Source: Candidatus Nitrotoga fabula (lineage in GTDB: Bacteria; Pseudomonadota; Gammaproteobacteria; Burkholderiales; Gallionellaceae). From it: a stretch of DNA of 64,000 nt. Of this stretch, positions 1-64,000 are shown in pieces. Every line of letters starts with the position of its first letter. The first letter of the stretch is position 1. The notes under the pieces were generated by a model, which ran no database searches, was not told the DNA's origin, and saw only the letters and a program-made list of their open reading frames with translations. The stretch spans positions 62,001 through 126,000 of the forward strand of contig NZ_CAJNBL010000044.1 in NCBI RefSeq assembly GCF_905221025.1, read 5' to 3'. The translations under genes were made by a program, and so were the position numbers.

Positions 1-674
1 TCCGCCTTTTTTTCTTCTTCCTTCCTGGCTTGTTCCGCCGCGGCCTTCCTCTCTTCCTCAGCTTTCCGGTCAGGCTGCGCACTGACCTTTTCCGGGGTTT
101 TCCTGGAATCGGGTTTCGGGGTTTCCATTTGCTTTTCCAGCAATTTCTTTTTTTCAGCCAGCGCGATATCGGCCTTGGTAAGAGGCTCGGATTTTTTCGG
201 CTCAACCGCTTTGAGGGGGTCCGCCTTTTCCTGCACCTGGAGCTTGCTGCGCAACCTGGCAACCAGCTCTGCCTGCTCGGCACGGGCTCGCTCCCTCTCT
301 AGCTGCACTTTTTGCTCAGCCTTTGCATCGGCTTTTTCAGGTTGAGGCTTGACCTCCGCTTTGATCGGCTTGGGAGTCTCCCGGGAGATTTTTTTTCCAG
401 AAACTTTCGGCTCCACCTTGGGAGGCACAACCGGTTTTACCGGCTTGAGTTGCTTTACCGGTTTGGGTGGTTCTACCGGTCTGGACGGCTCTTTTTTTTC
501 AGGCACACTCTCCTGATCCGGCAAATGATCCCAGATATCCACCACCATACCCCGCGGAGGTTCAACCTGCCAGCTCACTCCGAAATACAGCAGCACAAAA
601 AATGCCAGGTGAACGACTAACGCCAATGCCCCGGCACGCAGCCTGTAGGGTTCGGCATGTGCCTTCACGCTCAT
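1..674 (-). CDS. tolA: TolA, envelope-spanning Tol-Pal protein (C-terminus outside window)
   Basis: TolA links the inner-membrane TolQR motor to TolB/Pal at the outer membrane. The reading frame begins with ATG at 674, overlapping the tolR stop as ATGA, and stays open to the window edge (224 codons seen). Visible parts are a short cytoplasmic N-terminus, one membrane segment at about residues 12-33 (ending FFVLLYFGV), then a Pro/Lys/Glu-rich stretch (PVEPPKPVKQ, PEKADAKAEQ) that grades into the Lys/Ala/Glu-rich helical domain II typical of TolA. The C-terminal globular domain lies outside the window. Position directly after tolQ and tolR supports the call, since low-complexity sequence alone would be weak evidence. 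Confidence 0.9.
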   Translation of the reverse strand, partial: MSVKAHAEPYRLRAGALALVVHLAFFVLLYFGVSWQVEPPRGMVVDIWDHLPDQESVPEKKEPSRPVEPPKPVKQLKPVKPVVPPKVEPKVSGKKISRETPKPIKAEVKPQPEKADAKAEQKVQLERERARAEQAELVARLRSKLQVQEKADPLKAVEPKKSEPLTKADIALAEKKKLLEKQMETPKPDSRKTPEKVSAQPDRKAEEERKAAAEQARKEEEKKA

Positions 675-1090
675 CGCCCCTGGGTTTGCGCCAACAGCCC
701 CACCTTCTTGATCTGTTGCTGCTGCAGTACATCCATGATACGGATGACTTCTTCATAACGAACATTCTTGTCCGCAGAAATGACCACCGCCTGATCCGCA
801 TTCTGCGACTGCTTCTGCCTGAGAATCTTTACCAGCTCCTCCCGCGTAACCTTGCGCTCCTCGCCTTTATGGCTTCTGTCGTTCAACGCCAGGGTAAGGT
901 CTTTTCTGAGAATCACCTCCAGTGGCGCAACCGGAGGAGCCAGCGACTTACCTACTCCGGGAAGATCAATCTGACCGGTATTCATCATGGGAGCAGTCAC
1001 CATGAATATCACCAACAATACCAACATCACGTCGATATACGGCACGACGTTAATTTCGCTCATTGGTCTGTTAGAACGGCGCGGTGTCAT
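671..1090 (-). CDS. tolR: TolR, ExbD/TolR-family motor protein
   Basis: Single-span inner-membrane protein of 139 residues that works with TolQ to turn the proton gradient into movement of TolA. The hallmark N-terminal segment is present: MSEINVVPYIDVMLVLLVIF at about residues 10-29, with the membrane aspartate (PYID) that carries the proton path. The remainder is the periplasmic dimerisation domain. The start overlaps the tolQ stop by 4 bp and its own stop overlaps the tolA start by 4 bp, so the three are translationally coupled. ExbD is the alternative, but the adjacent ybgC and tolA settle it as TolR. Confidence 0.95.
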   Translation of the reverse strand: MTPRRSNRPMSEINVVPYIDVMLVLLVIFMVTAPMMNTGQIDLPGVGKSLAPPVAPLEVILRKDLTLALNDRSHKGEERKVTREELVKILRQKQSQNADQAVVISADKNVRYEEVIRIMDVLQQQQIKKVGLLAQTQGR

Positions 1091-1767
1091 GACTGGCGCT
1101 GCAGTATGTTGGAAAATTCTTCCATGAAAATTTCAAAACGCGAGGCCAGCCGCGAAATATCATGCGAATATCGGTTATAGGCAACCACGGCGGGGATCGC
1201 CGCGAACAGACCCATCGCAGTGGCTACCAGCGCCTCTGCAATCCCGGGGGCAACATGCGCCAGTGTAGCCTGACCAACATTGGCCAGACCGCGGAAAGCC
1301 GTCATGATTCCCCATACCGTACCGAAAAGCCCGACATACGGACTCACGGAACCTACCGAAGCCAGAAACGCCAGATGTGATTCCAACCTGTCCATTTCAC
1401 GCTGATATCGTGCGCGCATGGCCCGACGGGTACCATCCATCACTGCGTCGTTACTCATGTCATGCTTTTTCTTCAGCTTGAGGAATTCGGTAAATCCAGC
1501 GGAAAAAATCCGCCCCATGCTCCCCGATTCTCCGCGCATGACTGCGGTATTCTGATACAACCGGCTCAGATCATCGTTATCCCAGAAGGATTCCTCGAAT
1601 AAATCACTTTGCCTGATTTCCTGCCGCACCGCGAACATTTTGAGAAAAATGAACCACCATGACAGCAATGAAACGAACAGCAACAGCCCCATGACCAGTT
1701 GAACCAGTAAGCTGGCATTCTGGATCAGATGGATAATTGATAAATCCTGCGTTACAACCTGTGGCAT
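1087..1767 (-). CDS. tolQ: TolQ, MotA/TolQ/ExbB proton-channel protein
   Basis: Inner-membrane stator-like component (226 residues) of the Tol-Pal system, needed for outer-membrane constriction at division. Three membrane segments are visible: near residues 17-38 (LVQLVMGLLLFVSLLSWWFI), about 137-158, and about 170-195 (EALVATAMGLFAAIPAVVAY). The conserved family signature GLFGTVWGIMTAF lies just before the third segment. It starts 3 bp after the ybgC stop and is followed by coupled tolR and tolA. Confidence 0.96.
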   Translation of the reverse strand: MPQVVTQDLSIIHLIQNASLLVQLVMGLLLFVSLLSWWFIFLKMFAVRQEIRQSDLFEESFWDNDDLSRLYQNTAVMRGESGSMGRIFSAGFTEFLKLKKKHDMSNDAVMDGTRRAMRARYQREMDRLESHLAFLASVGSVSPYVGLFGTVWGIMTAFRGLANVGQATLAHVAPGIAEALVATAMGLFAAIPAVVAYNRYSHDISRLASRFEIFMEEFSNILQRQS

Positions 1768-1770
1768 ATC

Positions 1771-2202
1771 TTAAGTTATCCTTTCGTTCTTCCATTGCTG
1801 TCGCAATGTTTCCGGTATGCTCACCGGCTTAAATTGATCTGCTGTAACGCACACCAGATGTATTTCTGCCTCCACCAGCATATCCTGATTACGCCACACT
1901 GCCTGATGCAGGCCGACACGGCTACGCCCAACATCTTTCAGTTGCACCCTGACGTCCAGCAAGTCATCCAGCAATGCCGGCCTGAAAAAATCCAGCCTCA
2001 ATGACCTGACCACAAATATCAGTCCGAATTCACGAATCAGTCCAATATTCGAGTACCCGCAACGCTCCCTCAGCCACTCTGTCCGCGCGCGCTCTAAAAA
2101 GTTCACATAACTGCCATGATATGCAACACCGCCCACATCTGTATCCTGAAAATAGACACGCACCGGCCAGCTAAAGACGGATTCAACTTTGGAATGAGAC
2201 AT
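1771..2202 (-). CDS. ybgC: YbgC, Tol-Pal-associated acyl-CoA thioesterase
   Basis: Hot-dog-fold thioesterase of 143 residues. The YbgC/4-hydroxybenzoyl-CoA thioesterase signature YFQDTDVGGVAYHGSYVNFL lies near residues 16-35, including the catalytic Asp of QDTD. The protein hydrolyses short or medium acyl-CoA and is the usual first gene of tol operons. An upstream start would add 18 residues; the ATG at 2202 (MSHSK) is preferred because it fits family length, although its ribosome site is weak. Promoter elements with a Fur-box-like operator lie about 80 bp upstream. Confidence 0.93.
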   Translation of the reverse strand: MSHSKVESVFSWPVRVYFQDTDVGGVAYHGSYVNFLERARTEWLRERCGYSNIGLIREFGLIFVVRSLRLDFFRPALLDDLLDVRVQLKDVGRSRVGLHQAVWRNQDMLVEAEIHLVCVTADQFKPVSIPETLRQQWKNERIT

Positions 2203-2281
2203 GTAATCCGCTATAGAGAATGGAATAATTACCACAAAGCCAGTGTGCCATTTCAAATCATGACGGAATCATGCCATTTAT

Positions 2282-2311
2282 ATCATACTAGAATAATTCT
2301 CATTCTGACAT
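2282..2311 (-). promoter_or_regulatory. Predicted sigma70 promoter with Fur-box-like operator ahead of ybgC-tolQRA
   Basis: On the minus strand an ATGTCA (-35-like) and a TATGAT (-10-like) are separated by exactly 18 bp. The spacer reads GAATGAGAATTATTCTAG, which matches the 19-bp Fur consensus at about 13 positions and is partly palindromic. Transcription would begin about 70 nt before ybgC. The placement of the operator inside the promoter core is typical of Fur repression. Prediction by eye only. Confidence 0.5.
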
Positions 2312-2516
2312 AATGTGAAATCAACCTGCAAGCCCTTCGGCCTGGAACGCTCGGCCTGCTCATTACATTCCCCGGGTTTTTTCCATGTCCTTCGTCCCGA
2401 TTCGTTCAGCAAGAACAACGGATACCCGAAGGAACTCCGGAAACCGGCACAATCTATCCACATGCTCTCAGCAGAACCTTTCAGCGCCGGTATCTTGCGC
2501 CCCGCTTCCCTATTTA

Positions 2517-3572
2517 CTACCCCTCCCACAACTCCCTGCCGACCACATTTCCTGGCTGCGCCAGTCCAAAGTGTTCGTAGGCGTTCCGGGTTGCCATCCT
2601 GCCGCGTGGAGTCCGTTGCAGGTAGCCCTGCTGAATCAGATAGGGCTCCAGCACATCTTCTATGGTATCGCGTTCCTCCCCTATCGCGGCAGCGAGACTA
2701 TCCAGGCCCACCGGCCCACCTGCAAACTTATCGATCACTGCCTGCAATAATTTCCGGTCCATCACATCCAGTCCCTGGGCATCTACATCCAGCATGGTCA
2801 AAGCTGCGTCTGCCACGGCACGCGTAGCTTCCCCCTGGGCCCGGACTTCGGCAAAATCGCGCACCCTGCGCAGCAGGCGGTTGGCAATGCGGGGAGTCCC
2901 ACGGGAACGTTTCGCAATTTCCAATGCGCCATCCGGCGAAATCGGCAGCTCCAGCAAACCGGAAGAGCGTGTCACGATACGCTGCAGCTCAGGGGTGGAA
3001 TAGAACTCCAGTCTTGCCACAATGCCAAAACGGTCGCGAAGCGGATTGGTCAACATACCGGCACGGGTCGTCGCACCGACCAGCGTAAATGGCGGCAAAT
3101 CCAGCTTGATGGAACGGGCAGCGGGGCCTTCCCCGATCATGATATCGATCTGGTAATCCTCCAGGGCGGGATAAAGAACCTCTTCCACCACCGGAGAAAG
3201 CCGGTGAATTTCATCTATAAACAGCACATCGTTGGGCTCAAGATTCGTCAGCAGGGCAGCAAGGTCACCCGCACGCTCCAGAACCGGTCCGGAAGTATGG
3301 CGCATGTTGACGCCCATTTCACTGGCGATGATATGGGCCAGCGTTGTCTTGCCCAGTCCCGGCGGGCCAAACAGCAGCACATGGTCCAGCGGATCCCTGC
3401 GCTTGCGTGCGGCTTCAATGAAAATCTGCAGCTGCCCGCGAATTTTTTCCTGGCCGATATATTCCTCCAGCTGTTTGGGTCGCAGCGCGCGCTCCTGTAT
3501 TTCCTCCTGTCCAGAAACTGTAACGGAAGAAATCACCCGGTTCGATGCGGTCAAATTATCGTTTTGAATCAT
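2517..3572 (-). CDS. ruvB: RuvB, Holliday junction branch-migration ATPase
   Basis: Hexameric AAA+ motor (351 residues) that drives branch migration with RuvA. Walker A GPPGLGKT is at residues 69-76, Walker B is in [10 protein letters not shown], sensor 1 in [11 protein letters not shown], and the arginine-finger region follows in NPLRDRFG. The C-terminal winged-helix domain ends in a normal length. The start ATG overlaps the ruvA stop by 4 bp (ATGA), so it is coupled to ruvA. Confidence 0.98.
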
Positions 3573-4147
3573 GCCCTGGATAACAATTTTAATGCCTGAC
3601 GGATCCCCTCCGCCACGTGGGCATCGCCGGGCAATTGCCGGATCGCCCAGTCTGCTTCCTTGCCGCTATAACCCAGCGCCAGCAGCGCGTTGACAATATC
3701 ATTGCCCTGCTGCTTGCCCATTTCACCGGGGCTCCCGGTCTCGGACGGGGTGAATTTGTCCTGCAGCTCCAGCAACAGGCGTTCGGCTGTTTTTTTTCCG
3801 ACACCTGGAATCCTGGTCAGCATCCCCGCCTCCTTGTTCGCTACGGCAAGCGCCAGGTCACTCAGGCTCAAGCCAGAAAGAACGGAAAGCGCCAGCTTCG
3901 GCCCCACGCCGGAAATTTTCAGCAAGTGGCGGAACGCCACGCGTTCATCCTCCGAAGCAAAACCATAGAGCAGGTGGGCATCCTCGCGCACGACTAGCTG
4001 AGTATACAGCACCACTGACTCCTGTAACCCAGGCAGATTATAGAACGTGCTCATCGGCACATGCAGCTCATATCCTACACCGTGTACATCCACCAGAATT
4101 TGTGGCGGACTCTTTTCCAGCAAAATGCCCGTCAAACGCCCTATCAT
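3569..4147 (-). CDS. ruvA: RuvA, Holliday junction DNA-binding subunit
   Basis: Tetrameric junction-binding protein (192 residues). N-terminal OB fold begins [14 protein letters not shown]; two helix-hairpin-helix motifs are seen as [18 protein letters not shown] and [19 protein letters not shown]; the C-terminal UBA-like domain ends QALKLL. A longer frame extends upstream to 4252, but the ATG at 4147 gives the family start and is preceded by AAGGGA. The gap to upstream ruvC is 111 bp. Confidence 0.97.
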
Positions 4148-4258
4148 GTTTTCCCTTGCAATCCGATACCAGTCAAATGCAAACCCGGCCAGTTTTTCAT
4201 TGGGAGCCTCACCGTCAGCCCGCTTTACCCAGCAGCAGGGAAAAGCGGCCATGCCGGG

Positions 4259-4801
4259 CTACCCCAGCCTGCCGTTCCGCATGCGCATGCCACTGGCCGG
4301 GTGCCGCACGCTCAAAACAGAGTGGGCATGGCAAATCGCACAAGCCAGCGCATCCGCAGCATCCGGACTTGGCGAGCCGGGCAGCGCCAGCAACCGCTGC
4401 ACCATCGCCTGCACCTGCTCCTTTTTTGCATGGCCATTGCCCACCACCGCCTGCTTCACCTGCAGCGCAGTATATTCTGCAACCGGCAGGCTTGCCGCCA
4501 CAGCAGCGCATATCGCAGCGCCGCGCGCCTGCCCGAGAAGCAGTGTAGATTGCGGATTGATGTTGACAAACACTTTTTCAACCACGACCAGCTGGGGCTG
4601 ATGGGTTTCAATCACCTCCCGCAACGAATCCATGATCACCTTGAGACGCCCCGGCAGCCTCCCCACCGGAGTTTTTACGCAGCCACTGGCCACATAAAAG
4701 AGCTTCTGCCCGACCTTGTCCAGCACACCAAAACCGGTGATGCGCAAACCGGGGTCAATCCCGAGGATGCGCACAGAAGCAGCCTGATCAAGCGGCACCA
4801 A
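4259..4801 (-). CDS. ruvC: RuvC, Holliday junction resolvase
   Basis: Dimeric endonuclease (180 residues) that cuts four-way junctions. The RNase H-like acidic residues can be seen in [14 protein letters not shown] (first Asp), [14 protein letters not shown] (Glu) and [13 protein letters not shown] (paired Asp). The upstream neighbour yebC ends 18 bp before the start, and ruvA and ruvB follow, the standard betaproteobacterial order. Confidence 0.97.
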
Positions 4802-4819
4802 AACCCCCGGTTGCCTGAC

Positions 4820-5545
4820 TTATCCTTCGATCACTGCCGTGGTAAATACTTCCTGCACATCATCCAGGTTTTCCAGAGCATCGAGCAGCTTTTGCATCCG
4901 CACCGCATCCTCACCGGTAAACACCACCTCGTTGACCGGCTTCATCGTAACCTCTGCCATTTCCGGCCTGAAACCAGCCGTTTCCAGGCGCTGCTTCACC
5001 TCCACAAAATCATGAGGATCGGTAATGACCTCGATGCTGCCATCCTCATGGCTCACCACATCCTCCGCACCCGCGTCCAGAGCAATCTCCATCAGCGCAT
5101 TTTCATCGGTTCCCGGAGCAAAGATCAGTTGCCCGCAATGTTTGAACAGATAGGATACGCACCCATCCGTGCCCAGGTTGCCGCCATGCTTGGTAAAGGC
5201 ATGGCGCACATCGGCAACCGTTCGCGTCTTGTTGTCCGTCATGCAATTGACCATCACTGCCGCGCCATGAATGCCGTAGCCTTCATAGCACAACTCCTGA
5301 TAATCCACCCCTTCCAGCTCCCCGCTGCCGCGCTTAATGGCGCGCTCCACGTTGTCCTTCGGCATGTTCTGGTCATATGCCTTCTCCATCGCCAGTCTCA
5401 GACGCGGGTTGCAGCCCGGATCGCCGCCCCCCAGCTTGGCCGCTACCGTGATTTCTTTGATCAGGCGTGTAAAAATCTTGCCGCGCCTTTCATCCTGGCG
5501 ACCTTTGCGATGTTGAATGTTTGCCCATTTACTATGACCCGCCAT
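4820..5545 (-). CDS. yebC: YebC/PmpR-family protein (TACO1-type)
   Basis: 241 residues beginning [18 protein letters not shown], the near-invariant family N-terminus. Members bind DNA and regulate transcription, and related proteins relieve ribosome stalling on proline-rich stretches. A frame 10 residues longer exists, but the ATG at 5545 fits the family and is preceded by GGAGAAAAGGTC. It is the first gene of the yebC-ruvCAB group; an AT-rich island begins immediately upstream. Confidence 0.95.
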
Positions 5546-5966
5546 GACCTTTTCTCCGTTTAATGATTCCCGCAACCATCGCTTCTCTATTTTTCAGATT
5601 GAAGCAGCATGATTTGACCCTATCGACAGCAACAAGAAGTCCGTTGCGTTTTTTTGTATTCTACCTCAGAGCATCTTGCCCTGACCAACCCGAATAATAT
5701 TATATGTTTTAATATGTTATGAAAAACCTACATTAAATTCCGGTTGAAGTAATTTCATTGAAATGAATTCAATGATGCTGACTCTATTCATAATTTTTTT
5801 TGCCCACATATCCTGTGGATAACTATGTGAACAATCCTTTGAAATATAAGGTAACTATCCATCCAATATAGGATTTTTTTCTTAGCACATAAATTAATCA
5901 AATTTTTTATCAAATAAAAACAATGTGTTATATAAACACATCCAGATGGCTTTTAAAAAAACCTGT
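5546..5966 (-). other. AT-rich stretch without a recognisable gene
   Basis: About 420 bp, visibly richer in A and T than the flanking genes (runs such as ATTTTTTATCAAATAAAAAC). It should hold the yebC promoter near 5560-5640. No RNA gene or convincing open frame was seen. With the adjoining hsdR remnant it marks the left part of an island between yebC and ychF. Confidence 0.5.
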
Positions 5967-6191
5967 TCAGTTCATTACCGGAAAAAATGTGAATAACCAG
6001 CAGCCTGTCAAGTAAATTCCGGTCCGAAAATCAGGATAGAGCACATTATTTTTCAGTCCACCGAAGTTATTTCCAATCTCGGGTTCGAGAACGATATTGG
6101 CTTTGCCTGCAGTGCCATCGAAGAATCGCCAGCTGGACTCTTCGAGCAGCTTGTTGATCTTTATGCAAGCCTTGGCTTCTTTTACACTCAA
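5967..6191 (-). pseudogene. Remnant of a type I restriction enzyme R subunit (N-terminus only)
   Basis: A 74-codon frame whose first 35-40 residues (SVKEAKACIKINKLLEES, then WRFFDGTAGKANIVLEPEI) resemble the conserved N-terminus of one HsdR subgroup, normally followed by a nuclease domain and helicase motifs. After about residue 40 the resemblance stops and the frame ends, so more than 90 percent of the gene is missing. It begins with TTG rather than ATG. No hsdM or hsdS is present nearby. HsdR identity is from memory of the family pattern. Confidence 0.55.
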
Positions 6192-6776
6192 TTTATTCTC
6201 GCATCAGTTATTCAAACCCGGGGGTGTTTGTAAGAAACAGCGTTATCGTCGCGCGTAAGCAAGTGCATCAACTTTGGATGGGCGCGAGAAGCTGTTCATC
6301 CACGTGGCCAAGTTCGATGGCCAGTTGACGGTTCAGACTGAATCTCCCCGGGTTTTGAGTAGGCTCCATGGCGTAACGAACAGAAGGAAAATGGAGCGAT
6401 TGGCGGAGCAATCGGTTTATATCCGCGTTGGTGGGGGCCAGTTCCGAACTGTATCAATCCATCCAGAGAACCCTTGCGGACGACTCAAGAGGCCGGATGG
6501 AGGTAAAATCATCGGTGGAACAACGTGCCTTGATACGGCCCTTAATAACGCTCGTGTTGCTGCTCCGGCGAATACAGTCAAGCCCGGCAACAACAAACCA
6601 GAACATGTCGTACAAGCAGGTTTAGCCGCAAGCAAGGATGCTCGGATCATTCTGGATGCTGGACGCCCATTGATGTGGCCAAAGAGAATCGCATAGCGCT
6701 TCATCAACCCATCGCCGGAGATGCCTTCTCTCTGAAAGTTGTACAAGCTTGGAATTAATGAAACGACGTCCATGGT
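6192..6776. other. Unassigned segment between hsdR remnant and TIR cassette
   Basis: Open frames exist on both strands (plus 6274-6696, minus 6417-6773), but neither translation shows a known domain, a clear ribosome site or natural composition, so no gene is claimed. It lies just past the attC-like site of the TIR cassette, where a following cassette would be expected. A decayed cassette or other mobile remnant is possible. Confidence 0.35.
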
Positions 6777-6782
6777 CTATGA

Positions 6783-6863
6783 AGCTAACATTGAACTTGA
6801 GGAGCGCGGAAACAGGCGGCGAAGCCGGCTGTTAGAGTCTCCACCTCGAAGTGTTTGTTAGCC
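6783..6863 (-). repeat. attC-like recombination site 3' of the TIR gene
   Basis: An 81-bp imperfect palindrome. Read on the minus strand it opens GGCTAAC and closes GTTAGCT. The deviations from the RYYYAAC/GTTRRRY core boxes keep the two ends pairable. Inner arms (CTTCGAGG / CCTCAAGTT) and a central hairpin (AACAG..CTGTT around GCGGCGAAGCCGG) also pair. The TAA stop of the TIR gene lies inside the first box, as is usual for integron cassettes. Confidence 0.65.
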
Positions 6864-7601
6864 ACAAATTGCTGGATCAAATCTAGGTGCATCGAGATCA
6901 AAACCGTACGCCTTACATAGCTTCTTCATGTGACTCTTCTTTTCTTCGGTAATCGGTATCACGTCTGGATTTCCGTAGTACAGCGCCTTTGCAACTGCGA
7001 GAACAATTTCCTCTCGGCTGTGGGGCCTGTTGTGTACGTACAGCGGAAAGTAACTGTCTGGAAATTCAGCGGCTTCAAATAGATTGAATGCGCGACCATC
7101 TTCTCTATTTGCGTAGAGCTCGCCGCAACCTTGCAGGAAGCGCCATTGTGGATCTTCATAGCTTGGCGATATTCCCCGCGTCGGGCATCTTTGATAGATG
7201 ACATCTGCAATCTTTCTGCAGATGTCGGAAACGCTTTCTTCTGTGCTCTTCAATCCAATGATCCCAGACAGGCCTGGGTTCCATTGATCGATTTGCGATT
7301 TATCAACTCCATGCCAAAGAGGGAAAAGCCTCATTTGACCTTCAATGTGCTGCCGGTGCAGCACGCCTAGTTCGTAACTGGTCCATTGCTTAGTCAAGTA
7401 TGTAGGCGACAGAAGGAGCAGGCCATACTCGGACGCCAGTAATCCAGCATTGATCGAGTCGAGCAGTTTGTCGCCAATATTTAGTGATAACGGGGCAAAC
7501 CAAATCCTGATCCCGAAACACTTTAAATGGGTAGATAGCTCTGTTGCATATACCTCATCCTCTGAGGCGTAAGAAATAAAGAGATGGAAGGGCTTGATCA
7601 T
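6858..7601 (-). CDS. TIR-domain protein, likely defence effector, on an integron-type cassette
   Basis: 247 residues. The N-terminal half is a TIR domain: FHLFISYASEDE at about 5-16, then IRIWFAPLSLNIGDKL, then LLLLSPTYLTKQWTSYELG with Trp73 and Glu77, the position of the catalytic glutamate in NAD-cleaving TIR enzymes. The C-terminal part (about 140-247; PSYEDPQWRFLQGCGELYA, REEIVLAVAKALYYGNP) matches nothing I recognise and may sense the trigger. The gene starts about 8 bp inside one attC-like site and stops inside another, so it appears to be a mobile cassette. NADase or anti-phage function is inference. Confidence 0.8.
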   Translation of the reverse strand: MIKPFHLFISYASEDEVYATELSTHLKCFGIRIWFAPLSLNIGDKLLDSINAGLLASEYGLLLLSPTYLTKQWTSYELGVLHRQHIEGQMRLFPLWHGVDKSQIDQWNPGLSGIIGLKSTEESVSDICRKIADVIYQRCPTRGISPSYEDPQWRFLQGCGELYANREDGRAFNLFEAAEFPDSYFPLYVHNRPHSREEIVLAVAKALYYGNPDVIPITEEKKSHMKKLCKAYGFDLDAPRFDPAICG

Positions 7602-7608
7602 TCTTTAT

Positions 7609-7665
7609 GGCAAACTTGGAATTCAGCGGCCGCCGGAGGCGGGCCGCTGGAATGTAGCGTTAGAC
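7609..7665 (-). repeat. attC-like site between ychF and the TIR gene
   Basis: 57 bp, the short end of known attC lengths. Read on the minus strand it begins GTCTAAC, a perfect RYYYAAC box that contains the ychF TAA stop. Strong pairing arms follow (ATTCCAGCGGCC / GGCCGCTGAATTCC), and it ends GTTTGCC, a poor match to GTTRRRY. The TIR gene ATG follows 7 bp later. Could alternatively serve as a factor-independent hairpin for ychF. Confidence 0.55.
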
Positions 7666-8751
7666 GTTAAAACGAAAATGCATGACATCCCCGTCCTGCA
7701 CCACGTAATCCTTGCCTTCAAGCCGCATTTTCCCTTTTTCCTTCGCGCCCGCCTCCCCTTTGCATGCGACGAAATCGTCGTAGCTGATCACTTCTGCGCG
7801 AATGAAACCACGCTCAAAATCATTATGAATGACACCGGCAGCCTGCGGAGCGGTATACCCTTTGTGTATGGTCCAGGCACGCACTTCCTTGACTCCGGCG
7901 GTAAAATAGGTTTGCAGGCCCAGAAGCCGGTATGCCACGCGGACCAGCCGATTCAGCCCCGGCTCTTCCAGCCCGATATCCACCAGAAATTCTTTCTTGT
8001 CTTCTTCCGGCAGCTCGGAAATTTCCGCTTCCAGTGCCGCGCAGATGGGTACCACCGGGGCGCCTTCGCGTGCGGCGAACTCCTCTATTCTTGTCAGTAA
8101 CAGGTTATTCTTGAAGCCATCTTCCGCCACGTTGGCTACGTACATCGCGGGTTTGACCGTCAGCAGGCAGAGCGGCCTGAGCGAGGCAAGCTGTGCCGCA
8201 TCCAGTTTCAGCATGCGCGCAGGCTTGCCCTGATTTAAATGAGCCACCAGCTGGTCCAGCAATTCGCCAAATTTGACTGCATCCTTGTCGCCGGAGCGGG
8301 CCAGCTTGGTATTGCGCAACTGGGCCTTTTCCACCGTCGCCAGGTCTGCCAGTGCCAGCTCTGTAATGATGGTTTCGACATCGGCAATCGGGTCGACCTT
8401 GCCCACGACATGGATCACATTATCATCCTCAAAGCAGCGCACCACATTCACGATCCCATCGGTCTCGCGTATGTTGGCCAGAAACTGGTTGCCCAGCCCT
8501 TCGCCCTTGGATGCGCCCGCAACCAGCCCGGCGATGTCCACGAACTCGGTAATGGCATACTGCATTTTCTGGGGCTGAACGATATCCGCAAGCGCCTGCA
8601 TTCTGGCATCGGGAACTTCAACGATGCCGACATTCGGCTCAATCGTGCAGAAAGGGTAATTTTCCGCCGCGATGCCCGCCTTGGTTAGCGCATTGAACAA
8701 AGTGGACTTGCCTACATTAGGCAGACCGACAATTCCGCATTTCAGACTCAT
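7660..8751 (-). CDS. ychF: YchF, redox-responsive Obg-like ATPase
   Basis: 363 residues, the normal length. P-loop [18 protein letters not shown] lies near residues 8-25; [20 protein letters not shown] is the G3 region; the C-terminal TGS domain ends [10 protein letters not shown]. Unlike true GTPases, YchF prefers ATP and affects catalase and translation. It follows pth by 17 bp and is probably cotranscribed with it. Its stop codon lies inside an attC-like box, so a cassette appears to have inserted exactly at the end of this gene. Confidence 0.97.
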
Positions 8752-8768
8752 GAATATTCCTTACAAAT

Positions 8769-9344
8769 TTAGTTGCTGTGCAGCTTGAGCATCGCCGCCT
8801 CCAGCTTGCCGCTGAACACCAGCGGGGCAACCTGCAACCCGCGCTGCACGGCGTGTTCGATCTGGCCGTTTTCTTCCGCACGTGGAGCATTCAGTACATA
8901 GTTGACGACTGCCGCCCGTTCACCGGGATGACCAATGCCGATGCGCAGTCTCCAGAATTCCCGCGTACCCAGATGGGAGAAAATATCTTTCAGGCCGTTA
9001 TGCCCGCCATGTCCGCCGCCGAATTTGAGCTTGACCCCGCCTGGCGGCAGGTCAAGTTCGTCATGCACCACCAGAATCTGACCGGGTTCGATTTGGTAAA
9101 ACTGGGCCAGCGCGCCTACTGCGCGGCCGCTGACATTCATGAAGGTTTGCGGCTTCAGCAGAAACAGCTCATGCCCCTCCAGCCTGCCACGCGCGACCAG
9201 TCCATGAAACTTGCTTTCGGCCCTGAAAGACCATGAATACTGTTGCGCGAGTGCGTCCACCCACCAGAATCCGGCATTATGCCGGGTGAAATCATATTCA
9301 CGCCCGGGGTTACCCAGCCCGACAATTAACCGGATTTCACTCAT
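8769..9344 (-). CDS. pth: Peptidyl-tRNA hydrolase
   Basis: Recycles peptidyl-tRNA that drops off ribosomes (191 residues). Family signatures are visible: LIVGLGNPGREYDFTRHNAGF near residues 6-26 with the catalytic His of RHNAG, LKPQTFMNVSGRAVG, and KFGGGHGGHNGLKDI. An intrinsic terminator separates it from upstream rplY, so pth-ychF probably also has its own promoter. Confidence 0.97.
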   Translation of the reverse strand: MSEIRLIVGLGNPGREYDFTRHNAGFWWVDALAQQYSWSFRAESKFHGLVARGRLEGHELFLLKPQTFMNVSGRAVGALAQFYQIEPGQILVVHDELDLPPGGVKLKFGGGHGGHNGLKDIFSHLGTREFWRLRIGIGHPGERAAVVNYVLNAPRAEENGQIEHAVQRGLQVAPLVFSGKLEAAMLKLHSN

Positions 9345-9378
9345 CCTGATCCCCCATCTGAAACGGTTTGCGCCATGT

Positions 9379-9420
9379 TAAAAACCCGCCACACCCTTTG
9401 CAGGAGAATGGCGGGTTTTA
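9379..9420 (-). terminator. Intrinsic terminator after rplY
   Basis: Arms AAAACCCGCC and GGCGGGTTTT pair around a 19-nt loop and run into a T tract on the minus strand. It sits between the rplY stop and the pth start. The matching A tract lets it act on both strands. Confidence 0.8.
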
Positions 9421-9464
9421 GCCGGAAGCGCAGAAAATGATTCGGACTCTTCCGTTCCCTGGGC

Positions 9465-10067
9465 TCAGGCAGCCGGTTCAGCCGCAGCGGCTGCTTCCGC
9501 TGCGCCTCGCGGCACCTGAATGGTGGCCACTACGGCCTCTCCGGCATGCATCCCGGCTGCTTCCACGCCTTGAGGCAGTTTCAGGTCCGACACATGAATG
9601 GAATGATTCAGCATCAGGTTCGACAGATCCACCTCGATAAATTCCGGCAGATCAGCAGGCAGACAGGCAACATCCAGTTCATTCAGCACATGGGAGACGA
9701 TCCCTTTGCCCTGCTTTACTCCTGGCGCAATATCCGCATTAATAAAATGCAGGGGCACCTTCATATGGATTTTCTTGCTGGCTTCCACACGCTGGAAATC
9801 AATATGCTGCACTTGCTGACGGAACGGATGCATATGGAAATCCCGTAACAGCACCGGCTCTTTTTTTCCATCCACATCCAGCGTCATGATAGAAGCATGG
9901 AACGCTTCCTTGCGCAGCAGGTGATACAGATTGTTATGATCCAAATCGATCAATACCGGTTCGCCGCCGCCATAGACGATGCCGGGAACACGGCCGCTCT
10001 TGCGCAGACGGCGGCTCGCACCCGTTCCTTGCGCCTTGCGGGAGGCTGCACTCAATTCAATTTTCAT
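9465..10067 (-). CDS. rplY: Ribosomal protein bL25, long Ctc-type
   Basis: 5S rRNA-binding protein of 200 residues with the N-terminal L25 domain ([20 protein letters not shown]) and a C-terminal TL5/CTC extension ending in an alanine-rich tail. A frame 10 residues longer exists, but ATG at 10067 matches the family and is preceded by GGAG. It follows prs, the standard order prs-rplY-pth-ychF. Confidence 0.96.
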
Positions 10068-10150
10068 TTTCTTTCTCCACTTCAATTTCGGAACCACCCG
10101 CGACCAGGCAATTCCAGGTTACGCAGCAACCAACATGACTGCCACAAAAA

Positions 10151-11104
10151 CTATTCTATAAATAGTGAACTGACGGACTCTTCCGCATGAATGCGATGAA
10201 TGGTTTCAGCCAGCAGTTCGGCCACGCTTAACTGGCGGATACGCTTGCAGGCCAAAGCATCGGCGCTCAATGGAATTGTGTCGGTCACAACCAGTTCGTC
10301 CAGTGCGGAATTCTGGATACGCTCAATTGCCGGACCCGACAGGACAGGATGGGTGCAGTACGCCAGAACTTTTTCCGCCCCCTTGTCTTTTAACGCCTCG
10401 GCCGCCTCGCATAGAGTATTTCCCGTGTCGACCAGGTCATCCATGATCAGGCAGGTGCGATCGACGACCTCGCCAATGATATTCATTACCTTTGCCACAT
10501 TGGGCTTGGGGCGACGCTTGTCAATGATGGTAAGATCCGCTTCCAGGCGCTTGGCCAGCGCGCGTGCGCGCACCACCCCCCCCACATCCGGCGACACCAC
10601 CACCAGATTCTTGTAATCGTGCTTCCTCACATCTGCCAGCAGGATCGGGCTGGCATAGATATTATCCACTGGAATGTCAAAAAAACCCTGTATCTGGTCA
10701 GAATGCAGATCCATGGTCAGAACACGGTCTACGCCGCCCTCTGTGAGCATGTTCGCCACCACCTTGGCAGTGATCGCCACGCGCGCGGAACGCGGGCGCC
10801 GGTCTTGCCGGGCATAGCCGAAATAGGGCAGCGCAGCAATAATCCGTCCGGCAGAAGCGCGCTTCAGCGCATCTACCATGATCAGCACTTCCATCAGGTT
10901 ATCGTTGGTCGGGGCGCAGGTCGATTGCAGCACAAACACATCTTTGCCACGAACGTTATCGATGATCTCTATCATCACCTCGCCGTCCGAAAAACGGTCA
11001 ACGGTGGCTCGCCCAAGCTGGATATGAAGACATTGTGCTACATTTTGTGCAAGCTTAGGATTTGCATTGCCAGTGAACACCATCAAACTATCGCTGGACA
11101 CCAT
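10151..11104 (-). CDS. prs: Ribose-phosphate pyrophosphokinase
   Basis: Makes PRPP from ribose 5-phosphate and ATP for purine, pyrimidine, histidine and tryptophan synthesis (317 residues). Class I features: [16 protein letters not shown], the [17 protein letters not shown] region, and the PRPP loop [21 protein letters not shown]-initiated frame extends 4 residues upstream, but ATG at 11104 has AAGGGA ahead of it. It lies just downstream of tRNA-Gln. Confidence 0.97.
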
Positions 11105-11161
11105 GCTTCCCTTCAATAAAAGCGGGCTTAAGCGCCCTGAACAGGCAACATCCTGTGATAC

Positions 11162-11236
11162 TGGCTGGGGAGGTAGGGATCGAACCTACGAATGCCGGAA
11201 TCAAAATCCGGTGCCTTACCACTTGGCGACTCCCCA
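11162..11236 (-). tRNA. tRNA-Gln (anticodon UUG)
   Basis: 75 nt including an encoded CCA end. Acceptor arms TGGGGAG and CTCCCCA pair, with discriminator G. The anticodon stem CCGGA/TCCGG carries loop TTTTGAT, giving UUG. The T arm reads GTAGG-TTCGATC-CCTAC. It stands between ispE and prs, as in many betaproteobacteria. Confidence 0.97.
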
Positions 11237-11249
11237 AAATTTTTACATG

Positions 11250-12116
11250 TTACATTGCGACCCAATCCCGGAGTGGGTGATGCGGCAACCCACGTGCCAC
11301 AATCCCCCTCATGTCCGGCGGCAACCGGTCCACAACCGCCCTGGCCTCTGTCTCAGCTGCAAATTCAGCAAAAACACAGGCTCCTGAACCGCTCATCCGT
11401 GCCAAGCCAAATCTCTCCAGCCAGGCAACGTGCCGCGCGACTTCCGTATAAAGCCCGCAAACTACCAATTGTAGATCGTTTTGCGGGTGACGCAATGAAA
11501 GGCCGCGAATTCTGCGGGAAATCGCATCCGGTGTCAATCGTGATTTAGCAAATTGCAGCTGTTCAAATACCCTGGAGGTTGCAACATGCACCGGCGGAAA
11601 CAAGATGACATACCATGCATCCGGAACCACCCATGCCTGCAACTGATCGCCCACTCCCTCGGCATAGGCATTTTCACCAAATACAAATACCGGGACATCC
11701 GCCCCCAGAAGCAGTGCAATTTCCATCAGCCTTTCGCGCGACAGCCCCAGGCCCCACAGCCGATTTAGCGCAATCAGGGTGGTCGCCGCATCCGAACTGC
11801 CCCCCCCCAGCCCTCCTCCCATTGGTATGGATTTCTCCAGAGTCAGATCCACCCCGAGCCCGCATCCGGTTTCCTGCTTTAGCATGCGTGCTGCGCGTAC
11901 GCACAAATCATGTTCCTGCGGCACCCCGTTCAGCTCACTATTTCGACGAACCACCCCATCTTCGCGCAGCGAAAAATGCAGCCGGTCACTGAAATCGACA
12001 AATCTGAACAGGGTCTGCAACAAATGATACCCATCCGCCCTGCGCCCAACCACATGTAAAAAAAGGTTCAGCTTGGCGGGCGCCGGAAAAGTCAGCGTAT
12101 CGGTCAGATTTCCCAT
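11250..12116 (-). CDS. ispE: 4-diphosphocytidyl-2-C-methyl-D-erythritol kinase
   Basis: GHMP kinase (288 residues) of the MEP isoprenoid pathway. Substrate signature FPAPAKLNLFLHVVGRRADG lies near residues 10-29; the ATP-binding motif IPMGGGLGGGSSDAATTL is present; the third GHMP motif is ARMSGSGACVFAEF. The start overlaps the lolB end by 13 bp, so it is coupled to lolB. Confidence 0.97.
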   Translation of the reverse strand: MGNLTDTLTFPAPAKLNLFLHVVGRRADGYHLLQTLFRFVDFSDRLHFSLREDGVVRRNSELNGVPQEHDLCVRAARMLKQETGCGLGVDLTLEKSIPMGGGLGGGSSDAATTLIALNRLWGLGLSRERLMEIALLLGADVPVFVFGENAYAEGVGDQLQAWVVPDAWYVILFPPVHVATSRVFEQLQFAKSRLTPDAISRRIRGLSLRHPQNDLQLVVCGLYTEVARHVAWLERFGLARMSGSGACVFAEFAAETEARAVVDRLPPDMRGIVARGLPHHPLRDWVAM

Positions 12117-12667
12117 TCGTCAATCAGCAGCCTGATTTCCAGCCCCTCCCGCTGCAGGGCAACATGCAGCGGGAGACTGTCTGGTGACTGCGCGGCGTAA
12201 CGCGTATAACGTATCACCCAGCCATCCTGGCTTAACAGCGCCACCTGGCCATTCATATCGCGTTCCATATCAAAGGCGCCATTCGGCGCAGGCAATGCCA
12301 GCACCCAGTAACGCAAACCTGCCAGAGGCAGGCGCCAGCCCAGCACCTGCTGCGTCAGGTCATCCGCATCCTGTGCAGAATAATGCTTGAAAGGCATATC
12401 CAGCGCTGCCCCCTGAATGTCACTGCGGATGCGGGCCACGGTCTGCCCCAGTGGCGCCATAAGAAGGATTTCATCCGCCTCGGAGTGATGCGTCCAGCGG
12501 ACACCGGATGAAGACCGGTCATCGCCATGCTTGACAGCGATCCGCCCGGACAGAACAAAAGGCACGCTTTCCGTCTGCGCCGGTCGCGTGACAATGTGGG
12601 TTGCCGGCGGCGTGCTTGCGCAACCGGCCAGCAACAGGAAACATAACAGAAAGAGTAGGCGTATCAA
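12104..12667 (-). CDS. lolB: LolB, outer-membrane lipoprotein receptor
   Basis: 187-residue lipoprotein that receives lipoproteins from LolA and inserts them into the outer membrane. Signal peptide with lipobox LLAGC, acylated Cys16. The core has the LolB pattern FVLSGRIAVKHGDD and GVRWTHH. Its ATG overlaps the stop of the TPR gene (ATGA) and ispE follows; this TPR-lolB-ispE order is typical of betaproteobacteria. Confidence 0.93.
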   Translation of the reverse strand: MIRLLFLLCFLLLAGCASTPPATHIVTRPAQTESVPFVLSGRIAVKHGDDRSSSGVRWTHHSEADEILLMAPLGQTVARIRSDIQGAALDMPFKHYSAQDADDLTQQVLGWRLPLAGLRYWVLALPAPNGAFDMERDMNGQVALLSQDGWVIRYTRYAAQSPDSLPLHVALQREGLEIRLLIDEWEI

Positions 12668-14382
12668 TGGGTAAATTTCTTAATAACCAGCTGAAGCGGA
12701 ATATTTTCTGGGTGCATCTTCAGAGCATCATCCCATACTTTTCTTGCCTGATCCTTGTCCCCCTGCACCCATAGCACTTCACCAAGATGAGCTGCGATTT
12801 CCGGGTCCGGGTTGGCAGCATAGGCCCTGCGCAGGAACTCAAGGCTTTTGGGCAGATCGCCAAGACGATAGTACCCAAAACCCATGCTGTCGATGATTCC
12901 GGCATCATTGGGCTCCAGTTGATAGGCCTTCTCCACCAACTGCATGGCCTCGGGTAAGCGTTCATTGCGCTCCAGCATTCCGTATCCCAGGGCATTGTAC
13001 GCATGAGCATGATCCGGTTTAAGTTCGATCAATTTCCGCATCATCTGCTCAAAACCATCATGGTTGCCCAGTTTCTCCGCCATCATTGCGGCCTCATACA
13101 TCAAATCAGGATGGTTGGGGAATTTTTCCAGGCCTTGCTTTAATTTCTGGTAGGCCGGCCCAAACTGCTGCACATCGCTCAGCATCTCGGCCTCCGTCAT
13201 GATCAGCCGTATACGCTGCTGATTATTCTTGGCAACGGTTTTCTCCAGTATCTGACGCGCAGCCTCAGGCTTGCCCTGTTTGCTGTTCAGGTACGCCATG
13301 CGCAAGCGCGCAACGAAATTATATTCCCCGTCCTTTACCTTGGCATAGTTTTTTATTGCATCTTCGTACTGCTTCTTGGTTTCGCTTAGCTGCCCAAGAT
13401 AGTAATACACCACGCTTTCATCCTTTTTTCCGCTCGAAAGCGCCTGCTGCAGCTCTTTCTCGCCCCGGTCAAGCTCCCCGATGTCAATCGACAGCAATCC
13501 GACCGCAAATGCCAGGTCCGCGTTATCCGGATAAGCGTTCAGCAGCCGCTGGAATTCTGTACGGGCCTCGCGGTTCTGTTTCTGCTCCAGCAGGGTTCGT
13601 GCATAAAACAACCGGACTTCCTTGGCATCAGGATAGTTATCAAGGTATGTCTTCAACAATACCAGTGCCTGTCCGGGGTCCGTTACCTGCATCAACTGGG
13701 CATGGAGCATAATTGCGGTATCCCATTCCGGGCGCAGGGAATGGGCCTGCCTCGCTTCTTCCAGGGCAAGCTCGTGTTTCCCGGCTGATGCTGCCACCTG
13801 GGCGGTTACCAGATGTGCCTCGGCTACTCGCGGATAAGGTTGTGCCAATTCACGCAGCAGGTTGAGTGCGGCATTTTTATCCGGATAATTTGCGATCATG
13901 GGGGCAATCTGCATAAATACATTGCCGGTATCCTCCGGGGAGGCCGCCAGGACGCTCACCAGATGCGGACGCGCTTCTTCCATTTTTCCGCCGCTTACCA
14001 GCAGGGTAGCCAGCGCCTGTTTCGCAAGTAAGGAATCCGGCTCCAGCTCCAGCCACAACTGGAATGCAGTTACCGCCTTATCCATTTGACGCGTATCAAA
14101 TGCCAGATGCGCAGCATAGCGCGCCAGACGCGGATCACGCGTAACATTGGCCAGTTTCAAATGGATCTGGGCGGCCAGCCTGGACTGACCCCGCTGCAGG
14201 GCCATTTCACCTAGAAGATATTCATACAGCATCTGGGCCGTTAATTCCTGTTTGGGCAATTCGGCCTGTTTCTGGACTGCAAATCCCGGTTTTTTGTCTT
14301 GTCCGAGCCCTTGTTGTGACGCCTGCGCACAGGAAGCGAGCAACATCGCAAATACAACCGTAGTTCGTTTCAAATTAATCAT
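12664..14382 (-). CDS. Tetratricopeptide-repeat lipoprotein
   Basis: 572 residues. An N-terminal export signal ends LLASC, a possible lipobox with acylated Cys18. The rest is a superhelix of about a dozen TPR-like units, for example LEPDSLLAKQALATLLVSGG, NPDPEIAAHLGEVLWVQGDK and the final RKVWDDALKMHPEN. TPR proteins are scaffolds; coupling to lolB suggests an envelope or lipoprotein-trafficking role, but that is inference from position. Probably first gene of the TPR-lolB-ispE operon. Confidence 0.85.
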   Translation of the reverse strand: MINLKRTTVVFAMLLASCAQASQQGLGQDKKPGFAVQKQAELPKQELTAQMLYEYLLGEMALQRGQSRLAAQIHLKLANVTRDPRLARYAAHLAFDTRQMDKAVTAFQLWLELEPDSLLAKQALATLLVSGGKMEEARPHLVSVLAASPEDTGNVFMQIAPMIANYPDKNAALNLLRELAQPYPRVAEAHLVTAQVAASAGKHELALEEARQAHSLRPEWDTAIMLHAQLMQVTDPGQALVLLKTYLDNYPDAKEVRLFYARTLLEQKQNREARTEFQRLLNAYPDNADLAFAVGLLSIDIGELDRGEKELQQALSSGKKDESVVYYYLGQLSETKKQYEDAIKNYAKVKDGEYNFVARLRMAYLNSKQGKPEAARQILEKTVAKNNQQRIRLIMTEAEMLSDVQQFGPAYQKLKQGLEKFPNHPDLMYEAAMMAEKLGNHDGFEQMMRKLIELKPDHAHAYNALGYGMLERNERLPEAMQLVEKAYQLEPNDAGIIDSMGFGYYRLGDLPKSLEFLRRAYAANPDPEIAAHLGEVLWVQGDKDQARKVWDDALKMHPENIPLQLVIKKFTH

Positions 14383-14684
14383 AATTTAATATATTCAGTA
14401 TTTAAAGATCATACATTCATGGAGCCAACACCATCCAGTATCATTCTGGCAAGCGTCTTCTCCCGTTATTTTCCACGCCGCACTCCGATCCGGTTATCCC
14501 AATTTGCGGAACATCCAAACACAATACAGCCAGAACTTGCCATTCTTGTCGGAAACGAACAGTACATCATGCAAATGATGCCAGCTTTTTCCTTTCGGGA
14601 TCAGCATAATTTCATGCACTAAAAGTCGTATGTTAGGGTATATTTCTTTTCCAATATATAGTCTGCTCCAATTAGTTTGCTCCA
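14383..14684. other. Intergenic region between divergent TPR and ABC operons
   Basis: About 300 bp expected to hold both divergent promoters; the part next to the TPR gene is AT-rich (ATAATTTAATATATTCAG). Short frames occur on both strands (plus 14419-14622, minus 14494-14685), but neither has a recognisable domain or ribosome site. Confidence 0.4.
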
Positions 14685-15632
14685 ATGCCCATGTCAGTCA
14701 CAGCGCCTATCACGCTAGCCGCACACAACCTGGTTCGCTGCTTCGGCCGAAATGAAGCCATCCGGGGGGTATCTTTGCAACTTCGGCAGGGCGAAGTGCT
14801 CGGCCTGCTCGGACAGAATGGCGCTGGCAAAAGCACTACGCTGCAAATGCTGGCCGGCACATTGCTGCCGCAGTCCGGACAAATAGAAATATGCGGTTTC
14901 GACCTGACCCGCCATCCCAGGATGGCCAAGGCAAAAATTGGATTCGTGCCGGAAAGAGTGCCTGTGTACCAGGACATGAAAGTGGATGATTTCCTGATGT
15001 TTGCCGCAAGGCTGCGTCGCATGCCCCCTACGCGAATAATGGATGCCCTGGCCGAAACCAAATACCGTTGCAGCTTGCAGGATAGCGGAAAGAAAATCAT
15101 TGGCACCCTTTCCAAGGGTTATCAGCAGCGCATCGGCATTGCGCAGGCAATCATCCATCAACCGGAAGTAATCATTCTTGACGAACCTACCGTCAGCCTC
15201 GACCCGTCGCAGATCCGTGATATCCGCGCGTTGATCCGGGAGCTGGGCAGCCTGTACAGCGTAATTCTCTCTACCCATTTGTTAGACGAAGTGGAATCCA
15301 TCTGCGACCGGGCTGAGATTCTTCACCATGGTCGCCTGGTTTACGGTAGCACCAGCGCACAGATGCAACAATATGGCCTTAACCAGCCAGGGTTCATCCT
15401 CACTCTCCTGTCGCCACCTGCGCTTCCGGAATTGCAATCCGTCGCCGGCGTACAGCAAGTAGACCAGCTTTCTGCCACACAGTTCCGCATTCTGCATGCA
15501 CACGACAGCAACCCGGGTGCCGCTCTGCTTGAGCTCGCAGCAAAGAAAGGCTGGCTGGCAGAACCGCTGGTTCCGCTCCGGTCTGCGCTAGAAGACGTAT
15601 TCATGCAAATCACGCAAACCGGAAAATCATGA
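14685..15632 (+). CDS. ABC transporter ATPase, GldA/NosF-like
   Basis: 315 residues. Walker A GLLGQNGAGKSTTLQ near residues 41-55, signature LSKGYQQRIGIAQAI, Walker B VIILDEPTVSLDPSQ, then the switch His in LSTHLLDEVE. A C-terminal extension of about 90 residues is usual for exporters of this subfamily. The downstream permease starts inside its stop codon (ATGA). With the next two genes it resembles the GldA-GldF-GldG type of ABC system found outside Bacteroidetes. Substrate unknown. Confidence 0.9.
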   Translation: MPMSVTAPITLAAHNLVRCFGRNEAIRGVSLQLRQGEVLGLLGQNGAGKSTTLQMLAGTLLPQSGQIEICGFDLTRHPRMAKAKIGFVPERVPVYQDMKVDDFLMFAARLRRMPPTRIMDALAETKYRCSLQDSGKKIIGTLSKGYQQRIGIAQAIIHQPEVIILDEPTVSLDPSQIRDIRALIRELGSLYSVILSTHLLDEVESICDRAEILHHGRLVYGSTSAQMQQYGLNQPGFILTLLSPPALPELQSVAGVQQVDQLSATQFRILHAHDSNPGAALLELAAKKGWLAEPLVPLRSALEDVFMQITQTGKS

Positions 15633-16375
15633 TCCTCACCATTGCTCGCAAGGAACTCCGCAGCCTGTTTGGCACCCCTTCAACCTGGTTGATTCTGGGT
15701 ATGCTGCAATTTATCTTCGCCCTGTTTTTTTTGGCTCGCCTCGACGCTTTCATACAGCTACAGCCACAGCTAGCCCAGCTGATCAACGCCCCTGGAGCCA
15801 CGTCTGCCGTTGCAGCTCCTCTATTCAGCTCGGCAGCGCTGATCATGATGATGCTCATCCCGGTATTTACCATGCGCTTGATCGCTGAAGAGCGCCGCAA
15901 TCAGACCATGACACTACTCATGAGTTCGCCGGTTTCCAACTGGGAAATCGTGCTGGGAAAATTCACCGGACTTATGCTGTTTCTAGTGCCCGTTACCCTC
16001 AGCTGCGTTTTGATTGTTCTGACACTGGCAGCAGGCACGCAGCTGGACATCGGGCTGATTCTGGCTAACGCTTTGGGGCTTATGCTACTTTGCGCCAGTT
16101 ATGCTGCCCTGGGGATGTATGTCTCCGCACTTACATTACAGCCCGCTATCGCAGCCATCGGAGCTTTGGCCATTTCTTTCGGTCTGATGCTGGTGGATAT
16201 CAGTACAGAGGAGCATGACGCATCCTGGCGCGCGCTTACACCCACCCACCATTTTCAGAATTTCAATATTGGATTATTAAATAGCGGGGATATGGTGTTC
16301 TTTTTGTTATTTTGTGGCTTCTTTCTGGTGCTGACGATACGGCAGCTTCATAACAATCGCATGTATGGCCAGTAA
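15629..16375 (+). CDS. ABC-2 type permease, GldF-like
   Basis: 248 residues with six hydrophobic segments. It begins with the ABC-2 pattern ILTIARKELRSLFGTPSTW, followed by a long extracytoplasmic loop and clustered membrane helices (MTLLMSSPVSNWEIVLGKF between segments). It partners the ATPase just upstream and the GldG-like protein whose start overlaps its end by 11 bp. Confidence 0.88.
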   Translation: MILTIARKELRSLFGTPSTWLILGMLQFIFALFFLARLDAFIQLQPQLAQLINAPGATSAVAAPLFSSAALIMMMLIPVFTMRLIAEERRNQTMTLLMSSPVSNWEIVLGKFTGLMLFLVPVTLSCVLIVLTLAAGTQLDIGLILANALGLMLLCASYAALGMYVSALTLQPAIAAIGALAISFGLMLVDISTEEHDASWRALTPTHHFQNFNIGLLNSGDMVFFLLFCGFFLVLTIRQLHNNRMYGQ

Positions 16376-17726
16376 ATTCCTCATGCAACATCCGCAGTTC
16401 AAGCTGCTGATTACAAACCTTGCCTTTACCGCATGGCTGCTCGCGGTTGCAATACTTCTGCAACAACTGGCCACAGACCACCCGGTACAGTGGGACATGA
16501 CGCAAAATGGGAACAACAGCCTGTCCGACAGCACGGTAAATGTACTGGCGCAAATGCCCGGGAAAATCAAACTTACCATGTTTATCAACGAAAACCAGGG
16601 CGACATGCAACAGGCAACCCGTGATTTCGTAGCCACCTATCAGCGCTACAAACCGGACATCAGGCTCACCTTCATCGATCCAGAAAAGCAACCGGAACAG
16701 GCGCGCAAGGCGAATATTCGTCTTAACGGAGAAATGCTGGTTGATTACGGCGGAAGAAGGGAACGTCTTAGCCAATTAAACGAGCAGGCATTTACCGGCT
16801 TGCTGTTGCGCATGATGCGCACCAGGAATCAGCTGGTCAGGTATCTTGACACGCATGGTGAACCCAGCCTGGAAGGTAACAGAGAGCATGATCTCGGTAA
16901 ATTTGGCAGGCAGCTCCGGCAAAATGGCTTTCGGCTGGAGAGCATGAACCTTGCACAGACCCCAAAGATTCCCATTGATACAAGTATTTTGATTCTCACC
17001 CAGCCGCAGATTAACCTGTTCCCCGGGGAAATCGAAAAACTTTTGCACTATGTTGCTGGCGGCGGCAACCTGCTTTGGCTGGTGGATTTTGGGCCGTTGC
17101 ATGGGCTCGAGCGCATGGCTGAAAATCTGGATATCCTGCTGACTCCGGGTATTGTGATTGACCCTGCGGCAGAAGAAATGAATCTCCCCGCAACCTGGGC
17201 ACTGGGGGCAAATTACCCGCCACATGTCATTACCCAGAACTTCAACCTGACCACAACATTTCCCCTTGCTCGATCCATAGACTGGGAAGAAAGCGATGCA
17301 TGGCATCGTATTCCGCTGGCTGAAGTTGCTCCGCGTGGCTGGCTCAGTCATAACATCCCGGAGGATAAGCCATATTTTAATTCCACTCAGGATGTCCCGG
17401 GACCGATCACCATTGCGCTCACACTGCAACGCAATATCAATGATCGTGAACAGCGTATCGCTATCGTTGGAAGCAGCCTGTTTCTTGCCAATGCCTATTC
17501 TGGAAATGGCGGCAATCTGGATCTCGGCGTCAGCATGGTAAACTGGCTCGGGCACGAAGAAATATTCATCTCCCCCCGACTCCGCCCGGTAAAGGATGAT
17601 ACGGTTACCCTGAGTAAAACTGATCTCGGCATCATCAACGGCAGCCTGCTGGTTGCGTTGCCCATGCTGCTCATTTCGGTAGGCGCTGTCCTGTGGTGGC
17701 GCAACCTCCGGCATGCGCAGAAGTGA
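16365..17726 (+). CDS. GldG-like ABC auxiliary protein
   Basis: 453 residues, one membrane helix near each end (about 17-38, AWLLAVAILLQQLA; and about 425-445, LLVALPMLLISVGAVLWW) enclosing a large extracytoplasmic domain. The central part fits the ABC-type auxiliary/GldG family: KIKLTMFINENQGDMQQATR, LVRYLDTHGEPSLEG and the loop GGGNLLWLVDFGP. Such proteins accompany GldA/GldF-like pumps; the role here is not known. Confidence 0.82.
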   Translation: MASKFLMQHPQFKLLITNLAFTAWLLAVAILLQQLATDHPVQWDMTQNGNNSLSDSTVNVLAQMPGKIKLTMFINENQGDMQQATRDFVATYQRYKPDIRLTFIDPEKQPEQARKANIRLNGEMLVDYGGRRERLSQLNEQAFTGLLLRMMRTRNQLVRYLDTHGEPSLEGNREHDLGKFGRQLRQNGFRLESMNLAQTPKIPIDTSILILTQPQINLFPGEIEKLLHYVAGGGNLLWLVDFGPLHGLERMAENLDILLTPGIVIDPAAEEMNLPATWALGANYPPHVITQNFNLTTTFPLARSIDWEESDAWHRIPLAEVAPRGWLSHNIPEDKPYFNSTQDVPGPITIALTLQRNINDREQRIAIVGSSLFLANAYSGNGGNLDLGVSMVNWLGHEEIFISPRLRPVKDDTVTLSKTDLGIINGSLLVALPMLLISVGAVLWWRNLRHAQK

Positions 17727-17925
17727 AAAAAGGCTGGCAAGATCACACCTGACTTAAGGTATCTCCTGCAATCCGTTTCTACTGACTTGTCTGACTGTCC
17801 TTGCATCCTGTCCTGGCGCAGCATGGAAATGAAAAAATTGGACAAACCGGTCACGCATTGAGCAGAAGCAAGGTCCTTGTTATACTTACAAATTAAAGAT
17901 TGATTATATTTCGGAGCAGATTGGA

Positions 17926-18576
17926 ATGGGTAACCTGGAACAGGCGCGCTTTAACATGGTTGAGCAACAAATCCGCCCTTGGGATGTGCTGGATGTGCGT
18001 ATCCTGGATTTGCTGAGCGCGGTTAAACGCGAAAACTTCGTTCCAACTGACAGACAAAGCATGGCCTTCATGGACATGGAAATTCCTCTGGGGCATGGCG
18101 CGTCAATGTGGTCTCCAAAACTGGAAGCCCGCGCATTGCAGATTTTGCAGGTCAAGGGCAGCGATCGTGTTCTGGAAATTGGCAGCGGAAGCGGATATTT
18201 GACTGCGCTACTAGCCCATCTGGCGAAACATGTGACCAGTATCGAAATCGTTCCGGAACTGCATGCCTTTGCGAAAAAGAATCTGGCAGCACACCAGATT
18301 CAAAATGTAACCCTGGAACTAGGCGATGCAGCACAAGGCTGGCCCGGTACTTACGATGTGATTGTTTTAACAGGATCAGTTCCGGTTTTACCGAAAGCTT
18401 TCCAGAACAGTTTGAATCCTGAAGGCCGCCTGTTTGCCATTGTTGGCGATGAACCGGTGATGCATGCCAGACTGATTCGCTATTTGGCACCCGGAAAATT
18501 TGAAACTGAAACGATTTTTGAAACCGTCGTGGCACCACTGCAGAACGCTTTGCCACCCGAGCGTTTCATTTTTTAA
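17926..18576 (+). CDS. pcm: Protein-L-isoaspartate O-methyltransferase family protein
   Basis: 216 residues. SAM-binding motif I is VLEIGSGSGYLTALLAHLA; post-I is SIEIVPELHAFAKKNL; the acceptor region near the N-terminus reads MVEQQIRPWDVLDVRIL. This is the shorter Pcm variant common in betaproteobacteria, often near TolC-type genes. Canonical Pcm repairs isoaspartyl residues; whether this variant does is uncertain because the usual N-terminal active-site Ser/Thr motif is not obvious. The start is preceded by CGGAG. Confidence 0.85.
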   Translation: MGNLEQARFNMVEQQIRPWDVLDVRILDLLSAVKRENFVPTDRQSMAFMDMEIPLGHGASMWSPKLEARALQILQVKGSDRVLEIGSGSGYLTALLAHLAKHVTSIEIVPELHAFAKKNLAAHQIQNVTLELGDAAQGWPGTYDVIVLTGSVPVLPKAFQNSLNPEGRLFAIVGDEPVMHARLIRYLAPGKFETETIFETVVAPLQNALPPERFIF

Positions 18577-18782
18577 TCTCCCTTGCTTGTTTCCGAATCT
18601 TGCAACGACTGAACAAGAAATTCTGAAATCAAACAACTACCCCGCCAGCCCGGGCCATGATTGCCCGGTCCGTGTTCATGGGTAATGACCGCGCCAACCT
18701 CAAAACATCAGACACCCGTTATTCTATAACCGGCGCCCATGAATGGGTTAATGTCCGAATCACACCCGGACACCCGCATGCC

Positions 18783-19286
18783 CTAGTCTATTTTTCTTAG
18801 CTGGATGCCAAGCTGGTGCGCCGCTCTGCTGGCTGATGCGATGACATGCTCATCCATGCCATCATTATGAGTGCCCGCGACAGGAATCCTGGCAAGTGCA
18901 TTATGAGCTGCTTCCAGCAGTTTATGGCGGTGCACTTCCGGATTGCCATTCGGTTGATCTGGAGTCACCGCCTGAAAATACAGAAGACCATTGCGCATTG
19001 TGATGGCAAGCAGGTAGAGATCCTGGCCAAGTTTGGCAGCTTCCGGGTCACGCACCTCAAAACATTGCGTTGCGCTATCCTGATTTGCTTCCCTCATGTC
19101 TGACAACTGCTTGGCAACCGTCTCAACAAATGTTTGCGCCACATTGAGCTTTGGCGCCAATATTGCATGATATTGTCCGGTGCGGTTGAGAATGAGCGGG
19201 TTTTCAAGTGCCACGCGTTTGGTATTCCGCAACGTAAGCACTATGATTACCGTGATGATAATGGTAGCAACAGTTATTTCAATCAT
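18783..19286 (-). CDS. Hypothetical membrane-anchored protein
   Basis: 167 residues, not recognised. An N-terminal membrane helix (ITVATIIITVIIVLTL, about 3-18) is followed by a charged soluble domain, probably helical (VAQTFVETVAKQLSDMREA). One cysteine is present in the middle. Neighbours on both sides point away or belong to other systems, so the context gives no functional clue. Confidence 0.6.
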   Translation of the reverse strand: MIEITVATIIITVIIVLTLRNTKRVALENPLILNRTGQYHAILAPKLNVAQTFVETVAKQLSDMREANQDSATQCFEVRDPEAAKLGQDLYLLAITMRNGLLYFQAVTPDQPNGNPEVHRHKLLEAAHNALARIPVAGTHNDGMDEHVIASASRAAHQLGIQLRKID

Positions 19287-19491
19287 GAGAAAAAATCAAA
19301 TCACCATTCACCTGAAATTAAACAATTCATTTGAAACATCGGCAGCATGAATTTCCTGCCGCTCTGCCACGGCATCAGCCTGCACATCCGCGCTCATCCT
19401 TCTGCTTGCATGCAGACATCTGGTTGCATATTGTAACTTTACCAGTCTACTTTAACCAACTTACCTTACCTAGAGTAAGTCGCATCGATTT

Positions 19492-22400
19492 TTATTCATG
19501 TAAAATATTATGCTTTTCCTCGAACCATCTGTACAGTGTCGGCAGCACTATCAGGGTCAGAAAAGTGGAAGTAACCAGTCCACCGATTACCACAATAGCC
19601 AAAGGTCGTTGCACTTCAGATCCTGGCCCCGTGGCAAACAGCATCGGAACGAGCCCCAGCATCGCTACCGTGGCAGTCATCAGGACCGGGCGGAAACGTT
19701 GCTGACAGCCTTGAATGATCGCCTCGGCCTGAGACATCCCTTTACGCAAGGTCCGAATGTAGGATACCAGCACTACCCCGTTTAATACAGCTATCCCCCA
19801 CAGTGCGATGAAACCGACAGAGGCTGGTACTGACAGGTATTCCCTGGTTATAAACAGGGACACCACCCCGCCTATCGAAGCGAAAGGAAGCACCATGATA
19901 ATTAACGAGGCATAGCGCAGGGCGCCAAACAGCAGAAACAGCAGGAAAAAAATTGCAGCGATGGTTACTGGAATGATGATCATCAGGTGATTCATTGCGT
20001 GCTGCATGTTCTGGAACTGGCCACCCCATTCCAGATAGTAGCCTTCCGGCAATGGAACCTTTGCATTGACTGCTGCCTGTAATTCGGAAACAAAACCACC
20101 CAGGTCACGGTTTTTTACGTTCACGCCCACGACAATGCGGCGCTTGGCCTTTTCCCGGCTGATCTGAGCGGGGCCGTCCAGTACATTGATCGTGGCCAGA
20201 TCTTCCAGGGCAACATGGGCACCATTGGGCGAAATGACACGCAGGGCACGGATCTCCCTCAGATTATTGCGGAAACCTTCCGGCAGACGCACCACAGCGC
20301 TGAAACGGCGCTCGCCTTCAAATATTTCCGTAGTTTCTCTGCCACCAATGGCTGTCTCAATCACATCATTCACATCTGCCACGTTGAGACCATGACGGGC
20401 GATGATCTGCCGGTCGATATTAATGGATAAATATTGCTGTCCGGTAATTTTTTCCACGCGCAGATCCTGAGCACCATTGATGGATGAAGCCACTTTAGCA
20501 ATGGCGTCGGCCTTCAGCCTGAGCATCTCCAGATCATCTCCGAACAATTTGATCGCGACATCGGACCGCACGCCGGTAACCAACTCCGCCACCCGGGCGG
20601 AAATTGGCTGGGCCATTACAATCTGAACCCCGGGCAAAGTCTTGACCTTTTCCCGGATCGCATCCGCAATATTGTCCTGCGTCCATCCCCCGGGCCATTC
20701 ATTACGGGGCTTCAGGCTCACAATCGGGCTCGATTCGTTCTGACTTTGCGGATCTGCCGGACTTTCGCCACGACCTACAGCCGACACCGCAGATTTCACC
20801 CCGGGCACCTGCATGATCATGCGCAGTGCCTCCATTTCCATCGCGATGGATTCATCCAGCGAAATATTGGGTACCCGGACGATGCCTGGCACAATTGAGT
20901 TTTCCTTCATTTCCGGTATAAAAGCCATGCCGAGCATGGGCAGTAACAGCAGGGATCCGACGAAAGCCAAGCCTGACAAGGCAATGGTTTTTTTGCCATT
21001 GGAAAGCGTCCAGTCCAGCAAACGCATGTAAGGCTTTTTCAACAGTGCAACCAGACGGGTATCGTGCTCCTCCTTCCCAACCAGAAAGTAGGTGCATAAA
21101 ACCGGGATCAGGGTTAGCGACAAGATCAGCGATACGAACAATGCAATCGCAATGGTAAATGCGAGAGGAGCAAACATTTTGCCCTCCATGCCATGCAGTG
21201 TCATTAACGGCAGGAACACCAGAATAATAATGGAAATGCCAAAAATCACCGGAGTGGCGACTTCCGCAGCCGCGTCAATCACGACGTGCATTCTGCTAAC
21301 CCCTTTATGCGTGGCCAGCCGCTGAAAAGCATGCTCCACCACCACCACCGCACCATCCACGATCAGCCCGGTTGCAATGGCAAGTCCGCCAAGTGACATC
21401 AGATTGGCAGACAGGCCGTAATGGTTCATCACCATAAAAGTGATCAGGGGCGTCAACAACAGGGAGGAAACCACGATCAGGGACGAGCGCACATCCCCGA
21501 GAAATAGAAACAGCACGATAATGACCAGAATTACGCCCTCAAGCAACACCTTCAGCACCGTATTCAACGCCGCATCAACCAGTTCGCTGCGGTCATAATA
21601 GGGAACTATCCTGAGGCCATCGGGGAGCATCCCCCTGCTGTTGATTTCCTCAACCCTTTTTTTGACCCGGTTAACGACATCTTTGGCATTGCCCGCGCGT
21701 ATCATCATCACGATTCCACCGACAGACTCGGTAACACCGTTTTTCAGCAATGCTCCGTAGCGCACCTCATGACCGATGGTCACCTCTGCAACATCACGCA
21801 CGAATACCGGTATTCCATCCTGCTCCTTGAGCACAATCGTACGAATGTCATCCAGTGTCTTGATCAGGCCTATGCCCCGGATCAAGTATTGCTCGGCATA
21901 ATGGGGCAGGACCCCACCTCCGGAGTTGGCATTATTACGGGCGAGGGCCTGATACACATCCTGCAGGGTAACCATGTAATGCCGCATGCGGTCAGGATTT
22001 ACAAGCACCTGATACTGCTTGACGTAGCCCCCCTGGGAATTGATCTCGGCGACGCCGGGAATACCGCGCAGCAGCGGGCGCACCACCCAGTCCTGGGTAG
22101 TGCGGCGCTTGACCAGTTCCTGCTGGCTAAGAGCGCTTTTTCCATCATCAGGGTGCTCCAGGGTATATTGATAGACTTCTCCCAGCCCGGTCGACAATGG
22201 GCCAAGCACGGGCATCACTCCCTGGGGCATGCGCCCGCCAACTTCGATCAGGCGCTCCATGACCAGCTGGCGCGCAAAATAGACATCGGTGGCATCGGTA
22301 AATACCAGCGTGATCAGTGACAATCCGGGCTTATTCAGTGAGCGCATCTCCTCAAGCCCCGGCAGACCGGTCATGGCCATCTCAAGCGGCACAGTAACAA

Positions 22401-22590
22401 AGCGTTCCACTTCTTCCGGTGAACGGCCCAGCGCTTCCGTGGCAATCTGAACCTGCACATTGGTTACATCCGGAAATGCATCCACCGACAGCTTCCTGGC
22501 CGCATTCAATCCGAATGCTACCAGGCACAACGCGACTGCGACGATTACCAGACGCTGATCAAGCGCTACCCGAATCAGGGATTTCAGCAT
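19492..22590 (-). CDS. Heavy-metal RND efflux pump, CusA/CzcA family
   Basis: 1032-residue inner-membrane proton/metal antiporter. Family features: N-terminal helix and VDAFPDVTNVQVQIATEALG, an ERRTT-like KRRTTQDWVV loop, the transmembrane-4 motif GLIVDGAVVVVEH with its proton-relay Asp, and PFASIGGVVSLF towards the C-terminus. The classical DFG preceding the TM4 motif is replaced by SLGG, so the metal cannot be assigned from the usual HME classes. It starts 1 bp after the adaptor gene stop. Forms a tripartite pump with the next two genes. Confidence 0.93.
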   Translation of the reverse strand: MLKSLIRVALDQRLVIVAVALCLVAFGLNAARKLSVDAFPDVTNVQVQIATEALGRSPEEVERFVTVPLEMAMTGLPGLEEMRSLNKPGLSLITLVFTDATDVYFARQLVMERLIEVGGRMPQGVMPVLGPLSTGLGEVYQYTLEHPDDGKSALSQQELVKRRTTQDWVVRPLLRGIPGVAEINSQGGYVKQYQVLVNPDRMRHYMVTLQDVYQALARNNANSGGGVLPHYAEQYLIRGIGLIKTLDDIRTIVLKEQDGIPVFVRDVAEVTIGHEVRYGALLKNGVTESVGGIVMMIRAGNAKDVVNRVKKRVEEINSRGMLPDGLRIVPYYDRSELVDAALNTVLKVLLEGVILVIIVLFLFLGDVRSSLIVVSSLLLTPLITFMVMNHYGLSANLMSLGGLAIATGLIVDGAVVVVEHAFQRLATHKGVSRMHVVIDAAAEVATPVIFGISIIILVFLPLMTLHGMEGKMFAPLAFTIAIALFVSLILSLTLIPVLCTYFLVGKEEHDTRLVALLKKPYMRLLDWTLSNGKKTIALSGLAFVGSLLLLPMLGMAFIPEMKENSIVPGIVRVPNISLDESIAMEMEALRMIMQVPGVKSAVSAVGRGESPADPQSQNESSPIVSLKPRNEWPGGWTQDNIADAIREKVKTLPGVQIVMAQPISARVAELVTGVRSDVAIKLFGDDLEMLRLKADAIAKVASSINGAQDLRVEKITGQQYLSINIDRQIIARHGLNVADVNDVIETAIGGRETTEIFEGERRFSAVVRLPEGFRNNLREIRALRVISPNGAHVALEDLATINVLDGPAQISREKAKRRIVVGVNVKNRDLGGFVSELQAAVNAKVPLPEGYYLEWGGQFQNMQHAMNHLMIIIPVTIAAIFFLLFLLFGALRYASLIIMVLPFASIGGVVSLFITREYLSVPASVGFIALWGIAVLNGVVLVSYIRTLRKGMSQAEAIIQGCQQRFRPVLMTATVAMLGLVPMLFATGPGSEVQRPLAIVVIGGLVTSTFLTLIVLPTLYRWFEEKHNILHE

Positions 22591-22591
22591 A

Positions 22592-23743
22592 TCAGCTTCC
22601 CGACGCCGATCGCTTGCGCTCGTTATTCAGATGAAAAGCTCCATCAATGACAATGCGCTCGCCTGTTTTAATGCCTTCCTGTACCGGAGAAAAACCATGA
22701 GCTTCCGGGCCCAGCTGGACACGCCGCAACTGAAAGCGTTGATTATCCAGCTGAACGAAAACGTAATCCTTGTTTTCTTCCCGCACCACCGCCGAAGCAG
22801 GCACCACCAACTGGCGCTGGGATTGTCCCAGAATCAGCATGGAGGCAAGCATCTCCGGTTTGAGCATGCGTTCCTTGTTTTCCACATCCATGCGCACCGT
22901 TACCGTCCGCCTGTCTGGATCAACGGTATCCGCAATATAGATCAGCCGCCCTTCAAAGCGTTTCCCTCCCAATGCCGGAACCTCGGCCTGCACTACTTCA
23001 CCCATTTTCACCAGAAAGGCATGTTGCTCGGTCACCTCTGCCACCAGCCATACGTGTGACAGATCCGCTATGGTATAGAGTATGTCTGCCGGCTGTACGA
23101 CCTGACCCGGAGTTACTTTGCGTTCGATCACCACGCCATCCAGCGTGGAATTGATCGTGGACACGGAATGCACGCGGCGGCTGGACGCCAACTTGTTAAT
23201 GGCGCTTTTGGACATCCCCAGAACCTTGAGCTGCTCGTAGGAAGCATGGAGTTCAGCCTGCGCCTGAACCAGATCCGCCTGGCGTTTCTGCAACTCTGCC
23301 TCGCCGATCACATCAGCGGCAAACAGTAATTTTGCCCGCTCTACAGCGCGGCGTTGCAACCCTTCATCGGACAACGCCTTAAGATAGACAAGCTGGGCAT
23401 CCGATAGCTCCGTGCTGTTCAGTGTTGTCAGCACATCGCCCTGTTTTACCGCCTGACCCAAATAGGCATGAATTTCCGTCACGCGACCGGTTACAGCCGA
23501 TCCGACGCGCGCCATCCGATGTTCATTCACTTCAACACGAGCCGGCACACGCATGGTCTCGGCCACCCAGCCCTCGCTTGCAGGGACAATTGCCAGCCTT
23601 TTCAGAAACTCCGGGGCAATCTGCACCACAGAGGGATCTTTGGCCTGATTTACCTCATTATGCAATGCTTGATTGTCGTTGCATCCTGCCAGCGCGACAA
23701 TCAGCAAATTCACGAATACAACAGGACCGATGGTTCGCCTCAC
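22592..23743 (-). CDS. RND periplasmic adaptor, CusB/CzcB family
   Basis: 383 residues. Signal peptide with lipobox ALAGC (Cys21), so probably a membrane-anchored lipoprotein. Membrane-fusion order is visible: barrel-sandwich start RVGSAVTGRVTEIHAYLGQ, long helical hairpin (LQKRQADLVQAQAELHASYE), second lipoyl half DGVVIERKVTPGQVVQPADI, then beta barrel and proximal domain. It joins the inner-membrane pump to the outer-membrane channel. Start overlaps the channel gene stop by 4 bp. Confidence 0.93.
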   Translation of the reverse strand: MRRTIGPVVFVNLLIVALAGCNDNQALHNEVNQAKDPSVVQIAPEFLKRLAIVPASEGWVAETMRVPARVEVNEHRMARVGSAVTGRVTEIHAYLGQAVKQGDVLTTLNSTELSDAQLVYLKALSDEGLQRRAVERAKLLFAADVIGEAELQKRQADLVQAQAELHASYEQLKVLGMSKSAINKLASSRRVHSVSTINSTLDGVVIERKVTPGQVVQPADILYTIADLSHVWLVAEVTEQHAFLVKMGEVVQAEVPALGGKRFEGRLIYIADTVDPDRRTVTVRMDVENKERMLKPEMLASMLILGQSQRQLVVPASAVVREENKDYVFVQLDNQRFQLRRVQLGPEAHGFSPVQEGIKTGERIVIDGAFHLNNERKRSASGS

Positions 23744-24999
23744 AATATTTCTCCGGGACTAGGGGGGATGGCGCGGAGCCGTTCAATCTCAATCAGTGCG
23801 GCCTGCAACTCATAGCGGGCATTCAGGTAGTCGAGGCGGGTAGTGCGTAATACCCGCTGGGCGTCGAGGAACTCAAGAATACCGCGCTCACCGTGGCGAT
23901 AGGCGGCTTCGGCCACCTTCATGGCATTTTCGGCATCGCGGAGCAGCCCGGTTTCGAATATTTTTACTTGATTTTTTGCAATCTGATAGCGTCCATAAGC
24001 CTGATCCAGAACACCCAGCAAACTAATGTTTACCTGCCGCTTTTCCGCTTCCGCCCTTTCAAGCCCTGCCAGAGCCTCGCCGATTGGACCCTGGCGCCGG
24101 TTCCATAAAGGCAATGGCAAGGAAACCCCGACTTGCCAAAGTTTCCAGTCCGGATCCTGATTGGTTCCTACGGTGATGGTCGGTTGCGGGATACGCAAGT
24201 TGCGTTCCAGCTGCACCCGTGCTTCGGCACGTTGCGCTTGCGCGTTTGCCACCTTAAGCACTGGCTGGCGCTCCAGCAATTCCTTGCGTAACTCGTCCAA
24301 CTCCGGCAGATCCGGAGGCAGCAATTTTTCCTGGGGTACCTCGAAATTTTTGGCGAGAGGCGCACCAATTATCGCCCGTAGTCGATCCCGGGCCTGGATA
24401 ATGCGAAATTCTGCGCTTTTCACGGCACTCTGCGCAGCCAGCACTTCAACATCCGCCTTCACCAGCTCAAAGCGGGGAGATTCTCCAACCTTAACCTTAA
24501 GCTTTACCCTGTCCCGGATTTGCATCAGCAAATCAAGGTTCACTTTAGCCAGGCGGAGCTCTTCCTGGCGGCGCAACACCTCAAAAAAAGCCTGTTTCAC
24601 CGAGGTGCGCAAATTGATTCGCGCATCCGACACAGAAGCCTCGGCGGCAACAATGCCTGCCTCGGCACCTAGCCTCCTGGCTTCACGCACAGAAGGCAGT
24701 TCAATCAACTGCGACAATGCCGCAGCGTTATTTTGCCCATCTGGAATATGCTGAAACTTTGAAAGCGATTTTCCAGCCCCAAGCTGAAGATCGGGATTAG
24801 GGTAGGCTCGTGCGGTCGTGAGGGCAGCATGCGCGCCACGCTCCTGGGCCGCAATGTCAGCAAGTATCGGGCTGTGGGTAGCTGCAAGACGCAAGGCCGT
24901 TTCCAGCGTCAAAATCCCTGCCGCATGGGATGGGAGACTTGATATGAGCAAGAAAAATAGAATCCACCACCAGCGAAAGGAGAATCTATGAAATCGCAT
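23740..24999 (-). CDS. TolC-family outer-membrane channel, CusC/CzcC type
   Basis: 419 residues: signal peptide (WWWILFFLLISSLPSHA) and then two outer-membrane efflux repeats, beginning LTLETALRLAATHSPILADI and, in the second half, LRDAENAMKVAEAAYRHGER with LEFLDAQRVLRTTRLDYLNA. An upstream start would add 14 residues ahead of the signal peptide; ATG at 24999 is preferred. First gene of the czcCBA-like operon; no metal-sensor gene (MerR or two-component) is adjacent. Confidence 0.92.
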   Translation of the reverse strand: MRFHRFSFRWWWILFFLLISSLPSHAAGILTLETALRLAATHSPILADIAAQERGAHAALTTARAYPNPDLQLGAGKSLSKFQHIPDGQNNAAALSQLIELPSVREARRLGAEAGIVAAEASVSDARINLRTSVKQAFFEVLRRQEELRLAKVNLDLLMQIRDRVKLKVKVGESPRFELVKADVEVLAAQSAVKSAEFRIIQARDRLRAIIGAPLAKNFEVPQEKLLPPDLPELDELRKELLERQPVLKVANAQAQRAEARVQLERNLRIPQPTITVGTNQDPDWKLWQVGVSLPLPLWNRRQGPIGEALAGLERAEAEKRQVNISLLGVLDQAYGRYQIAKNQVKIFETGLLRDAENAMKVAEAAYRHGERGILEFLDAQRVLRTTRLDYLNARYELQAALIEIERLRAIPPSPGEIL

Positions 25000-25346
25000 G
25001 TTCTTTTTATTTTCTGGGCAAGTAAATGCAGACACTGACATTAATCATTTAGTTCCATTTCCAAGCGAAGAAATTCCTGGCGCATTCATTGTTTCAGAAT
25101 ATACGTGCAAAAAGACAGGAGGCAGATCTCCCTGTACAGGCAAATCTGAGCGCGATGCCTCTGAAACCCGACGTCTTCCTGGAATCAGGTCATCACTACG
25201 ACATTCTGAATTCATTTTTTGTGCCTCAGACACATACCCCAACTTGAGGACTGCCGTGGATATTCCGGCTTACCCGAAGAACGCACCCGACACACTACGC
25301 CCAAAAGAAACAGGGATCTTTACGCAACATATGCCGAGAAGAACTG
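25000..25346. other. Intergenic region upstream of the RND operon
   Basis: About 350 bp between glgA (ending at 25347) and the RND operon start. It should carry the pump promoter. No RNA gene, metal-regulator operator or convincing small frame was identified. Confidence 0.4.
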
Positions 25347-26792
25347 CTATGGCCGGATCAAATTCATATAGAGGTCATGATAGGCTGCGGCACTCCGATT
25401 CCAGCTAAAATCCCGGGTCATGCAATTATGTTGCAAGTCACGCCAGCTTTTCTTGTCATAATAAACACTCGCTGCACGTTTAACTGTAGCATGTAAACTG
25501 GCTGCGTCCATGCTGTGAAAAACAAAACCCGATGCGAGGCCTTGTGCACATGTTACTTCATTGTAATCCGTTACAGTATCAATCAGGCCGCCGGTTGCAT
25601 ATACTACTGGCGGTACACCATAGCGCTGGCTATGCATCTGACTCAGCCCGCAAGGCTCGAAACGCGATGGCATCAGAAATATGTCTGCTCCTCCATGAAT
25701 CAAATGGGACAAGCCCTCATCAAAACCAATATACACACCGATTTTCCCCGGAAAATGATGCAGAAGATCCAGAGCAGCACGCTGCATGCCTGCATCCCCA
25801 TTCCCAAGCAATACCAGTTGCGCAGGTAGGTTGACCAGTTGTGGCGCAATCTCCAACACAAGATCCACCCCCTTTTGGTGGGTAAACCGGCTCACCAATG
25901 CAAACAAAGGCAGACCAGGATCGACGTGCAACCCCATTCGTTTTTGCAGCCCACATTTATTGGCAGACTTGCCGCTCAAATCATTCAAACTGTAAAGCTG
26001 GACGAGATCAGGGTCGGTGGCCGGATTCCAGCCTTCGACATCAATTCCATTCAGAATACCCGTAACCTTTTCCCGCCGGTATGCGAGGAGACCCTGCAGG
26101 CCAAATCCAAGCGGATCGGTCTGGATTTCCCTGGCATAGGAGGGACTTACGGTAGTGATGTGGTCCGCGTAATACAGACCAGCCTTCATGAAGGATAAAT
26201 TTCCGTAAAACTCTACGCCATCAGGCTGAAAGCAATCAATAGGCAATCCCAGTTCCGCCACCATATACGAAGGGAAATTGCCCTGAAAAGCAAGATTATG
26301 CACGGTCATGACACAAGGGGCCGCGTCATCTGCAAAATGAAGATACGCAGGAGCAAGTCCGGCTTGCCAGTCATTGCAATGAACCAAATCAGGCTTCCAG
26401 TCCAGCGTAGAGCCTGCGCTTCCCATCCATGCCGCGACCCATGATAACATGCCGAATCGCAAGGCATTATCCGGCCAGTCGATACCATTTTCATCCTGAT
26501 ATGCACCGCCGCCACGCTCATACAGTTCAGCACATTCAATCACAAAAAGAGGAACGCCATTAGGCAGCCAGCTTGCAAACAAGTACGCAGCAGGGAAACT
26601 GTGAACCGGAAACAGGTCGGCAATCAACTGGCGGTGCGGCAGTGCCTTCAAGACCTGGGGATAGCCTGGCAGCAATAAGCGCACATCAATCCCCCTTTCG
26701 CGCAGGGCTGCCGGAAGGGCAGCGCTGACATCGGCCAGACCGCCGGTTTTTATTAATGGCACAACTTCCGAGGTGGCGAACAATACGCGCAT
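25347..26792 (-). CDS. glgA: Glycogen synthase (ADP-glucose type, GT5)
   Basis: 481 residues. N-terminal KTGGLADV (residues 16-23) is the ADP-glucose-binding motif of bacterial starch/glycogen synthases. The C-terminal GT-B half has FALVSRFTHQKGVDLVLEI, MPSRFEPCGLSQM with the catalytic Glu, and YGVPPVVYATGGLIDTV. It elongates alpha-1,4-glucan. glgP lies upstream on the same strand, 158 bp away; glgB and glgC are not in the window. Confidence 0.95.
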   Translation of the reverse strand: MRVLFATSEVVPLIKTGGLADVSAALPAALRERGIDVRLLLPGYPQVLKALPHRQLIADLFPVHSFPAAYLFASWLPNGVPLFVIECAELYERGGGAYQDENGIDWPDNALRFGMLSWVAAWMGSAGSTLDWKPDLVHCNDWQAGLAPAYLHFADDAAPCVMTVHNLAFQGNFPSYMVAELGLPIDCFQPDGVEFYGNLSFMKAGLYYADHITTVSPSYAREIQTDPLGFGLQGLLAYRREKVTGILNGIDVEGWNPATDPDLVQLYSLNDLSGKSANKCGLQKRMGLHVDPGLPLFALVSRFTHQKGVDLVLEIAPQLVNLPAQLVLLGNGDAGMQRAALDLLHHFPGKIGVYIGFDEGLSHLIHGGADIFLMPSRFEPCGLSQMHSQRYGVPPVVYATGGLIDTVTDYNEVTCAQGLASGFVFHSMDAASLHATVKRAASVYYDKKSWRDLQHNCMTRDFSWNRSAAAYHDLYMNLIRP

Positions 26793-26950
26793 CGTTATTC
26801 CCCTACGAAAATATAATGTATCCGCTACGAGCGAGAATAACTAAATACTGTCAGCTTAATGACAACAGGACTGATTTACACAAATATCAGCTGTCATAAA
26901 AAATAAGCCCACAAAAAATCGAATGCAATTCAACCCCCGAAAAACCGGGG

Positions 26951-29512
26951 CTACAGCCAGCGCATCAGTCCCAGTTCAAACCGGTGCGTAAGCATTTCAT
27001 GGTGCGGGTGAACCCTTATGCGGTATTCAAGCTTACCGCATAGCTCAGGGGTAAATTCCAGCATGTATACATGCTCGCCTGTTTGCTGGTTCATCTCCCG
27101 GGCTGTAAACAGATAACTCATTTCCGGTCCGGACTTTTCTTTTTGGGACGCCTGCCCAATCAACATTTCAACCGCGACATCCGAGGGATTGAGGCCATTT
27201 AAATTAACCCCCACTTCGACGCGCACGCTTTCCTTGAACATTACACTTTGTTTTGTCATGCCCATGCGGCGTATGGTTACACCTGGCCAAGCCTGACGGA
27301 TAAAGGTTTTCCAGTGTGCTACCCTGCGTGCGCCTTCAAAATTATTTTCCCAGTATTTATAATATTGTTTTATGGCCGGAAGATATGTTTTATCAATATA
27401 CTCGCCTACCATGCGGGCGGAATTGAACTGCGGCAACAAAGTGGCAATAGAGCGTTTCGACATTTTTACCCATTCCGGAGAATAACCCATCTTATTTTGT
27501 TTGTAATAGGTCGGAATTACCCGGTCTTGCAGCAACTCATAAAGAGTCTGGCTTTCTTCGCGGTTGCGCTGTGCATTGGGAAAGTCTTCTGAAACCGGCT
27601 TGATAGCCCAGCCATTCTTGCCGTCGTAACCTTCATCCCACCAGCCATCCAGTACTGACAAATTCAGTACCCCGTTCATGGCCGCCTTCATTCCTGAAGT
27701 ACCGCTCGCCTCCAGCGGATATAGCGGGGTATTCAACCAGACATCCACCCCTGCAACCATGCGACGCGCAAGCCTCATGTCATAATCTTCCAGCATGAGA
27801 ATTTTGCCTTCAAATTCCGGCATGCGCGAAATTCGCGTCACCTGACGAATCAGATCCTGCCCGGGAATGTCAGCAGGATGAGCTTTCCCTGCAAAAACAA
27901 ACAGAACCGGACGTTCAGAGTCCTGCATGATCTCACGAAGCCACTCGAGATCCTCAAATAACAAGGTGGCACGCTTGTAGGTTGCAAAACGTCGCGCGAA
28001 TCCGATTGTGAGCACATTCGGATTTGCTGGATCAACATATTTCAAAATACGATCAAGGTGAGCCTGGGAACCATGATTACGAAAATGCTGCCGACGAACC
28101 CGGTAGCGGATCAATTGCATCATTCGTGACTTGAGCGTCTCGCGCACGCTCCAGAATTGGTGGTCTGGAATACTATTAACTTTTTCCCAGAAGGAAAAAT
28201 CATCGGCATGCTGACTCCAATCCCATCCCAGATAGCGCATAAAAACCTCCGACCATTCCTTTGCCAGGAAAGTCGGCATATGCACGCCATTGGTAATATG
28301 GCTTATCGGATTATCTTCATGGTCAAGCTCCTGCCATAGTTCACCGCAGATTCTGGCAGAAACCTTGCCATGAATCTGCGAAACCCCATTCTGGAAGCGT
28401 GAGCAATGAATAGCCAGAGCCGTCATATTAAAATCCGGCGTACCTGATACATAGCCCAATGCCAGAAATTCATCGCGGCTTATATTCAACTGAGGAAAAT
28501 AATTCTCAAAATAGAGTGACATCATTCCATAATCAAAATGATCATGGCCTGCTGGAACGGGTGTGTGCGTGGTAAAAACAGTATTTACCGAAACCGCTTC
28601 AAGCGCAGCCGGGAACTCTATTCCCTGTTCGGTCAGGATACGGATACGCTCCAATACCATGAATGCCGCGTGGCCTTCATTGATGTGCCACACACTTGGC
28701 TGAATGCCCATTTTTCGCAAAGCACGTACACCACCGATTCCAAGCACAATCTCCTGCTCCATGCGGACGGATCGATCCCCCCCGTAAAGATGGTGGGTAA
28801 TGGCACGATCCTGCCGGGAGTTTTCATCAAGATCAGTGTCCAGCAGGTAGATCATGACATTTCCTACAACCGCCTTCCATACTTTGATTGCCACTCTTCG
28901 TCCGGGCAAATCTACGCTTACCTGGACGTCCAGGCCATTGCCATCCAGCACTGGCGAAATTGGCAAGCTGTCAAATTCGGAATCTGTGTATATCGCATGC
29001 TGATTACCTTCATAATCAACAGTCTGATGAAAATAACCCTGACGATAGAGCAGTCCTATACCGACAAAAGGCAAATGCATATCGCTGGCTGACTTGCAAT
29101 GGTCACCCGCCAGGATTCCCAGACCGCCGGAATAGATCGGAAAGCTTTCATGGAAACCAAATTCAGCACAAAAATATGCGATCAGGTCATTTTCCGTAAA
29201 CTTTGCTGAAAGATCATTGGATACAGGCCTGGCATGATAGCTATCATAAGCTGACAATATCCGTTGAAACTGGTCCAGAAACACTGGATCTTCGGAAGCG
29301 GCAATCAGGCTATGCTCATCCACAGACTGCAAGAAAGCCTTAGGATTTTGCCCTACATCTTCCCAGAGATCACGTTGAATAAAGGAAAACAGATCACGCG
29401 TAGGCAGATCCCAGCTATACCACAGATTATTTGCAAGTTCTTCAAGCCTGGCTAGACGAGCCGGTATTTTAGGCCGGACATCCAGAGTATATGGAGTGCC
29501 TTTTTTCATCAT
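26951..29512 (-). CDS. glgP: Alpha-glucan (glycogen/starch) phosphorylase
   Basis: 853 residues, of the GT35 branch that starts with the DUF3417 domain (LEELANNLWYSWDLPTRDLF near residue 25), not the E. coli-type GlgP. It releases glucose 1-phosphate from alpha-glucans. Visible motifs: SGGLGILAGDHCKSASD, the TTHTPVPAGHD region, and the pyridoxal-phosphate lysine in EASGTSGMKAAMNG. RBS CAGGAG precedes tandem ATGs at 29512 and 29509. A short GC hairpin (CCCCG/CGGGG) follows the stop. Confidence 0.94.
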   Translation of the reverse strand: MMKKGTPYTLDVRPKIPARLARLEELANNLWYSWDLPTRDLFSFIQRDLWEDVGQNPKAFLQSVDEHSLIAASEDPVFLDQFQRILSAYDSYHARPVSNDLSAKFTENDLIAYFCAEFGFHESFPIYSGGLGILAGDHCKSASDMHLPFVGIGLLYRQGYFHQTVDYEGNQHAIYTDSEFDSLPISPVLDGNGLDVQVSVDLPGRRVAIKVWKAVVGNVMIYLLDTDLDENSRQDRAITHHLYGGDRSVRMEQEIVLGIGGVRALRKMGIQPSVWHINEGHAAFMVLERIRILTEQGIEFPAALEAVSVNTVFTTHTPVPAGHDHFDYGMMSLYFENYFPQLNISRDEFLALGYVSGTPDFNMTALAIHCSRFQNGVSQIHGKVSARICGELWQELDHEDNPISHITNGVHMPTFLAKEWSEVFMRYLGWDWSQHADDFSFWEKVNSIPDHQFWSVRETLKSRMMQLIRYRVRRQHFRNHGSQAHLDRILKYVDPANPNVLTIGFARRFATYKRATLLFEDLEWLREIMQDSERPVLFVFAGKAHPADIPGQDLIRQVTRISRMPEFEGKILMLEDYDMRLARRMVAGVDVWLNTPLYPLEASGTSGMKAAMNGVLNLSVLDGWWDEGYDGKNGWAIKPVSEDFPNAQRNREESQTLYELLQDRVIPTYYKQNKMGYSPEWVKMSKRSIATLLPQFNSARMVGEYIDKTYLPAIKQYYKYWENNFEGARRVAHWKTFIRQAWPGVTIRRMGMTKQSVMFKESVRVEVGVNLNGLNPSDVAVEMLIGQASQKEKSGPEMSYLFTAREMNQQTGEHVYMLEFTPELCGKLEYRIRVHPHHEMLTHRFELGLMRWL

Positions 29513-29811
29513 TTTCTCCTGTTACTGCACATCATGGACCAGCCCCCGCATTGCATGATCATGGGGAAAACCCCTTGATTTCACCAACTACAGTTGTGGC
29601 TAAACAGCATCCTTAGATACTGGTAATGAAATCTTTATTTCAGGAACAAGGCCACACCTGCTCTCAATCAAGATAACCAGGCCGACTGGAGATTATATAG
29701 CAGAACAGGGAGCATGACAGACTTCGCTGTTAACCGGAACCGCACCCGCGCCGCACAAAATGTACGGCGCAAATACGGGAGGATTTATCTGGATCTAACC
29801 AAATGGTTACA

Positions 29812-30627
29812 TTATTTTCGCGCAGCTTCGTAAAGAGGCATGACCTTGGGCAGCAAGCTCTCAATTCTCTTGATCCGGGTTTTATCCACCGGATGGCTGC
29901 TAAAGATCTCCGGAAGACCCTGCCCATCGTTACCCTTCATCATTTTTTCCCATAGAGTAACTCCTGCGCGAGGATCATATCCCGCCCTTGCACTGAGCTC
30001 CAGGCCGATGCTGTCTGCCTCAATTTCATCATTACGGCTAAATTTGGTTTCAACCAATGCCTTATAGCCAATATTGGCCAGATCCGTTACCCCTCCTGGC
30101 AAACCCAGCAGCGCAGCACCTACATTAATGGTAGTGCTGGCAGCGATTGCCTGCGATACCTGTTCCCGGGAATGTTCGCGCAAGGCATGGGCAATTTCAT
30201 GTCCAAGCACAATCGCAATTTCATCGTCAGAGAGTTTCAATCCATCAATCAACCCGGAATAAAAAACAATTTTTCCACCGGGCATACAAAATGCATTCAG
30301 TTGTTTGTCAGTAATTACATTGACCTCCCATTTCCAGTTTAAAGCGTCGGGACGAAACACCGCTGTTTGCGGTTTAATGCGATCCGCTATCTTCGTCAAC
30401 CTTTCCTGCATGGCACGATCTTCATTCAGCGTACCCTTGGTAACTGCCTCTGATTTAAGCTTGCTGTAACTTTGTTCGGCAACCTGTTCCAGCTCCTGCG
30501 AAGATACCAGCATTAACTGGGAACGGTCTGCACCAACAACGCCGCCAGACGTAGTAGTCTGACACCCGCCAATCATCACGCTCGACATGATGAGGAATAA
30601 TGCAGAATATTTCTTAAGATTCGGCAT
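29812..30627 (-). CDS. M48-family metalloprotease lipoprotein
   Basis: 271 residues: signal with lipobox MIGGC (Cys22), then a compact M48 peptidase domain. Zinc motif HEIAHALREHS (HExxH) lies near residues 144-154; the third ligand is the Glu of RNDEIEADSIGLEL. Small periplasmic M48 lipoproteins such as LoiP degrade or refold outer-membrane proteins; this one lacks the TPR half of BepA, so it is closer to LoiP. GGAG precedes the start. It stands alone between a Crp-type regulator and glgP. Confidence 0.9.
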   Translation of the reverse strand: MPNLKKYSALFLIMSSVMIGGCQTTTSGGVVGADRSQLMLVSSQELEQVAEQSYSKLKSEAVTKGTLNEDRAMQERLTKIADRIKPQTAVFRPDALNWKWEVNVITDKQLNAFCMPGGKIVFYSGLIDGLKLSDDEIAIVLGHEIAHALREHSREQVSQAIAASTTINVGAALLGLPGGVTDLANIGYKALVETKFSRNDEIEADSIGLELSARAGYDPRAGVTLWEKMMKGNDGQGLPEIFSSHPVDKTRIKRIESLLPKVMPLYEAARK

Positions 30628-30767
30628 GATGTTTTCTCCGGTTATTGCTTTCTTATCAACAAAATTTTATGCAAACTTCCAAGCTCAATCCATACAATAC
30701 TAAAAATCATACCCATCCAACAGCATATTCAGGAATATTTAATCATCCACGGGTACCGCCAAACACT

Positions 30768-31526
30768 TCATTTTTTACTGCAGGCTTGTGAATGAGCATG
30801 ACCCGTGGTCGCGTACATCGACAGCAAACTTCCAAATTCTTTCTTGGCTACTTGATAACATTCGCAAGTCAGGGTTTCCAGGCCAGCCCGGTCAAGAACG
30901 GTAATATGACCACGACGGTAATTAATAAAGCCTGCATCCTTCAAATTTCCAGCGGCTTCTGTAATACCTTCGCGGCGAACTCCAAGCATACTGGCAATCA
31001 GCTCCTGAGTCACGACTAATTCATTGGATAATTGTCGGTTTATGGTCGATAACAACCAGCGGCACAACTGTTGCTCGATTGAGTGATGCCGATTGCAGAC
31101 CGCTGTCAGCGAAATCTGAACAATAAGTGACTGAATATAGTGCAATAACAAGCGCTGAAGCAACTCCGAACGATGAAACTCTTCCAGCATCACTCCAACT
31201 TTTATCCGATAGCCATAACCCCCGGTCTGAACAATTGCACGACTGGGTGGCACTGCACTTCCCGTAAACAATGAAACACTCAGCACGCCTTCATTGCCAA
31301 CACTGGCCACTTCTGTCGAAGCACCATCTTCCATAATATATTGCAAAGACGCGATGGCAGTTGTAGGAAACCATACATACTGCAAATGATCGCCTGATTC
31401 ATAAAGAATACTGCCAAGCTGCAGCTGAATTAACTCAAGATGCGGGCCCAGGCGTTTAAACCCATCTTCCGGCAATGCTGCAAGAAGGCGGTTGTAACTG
31501 ACTCCCCCTGAAGGAGCTATAGGCAT
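30768..31526 (-). CDS. Crp/Fnr-family transcription regulator
   Basis: 252 residues. N-terminal cyclic-nucleotide-binding-like beta barrel (LIQLQLGSILYESGDHLQY) then a winged helix at about 175-230 (VVTQELIASMLGVRREGITE, FINYRRGHITVLDRAGLE). The cAMP pocket residues and the Fnr cysteine cluster are not evident, so the ligand is unknown. It belongs to a subgroup common in proteobacteria and often found as an orphan; no target can be read from context. Confidence 0.88.
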   Translation of the reverse strand: MPIAPSGGVSYNRLLAALPEDGFKRLGPHLELIQLQLGSILYESGDHLQYVWFPTTAIASLQYIMEDGASTEVASVGNEGVLSVSLFTGSAVPPSRAIVQTGGYGYRIKVGVMLEEFHRSELLQRLLLHYIQSLIVQISLTAVCNRHHSIEQQLCRWLLSTINRQLSNELVVTQELIASMLGVRREGITEAAGNLKDAGFINYRRGHITVLDRAGLETLTCECYQVAKKEFGSLLSMYATTGHAHSQACSKK

Positions 31527-32153
31527 TCGCCGCTTATCCCGATCTGTAAAGGTTTACAAGCACATTTCGTCATATCAACCATCCTTTCAAATCAAAGTAG
31601 CGTTTATTCAACTTTTACTCGTTTTGTGCGATACCGCACAGACAGGATATTGCAACTTCAGTACTCTTAATTCTAAATTGAACTACATCCCCAAATTTTT
31701 TAGCCGGTTTTATGTTCAGCTATAGGGGATCAACGAATACTGTATCTTTAGGAACAAGCAAATGTATTCCAAATGTATTCGCGTTGTTCGCGGCATTACC
31801 GCAATAAATTAACCGGCTTAGCCGGGTGCAGGACTTAAGTTCATACAGTTGCTATAGGGCCTGCCATCAAATAGATTAAACATAATAATAAATCAATAAA
31901 AACAACAAGAATCCGGATACCCGCTCGATTAGGAATAACGGATCGCACTATTCGATGGCAGCCCCTATAGTAACCCCTTTAATCATGTCGCGGTATGCGT
32001 TACACACACTTCCCTGACACACAGGTGTCTATCATAAACGGCAACACCTTGCTGAATCAAGAAATTGATCAGCAGCCTGAACACAAACAATTATCTTTTG
32101 TCTTTAACCATTGAGTCATATCCATTACCCTCGTTATCCTGTAAATGACCAGT
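31527..32153. other. Intergenic region with repeats, no gene seen
   Basis: About 630 bp between the Crp-type gene start and the mutM stop. It is AT-rich with in-frame stops everywhere. It holds a 119-bp inverted-repeat element (31852-31970), a further CTATAGGGG-led sequence at 31720-31740 that resembles the element ends, and a small hairpin ACCGGCTTAGCCGGGT near 31812. The Crp-family gene promoter should lie near 31560-31640. Confidence 0.5.
31852..31970. repeat. 119-bp element with 23-bp terminal inverted repeats (MITE-like)
   Basis: The left end CTATAGGGCCTGCCATCAAA and the inverse of the right end CTATAGGGGCTGCCATCGAA continue to ATAG/TAG and agree at 21 of 23 positions. The interior is AT-rich and non-coding. 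No clear target duplication was found. A similar start, CTATAGTGGCTG, occurs near 36345. Could be a miniature transposable element or a large hairpin. Confidence 0.5.
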
Positions 32154-32969
32154 TTATTTCTGGCAGCAGTCACAATAAAAACTGGACCGCTGGCCTTGCC
32201 GGATTTGCCTGATCATGGTATCGCATGCACGACATTTCTCATTTGCGCGACCATACACCCAGTAGCGCTGCTGAAAATAGCCAGGATTACCATCGCCTCC
32301 AACATAATCGCGCAGACTGCTTCCACCAAGGGCAATGGATTCTTCCAGGGTTGCCTGAATCGCTTGGACCAGCGCTTCGCAGCGCGAATAGCTTAAGCTT
32401 GCAGCAGGCAATTGCGGACAGACACCGGCGCGGAACAAAGCTTCATTGGCATAAATATTGCCAATCCCGACTACCAGACGTTGATCCATAATAACCAGCT
32501 TGATTGCGGCCTTACGATTGCGTATCGAATGGAAAAGATACCCTCCGCTAAAATCCTGTCCCAGTGGTTCCACACCGAGCTTTGAAAGGAGCGGATGCTG
32601 CTCGGGATAGCCTTCATGCCACAGGACTGCGCCAAAGCGCCTCGGGTCGCGCAGCCGCACTAGCATTCCATTTGTAAACTTCAAATCAAAGTGATCATGT
32701 TTCTGTGGCTCTATTCCAGCGTCCAGAACGCGCAAACTGCCCGACATGCCCAAATGCAAAATAAGCGTTCCGGTGTCACAATGAATCAACAGGTACTTGG
32801 CACGGCGACGGACCGTATGAACGGTCTGGTTATACAGAATAGCGGGCAAATGCCCGGGAACAGCCCACCGCAGACGCGGGGTACGGATAACGGCATCCGC
32901 AATACGCTGACCTTGAATATGCGGCGCAATGCCCCGCAGGGTTGTTTCAACTTCCGGTAGTTCTGGCAT
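32154..32969 (-). CDS. mutM: Formamidopyrimidine-DNA glycosylase (Fpg/MutM)
   Basis: Bifunctional base-excision enzyme for 8-oxoguanine (271 residues). Starts [13 protein letters not shown], where Pro2 is the catalytic nucleophile and Glu3 is required; a frame 8 residues longer is rejected because the enzyme must begin at this Met. The helix-two-turn-helix region includes [13 protein letters not shown]; the C-terminal zinc finger has CRACD and YCDCCQ. Start is preceded by AAGAAG. Confidence 0.97.
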
Positions 32970-33186
32970 GCTGTTCTTCTTTGAAAAAATCAATTCATTC
33001 AGATCAATCTGCGAACACGTTTTGTCGTGAATCAGGGTTCACCACTGGACTGTTTCTTCCCCAGACATATCCTGATTGGCGCAAGTATGCAGAAAGCCAC
33101 CATGGTGGAACCTGTAACTTTTCCACCCGTTTCATATAACTCCTTACAAAACAACTCGATTGGTTTCTCGCCATCTGACTTTCATT

Positions 33187-35770
33187 TTATAGAGGCGCGC
33201 ACATTACCACCCCCTCACTTATCCATCCACGGGACACCACCTGCTGAATGGCAGCCGGATCGCTGACAATACGATGATTGGAATCAATGCCCTGGGTGAA
33301 TCCGTTATTATAGGCGCGGTAAACCGGCGCCATCCCGCTGGGACAGGTTCCGCTGGTTGCCAGGGTAGTATAAAAATCCATGCTCTCGAAATTCCAGCGT
33401 TTCTGAGTATCCGGCGTGCTCGCCTGAAGTTGTTTTAGCGCCTCGCACTCCCTCATATCCACTGTATAAAAGTGCGAATTTGGACCTGGTGACATGCTTC
33501 CATAGAACCGGCAGACCGGGCTGCTCCCACCGGATTTGAAGCGATGGCCGGTACGGATCCAGCCGGGACCTGCGCTGCCATTATCAATTCCTGCGGCTTC
33601 ATTGGGGTCCGCGGTAATAAAATAATGATCCAGATTGGTATTATAGAATTCAACAACCTCTGCAGTCGCACCCGGCAAAGAAGGTCTGTTTATCATCAGA
33701 CTGACGTTATCTACATAAAAACTGGTTGGGTAAAGACCATCATTGGTTGCAAAAAACTTCACCCTGACCGTCTTCCCCTTATACGCATCCAGGCTGCATT
33801 CACCACTTTGAACCCAGTCTGTAGTTGTATTCAGGTTCGTGAATGAAACACAAGTCTTATAGGTTGTTGCGGCAGGCGGGCTATAAACTCTGACCTCCAT
33901 GAAATCATAAAAATCCAAACCCGTTGTTTCCTCGGTTTCAATCCAGTAATCATGTTTTAATACCGCTCCAGACGCATCCTGGGGAATCATTACATCCTGA
34001 TACAAACTATCTTCACAGTGGTTATATCCACAAAGCCATGCATACCAGGCATTAGATGGTGCGGGGACGAGAAATTGCGTAACGATAGGATATTCCATGG
34101 AGCTTTTTTCAACCCATAAGACGTGGCCACTTTCAAATCCAGGATTGCCGACCAGATTTGCCCCGGCGGCTCCCACACCCGCCTGGGTAACCGTGTACGT
34201 ATTTCCTGCGACAAACAACACCCCTGTTCGCGGGAAAGCAGCATGGTTCTCCGTTAATACATAGCTGACAACACCATTACCCTTGCCACTGCTACCCGAA
34301 GTGATCGTCAGCCAGTTTGGTGCATTGCTCATGGCACTCCAGGTACAACCGTTGGCTGCGGTGACAATGATATTTCCGGTTGCACTGCCTGAACCAAATG
34401 ACTTGCCGGTCTCCGAAACAAAATAGGAGCAGGCTGTGGTGGTTCCGACCGCCATCTGTAAATCCAGACGGGGTTTGGTCACACTGTTTCTGACATCGGT
34501 CACCTGAACACCATTTTTCAGGCGTGCCTCAATTTGATCCAGGGCTTCACCGGGAAAGGCGGCTCGCAGCACCGCTACCGCTCCAGCCACATGCGGCGCA
34601 GCCTGAGAGGTACCGCCCATACTTTTCCCGGCTGCATCAATCATGGCACCCGGAGCAAGTAATGTCAGAAACAGCGCACTATTGGAAAAACAGGTCACTT
34701 TATCTGCGGCTGTGGTGGAATCCGAACAAGAGCTCCAGGATTTCATGCCCATTGCAGAATCATAAACAGCCCCGACTGATATGACCCCGTCAGTAGCGGC
34801 CGGATTGATCAACGAACTGATGTAACCTTCATTTCCTGCCGCGGCGACCACAGATATCCCTGCCGACCTGGCATTCTGGACCGCAGGAAAATAAATTCCG
34901 CCAGTTTGTGGCGAACTGTACATGCCGCTTCCTAAACTCAGGTTCAGAGCAACGATGTTGTAGGTATGCCTGTTGACAATTGCCCAATTGATCGCCTCCA
35001 GCACAATCGAAGACGGAGCCGTACCATCCTCGCCAAAAACCTTTAAATCCACAATTTTTGCTCCAGGAGCCACACCTGTAACAATCCCTGCAACATGGGT
35101 ACCATGGTCTGAACTGCCACCGGGATTGAAATCCTTGGCGTACACCACCTTGCAGCTGGCTGGTCCTCCAGGGACAGCGCATGGTCCAAGCGCAGGATGG
35201 GTATAATCCACGCCACTATCCAAAACCGCTACCGCTGTGCCGGCACCCTGATTGCCTGCCGAGACCACCAGAGGCTGTTTGACCAGAGGCAGACTTTCAG
35301 CCAACAGCATTTTCATGACCGTATTTTCGTACACCCCCGTTACACCAGGATGCATAAGCAGTTTATCCAGTGCTTTCCTGGAATAAACGCGGACAAAACT
35401 TAGCGGAAGTTGACTGTAGTCTTTCAGCACAGCGGATTCATGCGACGCAAAGGATGCGTGAACCTCTTGTTTTTTTGGCATACAGAACGGCCTTCTGCTT
35501 TAAAACGGACGCATCCTGTGATGTGAGCCGCATGTTTGATTGCATGGCCTGCACATCTTCCTGGATCGCCCTTTCATCGAATACCACAATGAAATCCTGC
35601 GATGTACCGGTTTGCATTTTTTCCAGCAGCCGCAAGGCGGCCTCCCCCTTTTCATTGCCGGGAACCTGGGAGTATGCATGGCCTGCTGCCAGGGCAAAAA
35701 CCAAAAAAATCACCCGCGCCAGTAAAAGTATTCCTGCCTGCCGACCATAATTTGTATCAGAAGCGTTCAT
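33187..35770 (-). pseudogene. Secreted S8 subtilase with BACON and DUF5648 domains, frameshifted in an A7 run
   Basis: Two overlapping frames make one protease of about 855 residues. Frame 1 (35770-35438) has a signal peptide and a propeptide start (DFIVVFDERAIQED); frame 2 (35481-33187) carries the rest. They join at GCCAAAAAAACAAG, where removing one A restores a continuous I9-like propeptide. Frame 2 has the triad Asp in VAVLDSGVDYTHP, His in DHGTHVAGI and Ser in GGTSQAAPHVAGA, then a BACON-type domain (NGCTWSAMSNAPNWLTITSG), a jelly-roll-like domain (NPGFESG), and a C-terminal DUF5648-type module (VEFYNTNLDHYFITADPNEA). The alignment of the neighbouring lipoprotein runs straight through the break. 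It may be mutated, slippage-read or a sequencing error. Confidence 0.8.
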
Positions 35771-36228
35771 GGACTGGGATCCGACTGTACCCTGTTTTCC
35801 GGATGATTTTTATATGCCTGGACAACGAAGGAATCTGAAAGCAGCATTTTCAGGATTTCCGCATTATGAAATCGCAGCAACATGATCGGAAGCGCTTCAA
35901 AATCCTTGAGGATTTCAATTTTTCCTGGTGATAATCTGGAAATTGCAGCACGTTTCATGGCCAAATATTTTTCCGCCTTGAACCGGATAATTTCCGCATC
36001 GTCCAATAGGATGCCTTTTGCTTTCTTCAACTGTCCTGCCTCGGCAAGAATTGCCGCATCGTCAAATACGACTATCAAATCTTGCATCTCTCCTGCGGTC
36101 AGTTTTTCCCATATTTCTTGTGCGACTTTATCTCCGCCGGCACCCGATGCACAACCTGCCAGCAGGTAGCACCCGATACCCAACACGAGACCAATGAGCA
36201 CTCGCAGAATATTTCTTTCTTTACTCAT
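35767..36228 (-). CDS. Stand-alone subtilase-propeptide-like lipoprotein
   Basis: 153 residues with lipobox LLAGC (Cys26). The mature part resembles the propeptide of the adjacent subtilase: QDLIVVFDDAAILAE versus QDFIVVFDERAIQED, then ILKDFEALPIMLLRFHNAEI versus VLKDYSQLPLSFVRVYSRKA. No protease domain follows. Its stop overlaps the protease start (ATGA), so they are coupled. Free I9-type domains elsewhere act as subtilisin inhibitors or folding helpers; that role here is inference. The longer frame to 36303 is rejected: ATG 36228 has AGGTGA upstream and starts a proper lipoprotein signal. Confidence 0.75.
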   Translation of the reverse strand: MSKERNILRVLIGLVLGIGCYLLAGCASGAGGDKVAQEIWEKLTAGEMQDLIVVFDDAAILAEAGQLKKAKGILLDDAEIIRFKAEKYLAMKRAAISRLSPGKIEILKDFEALPIMLLRFHNAEILKMLLSDSFVVQAYKNHPENRVQSDPSP

Positions 36229-36951
36229 TCCAATCACCTGAATTGTCCCAGCAGGATACCCAGAAAACAGAACATGCGGTTGAAAAATCCGGAAACCGTA
36301 CAATATCCAGAACCAGAGTCAGTCACGATGGTGCTCATCAATCCCTATAGTGGCTGATCGCCGGATATTCATGATACATCTGACCCCTAAGAAATTCAGA
36401 GTAACCCATCCGGAAAATCATTTTTCCTGGGTTCAGCAGTTTTTGGCATTTTTCCAGTTCATGCAATTCCCGAGAAAAACCACTTGCAGATATATACCCG
36501 GTTTTTGCATGATGTTTCCCATTGCCCGGCAAAGAGCCAGTTTTTGAGTCCGCCCTGTGCCTAGGTAACAGGACTATATTAACCTGCCCCAAGTCTCAGA
36601 TAAGCAGCACTTCCAGCAACTTACCCCCGGCATACCCGGATATTCTGAAACAGGCCACAGAGAAGCGGAGAAAGTAGCGTATCGAAACCTGCCCGTCACC
36701 AGAAACCATTGACTGCCGGCTCTGGCTGTTCAAACCGAGGTACACAATAAGACTGGTATAAAAGAGGGCATTCACGCAACAAGCCTGCATAAGATGCATT
36801 GCCCGGTCGTTCAGGCAGTTTACCTAAAAACGCGGATAATTCCTGCAAGTCTGGATATTACTGCAAAATTTTGACAGAAAAATGAAATTACAGAAGCCTG
36901 GCATGCATAGCCAGGAAATATATACAGAACCTGTGCAACCGGATGCTTTAT
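36229..36951. other. Intergenic region without a recognisable gene
   Basis: About 720 bp between panD and the lipoprotein start. It should contain the promoter of the lipoprotein-subtilase pair near 36250-36330. A CTATAGTGGCTG sequence at about 36345 resembles the ends of the 119-bp element. A minus-strand frame at 36338-36592 has no recognised domain and is not called. Confidence 0.4.
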
Positions 36952-37332
36952 CTACGCGGCCTGCACAGAAATCGCATTGCGCTGGTCAATAATACGGTTT
37001 AATCCATCAACATAAACCAGATTAGGTTTAAATTTTTGCAATTCAAGTTCTGAATACATTGCATAGGTAGCGATAATCAGGATATCGCCCGGATTGGCCT
37101 TGTGCGCAGCGGCACCATTAACCGATATGACACCCGAACCACGTTGAGCGCGAATGGCATAGGTGGTAAAACGTTCGCCATTGGTAACATTATAAATATC
37201 GATCTGCTGATACTCATGAATATCGGCTGCTTCCAGCAAAGTCTCATCAATTGCACACGAGCCTTCGTAATGCAATTCCGAATGCGTAACATGCACCCGA
37301 TGCAATTTGGCTTTAAGCATAGTCCTTAGCAT
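36952..37332 (-). CDS. panD: Aspartate 1-decarboxylase proenzyme
   Basis: 126 residues; converts L-aspartate to beta-alanine for pantothenate. The self-cleavage site is GSCAID, where Gly-Ser is cut to form the pyruvoyl group. Other family marks are [20 protein letters not shown] and the helper residues in [13 protein letters not shown]. An internal start at the second Met would remove 4 residues. It is separated from panC by about 200 bp but read in the same direction. Confidence 0.96.
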
Positions 37333-37531
37333 TGTGTACCCCCTGTGGGAGAACTAAAAAATAAAATTATAACATTATCCATCAACACCTCCAGAAAGCT
37401 GCGGATTTCCGGAGTTTGATTCCGGATACTCACCTATTCAAAAGATACAGTTTCATGGGTCGGTATTCTTTTGTTCCTGAGCAAATCCACCATAGCTCCT
37501 GTTCATCCCATTATCCTGGATCCAGCGGTTG

Positions 37532-38377
37532 TTATGCAGAACCGCCATCAAGAAAAACCTCCAGATTATCTATCAGCCGGGTTTTTCCCAGCCAGGCAGC
37601 AGCCAATATAACCAGATTCTTTTCCTCCATCCTTGATTTTTCCAGATTGCCCTGGGAACGTATCTCCACATATTCTGCTCGCCAGCCACGGGAGACCAGC
37701 GCATCCAATCCCTGCCCCTGGAGCCAGCCTAAATCTTTTTCCCCATTCAGGATTGCCTGCCGTACCCCTGTCAACATTTGATACAAGAAAGCCGCTTCGG
37801 TTCGTTCCTCATCCTTCAAATACTGGTTTCGAGAACTCAGCGCCAGACCATCTGGTGCACGCACCGTTTCCGCACCTACAATTTTCACAGGCAGATTCAG
37901 CTGCTCCGACATTTGGCGCATCAAATAATATTGCTGGTAATCCTTCTTGCCGAATACGGCAATTTCAGGTTGTATGATATTGAACAACTTCAGCACTATC
38001 GTCGCCGCACCGCTGAAATGACCAGGGCGGAAAGTGCCACATAATTCATTTGCTATTGGTGGCAGCGCTACTTTCACTTGCTGAGGCTGCGGATACATAT
38101 CCGATTCGCTTGGCGCAAAAACCAGATCCGCCCCGCATCCCTCCAGCAGTTTACAATCCTGATCCAGCGTTCGCGGATATTTGAAAAAATCTTCATTGAT
38201 GCCAAACTGCAATGGATTAACAAATATGCTCACCACCACAAACTGCCCCCGCTGCCGGGCAATCCTTACGAGATCCAGATGCCCATGGTGCAGATTACCC
38301 ATGGTCGGCACCAGCGCTATGCCGTTAACACCTCTCAACCGCATGCGGATATCGGCAATCGTGTGTATCACTAGCAT
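37532..38377 (-). CDS. panC: Pantothenate synthetase
   Basis: 281 residues; joins pantoate and beta-alanine using ATP. The nucleotidyltransferase HIGH-like motif is VPTMGNLHHGHLDLV near residues 24-38; the KMSKS-like site is ALSSRNQYL; FGKKDYQQYYLMRQM is conserved. Begins 27 bp after the panB stop and is likely cotranscribed with it. Confidence 0.97.
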   Translation of the reverse strand: MLVIHTIADIRMRLRGVNGIALVPTMGNLHHGHLDLVRIARQRGQFVVVSIFVNPLQFGINEDFFKYPRTLDQDCKLLEGCGADLVFAPSESDMYPQPQQVKVALPPIANELCGTFRPGHFSGAATIVLKLFNIIQPEIAVFGKKDYQQYYLMRQMSEQLNLPVKIVGAETVRAPDGLALSSRNQYLKDEERTEAAFLYQMLTGVRQAILNGEKDLGWLQGQGLDALVSRGWRAEYVEIRSQGNLEKSRMEEKNLVILAAAWLGKTRLIDNLEVFLDGGSA

Positions 38378-38404
38378 AAATGATTCCTGATCCGCTCCAT
38401 GGCT

Positions 38405-39199
38405 TTAAAAACCGTGTTCCACTCCCGGAAAAACACCGGATTTCACTTCGTTTACATAACAGGCCACCCCGTCAGCAATACTACGGGCACCCTTCATGTA
38501 ATTCTTTACGAACCTGGTCTTGTTACCTGGATAAACATCCAGCATGTCATGCAATACCAGCACTTGGCCGGAACAGGCTGCGCCCGCTCCTATACCCAGG
38601 GTGGGAATGGAAACATTCGCAGTAATTTCTGCTGCCAGCACTGCTGGAATAGCTTCGAGCACGAGCATACCTGCCCCGGCCTGCTCAACTATTGCCGCAT
38701 CTTTCAGGATGCGTTGCGCGGCTGCTTCGCTCTTGCCCTGCACACGGTATCCGCCGGTCTGATGAACCGACTGCGGCATCAGTCCAACATGGGCACATAC
38801 TGGAATTCCGCGCTCGATCAGAAAGGAAATCGTCCCGGCCATTAATGCCCCCCCTTCCAGTTTGACCATCTGTGCACCCGCTGCCATCAAACGCGCGGCA
38901 TTTTCAAATGTTTTTTCAGGACTGACCTGAAAGGTGCCAAAAGGCATGTCGGCAATAATGAAGGCCTGCTTTGATCCGCGAACCACGCAGGCCGTGTGGT
39001 AAACCATCTCATCCAGAGTAACGGGCAGGGTCGTGCTGTGTCCTTGCAGTACCATTCCGAGCGAATCGCCCACCAGCAACACATCCACTCCGCAAGATTC
39101 CATCAACGCTGAAAAGCAGGCGTCATAGCAGGTTAGCGCAGCAATTTTCTCGCCCTTGCCATGCAAAGCCCTTAAGGCAGCCAATGTCGTTCTCATCAC
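38405..39199 (-). CDS. panB: 3-methyl-2-oxobutanoate hydroxymethyltransferase
   Basis: 264 residues; first committed step of pantothenate synthesis, giving ketopantoate. Motifs: [20 protein letters not shown] with the metal-binding Asp, [19 protein letters not shown], and KLEGG. It overlaps the upstream kinase stop by 4 bp (ATGA), and panC follows. Confidence 0.97.
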
Positions 39200-39843
39200 A
39201 CACCCCTTCCAATGGATTCACGCTGTCCGCTCATTGACCCAACACACTGCAACAGGAAAGCAAAATCCTCGTCGCTGTCCGCAAAGTTCATATGCTCACT
39301 ATTCACTGTCAATACCGGCGCCGCATCATAATGACCAAAAAAATCGCAATAGCCCTGTGCCAAACGCGCCAGATAAAATTCGGCCATCTGGCATTCATAG
39401 GGTAAGCCGCGCCTGCGTACGCGTTCCGCCAAAAATTTCGGAGAAGCCTGCAGATAAATGACCAAATCCGGTTTGGGTGCTTGCGGTGCGAGACCGTCAT
39501 GAATCTTCTGGTAGAGAGCCAGTTCATCATCATCCAGGTTCAAACGTGCAAACAGCACATTTTTTTCAAACAGATAATCCGCCACGATACCTCGATGGGA
39601 TGTATCCATCTGTGCCTGAATCAGATTATGCACTTCAGAAATTCGCTGCAACAGAAAAAATAACTGTGTTGACAGTGCATGACACTCGGGATTTTTGTAA
39701 AACCGTGCCAGAAAAAAATTCTCTTCAGGTTTCTCCAGAAGCATGTCCACACCATAATGCCTGGCCAGCCGAAGCGCAAGACTGGTTTTGCCCACCCCGA
39801 TCGGCCCCTCGACCACCACATAACGGTATCTATCAAATAACAT
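39196..39843 (-). CDS. Deoxynucleoside kinase family protein
   Basis: 215 residues. P-loop [19 protein letters not shown] at about residues 8-26, the ERS-like catalytic/substrate region around [15 protein letters not shown], and the lid arginines in [12 protein letters not shown]. Related to dGuo/dAdo kinases; a gene of this family sits between folK and panB in many betaproteobacteria. Substrate not certain. ATG 39843 (MLFDRYRY) is chosen over a TTG two codons upstream because GGAG precedes it. Confidence 0.88.
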
Positions 39844-40330
39844 CGCCAATTCGCTCCAGTTGCTGCTCCCGGCAGTGCAGTAAGGCTTCCGATACCGCGC
39901 CTATACCAGGAATCATACAGTCCGGTGCGATTTCCCATAATGGACGCAGCACAAATGCCCGCCTATGCATCTCAGGATGAGGGATAATTAAATTATGCTC
40001 CTGATGCTGCAAATCGTCATACAGCAGCACATCCAAATCCAAAGTTCTCGGAGCATTGCGGAATTCACGCGTGCGACCGCATTCACGCTCCAGTTCCAGA
40101 AGAATATCCAGCAAAGCAATGGGGCTAAGTGTTGTTTCCAGTTGCGCCACCGCATTCACAAAATCCGGCTGATCACAATACCCAACCGGCGCACTTCGAT
40201 ATAGCGAAGAACTCGCTGATATCCGGATACTGGGAATGCGGGCTAACGCCCGCAACGCATAGGTCACCTGTTTGCACGGGTTATCCAGATTGCTGCCCAG
40301 ACCAATGAAAGCCGTATGTTTAAAACTCAT
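39833..40330 (-). CDS. folK: 2-amino-4-hydroxy-6-hydroxymethyldihydropteridine pyrophosphokinase
   Basis: 165 residues; HPPK of folate synthesis. Signatures AFIGLGSNLDNPCKQV near the start, YCDQPDFVNAVAQLETTL, the hallmark RTLDLDVLLYDD, and IIPHPEMHRRAFVLRPL. Overlaps the deoxynucleoside kinase start by about 11 bp. Confidence 0.97.
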   Translation of the reverse strand: MSFKHTAFIGLGSNLDNPCKQVTYALRALARIPSIRISASSSLYRSAPVGYCDQPDFVNAVAQLETTLSPIALLDILLELERECGRTREFRNAPRTLDLDVLLYDDLQHQEHNLIIPHPEMHRRAFVLRPLWEIAPDCMIPGIGAVSEALLHCREQQLERIGDVI

Positions 40331-40462
40331 CTATGCAATATGCTTTCCATATTTCCAACAGAAAACCGGCACAAAACCATACCCGCTTCCTGGCACAAAT
40401 CCGGAAGATTCACTGATGCAGCCAACCTACCCCGACTTCAGCGCATGCAAGTTTTGCCGTCC

Positions 40463-41806
40463 TCAAGTTTTTTCAAGAAGCCCAGCCTGCATCTTCACAC
40501 CAGATTTCCTACGGCGACGACGCTTTTTGCCTGTTTCATCCGGCAGCAGCATTTCTACACGGCGTTCTTCGGTTGCATCCTGAAACTCGTCCCACCACAG
40601 TCCCAACTGCGAATCAACCTCGCCGCTCTCACAGCGCAACAGCAGAAAGTCATACGCTGCCCGGAAATATGGCTGGGAAAGCAAACGAAATGGACGCTGC
40701 CCACCTCGTTGCTCAAAACGGGGTTGTAGCAGCCACAATTCCTTCATGACCGCATCATAACGTCGCGGGATGGCCATCCGCGCCTGCTGCCGGTTCAGCA
40801 CTTCTTCCATCGCAACATGCAGTGCCGCAACAGGACGCTCTCCTGCTTCCTGATGCATTTTCCATACAGCCAAGACATCATGCCAGAGCAGTGCTGCAAA
40901 CAAAAAAGCGGGGGACACCGATTTCTCGGCACGAATACGCAGATCCGTGCTGTGCAGGGCAAGCATGACGAATTTTTCGCCCAGAGGTTGCTCCAGTATT
41001 ACATCGAGCATCGGCAGAAGCCCGTGATGCAAATCCATGGCACGCAATTTCTTGATGCAACCCACCGCATGACCGGATAACAGCAATTTGAGCATTTCAT
41101 CCAGTAAGCGTGCCTGTGGTACGTTACCCAGCAGATCTTTCATCTGTGAGATGGGTGCGACTGTTGAGGGTTCCAGTTTCATTCCGAGCTTGGCTGACAA
41201 CCGCACCGCACGCAACATGCGCACCGGATCTTCCCGGTAACGGACGACCGGATCGCCGATTATTCGCAGGATACCGGAGCAGATGTCCGCATAACCATTG
41301 TGATAATCATAAATCTCCTGGCTGGACGGGTCGTAATAGAGTGCATTTGCCGTAAAATCACGGCGAGCCGCATCCTGTTCCTGATCGCCAAATTCATTGT
41401 CACGCAACAAACGTCCATGCTCGTCTGTTTCTGCCTCTGTGCTTCCTGTCATACGGCGAAAAGTGGACGTTTCCACCGTTTCCTCGCCATACAGAACATG
41501 CACCAAACGAAAACGACGCCCGATAATGCGTGATCGGCGGAACACACGGCGCACCTCTTCCGGCGTGGCATTCGTTGCTATGTCAAAATCTTTCGGATGA
41601 CGATGCAGTAACAAATCGCGCACCGCCCCTCCCACAACAAAGGCGGAATAGCCCGCTGCCTGCAGGCCATCCGTTACTTTCAGTGCAGCGGAACTGATGC
41701 CATCACGACTGATACCGTGTACCTTGAAAGGGATGATGTGGCATTTACCCTCTGTCCGTTTCCGGGCAGATTTTCCAAACACGCGCTTAAGCAGTTTTCT
41801 GATCAT
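40463..41806 (-). CDS. pcnB: Poly(A) polymerase I
   Basis: 447 residues; adds poly(A) tails that promote RNA decay. Nucleotidyltransferase core near residues 55-80: FVVGGAVRDLLLHRHPKDFD with catalytic Asp pair in DFDIAT; RRDFTANALYYDP and RYREDPVRMLRAVRLSAKLG are family marks shared with CCA-adding enzymes. The PcnB-type basic C-terminus (GKKRRRRRKSG) favours poly(A) polymerase. The folK start lies 132 bp downstream. Confidence 0.93.
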   Translation of the reverse strand: MIRKLLKRVFGKSARKRTEGKCHIIPFKVHGISRDGISSAALKVTDGLQAAGYSAFVVGGAVRDLLLHRHPKDFDIATNATPEEVRRVFRRSRIIGRRFRLVHVLYGEETVETSTFRRMTGSTEAETDEHGRLLRDNEFGDQEQDAARRDFTANALYYDPSSQEIYDYHNGYADICSGILRIIGDPVVRYREDPVRMLRAVRLSAKLGMKLEPSTVAPISQMKDLLGNVPQARLLDEMLKLLLSGHAVGCIKKLRAMDLHHGLLPMLDVILEQPLGEKFVMLALHSTDLRIRAEKSVSPAFLFAALLWHDVLAVWKMHQEAGERPVAALHVAMEEVLNRQQARMAIPRRYDAVMKELWLLQPRFEQRGGQRPFRLLSQPYFRAAYDFLLLRCESGEVDSQLGLWWDEFQDATEERRVEMLLPDETGKKRRRRRKSGVKMQAGLLEKT

Positions 41807-41858
41807 TAATATTTACTGTTACAAAAATGCCGCAGGGGAATGCGACAATAATTTCAAA

Positions 41859-42644
41859 TTATACACCTGCTACAAAGCAGCGCTCTCCTGCCACAGAGAT
41901 CTCATGCAATGGACACTGGTACAGTTCTTCAAGGTGTCCGCGCGTCAACAAGTCCTGGCTGCGACCATGCAACACCCGGCCATCGGAGTACTGCATCAGG
42001 ACATGGTCACAGCAACGCTGTGCCCATAAAGGATCATGCAGCACCATCATGATCGTCCCTCCTTGCGCCTGCAGCTTGCCGAATATCTGCATCACCTGGG
42101 CCTGATGGCGTAAATCAAGGTGCTGCAGTGGCTCATCCAGCAGATAGCACTCCGGCTGTTGCACAAGCAGTTGTGCAATTGCAGCACGCTGACGTTCACC
42201 TCCCGATAATGTATCAAGCGACCGGTCGGCCAGCCCGGCCAGATCCACCTGCTGCAAAGCCTGACTTGCCAACACCTCGTCCTGCGCGCCGTAACCCAGT
42301 AGTACGTTGCGATGTGGGAAACGGCCCAGCAAAGCATATTCCTGCACACTGCCCCAGAATTCCCCTACTTCCCCCTGCAATAAAATCCCGACTTGCTGCG
42401 CAAAAGTGCGTCTCGAATAGGCAGCCAGCGCCATGCCATTCCAACTTACCCTGCCGACCCGGGGCGGATGCAAACCCGCCAGTGTGCGCAGCAAAGTGGT
42501 TTTCCCCGCGCCGTTCTGGCCTAATAGAGCCCAGCATTCCCCGGGACGGGCTATCAGATCAAGCTCACGGCATACCGTCTTGCCGCCAATCTCCACAGTC
42601 AGGTTGTTCGCCTCCAGCGCTTGCAAGTGAAGCAATGATTGCAT
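41859..42644 (-). CDS. ABC importer ATPase, FecE/BtuD-type
   Basis: 261 residues. Walker A LLGQNGAGKTTLLRTLAG, signature LSGGERQRAAIAQLL, Walker B CYLLDEPLQHLDL. Together with the FecCD permease it forms an importer for a chelated metal or corrinoid. The ATG at 42644 overlaps the permease stop (TGATG); a frame extending to 42731 lies inside the permease and is rejected. Confidence 0.92.
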   Translation of the reverse strand: MQSLLHLQALEANNLTVEIGGKTVCRELDLIARPGECWALLGQNGAGKTTLLRTLAGLHPPRVGRVSWNGMALAAYSRRTFAQQVGILLQGEVGEFWGSVQEYALLGRFPHRNVLLGYGAQDEVLASQALQQVDLAGLADRSLDTLSGGERQRAAIAQLLVQQPECYLLDEPLQHLDLRHQAQVMQIFGKLQAQGGTIMMVLHDPLWAQRCCDHVLMQYSDGRVLHGRSQDLLTRGHLEELYQCPLHEISVAGERCFVAGV

Positions 42645-43645
42645 CACTTTCTCCGGCCCAAAAGCCACAACAAAACCGGCACACCCAAAAGCGCGGTGAA
42701 TATCCCTACAGGAAGTTGCAACGGGGACCACAATATACGTGCCAGAGTATCCGCCAGCACCAGAAAACTCCCTCCCACAGACACAGAAAGGGGGATCAGC
42801 CAGCGGTGTGCATGAAAACCCAAAAGTCGAATGGCGTGGGGAATCATCAATCCAATGAAACCTATGTTCCCACCGAGTTGCAGTGCCATCATGGTCAGAG
42901 CCGCAGCAGCAAAAAACAGACCTGCCTGCCAGCGGTCAACTGCCACCCCCAGGGCCGCTGCCTTGTTCACGCCACCCGCGAGCACATCCAGCCCCCCTGA
43001 AAACAGAGAGGCGCACAATCCAGCCAGCAGCAACACAAACCATGCCATCACCAGGCCTTCCGGATGTGACAAATCTCCCATCAGCCAGTACAGCATCCCC
43101 TTCACCTGCTCGCCTTGCGTCAAGGTCAGCAGCAGGCTAATCAGGGCACCGCACCCCGCAGAAAGCACTACGCCAGTAAGAAGCAAGCGATAGATATTTC
43201 GTTCCCCTTGCCGGAAGCCCAGACCGAACACCACCGACATAACCAGCAACGCACCAGAAAATGAGGAAATCCGCGTGACAGACATGCCGGCGCCAAAAAG
43301 CATGGCACCCAGCGCCCCCACTGCAGCGCCACCAGAAATCCCCAGAATATATGGGTCTGCCAGCGGATTACGCAACAATACCTGCAACAGTACACCAGAT
43401 AAAGCCAGCAGCCCGCCGCAGGCAAATGCCGCCAGCACCCGCGGCATGCGCAACTGCCATACCACATCGCTCGCCGTATTTTCCCCCTGGCCAAGCAGGG
43501 CTTGCCACACCTCGGCAGGAGAAAGGGGCAGAGATCCATTCATCAAGCCAAACCCCAGGCTGAGCGGAACCGCAAACAGCAAGAGAATCACTCTTGGGGA
43601 CATGATGAACTGGAGGTTACTTCCATTCAAAACAGACAGGCGCAC
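42644..43645 (-). CDS. ABC importer permease, FecCD/BtuC family
   Basis: 333 residues with about ten hydrophobic segments. Family motifs: LRMPRVLAAFACGGLLALSG, LLRNPLADPYILGISGGAA and NIGFIGLMIPHAIRLLGF. Probable substrates are a siderophore, haem or cobalamin; no periplasmic binding protein, TonB receptor or cobalamin riboswitch is adjacent, so it cannot be narrowed. GTG at 43645 is preceded by AAGGA; an internal ATG at 43603 is possible. Confidence 0.92.
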   Translation of the reverse strand: MRLSVLNGSNLQFIMSPRVILLLFAVPLSLGFGLMNGSLPLSPAEVWQALLGQGENTASDVVWQLRMPRVLAAFACGGLLALSGVLLQVLLRNPLADPYILGISGGAAVGALGAMLFGAGMSVTRISSFSGALLVMSVVFGLGFRQGERNIYRLLLTGVVLSAGCGALISLLLTLTQGEQVKGMLYWLMGDLSHPEGLVMAWFVLLLAGLCASLFSGGLDVLAGGVNKAAALGVAVDRWQAGLFFAAAALTMMALQLGGNIGFIGLMIPHAIRLLGFHAHRWLIPLSVSVGGSFLVLADTLARILWSPLQLPVGIFTALLGVPVLLWLLGRRK

Positions 43646-43912
43646 AATCTCGCGTATCCTTATTCAGGAATAACGCAATCCCGCAGGATGTTTCGCGCAC
43701 ATGAAACTGCATAACGTCCAAAGCTTCCAACCATTCCCTTGACAAAATCAAATCAGGCTCTTCGATGCAAGTTTTAAATGTTTCATGTCACAATCCAAGC
43801 AAAAAACATGCGATCCAACCCCAGGCAGAACACTCACAATTTTTACCCGACATTTCGCCCAAGATCGAAACAGCCTTTCGAATATCACTAAAATGGTCTG
43901 ATTACCCATTTT

Positions 43913-44575
43913 TCAGCGCAAGGTCAGGATGGGCCAACCATGTTGTTCTGCATGCTTGCGCAAGGTAGCATCCGGATCAACCGCTACTGGGTGGCTCACT
44001 TTTCCCAGCAAAGGAAGATCATTCAAAGAATCGCTGTAAAAAAAACTGGCGACAAACGTGCCCCACCCCCAGTTGTGCTGTTCCAGCCAGCTTTCCAGAC
44101 GGGTAACTTTTCCTTCGCGGAAACATGGCACACCCGTAACAGATCCGGTAAATTCACCGTCTATTTCTTCCGGTTCCGTTGCAATCAAATGTTCCACACC
44201 GAATTCACGTGCAATCGGTGAAGTCACAAAGCTATTTGTGGCAGTAATAATGATGCACATATCGCCCGCAGTGCGATGCCGCGCTACCAACTCCTGTGCG
44301 GGGGTAGAAATCATGCCGCGCACCTTGGTCCACATGAAGTCATCACGCCAGCCATTCAGCACCTTGCGCGAATGACGGGACAAGGGTTTCAGCTGGAAAT
44401 CAAGAAATTCATGAATATCCAGCGTACCCGCTTTATATTGCTCATAAAATGCCAGGTTTTTTGCTTCAAACAGTTCACGGTCAAGCACGCCCTGTTCAAT
44501 TAAAAATTGAGCCCATTCGAAATCACTATCACCATTCAATAGGGTATTGTCCAAATCAAATAATACGAGGTTCAC
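43913..44575 (-). CDS. HAD-superfamily IB hydrolase, SerB-like phosphatase
   Basis: 220 residues. Motif I LVLFDLDNTLLNGDSDFEW with the nucleophile Asp, motif II in IIITATNSFVTSPIAREFG, motif III Lys in FREGKVTRLESW, and motif IV YSDSLNDLPLLG. Resembles phosphoserine phosphatase-like HAD-IB proteins that accompany hda in betaproteobacteria; substrate unknown. A GTG start at 44575 overlapping the hda stop and preceded by GGAG is preferred over the longer frame to 44650. Confidence 0.87.
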   Translation of the reverse strand: MNLVLFDLDNTLLNGDSDFEWAQFLIEQGVLDRELFEAKNLAFYEQYKAGTLDIHEFLDFQLKPLSRHSRKVLNGWRDDFMWTKVRGMISTPAQELVARHRTAGDMCIIITATNSFVTSPIAREFGVEHLIATEPEEIDGEFTGSVTGVPCFREGKVTRLESWLEQHNWGWGTFVASFFYSDSLNDLPLLGKVSHPVAVDPDATLRKHAEQHGWPILTLR

Positions 44576-45240
44576 GCCGACTCCAGATGGATAGACTGCA
44601 ATACTTCTTTTAACAATGGCACGGAAGGTACGCGCTTTAAACGCAGGCACCGCTCATCCAGGGCATCCAGCAACCCTAGCAACGCAGGCAAGTCGCGCCT
44701 TCCATGGCGCAACAGATACTGCGTCACCTCGCGAGGCAGGGCAAAGCCTCGCGCTAGCCCGTGCTGCTCCAATGCCTGGGCCTTTTCTGCGTCATTCAGG
44801 GCATGCACCTGATATACCAGCCCCCATCCCAACCGGGTACGGAGATCATCCCGCAAATCCAGATGAGCCGGCGCAGAAGCCCCGCTTACCAGCAATATGG
44901 TACCGATTTCCCGCATGCGATTATATAGGGCAAACAATTCGATCTGAGCAGCGACATCCAGCTTTTCAACATCGTCTATCGCAACCACCGGAACCATATC
45001 CGGCACCGTACCCTCAACAAAAACAGCAGCCTGCCCCATTGAACGCGCGTGCGCAACTGCTGCGTGCATCAGATGACTCTTTCCGCTACCCGGCTCGCCC
45101 CATAAATAAAAAAAACGTTCATTTGAGGTTCCTTCCAGCGCGTGCTGCAACGCCGAAAGCAATTCGAGATTACGACCCGGCACAAAATTATGCAGCGTGG
45201 GAAACCAATCATGAGCAAGATTTAGTAACAGTTGCGTCAT
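44572..45240 (-). CDS. hda: Hda, DnaA regulatory inactivator homolog
   Basis: 222 residues, similar to the AAA+ domain of DnaA alone. N-terminus MTQLLLNLAHDWFPTLHNFV includes the clamp-binding QLLL motif; P-loop FYLWGEPGSGKSHLMHA; Walker B VVAIDDVEKL. With the loaded beta clamp it stimulates ATP hydrolysis on DnaA, preventing re-initiation. Divergent from purM. Confidence 0.93.
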   Translation of the reverse strand: MTQLLLNLAHDWFPTLHNFVPGRNLELLSALQHALEGTSNERFFYLWGEPGSGKSHLMHAAVAHARSMGQAAVFVEGTVPDMVPVVAIDDVEKLDVAAQIELFALYNRMREIGTILLVSGASAPAHLDLRDDLRTRLGWGLVYQVHALNDAEKAQALEQHGLARGFALPREVTQYLLRHGRRDLPALLGLLDALDERCLRLKRVPSVPLLKEVLQSIHLESA

Positions 45241-45458
45241 AAAAATGAATCACGATACTACAAATTGGATTAGCTTCCAATCCTGGGATATTTTCTGATC
45301 CGGCCAGCCATTTTGCCTATAGTGAAAACGATGGACAGCACCTTGTTTTCTCAGCACCTCTTCAATATTAACCTGTAAGCAAGCGCCAAATGGTCTTTTG
45401 GAGTAAAATGGAACGGAATTTGTCTTGTACTGTATCCTGAAGAAAGCGAGAACTCAAC

Positions 45459-46499
45459 TTGAGCCTGCCCAATACCCTTTCCTACCGTGACGCTGGAGTG
45501 GACATAGCAGCAGGTGACCGGCTGGTGGAGAACATCAAGCCGTTCGCAAAACGCACTATGCGTCCAGAAGTCCTGAGCGGTATAGGGGGTTTTGGAGGAC
45601 TGGTCGAAATTTCCAAAAAATACCGCGAACCGGTCCTGGTTTCTGGCACGGATGGCGTAGGTACCAAGCTGAAACTGGCTTTTGAACTGAATCGTCACGA
45701 TACGGTAGGCATCGATCTGGTGGGGATGAGTGTCAACGACATTCTGGTGCAGGGTGCAGAACCGCTATTTTTTCTCGATTATTTCGCCTGTGGCAAGCTG
45801 GATGTCGATACCGCCACCGAGGTCATCAAAGGCATCGCTGCAGGATGCGAACAGGCCGGCTGCGCGCTCATCGGTGGCGAGACGGCCGAAATGCCCGACA
45901 TGTACCCGGCCGGCGAGTATGATCTCGCCGGCTTTGCAGTCGGTGTGGTAGAAAAATCGAACATCATTACCGGAGAGGATATCCGCCCTGGCGACATTGT
46001 GCTCGGGCTTGCCTCGAATGGCGCCCACTCCAATGGCTACTCATTGGTACGCAAAATTATTGCACTCATGCAGCCCGACCTTCATGCCAAATTTGACGGG
46101 GAACGCACACTGGCCGACTGTCTGATGGCTCCCACGCGCATCTATGTAAAGCCATTGCTGGCGCTGATGCAAAACCTGCCGATAAAAGGCATGGCGCATA
46201 TCACAGGAGGGGGGTTGCTCGAAAACGTGCCACGTATTCTGCCACCGGACGTTACCGCTGTCCTTGACGGACTGGCTTGGCAGACGCCCAGAATATTCAA
46301 GTGGCTCCGTGAACAGGGCAACGTGGAACAACAGGAAATGTACCGCACATTCAACTGCGGCATCGGCATGGTCATTATCATGAACCCGAACCATGCCACA
46401 GAAGCAGTCGCCCAACTTGCATCCTTCGGAGAAACTGCTTGGTGCATTGGAACAATCCAGCCGCGAACAGGTGATGAGAAACAAACCAGAATCGGCTGA
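45459..46499 (+). CDS. purM: Phosphoribosylformylglycinamidine cyclo-ligase (AIR synthetase)
   Basis: 346 residues; fifth step of purine synthesis. Motifs: [66 protein letters not shown]. The frame begins with TTG at 45459; no better ATG exists before the conserved N-terminus, so TTG is used. purN overlaps its end by 26 bp. Confidence 0.96.
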
Positions 46500-47163
46500 C
46501 ACAAATCCCGGATCCATCGTAATCCTCATATCCGGACGGGGCAGCAATCTGCGCGCGATACTGGAAGCAGACCTGCCGTGCCGGATTGCAGCAGTAATCA
46601 GCAACCACGCGGACGCACCAGGGCTGGGCATTGCCCGGCAGCACGGCATTCAAACCATGACTGTTGAGCACCGCAATTATCCGGATCGTCAGTCATTCGA
46701 TTCCGAGCTCGCCATCTGCATAGACAGCTTTCACCCCGATCTGGTCGTACTGGCCGGTTTCATGCGCATTCTCACCCATGAGTTCGTTATGCGCTACAAA
46801 AACAGACTGATCAACATCCACCCCTCGTTGCTACCTGCATATGGCGGCCTCAATACCCATGCGCGCGCGCTCCAGGACGGAGTGAAAATTCATGGCTGCA
46901 CGGTTCACTTCGTCACAGAAGACCTCGACCACGGCCCGATTATTATCCAGGCCGCTGTTCCGGTTTTTATGGATGACACACCTGCAACCCTGGGAGCACG
47001 AGTTTTACACCAGGAACATCGCATTTTTCCGCAGGCTATCCGCTGGTTCTGCAACGGCCAGCTCAACCTGGATGCAGACGGAATCGTTCGGATACAAGAC
47101 ACGGAGCAGCGTGAAACCGCTCTGATTTCACCCCGGATGGAGTCCAGACAATGCGCAAGCTGA
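46474..47163 (+). CDS. purN: Phosphoribosylglycinamide formyltransferase
   Basis: 229 residues; third step of purine synthesis, formyl transfer from 10-formyl-THF. Motifs: [18 protein letters not shown], catalytic region [40 protein letters not shown] with catalytic His and Asp. ATG 46474 lies inside the purM end; the frame is open further upstream to 46393 but that part is purM sequence in another frame. Confidence 0.96.
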
Positions 47164-47879
47164 TTGATCTGATCATCCTATTATTGTTGATTAGCGCCGC
47201 GCCGCAGGCAGTGCTCGCCGCCACTCCCCTTTCCTCTCTCCCAACCCGTATCGATGCGGAATATGACGTTTTCAAAGATGATTTCAAAATCGGAACCATC
47301 ACAGGAACATTCACCCTTTCAAAGGACGGTTACCATATCGAAAGCCTCAGCAAGGCAACCGGCCTGTTCGCCCTGATCAAACCTGAAGTCATTCAGGTTA
47401 ACAGCAAAGGGATCATGACTAAAAATGGCTTACGCCCAATCACCTATGTCCATGAACGCAAGCTCGGTATGGAACGCAATACCCGGGCCGATTTCGACTG
47501 GCAGGCCAACCTCATCACCCTGACCGACCGCAACGGTAAGCGCACGCTGCCATTGCCTGCCGAAACCCAGGACCGGGCAAGTGCGATATATCAGTTCATG
47601 TTCATGCCACTGCAGGACTCCACTGAACTCAACTTCAACGTTACCGATGGCAGCAGGGTGAAGGAATACAAATACCGCGTCACGAATGACCAGAGCGTGA
47701 CCGTTCCGCTCGGAACATTCAAATCATCCTACGTATCCAGTCTGCCCCGCGGCGATGAGAAGCGTACTGAAATCTGGCTGGCAACCGAACACTTTAATTT
47801 TCCGTACAAAATGATCCTCACCGAGTCTGATGGCAGCAAAGCTGCACAAGTATTGACCCATATCCATTTCGAGCGATAA
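47151..47879 (+). CDS. DUF3108-family periplasmic protein
   Basis: 242 residues. A signal peptide ends PQAVLAA; the mature protein begins IDAEYDVFKDDFKIGTITGT and contains GLRPITYVHERKLGMERNTR, the DUF3108 pattern. The fold is predicted beta-rich; function is not established in the family. It overlaps purN by 13 bp, and this pairing is common in betaproteobacteria. Confidence 0.85.
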   Translation: MRKLIDLIILLLLISAAPQAVLAATPLSSLPTRIDAEYDVFKDDFKIGTITGTFTLSKDGYHIESLSKATGLFALIKPEVIQVNSKGIMTKNGLRPITYVHERKLGMERNTRADFDWQANLITLTDRNGKRTLPLPAETQDRASAIYQFMFMPLQDSTELNFNVTDGSRVKEYKYRVTNDQSVTVPLGTFKSSYVSSLPRGDEKRTEIWLATEHFNFPYKMILTESDGSKAAQVLTHIHFER

Positions 47880-47965
47880 TCGTTCCCTCCCATGCGTCGA
47901 CCGCCTGCTTTCAATTCGTCTGGGCCGGATTTGATTTTTCGCCCCAACACACCAAATTCTGAACC

Positions 47966-49243
47966 ATGCTACTGACCGAATATCGTCTCGATCTTGTTAT
48001 CCGAGCCCTGCGCAGCATCCTGCCGCTGGAGCATCCTGCCGATGCCACCCTGCGTCATTTTTTCCAGCATGAACGCATTGGATCCAAGGAACGAGCGCTG
48101 GTTGCAGAAACAATATTCGGGGTATTGCGCCACCGTCTTTTCCTTGAGCAGGCCTGTGCCCAGGAGGCCACGCCACGCCGCATGACGCTGGCATACTGGA
48201 TCCGGTTCGGTGGTTACAACCTGCGTGAGCTGGAACCGCTCCTGATGCACGGAGAAAGTAGCTGGCTAGGGCAGGTAAAAGCCATCAGCCTCGCCACTTT
48301 GCCATTGCCGGTACAGGCAGAACTGCCCGAGTGGGTGATAGAGCAGCTGCAGCCAACCATGAGCGATGAAATGATACTCGCGCTGGGCCGTTCCATGCAG
48401 TCCCCGGCTCCGCTGGATTTGCGCGTCAACACTCTGCTCGCGACCCGCGACGAGGTGCTACAGACCTTCCAGTCAGAAGGGATGGATGCGCTGCCCACGC
48501 CATACTCCCCCATTGGCATCCGCCTTAAAAACAAGCCTGCGCTTGCCGGACACCCATTGTTTCTCAGTGGGAAAATAGAAGTACAGGATGAGGGCAGTCA
48601 GCTGCTCGGGTATCTTCTCGCGCCAAAGCGCAGCGACATGGTAGTGGATTTCTGCGCAGGAGCGGGAGGGAAAACACTGATGCTGGGGGCAATGATGCAG
48701 TCCCAAGGCAGACTATATGCACTGGACGTATCCGAAAAACGATTGGCCAACCTCAAGCCACGCCTGAAACGCTCCGGGCTCAGCAACCTGCACCCGCAAC
48801 TTATCTCTCACGAAAATGACAGCAGAATAAAAAGGCTGTACGGGAAGATAGACCGTGTTCTGGTCGATGCACCATGCAGTGGACTGGGAACTTCACGCCG
48901 GAACCCGGATATCAAGTTTCGCCAGTCTCCCGAGAGCGTTACCGGATACACCCGAATGCAAGCTTCCATCCTGGCATCTGCAAGCAAATTGCTCAAGCCG
49001 GGCGGTCGTCTGGTTTATGCTACCTGTAGTTTTTTACCCCAGGAAAACCATGCCATCATTGATGCATTCCTGACTGAGCACCCTGCATTCATCCAGCGTC
49101 CCGCGGGCGAAATTCTCGCGCAGAACAAAATCCCTATGGAATCAAAAACGTTCCTGCAACTTCTCCCCTCGCTACATGGCACCGATGCCTTCTTCGCAGC
49201 CGTGCTCGAACGGGTCAAGACAACCAGCCCGCAAGAAATCTGA
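47966..49243 (+). CDS. RsmB/NOP-family 16S rRNA m5C methyltransferase
   Basis: 425 residues: N-terminal NusB-like helical domain (FFQHERIGSKERALVAETIF) and a SAM methyltransferase. Motifs: VVDFCAGAGGKTLMLGAMM (SAM site), DRVLVDAPCSGLGTSRRNPD and LVYATCSFLPQENHAII, each with one of the two catalytic cysteines. RsmB modifies C967; this protein is probably RsmB or a close paralog. Confidence 0.9.
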   Translation: MLLTEYRLDLVIRALRSILPLEHPADATLRHFFQHERIGSKERALVAETIFGVLRHRLFLEQACAQEATPRRMTLAYWIRFGGYNLRELEPLLMHGESSWLGQVKAISLATLPLPVQAELPEWVIEQLQPTMSDEMILALGRSMQSPAPLDLRVNTLLATRDEVLQTFQSEGMDALPTPYSPIGIRLKNKPALAGHPLFLSGKIEVQDEGSQLLGYLLAPKRSDMVVDFCAGAGGKTLMLGAMMQSQGRLYALDVSEKRLANLKPRLKRSGLSNLHPQLISHENDSRIKRLYGKIDRVLVDAPCSGLGTSRRNPDIKFRQSPESVTGYTRMQASILASASKLLKPGGRLVYATCSFLPQENHAIIDAFLTEHPAFIQRPAGEILAQNKIPMESKTFLQLLPSLHGTDAFFAAVLERVKTTSPQEI

Positions 49244-49345
49244 TCCGTTCGAGCTGCAAAGCCCATCACCGGAAATTTGCTTTCAGTCATTTTTGGGTGA
49301 TAACCTGTCCCACCCAATTTCCACGGATGTTCAAGACTCGACACC

Positions 49346-49978
49346 ATGCTGGATTTTACCGAGTACGCCAAAATTTTCATCAGCCTGTTCGCCATCCTGG
49401 ATCCCATCGGCATCATCCCGGTCATCATTCTGTTTACCGCCGGCATGTCGGCACCCCGGCGCACCCGGATCGGTCGCGTCGCATCGTTGGCGGTATGCGC
49501 CATCCTGCTGACAGCATTATTGATCGGACAAAACCTGCTGGCCTTTTTCGGCATCAGCATCAGCTCTTTTCGTGTAGCGGGAGGTATTCTGCTGATGCTG
49601 ATGGCCTTCAAGATGCTGAACGGAAACCTCGCCATATCCGCTGAAAACAAACCTATGGGTGACGAAGAAGAAACGGGCCCGATCCATGCCATCGTACCTT
49701 TATCCATTCCACTGCTGGCAGGGCCGGGATCGATCAGCGCAGTCATACTGGAAGCACACAAGGCTGCCGGTATCGAGCACTATGCAATCATGAGTCTGAT
49801 AATTATCCTGCTTAGCGCAACGGTCTGGCTCACTTTCCTGATCGCCCCGCTGGTAGAACAACGCCTGGGAAAGATCGGCATAGATGTATTTACCCGGCTG
49901 ATGGGCCTGGTGCTCGCGTCCATTTCCGTCGAGTTCATTGCCGGCGGCTTACGCGGCTTGTTCCCTGCACTGGACTGA
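49346..49978 (+). CDS. MarC-family integral membrane protein
   Basis: 210 residues with about six hydrophobic helices. Family pattern ISLFAILDPIGIIPVIILF near the start, then PLSIPLLAGPGSISAVI and the C-terminal MGLVLASISVEFIAGGLRG. MarC was once linked to multiple resistance, but its transport role is unproven. Stands alone, downstream of the rsmB-like gene. Confidence 0.92.
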   Translation: MLDFTEYAKIFISLFAILDPIGIIPVIILFTAGMSAPRRTRIGRVASLAVCAILLTALLIGQNLLAFFGISISSFRVAGGILLMLMAFKMLNGNLAISAENKPMGDEEETGPIHAIVPLSIPLLAGPGSISAVILEAHKAAGIEHYAIMSLIIILLSATVWLTFLIAPLVEQRLGKIGIDVFTRLMGLVLASISVEFIAGGLRGLFPALD

Positions 49979-50161
49979 GCACTACACCCATGCAGGACAG
50001 AAAATTCTCCTGTCCCATTAACTGACAGAAATCCCCATGAATGGACTAAACTTTAAAAAAAGACGCACCGATTACCCGGCCAGCAGCCTCGACGCACCCC
50101 TGGACGGGTTATCGCCTGCATGATGATTTCCGATTACACTACCCGAACGGTTATCCGCGTC

Positions 50162-50734
50162 TCATCCTTCGGAATGGAGCGCCCGGTACTCAACCCCTAG
50201 AACCGTCAGCTCCTCTTCTCCCTCTGGGGTTCGCAGCATGACCACATCGTCGATGCGCGCCTTCAGCAGCGCCCTGGCCAGCGGAGAAACCCAGCTGATC
50301 CGCCCCAGGCTGGCATCCGCCTCATCTACCCCCACGATACTACAGGTGTACTCTGTGCCATTCTTCCTGAGCACGTTAACGGTCGCGCCGAAAAACACCT
50401 GATCGCAGGATCCCCGCTGTGCCGGGTCGACCACAACCGCATTTTCCAGACGGCCGGACAGAAAGCGGATACGCCGGTCAATTTCTCTCAGGCGCCTCTT
50501 GCCATACTGGTAATCGGCATTTTCGGAGCGGTCCCCGTTGGACGCAGCCCAGGTAACGGTTTGCACCAGTGCCGGGCGCTCCGTCTTCCATAGCTGATCC
50601 AGCTCGTCCTTCAGACGCTGGTATCCACCAGGGGTAATATAGTTCTTTGCTCCAGTCGGAAGCGATGGTGAGGAATGCTGCGGTTCCTCGTCATCACGGC
50701 TTTCATCTGTTTCCCTGGTAAATGCTTTACTCAT
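50162..50734 (-). CDS. greB: Transcript cleavage factor GreB
   Basis: 190 residues. After a polar leader of about 30 residues come the coiled coil (ITPGGYQRLKDELDQLW, AASNGDRSENADYQYGKRRL with the acidic tip DRSEN) and the C-terminal FKBP-like domain. The basic run GKRRLREIDRRIRFL is the GreB rather than GreA pattern. It rescues backtracked RNA polymerase. Confidence 0.92.
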   Translation of the reverse strand: MSKAFTRETDESRDDEEPQHSSPSLPTGAKNYITPGGYQRLKDELDQLWKTERPALVQTVTWAASNGDRSENADYQYGKRRLREIDRRIRFLSGRLENAVVVDPAQRGSCDQVFFGATVNVLRKNGTEYTCSIVGVDEADASLGRISWVSPLARALLKARIDDVVMLRTPEGEEELTVLGVEYRALHSEG

Positions 50735-50808
50735 GATTGTTCGATCGATTAACTTTGTTTACGCTTTTGTTGTTTGCACCACCTACACTAAGTTAGGCTC
50801 TCAAAAGA

Positions 50809-50835
50809 CAAAAGGGCCGAAGACCGGCCCTTTTT
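50809..50835. terminator. Intrinsic terminator downstream of the deaminase locus
   Basis: Arms AAAGGGCC and GGCCCTTT pair around GAAGACC, with T tracts on both strands. It lies between the small gene at 50853 and greB, closing the deaminase transcription unit on the minus strand. Confidence 0.8.
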
Positions 50836-50852
50836 GAATTCCATTTTGATGC

Positions 50853-51050
50853 CTACCATCGCAATTTCTGAGCTTCTTGAAGAAGGCGATCTAATACAGT
50901 TCGAGGTTGCACCTGCGTTTGACGTGATTGCGCAAAAGCGCTCAGACTCACCACTTTGGACTCATTAAGAACCACACTAGCGACACGTACTGGTGCGGAA
51001 CTGAAATCCAAGTTCATTTGCCGATCATCAGAATTTACGGTCTTTGACAT
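50853..51050 (-). CDS. Small protein encoded directly after the dCTP deaminase
   Basis: 65 residues, not recognised. N-terminal half NLDFSSAPVRVASVVLNE, C-terminal half PRTVLDRLLQEAQKLRW is probably an amphipathic helix. No membrane segment or cysteine motif. Three tandem ATGs occur; the third (51050) is best spaced from GGGAG. It follows the deaminase stop by 36 bp on the same strand and precedes a terminator, so it is probably cotranscribed. A partner or modulator role is inference only. Confidence 0.6.
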   Translation of the reverse strand: MSKTVNSDDRQMNLDFSSAPVRVASVVLNESKVVSLSAFAQSRQTQVQPRTVLDRLLQEAQKLRW

Positions 51051-51086
51051 CATCATCTCCCTAGGCGGTAGTTTAGATTATTACAC

Positions 51087-52745
51087 TTATGACGACAACC
51101 CTCCACCCTCCAACCCTTCGATTACTTTTTTCAAATGCTCGACCACTTTCAACTCATACTGTCTATAGTCATCCAAGTACTCAGGAACCTTTTTTTCTAC
51201 TTCACGTATTTTGATCATGATAGCCTTCCCCGCCTTATCCTTTCTTTCTCCCGAAGGTGTAAACATATTGAGATACTGCCGCGGAGCCACACCTTCAAAA
51301 TGAAGAAACCTCACCTTACGATCACCCGTCGCCCCGGCTTCGCCACCAGCATCAATACCGTCAATAGCAATGGCATCAGAGTGCAAATCTAGCGCTAAAC
51401 TTTTTTCATATGGCTCAAGGTAATAAACAGTTTTTATGCCTGCCGCCACTATGTGCCTAGCACAATTGTGGCACGGAAAAGTATATGTAAATAGCGTACC
51501 GTCTTTAGTACTCCCTGTTCCCTTCAGCGCCAAGGAAACGATCGCGTCCATTTCTGCATGGATAGACCGTGAGAATTCTATCAAGCCACTCAGTCGCGTT
51601 TCCTCATAGGCTTTTTCTGCAATTTTATTTAATAATTCCTCAACATTAATTCCACTCAATGTCTGAACACATCTTTTTTCTTTTTCAGAAAGCTCTGAAA
51701 AATGTTGTCCTAGTTGTTCGCTGAGTACAGCTTTTATATCCTTAAGTAAATTTCTCTTATAGACATCGTTGTGGCAAACACCAGCCTCTAGCTTCACACA
51801 TCGAGCATCGTCCATTCCACTTTCCGGTCCATAAAGTCCGCCACCAGGCCTTGGGACATCATTTCTACCTGTTGAAATAATGGTTCCATCAACATTCATT
51901 ATGGATGCACCTACCTGCCTGGAAAGACAGGCTGAACGCAACCCAGCCGCATAAGCCACATACATCCCATATTCTTCCTTTGTGGGAGATAAGCCATTTG
52001 CGCCATGCATCAGATCTACGAATCGCTTAATCTGAGAACCCAGAGCTTCTGCGTTACTATGATCATTTCTGATAAAAAAGTCTGCCAATTGGAGAGCTTT
52101 GTCCAATTGCTGGCCATTTTTCTCAGGTTGTTTACGATCCCTTTCAATTAGTTCCGAAATTTTGTTAGGCTCCACCCCCTCTGAACGCAATCGGCTTTCA
52201 CGACGAGGAGTAACACTTAGAACACCAAATAAATAAAAAAGGTTTCCATATACAGCTCGTAACAATGCAATCTCTTCCGGATGTTTTAACTGATCAATTA
52301 AGTATGCTGTTCGCTCTGGAAGGAAGTCAGTAACATCATCCGCTTCAGTCCCGATTTTTTCGGTTCTGATTTCAGCAACTCTCAGAATCGCATACTCAGC
52401 CAAAATATCAGCCTGTCTGACTCTTAGTGCATTTCCAGCATCTTGCATTTGTATATATCTCTCAGCTCCAGTATCAGCGGGTTCACCTGTTACAGAGATA
52501 AGCTTTTTAGATATGCACTCTTTTAAGTAATCACTAATTTTGATGTGATGCACTTGGTAGCTAGATGCAGAAAGAATCTCTGTAATACGTTCTTTGACGG
52601 CCTGAATTCCAGAGCCTATTGGTCCTGCGAATGCAATCACGAGCTCTTTAGACTTTCTTTCAGCGATAGCTTCACTGGGGCGCCTCCCAGAAACATCTCC
52701 ACTCCCAATATCTGGGACTATGTTTAATTTTGCTTCAGCTGACAT
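51087..52745 (-). CDS. Anti-phage dCTP deaminase (DCD/AvcD type)
   Basis: 552 residues in two parts. The N-terminal part has a P-loop nucleotide-kinase-like domain (VIAFAGPIGSGIQAVKERI, residues about 36-54). The C-terminal part is a zinc cytidine/dCMP deaminase: HAE at 396-398 and PCHNC at 424-428 give the zinc ligands and the catalytic Glu. This architecture is that of AvcD/anti-phage dCTP deaminases, which convert dC nucleotides to dU forms and starve phage of dCTP on infection. Base composition is more AT-rich than neighbouring housekeeping genes, suggesting acquisition. Normal dCMP deaminases are about 150 residues and lack the N-terminal domain. Confidence 0.88.
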   Translation of the reverse strand: MSAEAKLNIVPDIGSGDVSGRRPSEAIAERKSKELVIAFAGPIGSGIQAVKERITEILSASSYQVHHIKISDYLKECISKKLISVTGEPADTGAERYIQMQDAGNALRVRQADILAEYAILRVAEIRTEKIGTEADDVTDFLPERTAYLIDQLKHPEEIALLRAVYGNLFYLFGVLSVTPRRESRLRSEGVEPNKISELIERDRKQPEKNGQQLDKALQLADFFIRNDHSNAEALGSQIKRFVDLMHGANGLSPTKEEYGMYVAYAAGLRSACLSRQVGASIMNVDGTIISTGRNDVPRPGGGLYGPESGMDDARCVKLEAGVCHNDVYKRNLLKDIKAVLSEQLGQHFSELSEKEKRCVQTLSGINVEELLNKIAEKAYEETRLSGLIEFSRSIHAEMDAIVSLALKGTGSTKDGTLFTYTFPCHNCARHIVAAGIKTVYYLEPYEKSLALDLHSDAIAIDGIDAGGEAGATGDRKVRFLHFEGVAPRQYLNMFTPSGERKDKAGKAIMIKIREVEKKVPEYLDDYRQYELKVVEHLKKVIEGLEGGGLSS

Positions 52746-52847
52746 ACATGAATTCCTTTTTACGTAATCCTTGCATTGACAAGAACCATATAAAACCGCC
52801 TCTGAACGCAGGTTTTGCAGAGACTAAAAAATAGACATTGCTGGCTT

Positions 52848-53018
52848 TTACCCACCCAACTCTAACAAATCTATATTCTTACCAGACTTGAGAATTTCGT
52901 AGATCAATGCGGTGAATGGGGCCAAAGCCTGTTGGTCCTGCTTAAGCAGATGCTCTGCTTGGGCTTGATGCGATAACCTATCGTGCAGATTATAGGACTC
53001 AAAAAAAGTGCCAACAAT
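52848..53018 (-). other. Unannotated open frame (or RNA) upstream of the deaminase
   Basis: A frame of about 57 codons, ending with TAA at 52848-52850, reads in natural-looking protein (LSHQAQAEHLLKQDQQALAP, ILKSGKNIDLLELGG). No ATG, GTG or well-placed TTG start exists in frame; CTG at 52988 is the best candidate. It begins right after the ssb terminator and ends about 100 bp before the deaminase start. It may be a gene remnant, a small gene with an odd start, or part of an AvcI-like RNA, which in Vibrio lies upstream of avcD. Confidence 0.35.
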
Positions 53019-53056
53019 AAAAAACCCCGATCACTCCTTGAGTGGTTGGGGTTTTG
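53019..53056. terminator. Intrinsic terminator after ssb
   Basis: Arms AAAACCCC..CACT and AGTG..GGGGTTTT pair around CCTTG. The minus-strand T run follows the hairpin about 27 bp after the ssb stop. Symmetrical enough to work on both strands. Confidence 0.8.
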
Positions 53057-53082
53057 TTTACATTATTAAATAATGATACCCG

Positions 53083-53541
53083 CTAGAAAGGAATATCATC
53101 ATCAAAGTTATCGAAGCCGCTACTTCTGGCTGGGGCGGATTTACTGTCAGCGGGCGCACTGTTCTGCGCAGAAGCAGCTGGCCTGTCTGTCGATTCGTAG
53201 CTGCCGCCGCCGGATTTACCCGATAGCATCTGCATTTCGCCGACGATGATATCGGTGGTATAGCGATCCTTGCCGTCCTTATCCTGCCATTTGCGCGTGG
53301 AAAGCTTGCCTTCCACATAAATCATCGAGCCTTTTTTCAGGTATTCCCCGGCAATTTCGGCCAGGCGGCGATAGAAGGTCAGGTTGTGCCACTCGGTTTT
53401 TTCCTGTTTCTCGCCGCTTTTGTCCTTCCAGGTTTCTGACGTTGCCAGCGTGGCATTCGTCACTGCTTCACCATTGGGCATATACCGTGTTTCCGGATCC
53501 TTGCCCAGCCTACCCACCAAAATCACCTTGTTGACCGACAT
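53083..53541 (-). CDS. ssb: Single-stranded DNA-binding protein
   Basis: 152 residues. OB fold begins [20 protein letters not shown], with [20 protein letters not shown] and [18 protein letters not shown]; a Gly/Ser/Ala linker leads to the acidic tip FDDDIPF that recruits partner proteins. One bp after the MFS gene stop, so it may share a transcript with it. Confidence 0.98.
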
Positions 53542-53542
53542 G

Positions 53543-54922
53543 TCATTCCCCTTTCACTAAATGATGAACTCCAGCCTCGTCAAAGCCGCTCATATCCACT
53601 TTCAGGCAGGCCATACGTTCATCTGGCACCACCAGTGCTTCCCGTACTCCCGGCAGTTGTGACAGCCGCTGCTGCAGGGCAGCCCCCGCTTTCGCATCCA
53701 TGTCGGACAACGGGTACATTTTGGTTCGCACCGCTGCTGGCGGGTTCATGGTGCTGGCCACCAACAACCACAGCAGCAGCAGACCTGCGGCAAACGCAAA
53801 TACGGCATCCCCACCGAAATTCTGTAATAGAAAACCTCCGGCAAACGCACCGGAAAATGCACCAAGGAATTGTACACTGCTGTATATGCCCATCGCCGTA
53901 CCCTTGGCTGCCAGAGGTGCGATCTTGCTGATCATGGAAGGCAGTGTCGCTTCCAGCACATTAAATGCGACAAAAAACAATAACAGAGAAAACACCACCC
54001 CCCATATGCTGCCCTGCGTCAGCATCAATGATAATTGTCCACATGTTGCCAGTGCAATGGAACCTATGAACACCTGCTTCATTTTTGCCTTTTTTTCGGC
54101 CACGATAATAGGCGGCACCATCAGTACAAAAGCCAGCAGCATCACCGGCAGGTACACCTGCCAGTGACGCGCAACATCCAGTCCGTTATTTTTAAGCACG
54201 AATGGAACCTGCATAAATACCGACATGAGGATCGCGTGCAAAGAAAAAATACCAAAATCCAACCGCAGCAAATCCCTGTTGCGCAGCACCTCACCAAATT
54301 GCTTGCGACTTGCGCCGGAACCGGAATGGAAGCGCGTAATGGCTGGATTGGGAATAAGATACGCCACAAACAGCACGGCCAACAGGGCCAGTGCACCCGT
54401 CAATACAAAAATTCCTGGCACGTCGATTGCCTGGTATAGCACCGGTGCCAGCACCAAGGAAATGGAAAAGGTAATCCCAATGGTAATGCCGATCATCGCC
54501 ATGGCTTTCGTGCGCACTTCCTCGCGCGTCAGGTCGGCCGTCAACGCCATCACGGCGGCATTGATCGCGCCTGCACCCTGAATTGCGCGCCCGGCAATGA
54601 TCCAATAAATATTTTCCGCAGAAGCAGCCAGGAAGCTTCCGATCGCGAACAGCAGCAGCCCCGCATAAATCACCGGTTTACGGCCGTAACGATCGGACAT
54701 CCAGCCAGCCGGGATCTGCAGCACTGCCTGCGTCAGGCCGTAGGCGCCCAGGGCAATGCCGATCAAAAGAGGGTTTTCTCCTCCGGGCAATCGTTCGGAT
54801 GCGTACAGTGCCAGTATCGGCAGGATAATGAACAGTCCCAGCATACGCAAACCGTAAATGGCGGCCAGGCCCATGCTGGCGCGGCGCTCAATTGGCGTCA
54901 TTGAATCAGGAGAGTGTTCCAT
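53543..54922 (-). CDS. MFS transporter, YajR-like
   Basis: 459 residues: 12 predicted helices with the MFS motif [21 protein letters not shown], then a soluble C-terminal domain of about 65 residues ([20 protein letters not shown]), like the ferredoxin-fold YAM domain of YajR. Substrate unknown. The frame is open to 55120 but ATG 54922 (MEHSPDSM) fits the family and avoids overlapping uvrA. Divergent from uvrA with 67 bp between the starts. Confidence 0.88.
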
Positions 54923-54989
54923 ATTGAAGTTTTGGATGCGCAAGAAATCGCGTATATTATCAGGTTTGGCGCAACCAACGGTAACCGGC

Positions 54990-57803
54990 ATGGACAGCAT
55001 TAAAATACGTGGCGCACGCACGCACAATCTAAAAAATATCAGCCTCGATTTGCCGCGCAACCAGCTTGTAGTCATCACAGGATTGTCCGGCTCCGGCAAG
55101 TCGTCCCTTGCATTTGACACATTATATGCAGAAGGACAAAGGCGTTATGTCGAATCGCTCTCCGCCTATGCACGCCAGTTTCTGCAGCTCATGGCCAAGC
55201 CTGACGTGGACCTGATCGAAGGACTGTCTCCCGCCATTGCCATTGAGCAAAAGGCTACCTCGCACAACCCGCGCTCCACTGTCGGCACGGTAACGGAAAT
55301 TCATGACTACCTGCGCCTGCTGTTTGCTCGAGCGGGGGCTCCCTATTGCCCGCAGCATGACCTGGAGTTGCAGGCCCAAAGCGTTGGACAAATGGTGGAC
55401 CAGGTGCTGCGGCTGCCGCAGGATACCCGGATCATGATTCTTTCGCCGCTGCTCACCGATCGCAAGGGAGAGCAGCTCGACCTGTTTGATGAATTGCGCG
55501 CGCAGGGATTCATACGGCTGCGCGTAAATGGCACGGTCTATGAGATCGACAAGCTGCCCACTCTGGCAAAGAACAAAAAACACACAATTGAAATCGTGGT
55601 GGATCGGCTGAAAGTCAGCGCAGACCATCAGCAGCGGCTGGCGGAGTCATTCGAAACCGCATTGCGCCATGCAGAGGGCCGCGCCCTGGCAGTTGAAATG
55701 GACAGCGGGAAGGAACACCTTTTTTCCGCTAAATTTTCTTGCCCCATCTGCAACTATTCATTGCAGGAACTGGAACCGCGCTTGTTTTCCTTCAATAACC
55801 CGATGGGTGCGTGCCCGAAATGTAACGGACTGGGTAGCATCCACTTTTTCGATCCCAAACGGATTGTGGCTTTTCCGCAGCTTTCGCTGAGTTCCGGAGC
55901 GATCAAGGGCTGGGACCGGCGCAACCAGTTTTACTACCAGATGCTGGACAGCCTGGCCCGACATTATGATTTCGATCTGGAGCGCCCGTTTGAAAGTCTG
56001 AGCGATACAATCCAGCAGATTATTTTATACGGCAGCGGCAAGGAAGAAGTTCCATTCCGCTATCTCAACGAGCGCGGTAAGCCTGCGCTGCGCGAACATC
56101 CATTCGAGGGCATCGTTAACAACCTGGAGCGACGCTATCAGGAAACCACTTCCCCTGCCGTGCGCGAGGAACTAGCAAAATATCTCAATACCTGTGTCTG
56201 CCCTGAATGCAAAGGTACGAGGCTGCGTCTCGAAGCACGCAATGTCCGAATCGCAGAGTATGCCATTTATGAACTCAGCGCGTTACCGCTGAAACATGCG
56301 CTTCATTTTTTCCAGCAGGTGAAACTTCCCGGCCACAAGCACGCCATAGCAGAAAGGATCCTTCAGGAAATTGCCAGCCGCCTGACTTTCCTGAACAACG
56401 TCGGGCTTGAGTATTTATCATTGGACCGTTCGGCAGACACCCTGTCGGGTGGCGAATCACAGCGCATCCGGCTGGCATCGCAAATCGGCTCCGGCCTTAC
56501 CGGCGTGATGTATGTCCTGGATGAGCCTTCCATCGGCCTCCATCAGCGTGACAATGACCGATTGCTGGACACGCTGAAACGGCTGCGCGACATGGGCAAC
56601 AGCGTCATCGTGGTAGAACATGACTCGGATGCCATTCAGGCAGCCGACCACGTAGTGGACATGGGGCCCGGCGCAGGCGAACACGGAGGCACAGTCATCG
56701 CCCAGGGCACGCCGCAGGAAGTGGCTGACAACCTGCAGTCCCTGACTGGAGATTATCTGTCTGGGCGGCGCAGTATCACAATTCCCGAACGCTATCTCCC
56801 CCCCAATCCGGAGCGCAGGCTGCAAATTCAAGGGGCGTGCGGCAATAACCTGAAACAGGTTACGCTTAATTTGCCCGTCGGACTGCTGGTATGCGTGACA
56901 GGGGTGTCCGGTTCCGGCAAATCCACACTGGTAAATGACACGCTCTATCATGCAGCCGCACAGCACCTGTATGGCAGCATCACTGAACCTGCCCCATATG
57001 CAAGAATCGAAGGGCTGGAGTTTTTTGACAAGGTCATCAACGTGGATCAGTCCCCCATCGGGCGCACCCCACGTTCCAACCCCGCCACCTACACCGGTCT
57101 GTTTACGCCGATCCGCGAACTGTTCTCCAGCGTGCCGCAGGCACGGGAACGCGGCTATGGGCCTGGGCGCTTTTCATTCAACGTCAAAGGTGGCCGCTGC
57201 GAATCCTGCCAGGGCGATGGGGTCATCAAGGTCGAGATGCATTTTCTGCCCGACCTCTATGTACCATGCGATTTATGCCATAGCATGCGCTACAACCGGG
57301 AAACACTGGAAATACAATATAAAGGACGAAACATACACCAGGTTCTACAAATGACTGTAGAACATGCATATGAGTTTTTCAAGCCGGTTCCCATCATAGC
57401 GCGCAAACTGCAAACCATGCTGGATGTGGGCCTCGGCTACATCACGCTGGGGCAAAGCGCCACCACCCTGTCTGGCGGAGAAGCCCAGCGCATTAAGTTG
57501 TCCCTGGAGCTTTCCAAGCGCGATACCGGGCGCACGCTGTACATCCTGGATGAGCCAACGACCGGGCTGCATTTTCATGACATCTCGATGCTGTTGAAAG
57601 TTATACAAAAACTGCGCGACCAGGGAAACACCATAGTGGTCATAGAGCACAATCTCGACGTGATCAAGACCGCAGACTGGATCATTGACCTTGGACCTGA
57701 AGGCGGGGAGGGTGGCGGGCAGATCATTGCAGAAGGCTCCCCGGTAGAGATCGCTGCAAACCCGAAAAGCATTACTGGTCATTACCTGAAACAGCTCATG
57801 TAA
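54990..57803 (+). CDS. uvrA: UvrA, excinuclease ABC subunit A
   Basis: 937 residues; damage-sensing ABC ATPase of nucleotide excision repair. Two Walker A sites ([15 protein letters not shown] and [15 protein letters not shown]), two signatures ([14 protein letters not shown] and [14 protein letters not shown]), and zinc modules CPICN...CPKCN and CESCQ...CDLC. ATG 54990 ([14 protein letters not shown]) is the family start; an open frame to 54858 overlaps the MFS gene. No clear LexA box was seen in the 67-bp divergent gap. Confidence 0.98.
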
Positions 57804-58177
57804 GGATGCCTGGATACCAGAAACCGATTCCATCCGCGAACAGGCTCGCATATTAAGGCTGGCATGTTGGAAACACCGGTCGCAACAACCCGGAAAATCA
57901 ATTAATTCAAATATATATCAGCATGTTACGAAACCATAAAGGAGGATTGTTTAAGCCTGCATGGAAAGCATGCAAACAATCCTGAAAAAGGCATTTTACA
58001 ACCTCTCGAAAAGGGCATATTATTGTCCATGGTCAAGGTAAAAAACTATAAATATTTTTTGCAATTGTCACTAATATTATGTTACCCTGCCTCAGCTGTT
58101 AGAAGTTATTAGGAGCCCCCGCGGACGGTACGAGTGGGTTTATCTTTTTTATTTATTTACTTAGAGGAGTAATAATT
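57804..58177. other. Long leader region ahead of the secreted-protein gene
   Basis: About 370 bp between uvrA and the gene at 58178. It holds an interrupted inverted repeat: GGATTGTTT (57944-57952) with AAACAATCC (57974-57982), and an inner GCATG/CATGC pair. It has no T tract, so it is not a typical terminator. The end of the region carries a strong ribosome site (GAGGAG) 9 bp before the ATG. Confidence 0.5.
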
Positions 58178-59128
58178 ATGCGCAGAGTTAACTCACTGGC
58201 ACTACTGCTTGCAATTAGTTCCCCGGCAGCCATGGCATATGACGGCCCGCATTCCGAATATAATTTTCTTCCACCCCAAGGCTCGTTTGCCCCAGATCCT
58301 CAAGCTGGTAATCTGCACCCAGAAAGACAAGTAGGCATTCCAGGCAACTACCCACCCGGCGGCGGCGATGCCACCCATCCATATCAGTTTGAAACACAAG
58401 GCCAGTTCAACATCGGCAAACATCACAACGACCAGTGGCAACGGGAAGATGGCGGCGCGGGTCAAGCTAGCTATCATGGCAAACAGCCAACCAAGTTTAC
58501 CCCAGACTTCAAGACCATGGTTCCATATGTAGGTGGAAAGCCTATCTATGACGAGAACTTTGATGAAAAGTGGGCTGGTCCAAGAAATGATGGCACAGGC
58601 GGCTGTGTGGCGAGTGCGGCTCCTTATTGCGTCGCTCCGGTAGAAACAGGCCTGGGTTACACAAAGGCGGAGACAGCCCCAAGCAAGACCTTCCAAAAGC
58701 AATATTTCGTTAACGCCGACGGCCCTAGAGGTCAAGGTACCACGGTGTCCATGAATGTAGTTGCAGAAAATTCCGACAAGAACGAGACTCAAAGACCTGC
58801 TAAGATCAGACTGCAATATGCAATCGTTCCAGGTGGAAACTTTGTAGATACAACTCGTCAGCCACAAAATGCAGGCTACACCAAATTGGCTCCAGAAGGA
58901 ACCTATCGTTATCAATCCCCAACCATCATCTATAATGATGAACACGGGCATCTGTATATTGATGGCAAGCACTTCTCCGGAATCCATCTGCTGAATGGCA
59001 GCTATGGCTTTACCGTTGGTCTGGACCTGCTGACCCCAGGAAAGCACGACATCTGTATCAAGATTGTGGATGAATTCCATGAGCCAGTTCCTCTGGGAAC
59101 CCAGGCTTGTGTCGCAGTAACTGTATAA
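58178..59128 (+). CDS. Secreted protein of unknown function, Cys/His-containing
   Basis: 316 residues, not recognised. Signal peptide to about residue 20 (LLAISSPAAMA). The first half is rich in Gly, Pro and His (PGNYPPGGGDATHPYQF, IGKHHNDQWQRED); the second half ends in a beta-type domain HLYIDGKHFSGIH, LTPGKHDICIKIVDEF, LGTQACVAVTV. Four cysteines remain in the mature protein, two in that last domain. The end resembles DUF4399-like domains and the protein at 59603. Strong ribosome site, long leader and an own terminator suggest high expression; proline codons are mostly CCA, unlike neighbours. Confidence 0.75.
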   Translation: MRRVNSLALLLAISSPAAMAYDGPHSEYNFLPPQGSFAPDPQAGNLHPERQVGIPGNYPPGGGDATHPYQFETQGQFNIGKHHNDQWQREDGGAGQASYHGKQPTKFTPDFKTMVPYVGGKPIYDENFDEKWAGPRNDGTGGCVASAAPYCVAPVETGLGYTKAETAPSKTFQKQYFVNADGPRGQGTTVSMNVVAENSDKNETQRPAKIRLQYAIVPGGNFVDTTRQPQNAGYTKLAPEGTYRYQSPTIIYNDEHGHLYIDGKHFSGIHLLNGSYGFTVGLDLLTPGKHDICIKIVDEFHEPVPLGTQACVAVTV

Positions 59129-59187
59129 ACGGCACTTGTAGAAACTTAAACTATACCGTCCGTATAGAGTAAGTAAGTTGCCCGAAG

Positions 59188-59225
59188 ATCAGTACCGTTG
59201 CAAGATTGAACGGTACTGATTTTTG
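59188..59225 (+). terminator. Intrinsic terminator of the secreted-protein gene
   Basis: Arms ATCAGTACCGTT and AACGGTACTGAT form a perfect 12-bp stem around GCAAGATTG, followed by TTTT. Located 60 bp after the stop. Confidence 0.9.
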
Positions 59226-59287
59226 ATTAAACGGATTACTTTACCTTAGTCTTCTTATCAGCACGTTGTAAACAAGATTTCATGGAT

Positions 59288-59319
59288 AAAAGGCCAGATT
59301 TTCAAATCTGGCCTTTTTC
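59288..59319 (+). terminator. Second intrinsic terminator
   Basis: Arms AAAGGCCAGATTT and AAATCTGGCCTTT pair with a tiny loop and run into TTTT. It lies 70 bp beyond the first; tandem terminators fit a strongly transcribed upstream gene. The stretch from 59320 to 59602 has no gene I would call; a frame at 59282-59488 runs through this hairpin and is rejected. Confidence 0.8.
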
Positions 59320-59602
59320 TATTGATATGCTGCTTACTGGCTGCACAAAGTATTCTTCAAAAATAAAGTCTAACAACCTAATGTGGATACTCCACTATCA
59401 CGAAAGACGCACGGACAGAATTGGTCAACTTAACTATCGGATGCAAAATAGCTCCGTTAACAAGCTTCAAAAAGAAGTGAAACCATGAAAGAGTAGCCGA
59501 TCGCAGCAACATAGCAAACAAAAGCGGAATTCTGATCTCGAAACATGGTACATTTACATGGAAAAAATCGCAAAGAAATTTATCTACACAAGGAAACCAG
59601 AT

Positions 59603-59944
59603 ATGCGTACTCTAGGTCATGTTGCAATCCTGATGGCTTTTGCATGTAATCTACCACATGCCATGGCTGAAGAAGCTTCCGTGTCCATAACCGCCCCAGC
59701 AAATGGCTCCACAGTAGCTGCAAACGATAAAATCAACGTAGAATACCGAGTAACCCCAGGTTCAAAGGGCGACCATGTACACTTATATGTAGATGACAAG
59801 GAGATCGCGGTTTTGCGAAAAAAACAAGGAATCCATGCAATCGAACCAATGAGCGTTGGCAAGCATGCGATTTGCATCAAAATTGTAAACAAAGCACATA
59901 CTCCTATCGGAATACAGGCTTGCACAAATATCTCAGTCCAGTAG
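59603..59944 (+). CDS. Small secreted protein related to the C-terminus of the 58178 protein
   Basis: 113 residues: signal peptide (VAILMAFACNLPHAMA), then a domain starting VSITAPANGSTVAANDKINV. The end HVHLYVDDKEIAVL, VGKHAICIKIVNKAHTP, IGIQACTNISV matches the last 65 residues of the protein at 58178 in order and in its Cys pair. The layout resembles DUF4399-like periplasmic domains. ATG 59603 is preferred over 59558, as AAGGA precedes it and the signal peptide then starts normally. Function unknown. Confidence 0.72.
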   Translation: MRTLGHVAILMAFACNLPHAMAEEASVSITAPANGSTVAANDKINVEYRVTPGSKGDHVHLYVDDKEIAVLRKKQGIHAIEPMSVGKHAICIKIVNKAHTPIGIQACTNISVQ

Positions 59945-59956
59945 TGGCATACTGAT

Positions 59957-60364
59957 GTGGAAAATTTGGCTTATACGATCGTTCAGGTTGTACATAATTT
60001 TGGCGCTGTTGCCGTTGCAGGTGGCTCAATTTTTGCACTATTCCCAATAACTCAACATTCCAACGTACAACGACAGCTAGCCTTGATTGTAGGAGCGGGG
60101 TGGCTTGTGCAAGGGATGAGCGGACTGGGGTTCGCTGTAACCAGCTATTATTTTTATAATACCTTTCCTGAATTGGATAGATCAGCTCAGGCAGCCTTAT
60201 TCATCAAGATCATCTGCGCCAGTTCCGGCTTGATAGTGGCAACAAAAATATACAGACGGCTGGTTAACCAACCTTTCCGTAGCAGGAAGGCAGATTGGGG
60301 TATTCTTGTTGTCTTCGGCGCCACTTCCTTGATATGTGCCGCCATTTTACGCTGGTACTCCTGA
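59957..60364 (+). CDS. Small four-helix membrane protein
   Basis: 135 residues, four predicted membrane helices: about 8-28 (VHNFGAVAVAGGSIFALF), 40-64, 78-97 (AALFIKIICASSGLIVATKI), 110-130. His13 near the first helix could bind metal or haem, as in CopD-like proteins, but no family is recognised. It starts with GTG 12 bp after the preceding gene stop and without a clear ribosome site, so translation may be coupled to it. Confidence 0.65.
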   Translation: MENLAYTIVQVVHNFGAVAVAGGSIFALFPITQHSNVQRQLALIVGAGWLVQGMSGLGFAVTSYYFYNTFPELDRSAQAALFIKIICASSGLIVATKIYRRLVNQPFRSRKADWGILVVFGATSLICAAILRWYS

Positions 60365-60383
60365 ACAAAGTACAGTAAATGAA

Positions 60384-60420
60384 ATAAATAAGGCAGGTTG
60401 AAACCTGCCTTATTTATTTA
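60384..60420. terminator. Bidirectional terminator between 59957 gene and rplQ
   Basis: Arms AAATAAGGCAGGTT and AACCTGCCTTATTT pair perfectly around GA, with AT-rich tails on both sides. It lies between convergent genes and can end both transcripts. Confidence 0.88.
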
Positions 60421-60446
60421 GGTTGAAATGCACTACTGAAGTATCG

Positions 60447-60830
60447 CTATTCTTCTAACGGTTGAGTATCCTCAGGTCGGTCCAGAAGTTCGATCAAAGC
60501 CATAGGTGCATTGTCTCCCTTTCGAAATCCATATTTGAGAATACGGGAATAACCTCCATTACGGGTTGCATAACGAGGACCCAGTTCATTAAAAAGCTTA
60601 GTCACCATTTCACGATCACGAAGACGAGAAAAGGCAAGACGGCGATTCGCAAGAGACGCATTTTTTCCCAGTGTAAGAATAGGCTCAACGATGCGACGCA
60701 GCTCTTTGGCCTTGGGTAAAGTTGTCTTAATAGCTTCATGACGCAGCAGGGAGGTAGTCATGTTACGCAACATTGCCAATCTATGGCTGCTTGTGCGGTT
60801 CAACTTTCGTAATCCTAAACGATGGCGCAT
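60447..60830 (-). CDS. rplQ: Ribosomal protein bL17
   Basis: 127 residues beginning [20 protein letters not shown] with [19 protein letters not shown], the universal L17 pattern; it ends with a short acidic tail. Located near the exit of the large subunit. Last gene of the rpsM-rpsK-rpsD-rpoA-rplQ operon; followed by a terminator. Confidence 0.98.
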
Positions 60831-60842
60831 AATTATCCTTTC

Positions 60843-61814
60843 TTACTTCTCAATGGTCACAGGCCAGTTTTCCAATTTCATACCCAAGGAAAGTCCATGT
60901 TCGGCCAGAACCTGTTTAATTTCATTCAATGATTTACGTCCTAGGTTCGGAGTACGCAATAAATCATTTTCGGTATTCTGTATCAGATCACCTACATAAT
61001 GAATGCTTTGCGCTTTCAGACAATTTGAGGAGCGTGGGGTCAGCTCAAGATCGTCTACCGGACGCAACAACAGGGGATCAACCTTGGGTGTCTGCGGCTT
61101 TTCAACCGGCTCAGGAGTGCCTTCCAATGCCGCAAATACTGAAAATTGATCTACTAATATTTTAGCAGCATACCGTACTGCCTCTTCTGGATCTATGGCC
61201 CCGTTCGTTTCAATTTCCATGATAAGCTTGTCCAGATCCGTCCGCTGCTCAACACGGGCACTTTCAACCTGATAACTAACTTTGTTCACCGGGCTAAATG
61301 AGGCATCCAGGGCAATATGTCCCACAGACCGTGTTTCTGTAGCAGGCTGTCGGGATAAAGCGGATACATATCCGCGCCCCTGTTCAATCTTTATTTCAAG
61401 ATCCAGATTACCACCTGCAGTCAGGTGGGCAATAACGTGGTTCGGATTAATTACTTCAGTGTCTGCATCTACAATGAAATCACCAGCTGTAACTACGCCT
61501 ACACCTTCCTTCTTAAGAAATAATGTAGCTGATCTGGCATTATGCAGCTTAATTACGACACCTTTAAGGTTTAATAAAATTTCTACTACATCTTCCTGCA
61601 CACCATCCAGCGAAGAATATTCATGCAGTACATTTGCAATCCTGACTTCTGTTGGAGCATAACCATGCATGGACGACAATAAAATTCGGCGTAGAGCATT
61701 TCCCAGCGTATGGCCATAACCGCGCTCAAATGGCTCCATGACAATCTTTGCCTGTCTGGCTGAAATTTTCTGCACTTCAATAATGCGTGGTTTCAGAAAA
61801 TCATTATTATGCAT
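60843..61814 (-). CDS. rpoA: RNA polymerase alpha subunit
   Basis: 323 residues. Dimerisation domain with [20 protein letters not shown] and [20 protein letters not shown]; flexible linker; C-terminal domain with [20 protein letters not shown] and [19 protein letters not shown], used to bind UP elements and activators. Lies between rpsD and rplQ as usual. Confidence 0.99.
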
Positions 61815-61831
61815 ATCCTACTCCGCATTAA

Positions 61832-62461
61832 TTACTTGGAATACAACTCGACGATGAGGTGTTCATTAATCGATGCAGGCAATTCTGAACGTTGGGGCTT
61901 GGATTTGTATACCCCTTTCATAGCTTTTGTATCTACTTCTACCCATTCAGGGAAACCCCGCTGCTGAGCTGCTTGCAGGGCAGCTTTGACACGGAGCTGC
62001 GCCTTGGAATGGTCTGCGACTTCCACCACATCACCTGCTCGAACCTGATATGAAGGGATATTCACTCGCTTACCATTTACAAGAATCGAATTATGACGAA
62101 CCACTTGACGGGCCTCACTACGGGAAATTCCGAATCCCATGCGATAAGACACATTATCCAAACGAGACTCAAGCAACTGCAGCAGGTTATCTCCGGTGAT
62201 ACCCCGCTGAACCTCAGCAGTACGATAAGTCAGGCGGAACTGACTTTCCAGCACACCATAAATACGACGTACCTTTTGCTTTTCACGAAGTTGACCACCA
62301 TAATCGGAAAGTCGTGCATTCTTTTTTTGGCCATGCTGACCAGGCGGATAGGCGCGACGTTCAACGGCGCATTTATCGGTAAAACACTTTTCGCCCTTCA
62401 GAAACAGCTTTTCGCCTTCGCGACGACACTGACGGCACTTTGGATCAAGATTTCTAGCCAA
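61832..62461 (-). CDS. rpsD: Ribosomal protein uS4
   Basis: 209 residues. N-terminus [20 protein letters not shown] keeps cysteines of the zinc-type S4 N-terminus (CRQC, and CFTDKC further on). S4 domain: [20 protein letters not shown] and [18 protein letters not shown]. Binds 16S rRNA early in assembly; in many bacteria it also represses this operon. Confidence 0.98.
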
Positions 62462-62476
62462 GGCTATCTCCTAAAA

Positions 62477-62866
62477 TTAGATACGACGCTTCTTTGGTGG
62501 ACGGCACCCGTTATGTGGAACCGGGGTAATGTCCGAAATACTGGTAATTTTAAAACCGGCGGCATTCAGCGCGCGCACTGCGGATTCACGGCCAGGACCT
62601 GGCCCTTTGATGCGAACTTCGAGGTTTTTTACTCCGCATTCTTGTGCTGATTTACCCGCATTTTCGCCGGCAATTTGCGCAGCAAATGGTGTGCTCTTAC
62701 GTGAACCCTTGAAACCATTACTGCCACTGGTGGACCATGCTAAAGCATTTCCCTGGCGGTCTGTGATCGTAACAATGGTATTGTTAAACGAAGCGTGAAC
62801 ATGGGCAATTCCTTCTGCTATGTTCTTTTTGACTTTCCTGCGCACCCGCGCATTTGTTTTAGCCAT
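62477..62866 (-). CDS. rpsK: Ribosomal protein uS11
   Basis: 129 residues; platform protein of the small subunit. [20 protein letters not shown] and [20 protein letters not shown] are conserved; the C-terminus ends [12 protein letters not shown]. Between rpsM and rpsD. Confidence 0.98.
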
Positions 62867-62886
62867 GTCTAATATCCTCTGGTATA

Positions 62887-63252
62887 TTACTTCTTGGCGC
62901 CGGCAACCGATTTACGCGGTCCTTTGCGTGTACGGGCATTGGTACGTGTGCGCTGGCCGCGCACCGGCAGTCCACGACGATGACGCAAACCGCGATAGCA
63001 GCCCAAGTCCATCAATCTCTTGATATTCATCGAGACCTCACGACGCAAGTCACCTTCTACGGTAAATTTCGCAACTTCATCACGCAATTTATCCATATCC
63101 GCATCAGCAAGATCCTTAATCTTTGTAGATGCATTCACACCAACTGCAGCGCATATTTCGCGTGCGCGAATACGTCCTATACCATAAATCGCAGTAAGTG
63201 CGATTACTGCATGTTGGTGATTTGGAATGTTTACCCCTGCAATACGAGCCAT
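62887..63252 (-). CDS. rpsM: Ribosomal protein uS13
   Basis: 121 residues. Starts [19 protein letters not shown]; helix-two-turn-helix in [17 protein letters not shown]; basic tail [20 protein letters not shown] contacts tRNA and the large subunit. First gene of the alpha operon proper, after rpmJ. Confidence 0.98.
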
Positions 63253-63315
63253 GCAGCTATCCTATCATTCAAAAAGGCATTGAAGAATTGCCAATTGTTG
63301 GTCAAAAACCGCCAT

Positions 63316-63432
63316 TTAACCTTGGCGTTGCTTGTGGCGTGCATCAGAACTGCATATGACACGAATCACACCATTACGCCGTATGATCTTGCAATTACGG
63401 CATACTTTCTTTACAGAAGCTTGAACTTTCAT
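63316..63432 (-). CDS. rpmJ: Ribosomal protein bL36
   Basis: 38 residues, starting [20 protein letters not shown] and ending DARHKQRQG. Zinc ligands follow the L36 pattern: Cys11, Cys14, Cys27 and a His at about 33, so this is the zinc-binding form. It has one residue more than the usual 37 (ICSSDARH where ICTDPRH is common). Lies between infA and rpsM as in most proteobacteria. Confidence 0.95.
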
Positions 63433-63461
63433 TTTATTTCCTTTAGTACTCGATGTAAATT

Positions 63462-63680
63462 TTACTTGGCACGAAATGTAATGCGCCCTTTTGTCAAATC
63501 ATATGGAGTAAGCTCGACAGTTACCTTATCCCCTGGAAGAATACGGATATAATGCATCCGCATTTTTCCAGAGATATGCCCTAGAACAACGTGCCCATTT
63601 TCTAGTTTCACACGAAAAGTTGCATTGGGTAAAGATTCCAGCACCTCACCTTGCATTTGCATCGCATCTTCTTTACCCAT
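63462..63680 (-). CDS. infA: Translation initiation factor IF-1
   Basis: 72 residues, an OB-fold protein that occupies the A site during initiation. [19 protein letters not shown] and [20 protein letters not shown] are diagnostic. Its ATG overlaps the secY stop by one base (TGATG), so it is coupled to secY. infA placed between secY and rpmJ is typical of betaproteobacteria. Confidence 0.97.
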
Positions 63681-64000
63681 CAGCGAATCAATCCACCCTT
63701 AAAATTAGCTTTTTTCAGCAAGCTCTCATACTGATGTGACATCAAGTAGGATTGTACCTGTGCCATAAAATCCATAGTGACCACAACCATAATCAATAAC
63801 GAAGTTCCTCCAAAATAAAAGGGAACATTCCATTTCACCACCAGAAATTCAGGCAACAAACAAACAAGAGTTACATAAACCGCACCGACCAGGGTCAGCC
63901 TCATCATAATATTTTCTATATATCGCGCTGTTTGATCGCCAGGGCGAATCCCCGGGAGAAAGGCTCCACTTTTTTTCAAATTTTCCGCCGTTTCCTTGGG
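63680..64000 (-). CDS. secY: SecY, protein translocase channel subunit (C-terminal part)
   Basis: The last 106 residues; the start lies beyond the window. The pattern [20 protein letters not shown] followed by [20 protein letters not shown] is the conserved SecY loop and penultimate helix region; [20 protein letters not shown] and the tail [16 protein letters not shown] close the protein. SecY forms the SecYEG pore. Confidence 0.97.

What the first reader, a model, noticed from the sequence alone, without database searches (positions are those of the whole stretch)
50853..52745. Anti-phage dCTP deaminase with a small downstream companion gene
The 552-residue two-domain deaminase fits the DCD/AvcD defence family. 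The 65-residue gene 36 bp downstream, sharing its terminator, may be a dedicated partner, whereas the described Vibrio system uses an upstream inhibitory RNA.
Basis: partly seen in the sequence, partly recalled or inferred. Interest (0 to 1): 0.65.

Follow-up and report, generated by a model that had tools for sequence, protein, structure and literature searches.

The report
Phage-defence deaminase with clamp-binding partner
A bacterial anti-phage enzyme that destroys the DNA building block dCTP travels with its own tiny, previously unnamed partner protein, which carries a motif like those that dock on the DNA-replication clamp and has relatives in the very spot where related systems are thought to make an inhibitory RNA.

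Summary
In detail: window 51087-52745(-) encodes a 552-aa anti-phage dCTP deaminase (DCD/AvcD; NF041025 467.6 bits, cut-off 400); 50853-51056(-) encodes a 65/67-aa ORF just downstream, followed by a terminator-like hairpin. The small gene is real. Close relatives carry it downstream of DCD. A profile of four such ORFs, run over 399 genomes, hit twice outside the window at E<0.001, both beside a DCD, one of them not in the profile. Over 4,091 ORFs from DCD loci, iteration gathered 19 rows, all flanking DCD genes.

Downstream members share an N-terminal QLxLDF-like motif, the consensus of beta-sliding-clamp ligands (11 of 11; shuffled mean 0.3). And one gammaproteobacterial DCD clade carries relatives upstream, where AvcI 'noncoding RNA' is placed in known systems.

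Best reading: a dedicated protein regulator of DCD that, in the window's type, also ties it to the replisome. Association and coding status are shown; DCD binding, inhibition and clamp binding are inferred. New variant of a known kind.

The parts
51087..52745 (-). DCD/AvcD anti-phage dCTP deaminase, 552 aa; P-loop-like N-terminal domain and C-terminal deaminase domain
   Evidence: NF041025 467.6 bits, PADLOC dCTPase 562 bits; the model of the read-through protein has mean pLDDT 73.8, and Foldseek matches dCMP deaminases and nucleotide-kinase-like folds
52608..52625 (-). P-loop-like GPIGSG (residues 41-46)
   Evidence: G41, G44, G46 invariant in 10 rows; in 33 rows G44 invariant and G41 nearly so
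51552..51560 (-). deaminase HAE (H396, A397, E398)
   Evidence: invariant in 33 of 33 aligned rows
51462..51476 (-). deaminase zinc site PCHNC (P424-C428)
   Evidence: P424, C425, C428 invariant in 33 of 33 rows
50853..51056 (-). companion gene, 67 aa from the first ATG (65 aa from the third), family A
   Evidence: dN 0.37, dS 1.62 against L033
51003..51020 (-). N-terminal QMNLDF, clamp-binding-motif-like hexapeptide (residues 13-18 of the 67-aa form)
   Evidence: consensus from PMC11139829 passages; relatives QLELDF, QLSLDF, QLELEF etc.
50922..50957 (-). conserved middle block KVVSLSAFAQSR (residues 34-45)
   Evidence: alignments A1, A2, A7
50856..50897 (-). C-terminal block VLDRLLQEAQKLRW ending in a terminal Trp
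   Evidence: C-terminal signature shared with upstream relatives; helix 617-629 in the model, low confidence
50810..50834 (-). intrinsic-terminator-like hairpin after the companion gene
52746..53060 (-). leader upstream of DCD; no conserved sequence found, no family-A ORF, no Rfam match over gathering threshold
   Evidence: 38-46% identity to three relatives against 44% shuffled; best Rfam match S15 leader 20.6 bits, gathering 39.5, at 52695-52792; ORF list

Best explanation
The locus is a two-protein anti-phage module: a dCTP deaminase (DCD/AvcD type) plus a dedicated tiny regulator, family A. The regulator has three short blocks: an N-terminal sliding-clamp-binding motif (QMNLDF), a middle VVxF block, and a C-terminal, probably helical block ending in a terminal Trp. 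Most likely the middle and C-terminal blocks, the parts shared with upstream relatives, bind DCD and hold it in check, while the N-terminal motif ties the complex to the beta clamp, so that disturbance of the host replisome, loss of fresh synthesis, or a new clamp-rich phage fork changes DCD activity, and dCTP is deaminated where and when phage DNA is copied. Shown: the gene pair, its conservation, coding status, specificity to DCD, the motif, and the occurrence of the family both downstream and upstream of DCD. Inferred: binding to DCD, inhibition, clamp binding, trigger.
For: DCD identity. Companion next to DCD in relatives. Whole-genome search with a four-row profile: hits at E<0.001 in 3 of 399 genomes (the window, G362 which is a twin of a profile row, and G407 which is not in the profile), all DCD-adjacent. 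Iterative profile over 4,091 ORFs: 19 rows at E<0.005, all flanking a DCD (18 by tag, L102 by inspection), and the next 7 (E up to 1) too. C-terminal signature: 12 of 12 hits flank DCD among 2,181 ORFs (regex written after seeing these) and 5 of 5 among 1,910 ORFs of further loci (3 by tag, 2 by inspection, one a repeat). Clamp motif: 11 of 11 downstream members against a shuffled mean of 0.34, maximum 3 in 2,000; 15 of 141 downstream ORFs against 62 of 3,496 others, Fisher p=1.4e-7. The host's own Hda, also in this window, begins MTQLLLNL. Another companion family (C) has clamp-motif-like sites in 7 of 8 members read by eye, 2 of them strict. No conserved leader but a conserved downstream gene.
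Against: No interaction was shown: AlphaFold2 of the natural read-through left the companion mostly below pLDDT 50 (residues 549-616). Profile-defined upstream relatives lack the clamp motif (0 of 6), so clamp binding cannot be the family's universal job. Met at motif position 2 is hydrophobic but not strictly aliphatic, and three looser relatives outside the 11 read QLEFVF, QLSFNF and QMELPL. Published work reports RNA inhibition of AvcD and no AvcI loss or AvcD activation with a translation inhibitor (PMC10511110 passages), against a labile protein antitoxin in Vibrio. Short motifs are easy to over-read.
Confidence: 0.5

Rival explanations
1. The companion is a positive targeting subunit, not a brake: it delivers DCD to the replication fork through the clamp and so raises local dCTP destruction or dUTP incorporation, without inhibiting the enzyme.
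For: Clamp-type motif conserved in downstream family A, and looser motif-like sites in family C, whose members are larger. A place downstream of the enzyme in one unit is usual for accessory subunits (general knowledge).
Against: Upstream relatives keep the C-terminal part but not the clamp motif, which suggests that the DCD-facing part is the core function.
Confidence: 0.25
2. As in published AvcID, the regulator is RNA; the ORF is carried on the regulatory RNA and its protein is of little importance.
For: AvcI is described as a noncoding RNA that binds and inhibits AvcD, and spectinomycin neither depletes it nor activates AvcD (PMC10511110 passages). Three of 18 regions fold more stably than shuffles (z below -2: L068, L092, L116).
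Against: dN/dS 0.29 and 0.41 in the ungapped upstream pairs L068/L069 and L083/L099 (these ORFs are placed by position, and L068/L069 by the C-terminal signature, not by the profile); Shine-Dalgarno-like 4-5-mers before 17 of 18 ORFs (loose test, no chance control) and no consistent RNA structure; the same protein profile is found upstream and downstream; no conserved leader in the window clade.
Confidence: 0.15
3. The companion is a sensor of phage infection (for example one that binds a phage clamp or clamp loader) rather than a regulator of the enzyme in uninfected cells.
For: Fast evolution of the stretch between conserved ends (53% identity against 86% for DCD between L019 and L033); clamp motif.
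Against: No phage partner is known; direct evidence is missing.
Confidence: 0.07
4. Chance or passenger ORF.
For: No Pfam, NCBIfam or PADLOC family matches the window protein at E<=1; PHROGs gives only E of 0.11 and above.
Against: Conservation, dN/dS, DCD-restricted distribution.
Confidence: 0.02

Closest known systems
AvcID (V. cholerae, V. parahaemolyticus, ETEC; Hsueh et al. 2022, not held; 2023, PMC10511110, passages read)
   Same: DCD enzyme family; small element next to it; the ETEC H10407 plasmid p58 DCD (whether it is the tested one I did not see) lies in the clade with upstream small ORFs
   Different: AvcI is described as an upstream ncRNA; here a protein gene lies downstream with a clamp motif, and no conserved leader was found
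Stand-alone dCTP deaminase defence genes (Tal et al. 2022, recalled; PADLOC dCTPase)
   Same: enzyme model matched at 562 bits
   Different: described as single genes (recalled); here a dedicated second gene
Hda and other beta-clamp ligands (review PMC11139829, passages read)
   Same: Q-phi-x-[L/M]-x-[F/L] motif, which in Hda also lies in a disordered N-terminus; the phage-display peptide LQLELDF named there contains the QLELDF found in L021, L105 and L114
   Different: companion is a 65-aa protein with no confidently folded domain, tied to a defence enzyme
Toxin-antitoxin systems acting on the clamp (SocAB, recalled; pneumococcal system PMC12795458, search listing with start of abstract only)
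   Same: small two-gene systems linked to DnaN
   Different: there the clamp is the target of a toxin; here the enzyme is a nucleotide deaminase and the clamp motif is on its partner

Membership tests
anti-phage dCTP deaminase (NF041025 / PADLOC dCTPase) | score above the curated cut-off | tested here: met
   467.6 bits, cut-off 400; PADLOC 5.2e-169
anti-phage dCTP deaminase (NF041025 / PADLOC dCTPase) | deaminase HAE and PCxxC residues | tested here: met
   H396-E398, P424, C425, C428 invariant in 33 rows
anti-phage dCTP deaminase (NF041025 / PADLOC dCTPase) | dCTP depletion and phage protection | not testable with these tools
   needs bench work
AvcID type III toxin-antitoxin | inhibitory RNA AvcI encoded upstream of avcD | tested here: not met
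   upstream 350 nt not conserved with any of three relatives (38-46% against 44% shuffled); no Rfam match over threshold. An unconserved RNA cannot be excluded
beta-clamp ligand | Q-phi-x-[L/M]-x-[F/L] motif in a disordered segment | tested here: met
   QMNLDF (Met at position 2 is not strictly aliphatic), relatives QLSLDF, QLELDF; segment below pLDDT 50; consensus
beta-clamp ligand | physical binding to DnaN | not testable with these tools
   no complex prediction or assay available
type II toxin-antitoxin (protein antitoxin) | small protein binds and neutralises the enzyme | not testable with these tools
   single-chain read-through model inconclusive
family A companion (defined here) | profile match and position next to a DCD | tested here: met

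The most novel reading that the evidence does not exclude
DCD/AvcD systems are at heart two-protein systems. A conserved small protein (family A) regulates the deaminase; it sits downstream with a sliding-clamp motif in several lineages and moved upstream, losing the motif, in the gammaproteobacterial AvcID clade, where its gene has been taken for a noncoding antitoxin RNA. Family A and an apparently unrelated alphaproteobacterial companion family (C; kinship not tested by profile) both bear clamp-motif-like sites, so coupling of nucleotide depletion to the replisome is a general principle of these defences.
Probability: 0.33. Interest if true: 0.85.

Novelty: new variant of a known kind. Interest (0 to 1): 0.66.

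Why it matters
How nucleotide-depleting defences are kept silent and triggered is still largely open. A dedicated protein partner with a clamp-binding motif gives a concrete trigger hypothesis, a direct link between the deaminase and the replication fork. Relatives of the partner at the avcI position make the nature of the AvcI antitoxin (RNA, protein or both) directly testable by start-codon versus synonymous recoding. In the held library, a search for sliding clamp + anti-phage + deaminase returned no paper, dCTP deaminase + sliding clamp returned 3 whose titles and abstract starts point elsewhere, and the AvcD/AvcI searches listed no title or abstract start naming a protein partner; I did not read all listed papers, and subscription papers are mostly not held.

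Tried and rejected
Rejected: chance ORF. Conserved leader RNA in the window clade. Direct proof of a DCD-companion interface by structure: I read the natural DNA through the in-frame stop codons (TAA=G) to get DCD, an 11-aa linker and the companion as one chain; AlphaFold2 gave no confident placement. Homology of the ETEC/E. coli-chromosome upstream ORFs (L072, L083, L099) to family A: not shown (hhalign probability 0.7-8.5); only position and, for L083/L099, dN/dS support them. The downstream-versus-upstream profile comparison (probability 92, E 5.5e-7) is partly circular because rows were gathered by iteration. Plasmid ORFs L068/L069 match the C-terminal signature but are not among the profile hits printed up to E=7.5; hhalign probability 34 against the extended family, 2 against the downstream rows alone.

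Led nowhere: companion in plasmids by tblastn (one chance-like hit each); first viral-contig scan with DCD alone, V. coralliilyticus DCD in viral contigs, small-family alignment in viral contigs (not searchable). V. cholerae and V. parahaemolyticus avcI sequences could not be reached.

Results against, or limiting: a last set of 27 loci (L176-L219) gave family A 0 of 1,803 ORFs (28-260 aa) at E<=1. The 17 of 27 without any flanking hit score 164-321 bits against the window DCD; the best two, L176 (321 bits; no upstream flank held) and L179 (299 bits), therefore look like DCDs without a detectable family-A gene. 9 of 27 carry family B downstream (E<=0.025; L191 and L192 have the same companion sequence); L211 had one chance-like upstream hit (E=0.56). 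The B profile also gave non-flanking or opposite-strand hits (L207 at 2e-4 and 0.31, L219 at 0.02), and the C profile one at 0.99 (L212), so B and C are less sharply defined than A. Within the order survey only some of the 15 DCD genomes carry family A (L019, L022, L021 and, by weak match, L020).

Rows dropped or set by hand: for the tree, 86 rows of at least 430 residues were reduced to 76 by removing near-copies, so the shorter L114, L115, L055, L100 and L102 are not in it. L101 was labelled downstream A by motif and position, and L068/L069 upstream A by the signature; E. coli-type ORFs got a label of their own; L110, L112 and L113 were labelled 'none' and only later found to have family C. 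For clamp statistics 12 near-duplicate loci were left out. In one search two signature hits (L088, 156 nt downstream; L102, upstream of a DCD whose N-terminal part is out of frame) were tagged 'far' by my distance limits and are counted as flanking by inspection; L091 repeats L044, and the E. coli loci of that set are near-copies of one another. Family C motifs were read by eye with no chance control; only QLSLF and QALLF meet the strict consensus.

Full report
Observation. The window (G000:C44:62001-126000) holds a 552-aa ORF at 51087-52745(-) and a 65/67-aa ORF at 50853-51056(-). The gap is 36 bp if the third ATG is used, which seems best spaced from AGGGAG. A terminator-like hairpin follows at 50834-50810. 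The pair lies in a low-GC stretch between ssb and greB. In 3 of 12 same-genus relatives searched (G002, G010, G011) ssb and greB lie side by side; in 2 they are far apart on one contig and in 7 on different contigs, where breaks may hide adjacency.

The enzyme. DCD matches NCBIfam NF041025 anti-phage dCTP deaminase with 467.6 bits (cut-off 400) and PADLOC dCTPase with 562 bits. HAE and PCxxC residues are invariant in 33 of 33 aligned rows. Solved structures match only the deaminase part by sequence; a model finds dCMP deaminases and nucleotide-kinase-like folds.

The companion is real and tied to DCD. No Pfam, NCBIfam or PADLOC model matches it at E<=1, and PHROGs gives only E of 0.11 and above. 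The DCDs nearest to the window's (L033 86%, L034 67%, L035 = L022 65%) each carry a homologous ORF starting 19-36 nt downstream. Synonymous change exceeds non-synonymous (L019/L033 dN 0.37, dS 1.62). A profile of these four ORFs, run on 399 genomes of the order, gave four hits at E<=0.01: the window; G362, whose copy is the same sequence as a profile row; G407, which was not in the profile; and one at E=0.008 inside an 844-codon open frame that looks like chance. The first three lie next to DCD genes (DCD places). A wider 13-row profile on 92 genomes of the class gave the window and one hit (E=0.02) with three internal stops.

One family, two positions. DCD loci from genome surveys (15 of 399, 5 of 369, 19 of 398, 5 of 150 and, in one gammaproteobacterial genus, 5 of 81 genomes with a DCD at E<=1e-30; the draws overlap), plasmids, E. 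coli and viral contigs were collected. All ORFs of 28-130 aa on both strands were pooled (2,181 in the first set, 1,910 in a further set of 37 loci). Starting from the four downstream ORFs, iteration over the 4,091 ORFs gathered 19 rows at E<0.005 (two pairs are identical): 11 downstream, 7 upstream, and L102, which lies upstream of a DCD whose N-terminal part is out of frame. The next seven rows (E 0.018-1.0) also flank DCDs; the first opposite-strand ORF appears at E=4.8. The least circular evidence: the unmodified four-row profile, on the further set, ranked only DCD-flanking ORFs in its first twelve places (E up to 1.2), including the upstream L092/L093 at E=3e-4 (three of the twelve, L114, L102 and L088, were tagged 'far' and assigned by inspection). 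A C-terminal signature [AS]x[KRS][LIVT]xW-end marked 12 ORFs of 2,181, 4 downstream and 8 upstream of DCDs and none of 2,006 others; the regex was written after seeing these. In the further set it marked 5 of 1,910, all flanking DCDs, 2 of them by inspection and one a repeat.

Tree. Of 76 dereplicated DCDs, downstream family A occurs in the window's clade (L019, L033, L034, L022, L088) and in two deeper groups; an 18-row clade (support 100/96) has the small ORF upstream in 14 rows (11 family A, 3 E. coli-type), and includes ETEC p58 (L072), V. coralliilyticus (L071) and Photobacterium (L070). In four A-part rows (L089, L090, L094, L095) the contig starts at or near the DCD, so the upstream side could not be judged; L023, L073, L043 and L081 have weak candidates not counted. 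The sister part carries families B and C in some rows; in ten distant rows none was found. Labels are clustered (18 changes, shuffled mean 36.9). Two origins and one relocation cannot be told apart strictly.

Upstream ORFs look translated. Ungapped pairs L068/L069 and L083/L099 show dN/dS 0.29 and 0.41. Neither pair is placed in family A by the profile: L068/L069 share the C-terminal signature, L083/L099 only the position. The profile-placed upstream pair L092/L042 needed gaps and is saturated (pS 0.84, pN 0.44). Of 18 small ORFs examined (upstream and downstream), 17 have a Shine-Dalgarno-like 4-5-mer within 18 nt (loose test, no chance control); 3 of 18 fold more stably than shuffles at z below -2, the rest lie between -1.8 and +1.1. 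The published minimal functional AvcI is about 171 nt (PMC10511110 passages), and the upstream ORFs L070 and L079 are 171 nt with stop. That match is suggestive only. Against it: AvcI RNA was reported to bind and inhibit AvcD, and spectinomycin did not lower AvcI levels or activate AvcD (same paper; the 2022 paper is not held). Family-A homology of the E. coli/ETEC-type ORFs is not shown. The Vibrio avcI sequences themselves were not seen.

Clamp motif. Downstream members carry Q-L/M-x-L-x-F near the N-terminus: QMNLDF (window), QMSLDF, QLSLDF, QLELDF, QLDLDF, QLELEF, QLELNF, with looser forms QLEFVF, QLSFNF, QMELPL in weaker members. The clamp-ligand consensus is Q-phi-x-[L/M]-x-[F/L], and a phage display found LQLELDF most often (review PMC11139829, passages). 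11 of 11 profile-defined downstream members have it, shuffled mean 0.34 and maximum 3; upstream members 0 of 6; downstream ORFs overall 15 of 141 against 62 of 3,496 others. The host's own Hda, encoded in the window at 44572-45240(-), begins MTQLLLNL. Family C companions of DCDs carry QLSLF, QLSFNL, QALLF, QGMLF, QGLLF, QPLLF or QPLLL in 7 of 8 examined; L047 has none. These were read by eye without a chance control, some rows are close relatives, and only QLSLF and QALLF meet the strict consensus, so this is a lead, not a test.

Mechanism. Best supported: a regulator whose middle and C-terminal blocks face DCD, and whose N-terminal motif ties it to the clamp in the window's type. The direction of regulation (brake or targeting) is not shown. 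The window clade has no conserved leader: 38-46% identity upstream against 43-44% shuffled, while the downstream 330 nt keep 49-63% against 43-46% shuffled.

Verdict. The stated contrast with Vibrio becomes a testable question.

Noticed in passing
L018, L024, L037, L038, L074, L080, L108; L186-L188, L191, L192, L197, L203, L209, L218 downstream of DCD: Family B: another small companion (about 46-80 aa), several with a W[PS]xWK-like core; a B profile from earlier loci found it downstream in 9 of 27 further loci at E<=0.025, starting -62 to +23 nt from the DCD stop, but also gave a few non-flanking hits.
   Followed up: partly
L047, L050, L055, L076, L077, L110, L112, L113: Family C: 172-217-aa companions overlapping the DCD stop, no Pfam match over cut-off in three scanned and no PHROG in two scanned, with a clamp-motif-like site in 7 of 8 by eye.
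   Followed up: partly
window 52608-52625: After the P-loop-like GPIGSG the window clade has Q, R or N two residues on, where many gammaproteobacterial rows have K.
   Followed up: no
L068, L069 (4.6-kb plasmids): Many Klebsiella and some E. coli plasmids of about 4.6 kb carry few annotated genes beyond a DCD with its upstream small ORF.
   Followed up: no
L086: An E. coli DCD with an upstream family-A-like ORF (E=0.018) lies among integrative conjugative element transfer genes.
   Followed up: no
L025, L026, L029, L052-L054, L057, L060, L061, L082: A distant DCD-like branch (10 rows) in which no companion was found.
   Followed up: no
window 44572-45240: Hda gene with N-terminal QLLLNL.
   Followed up: yes
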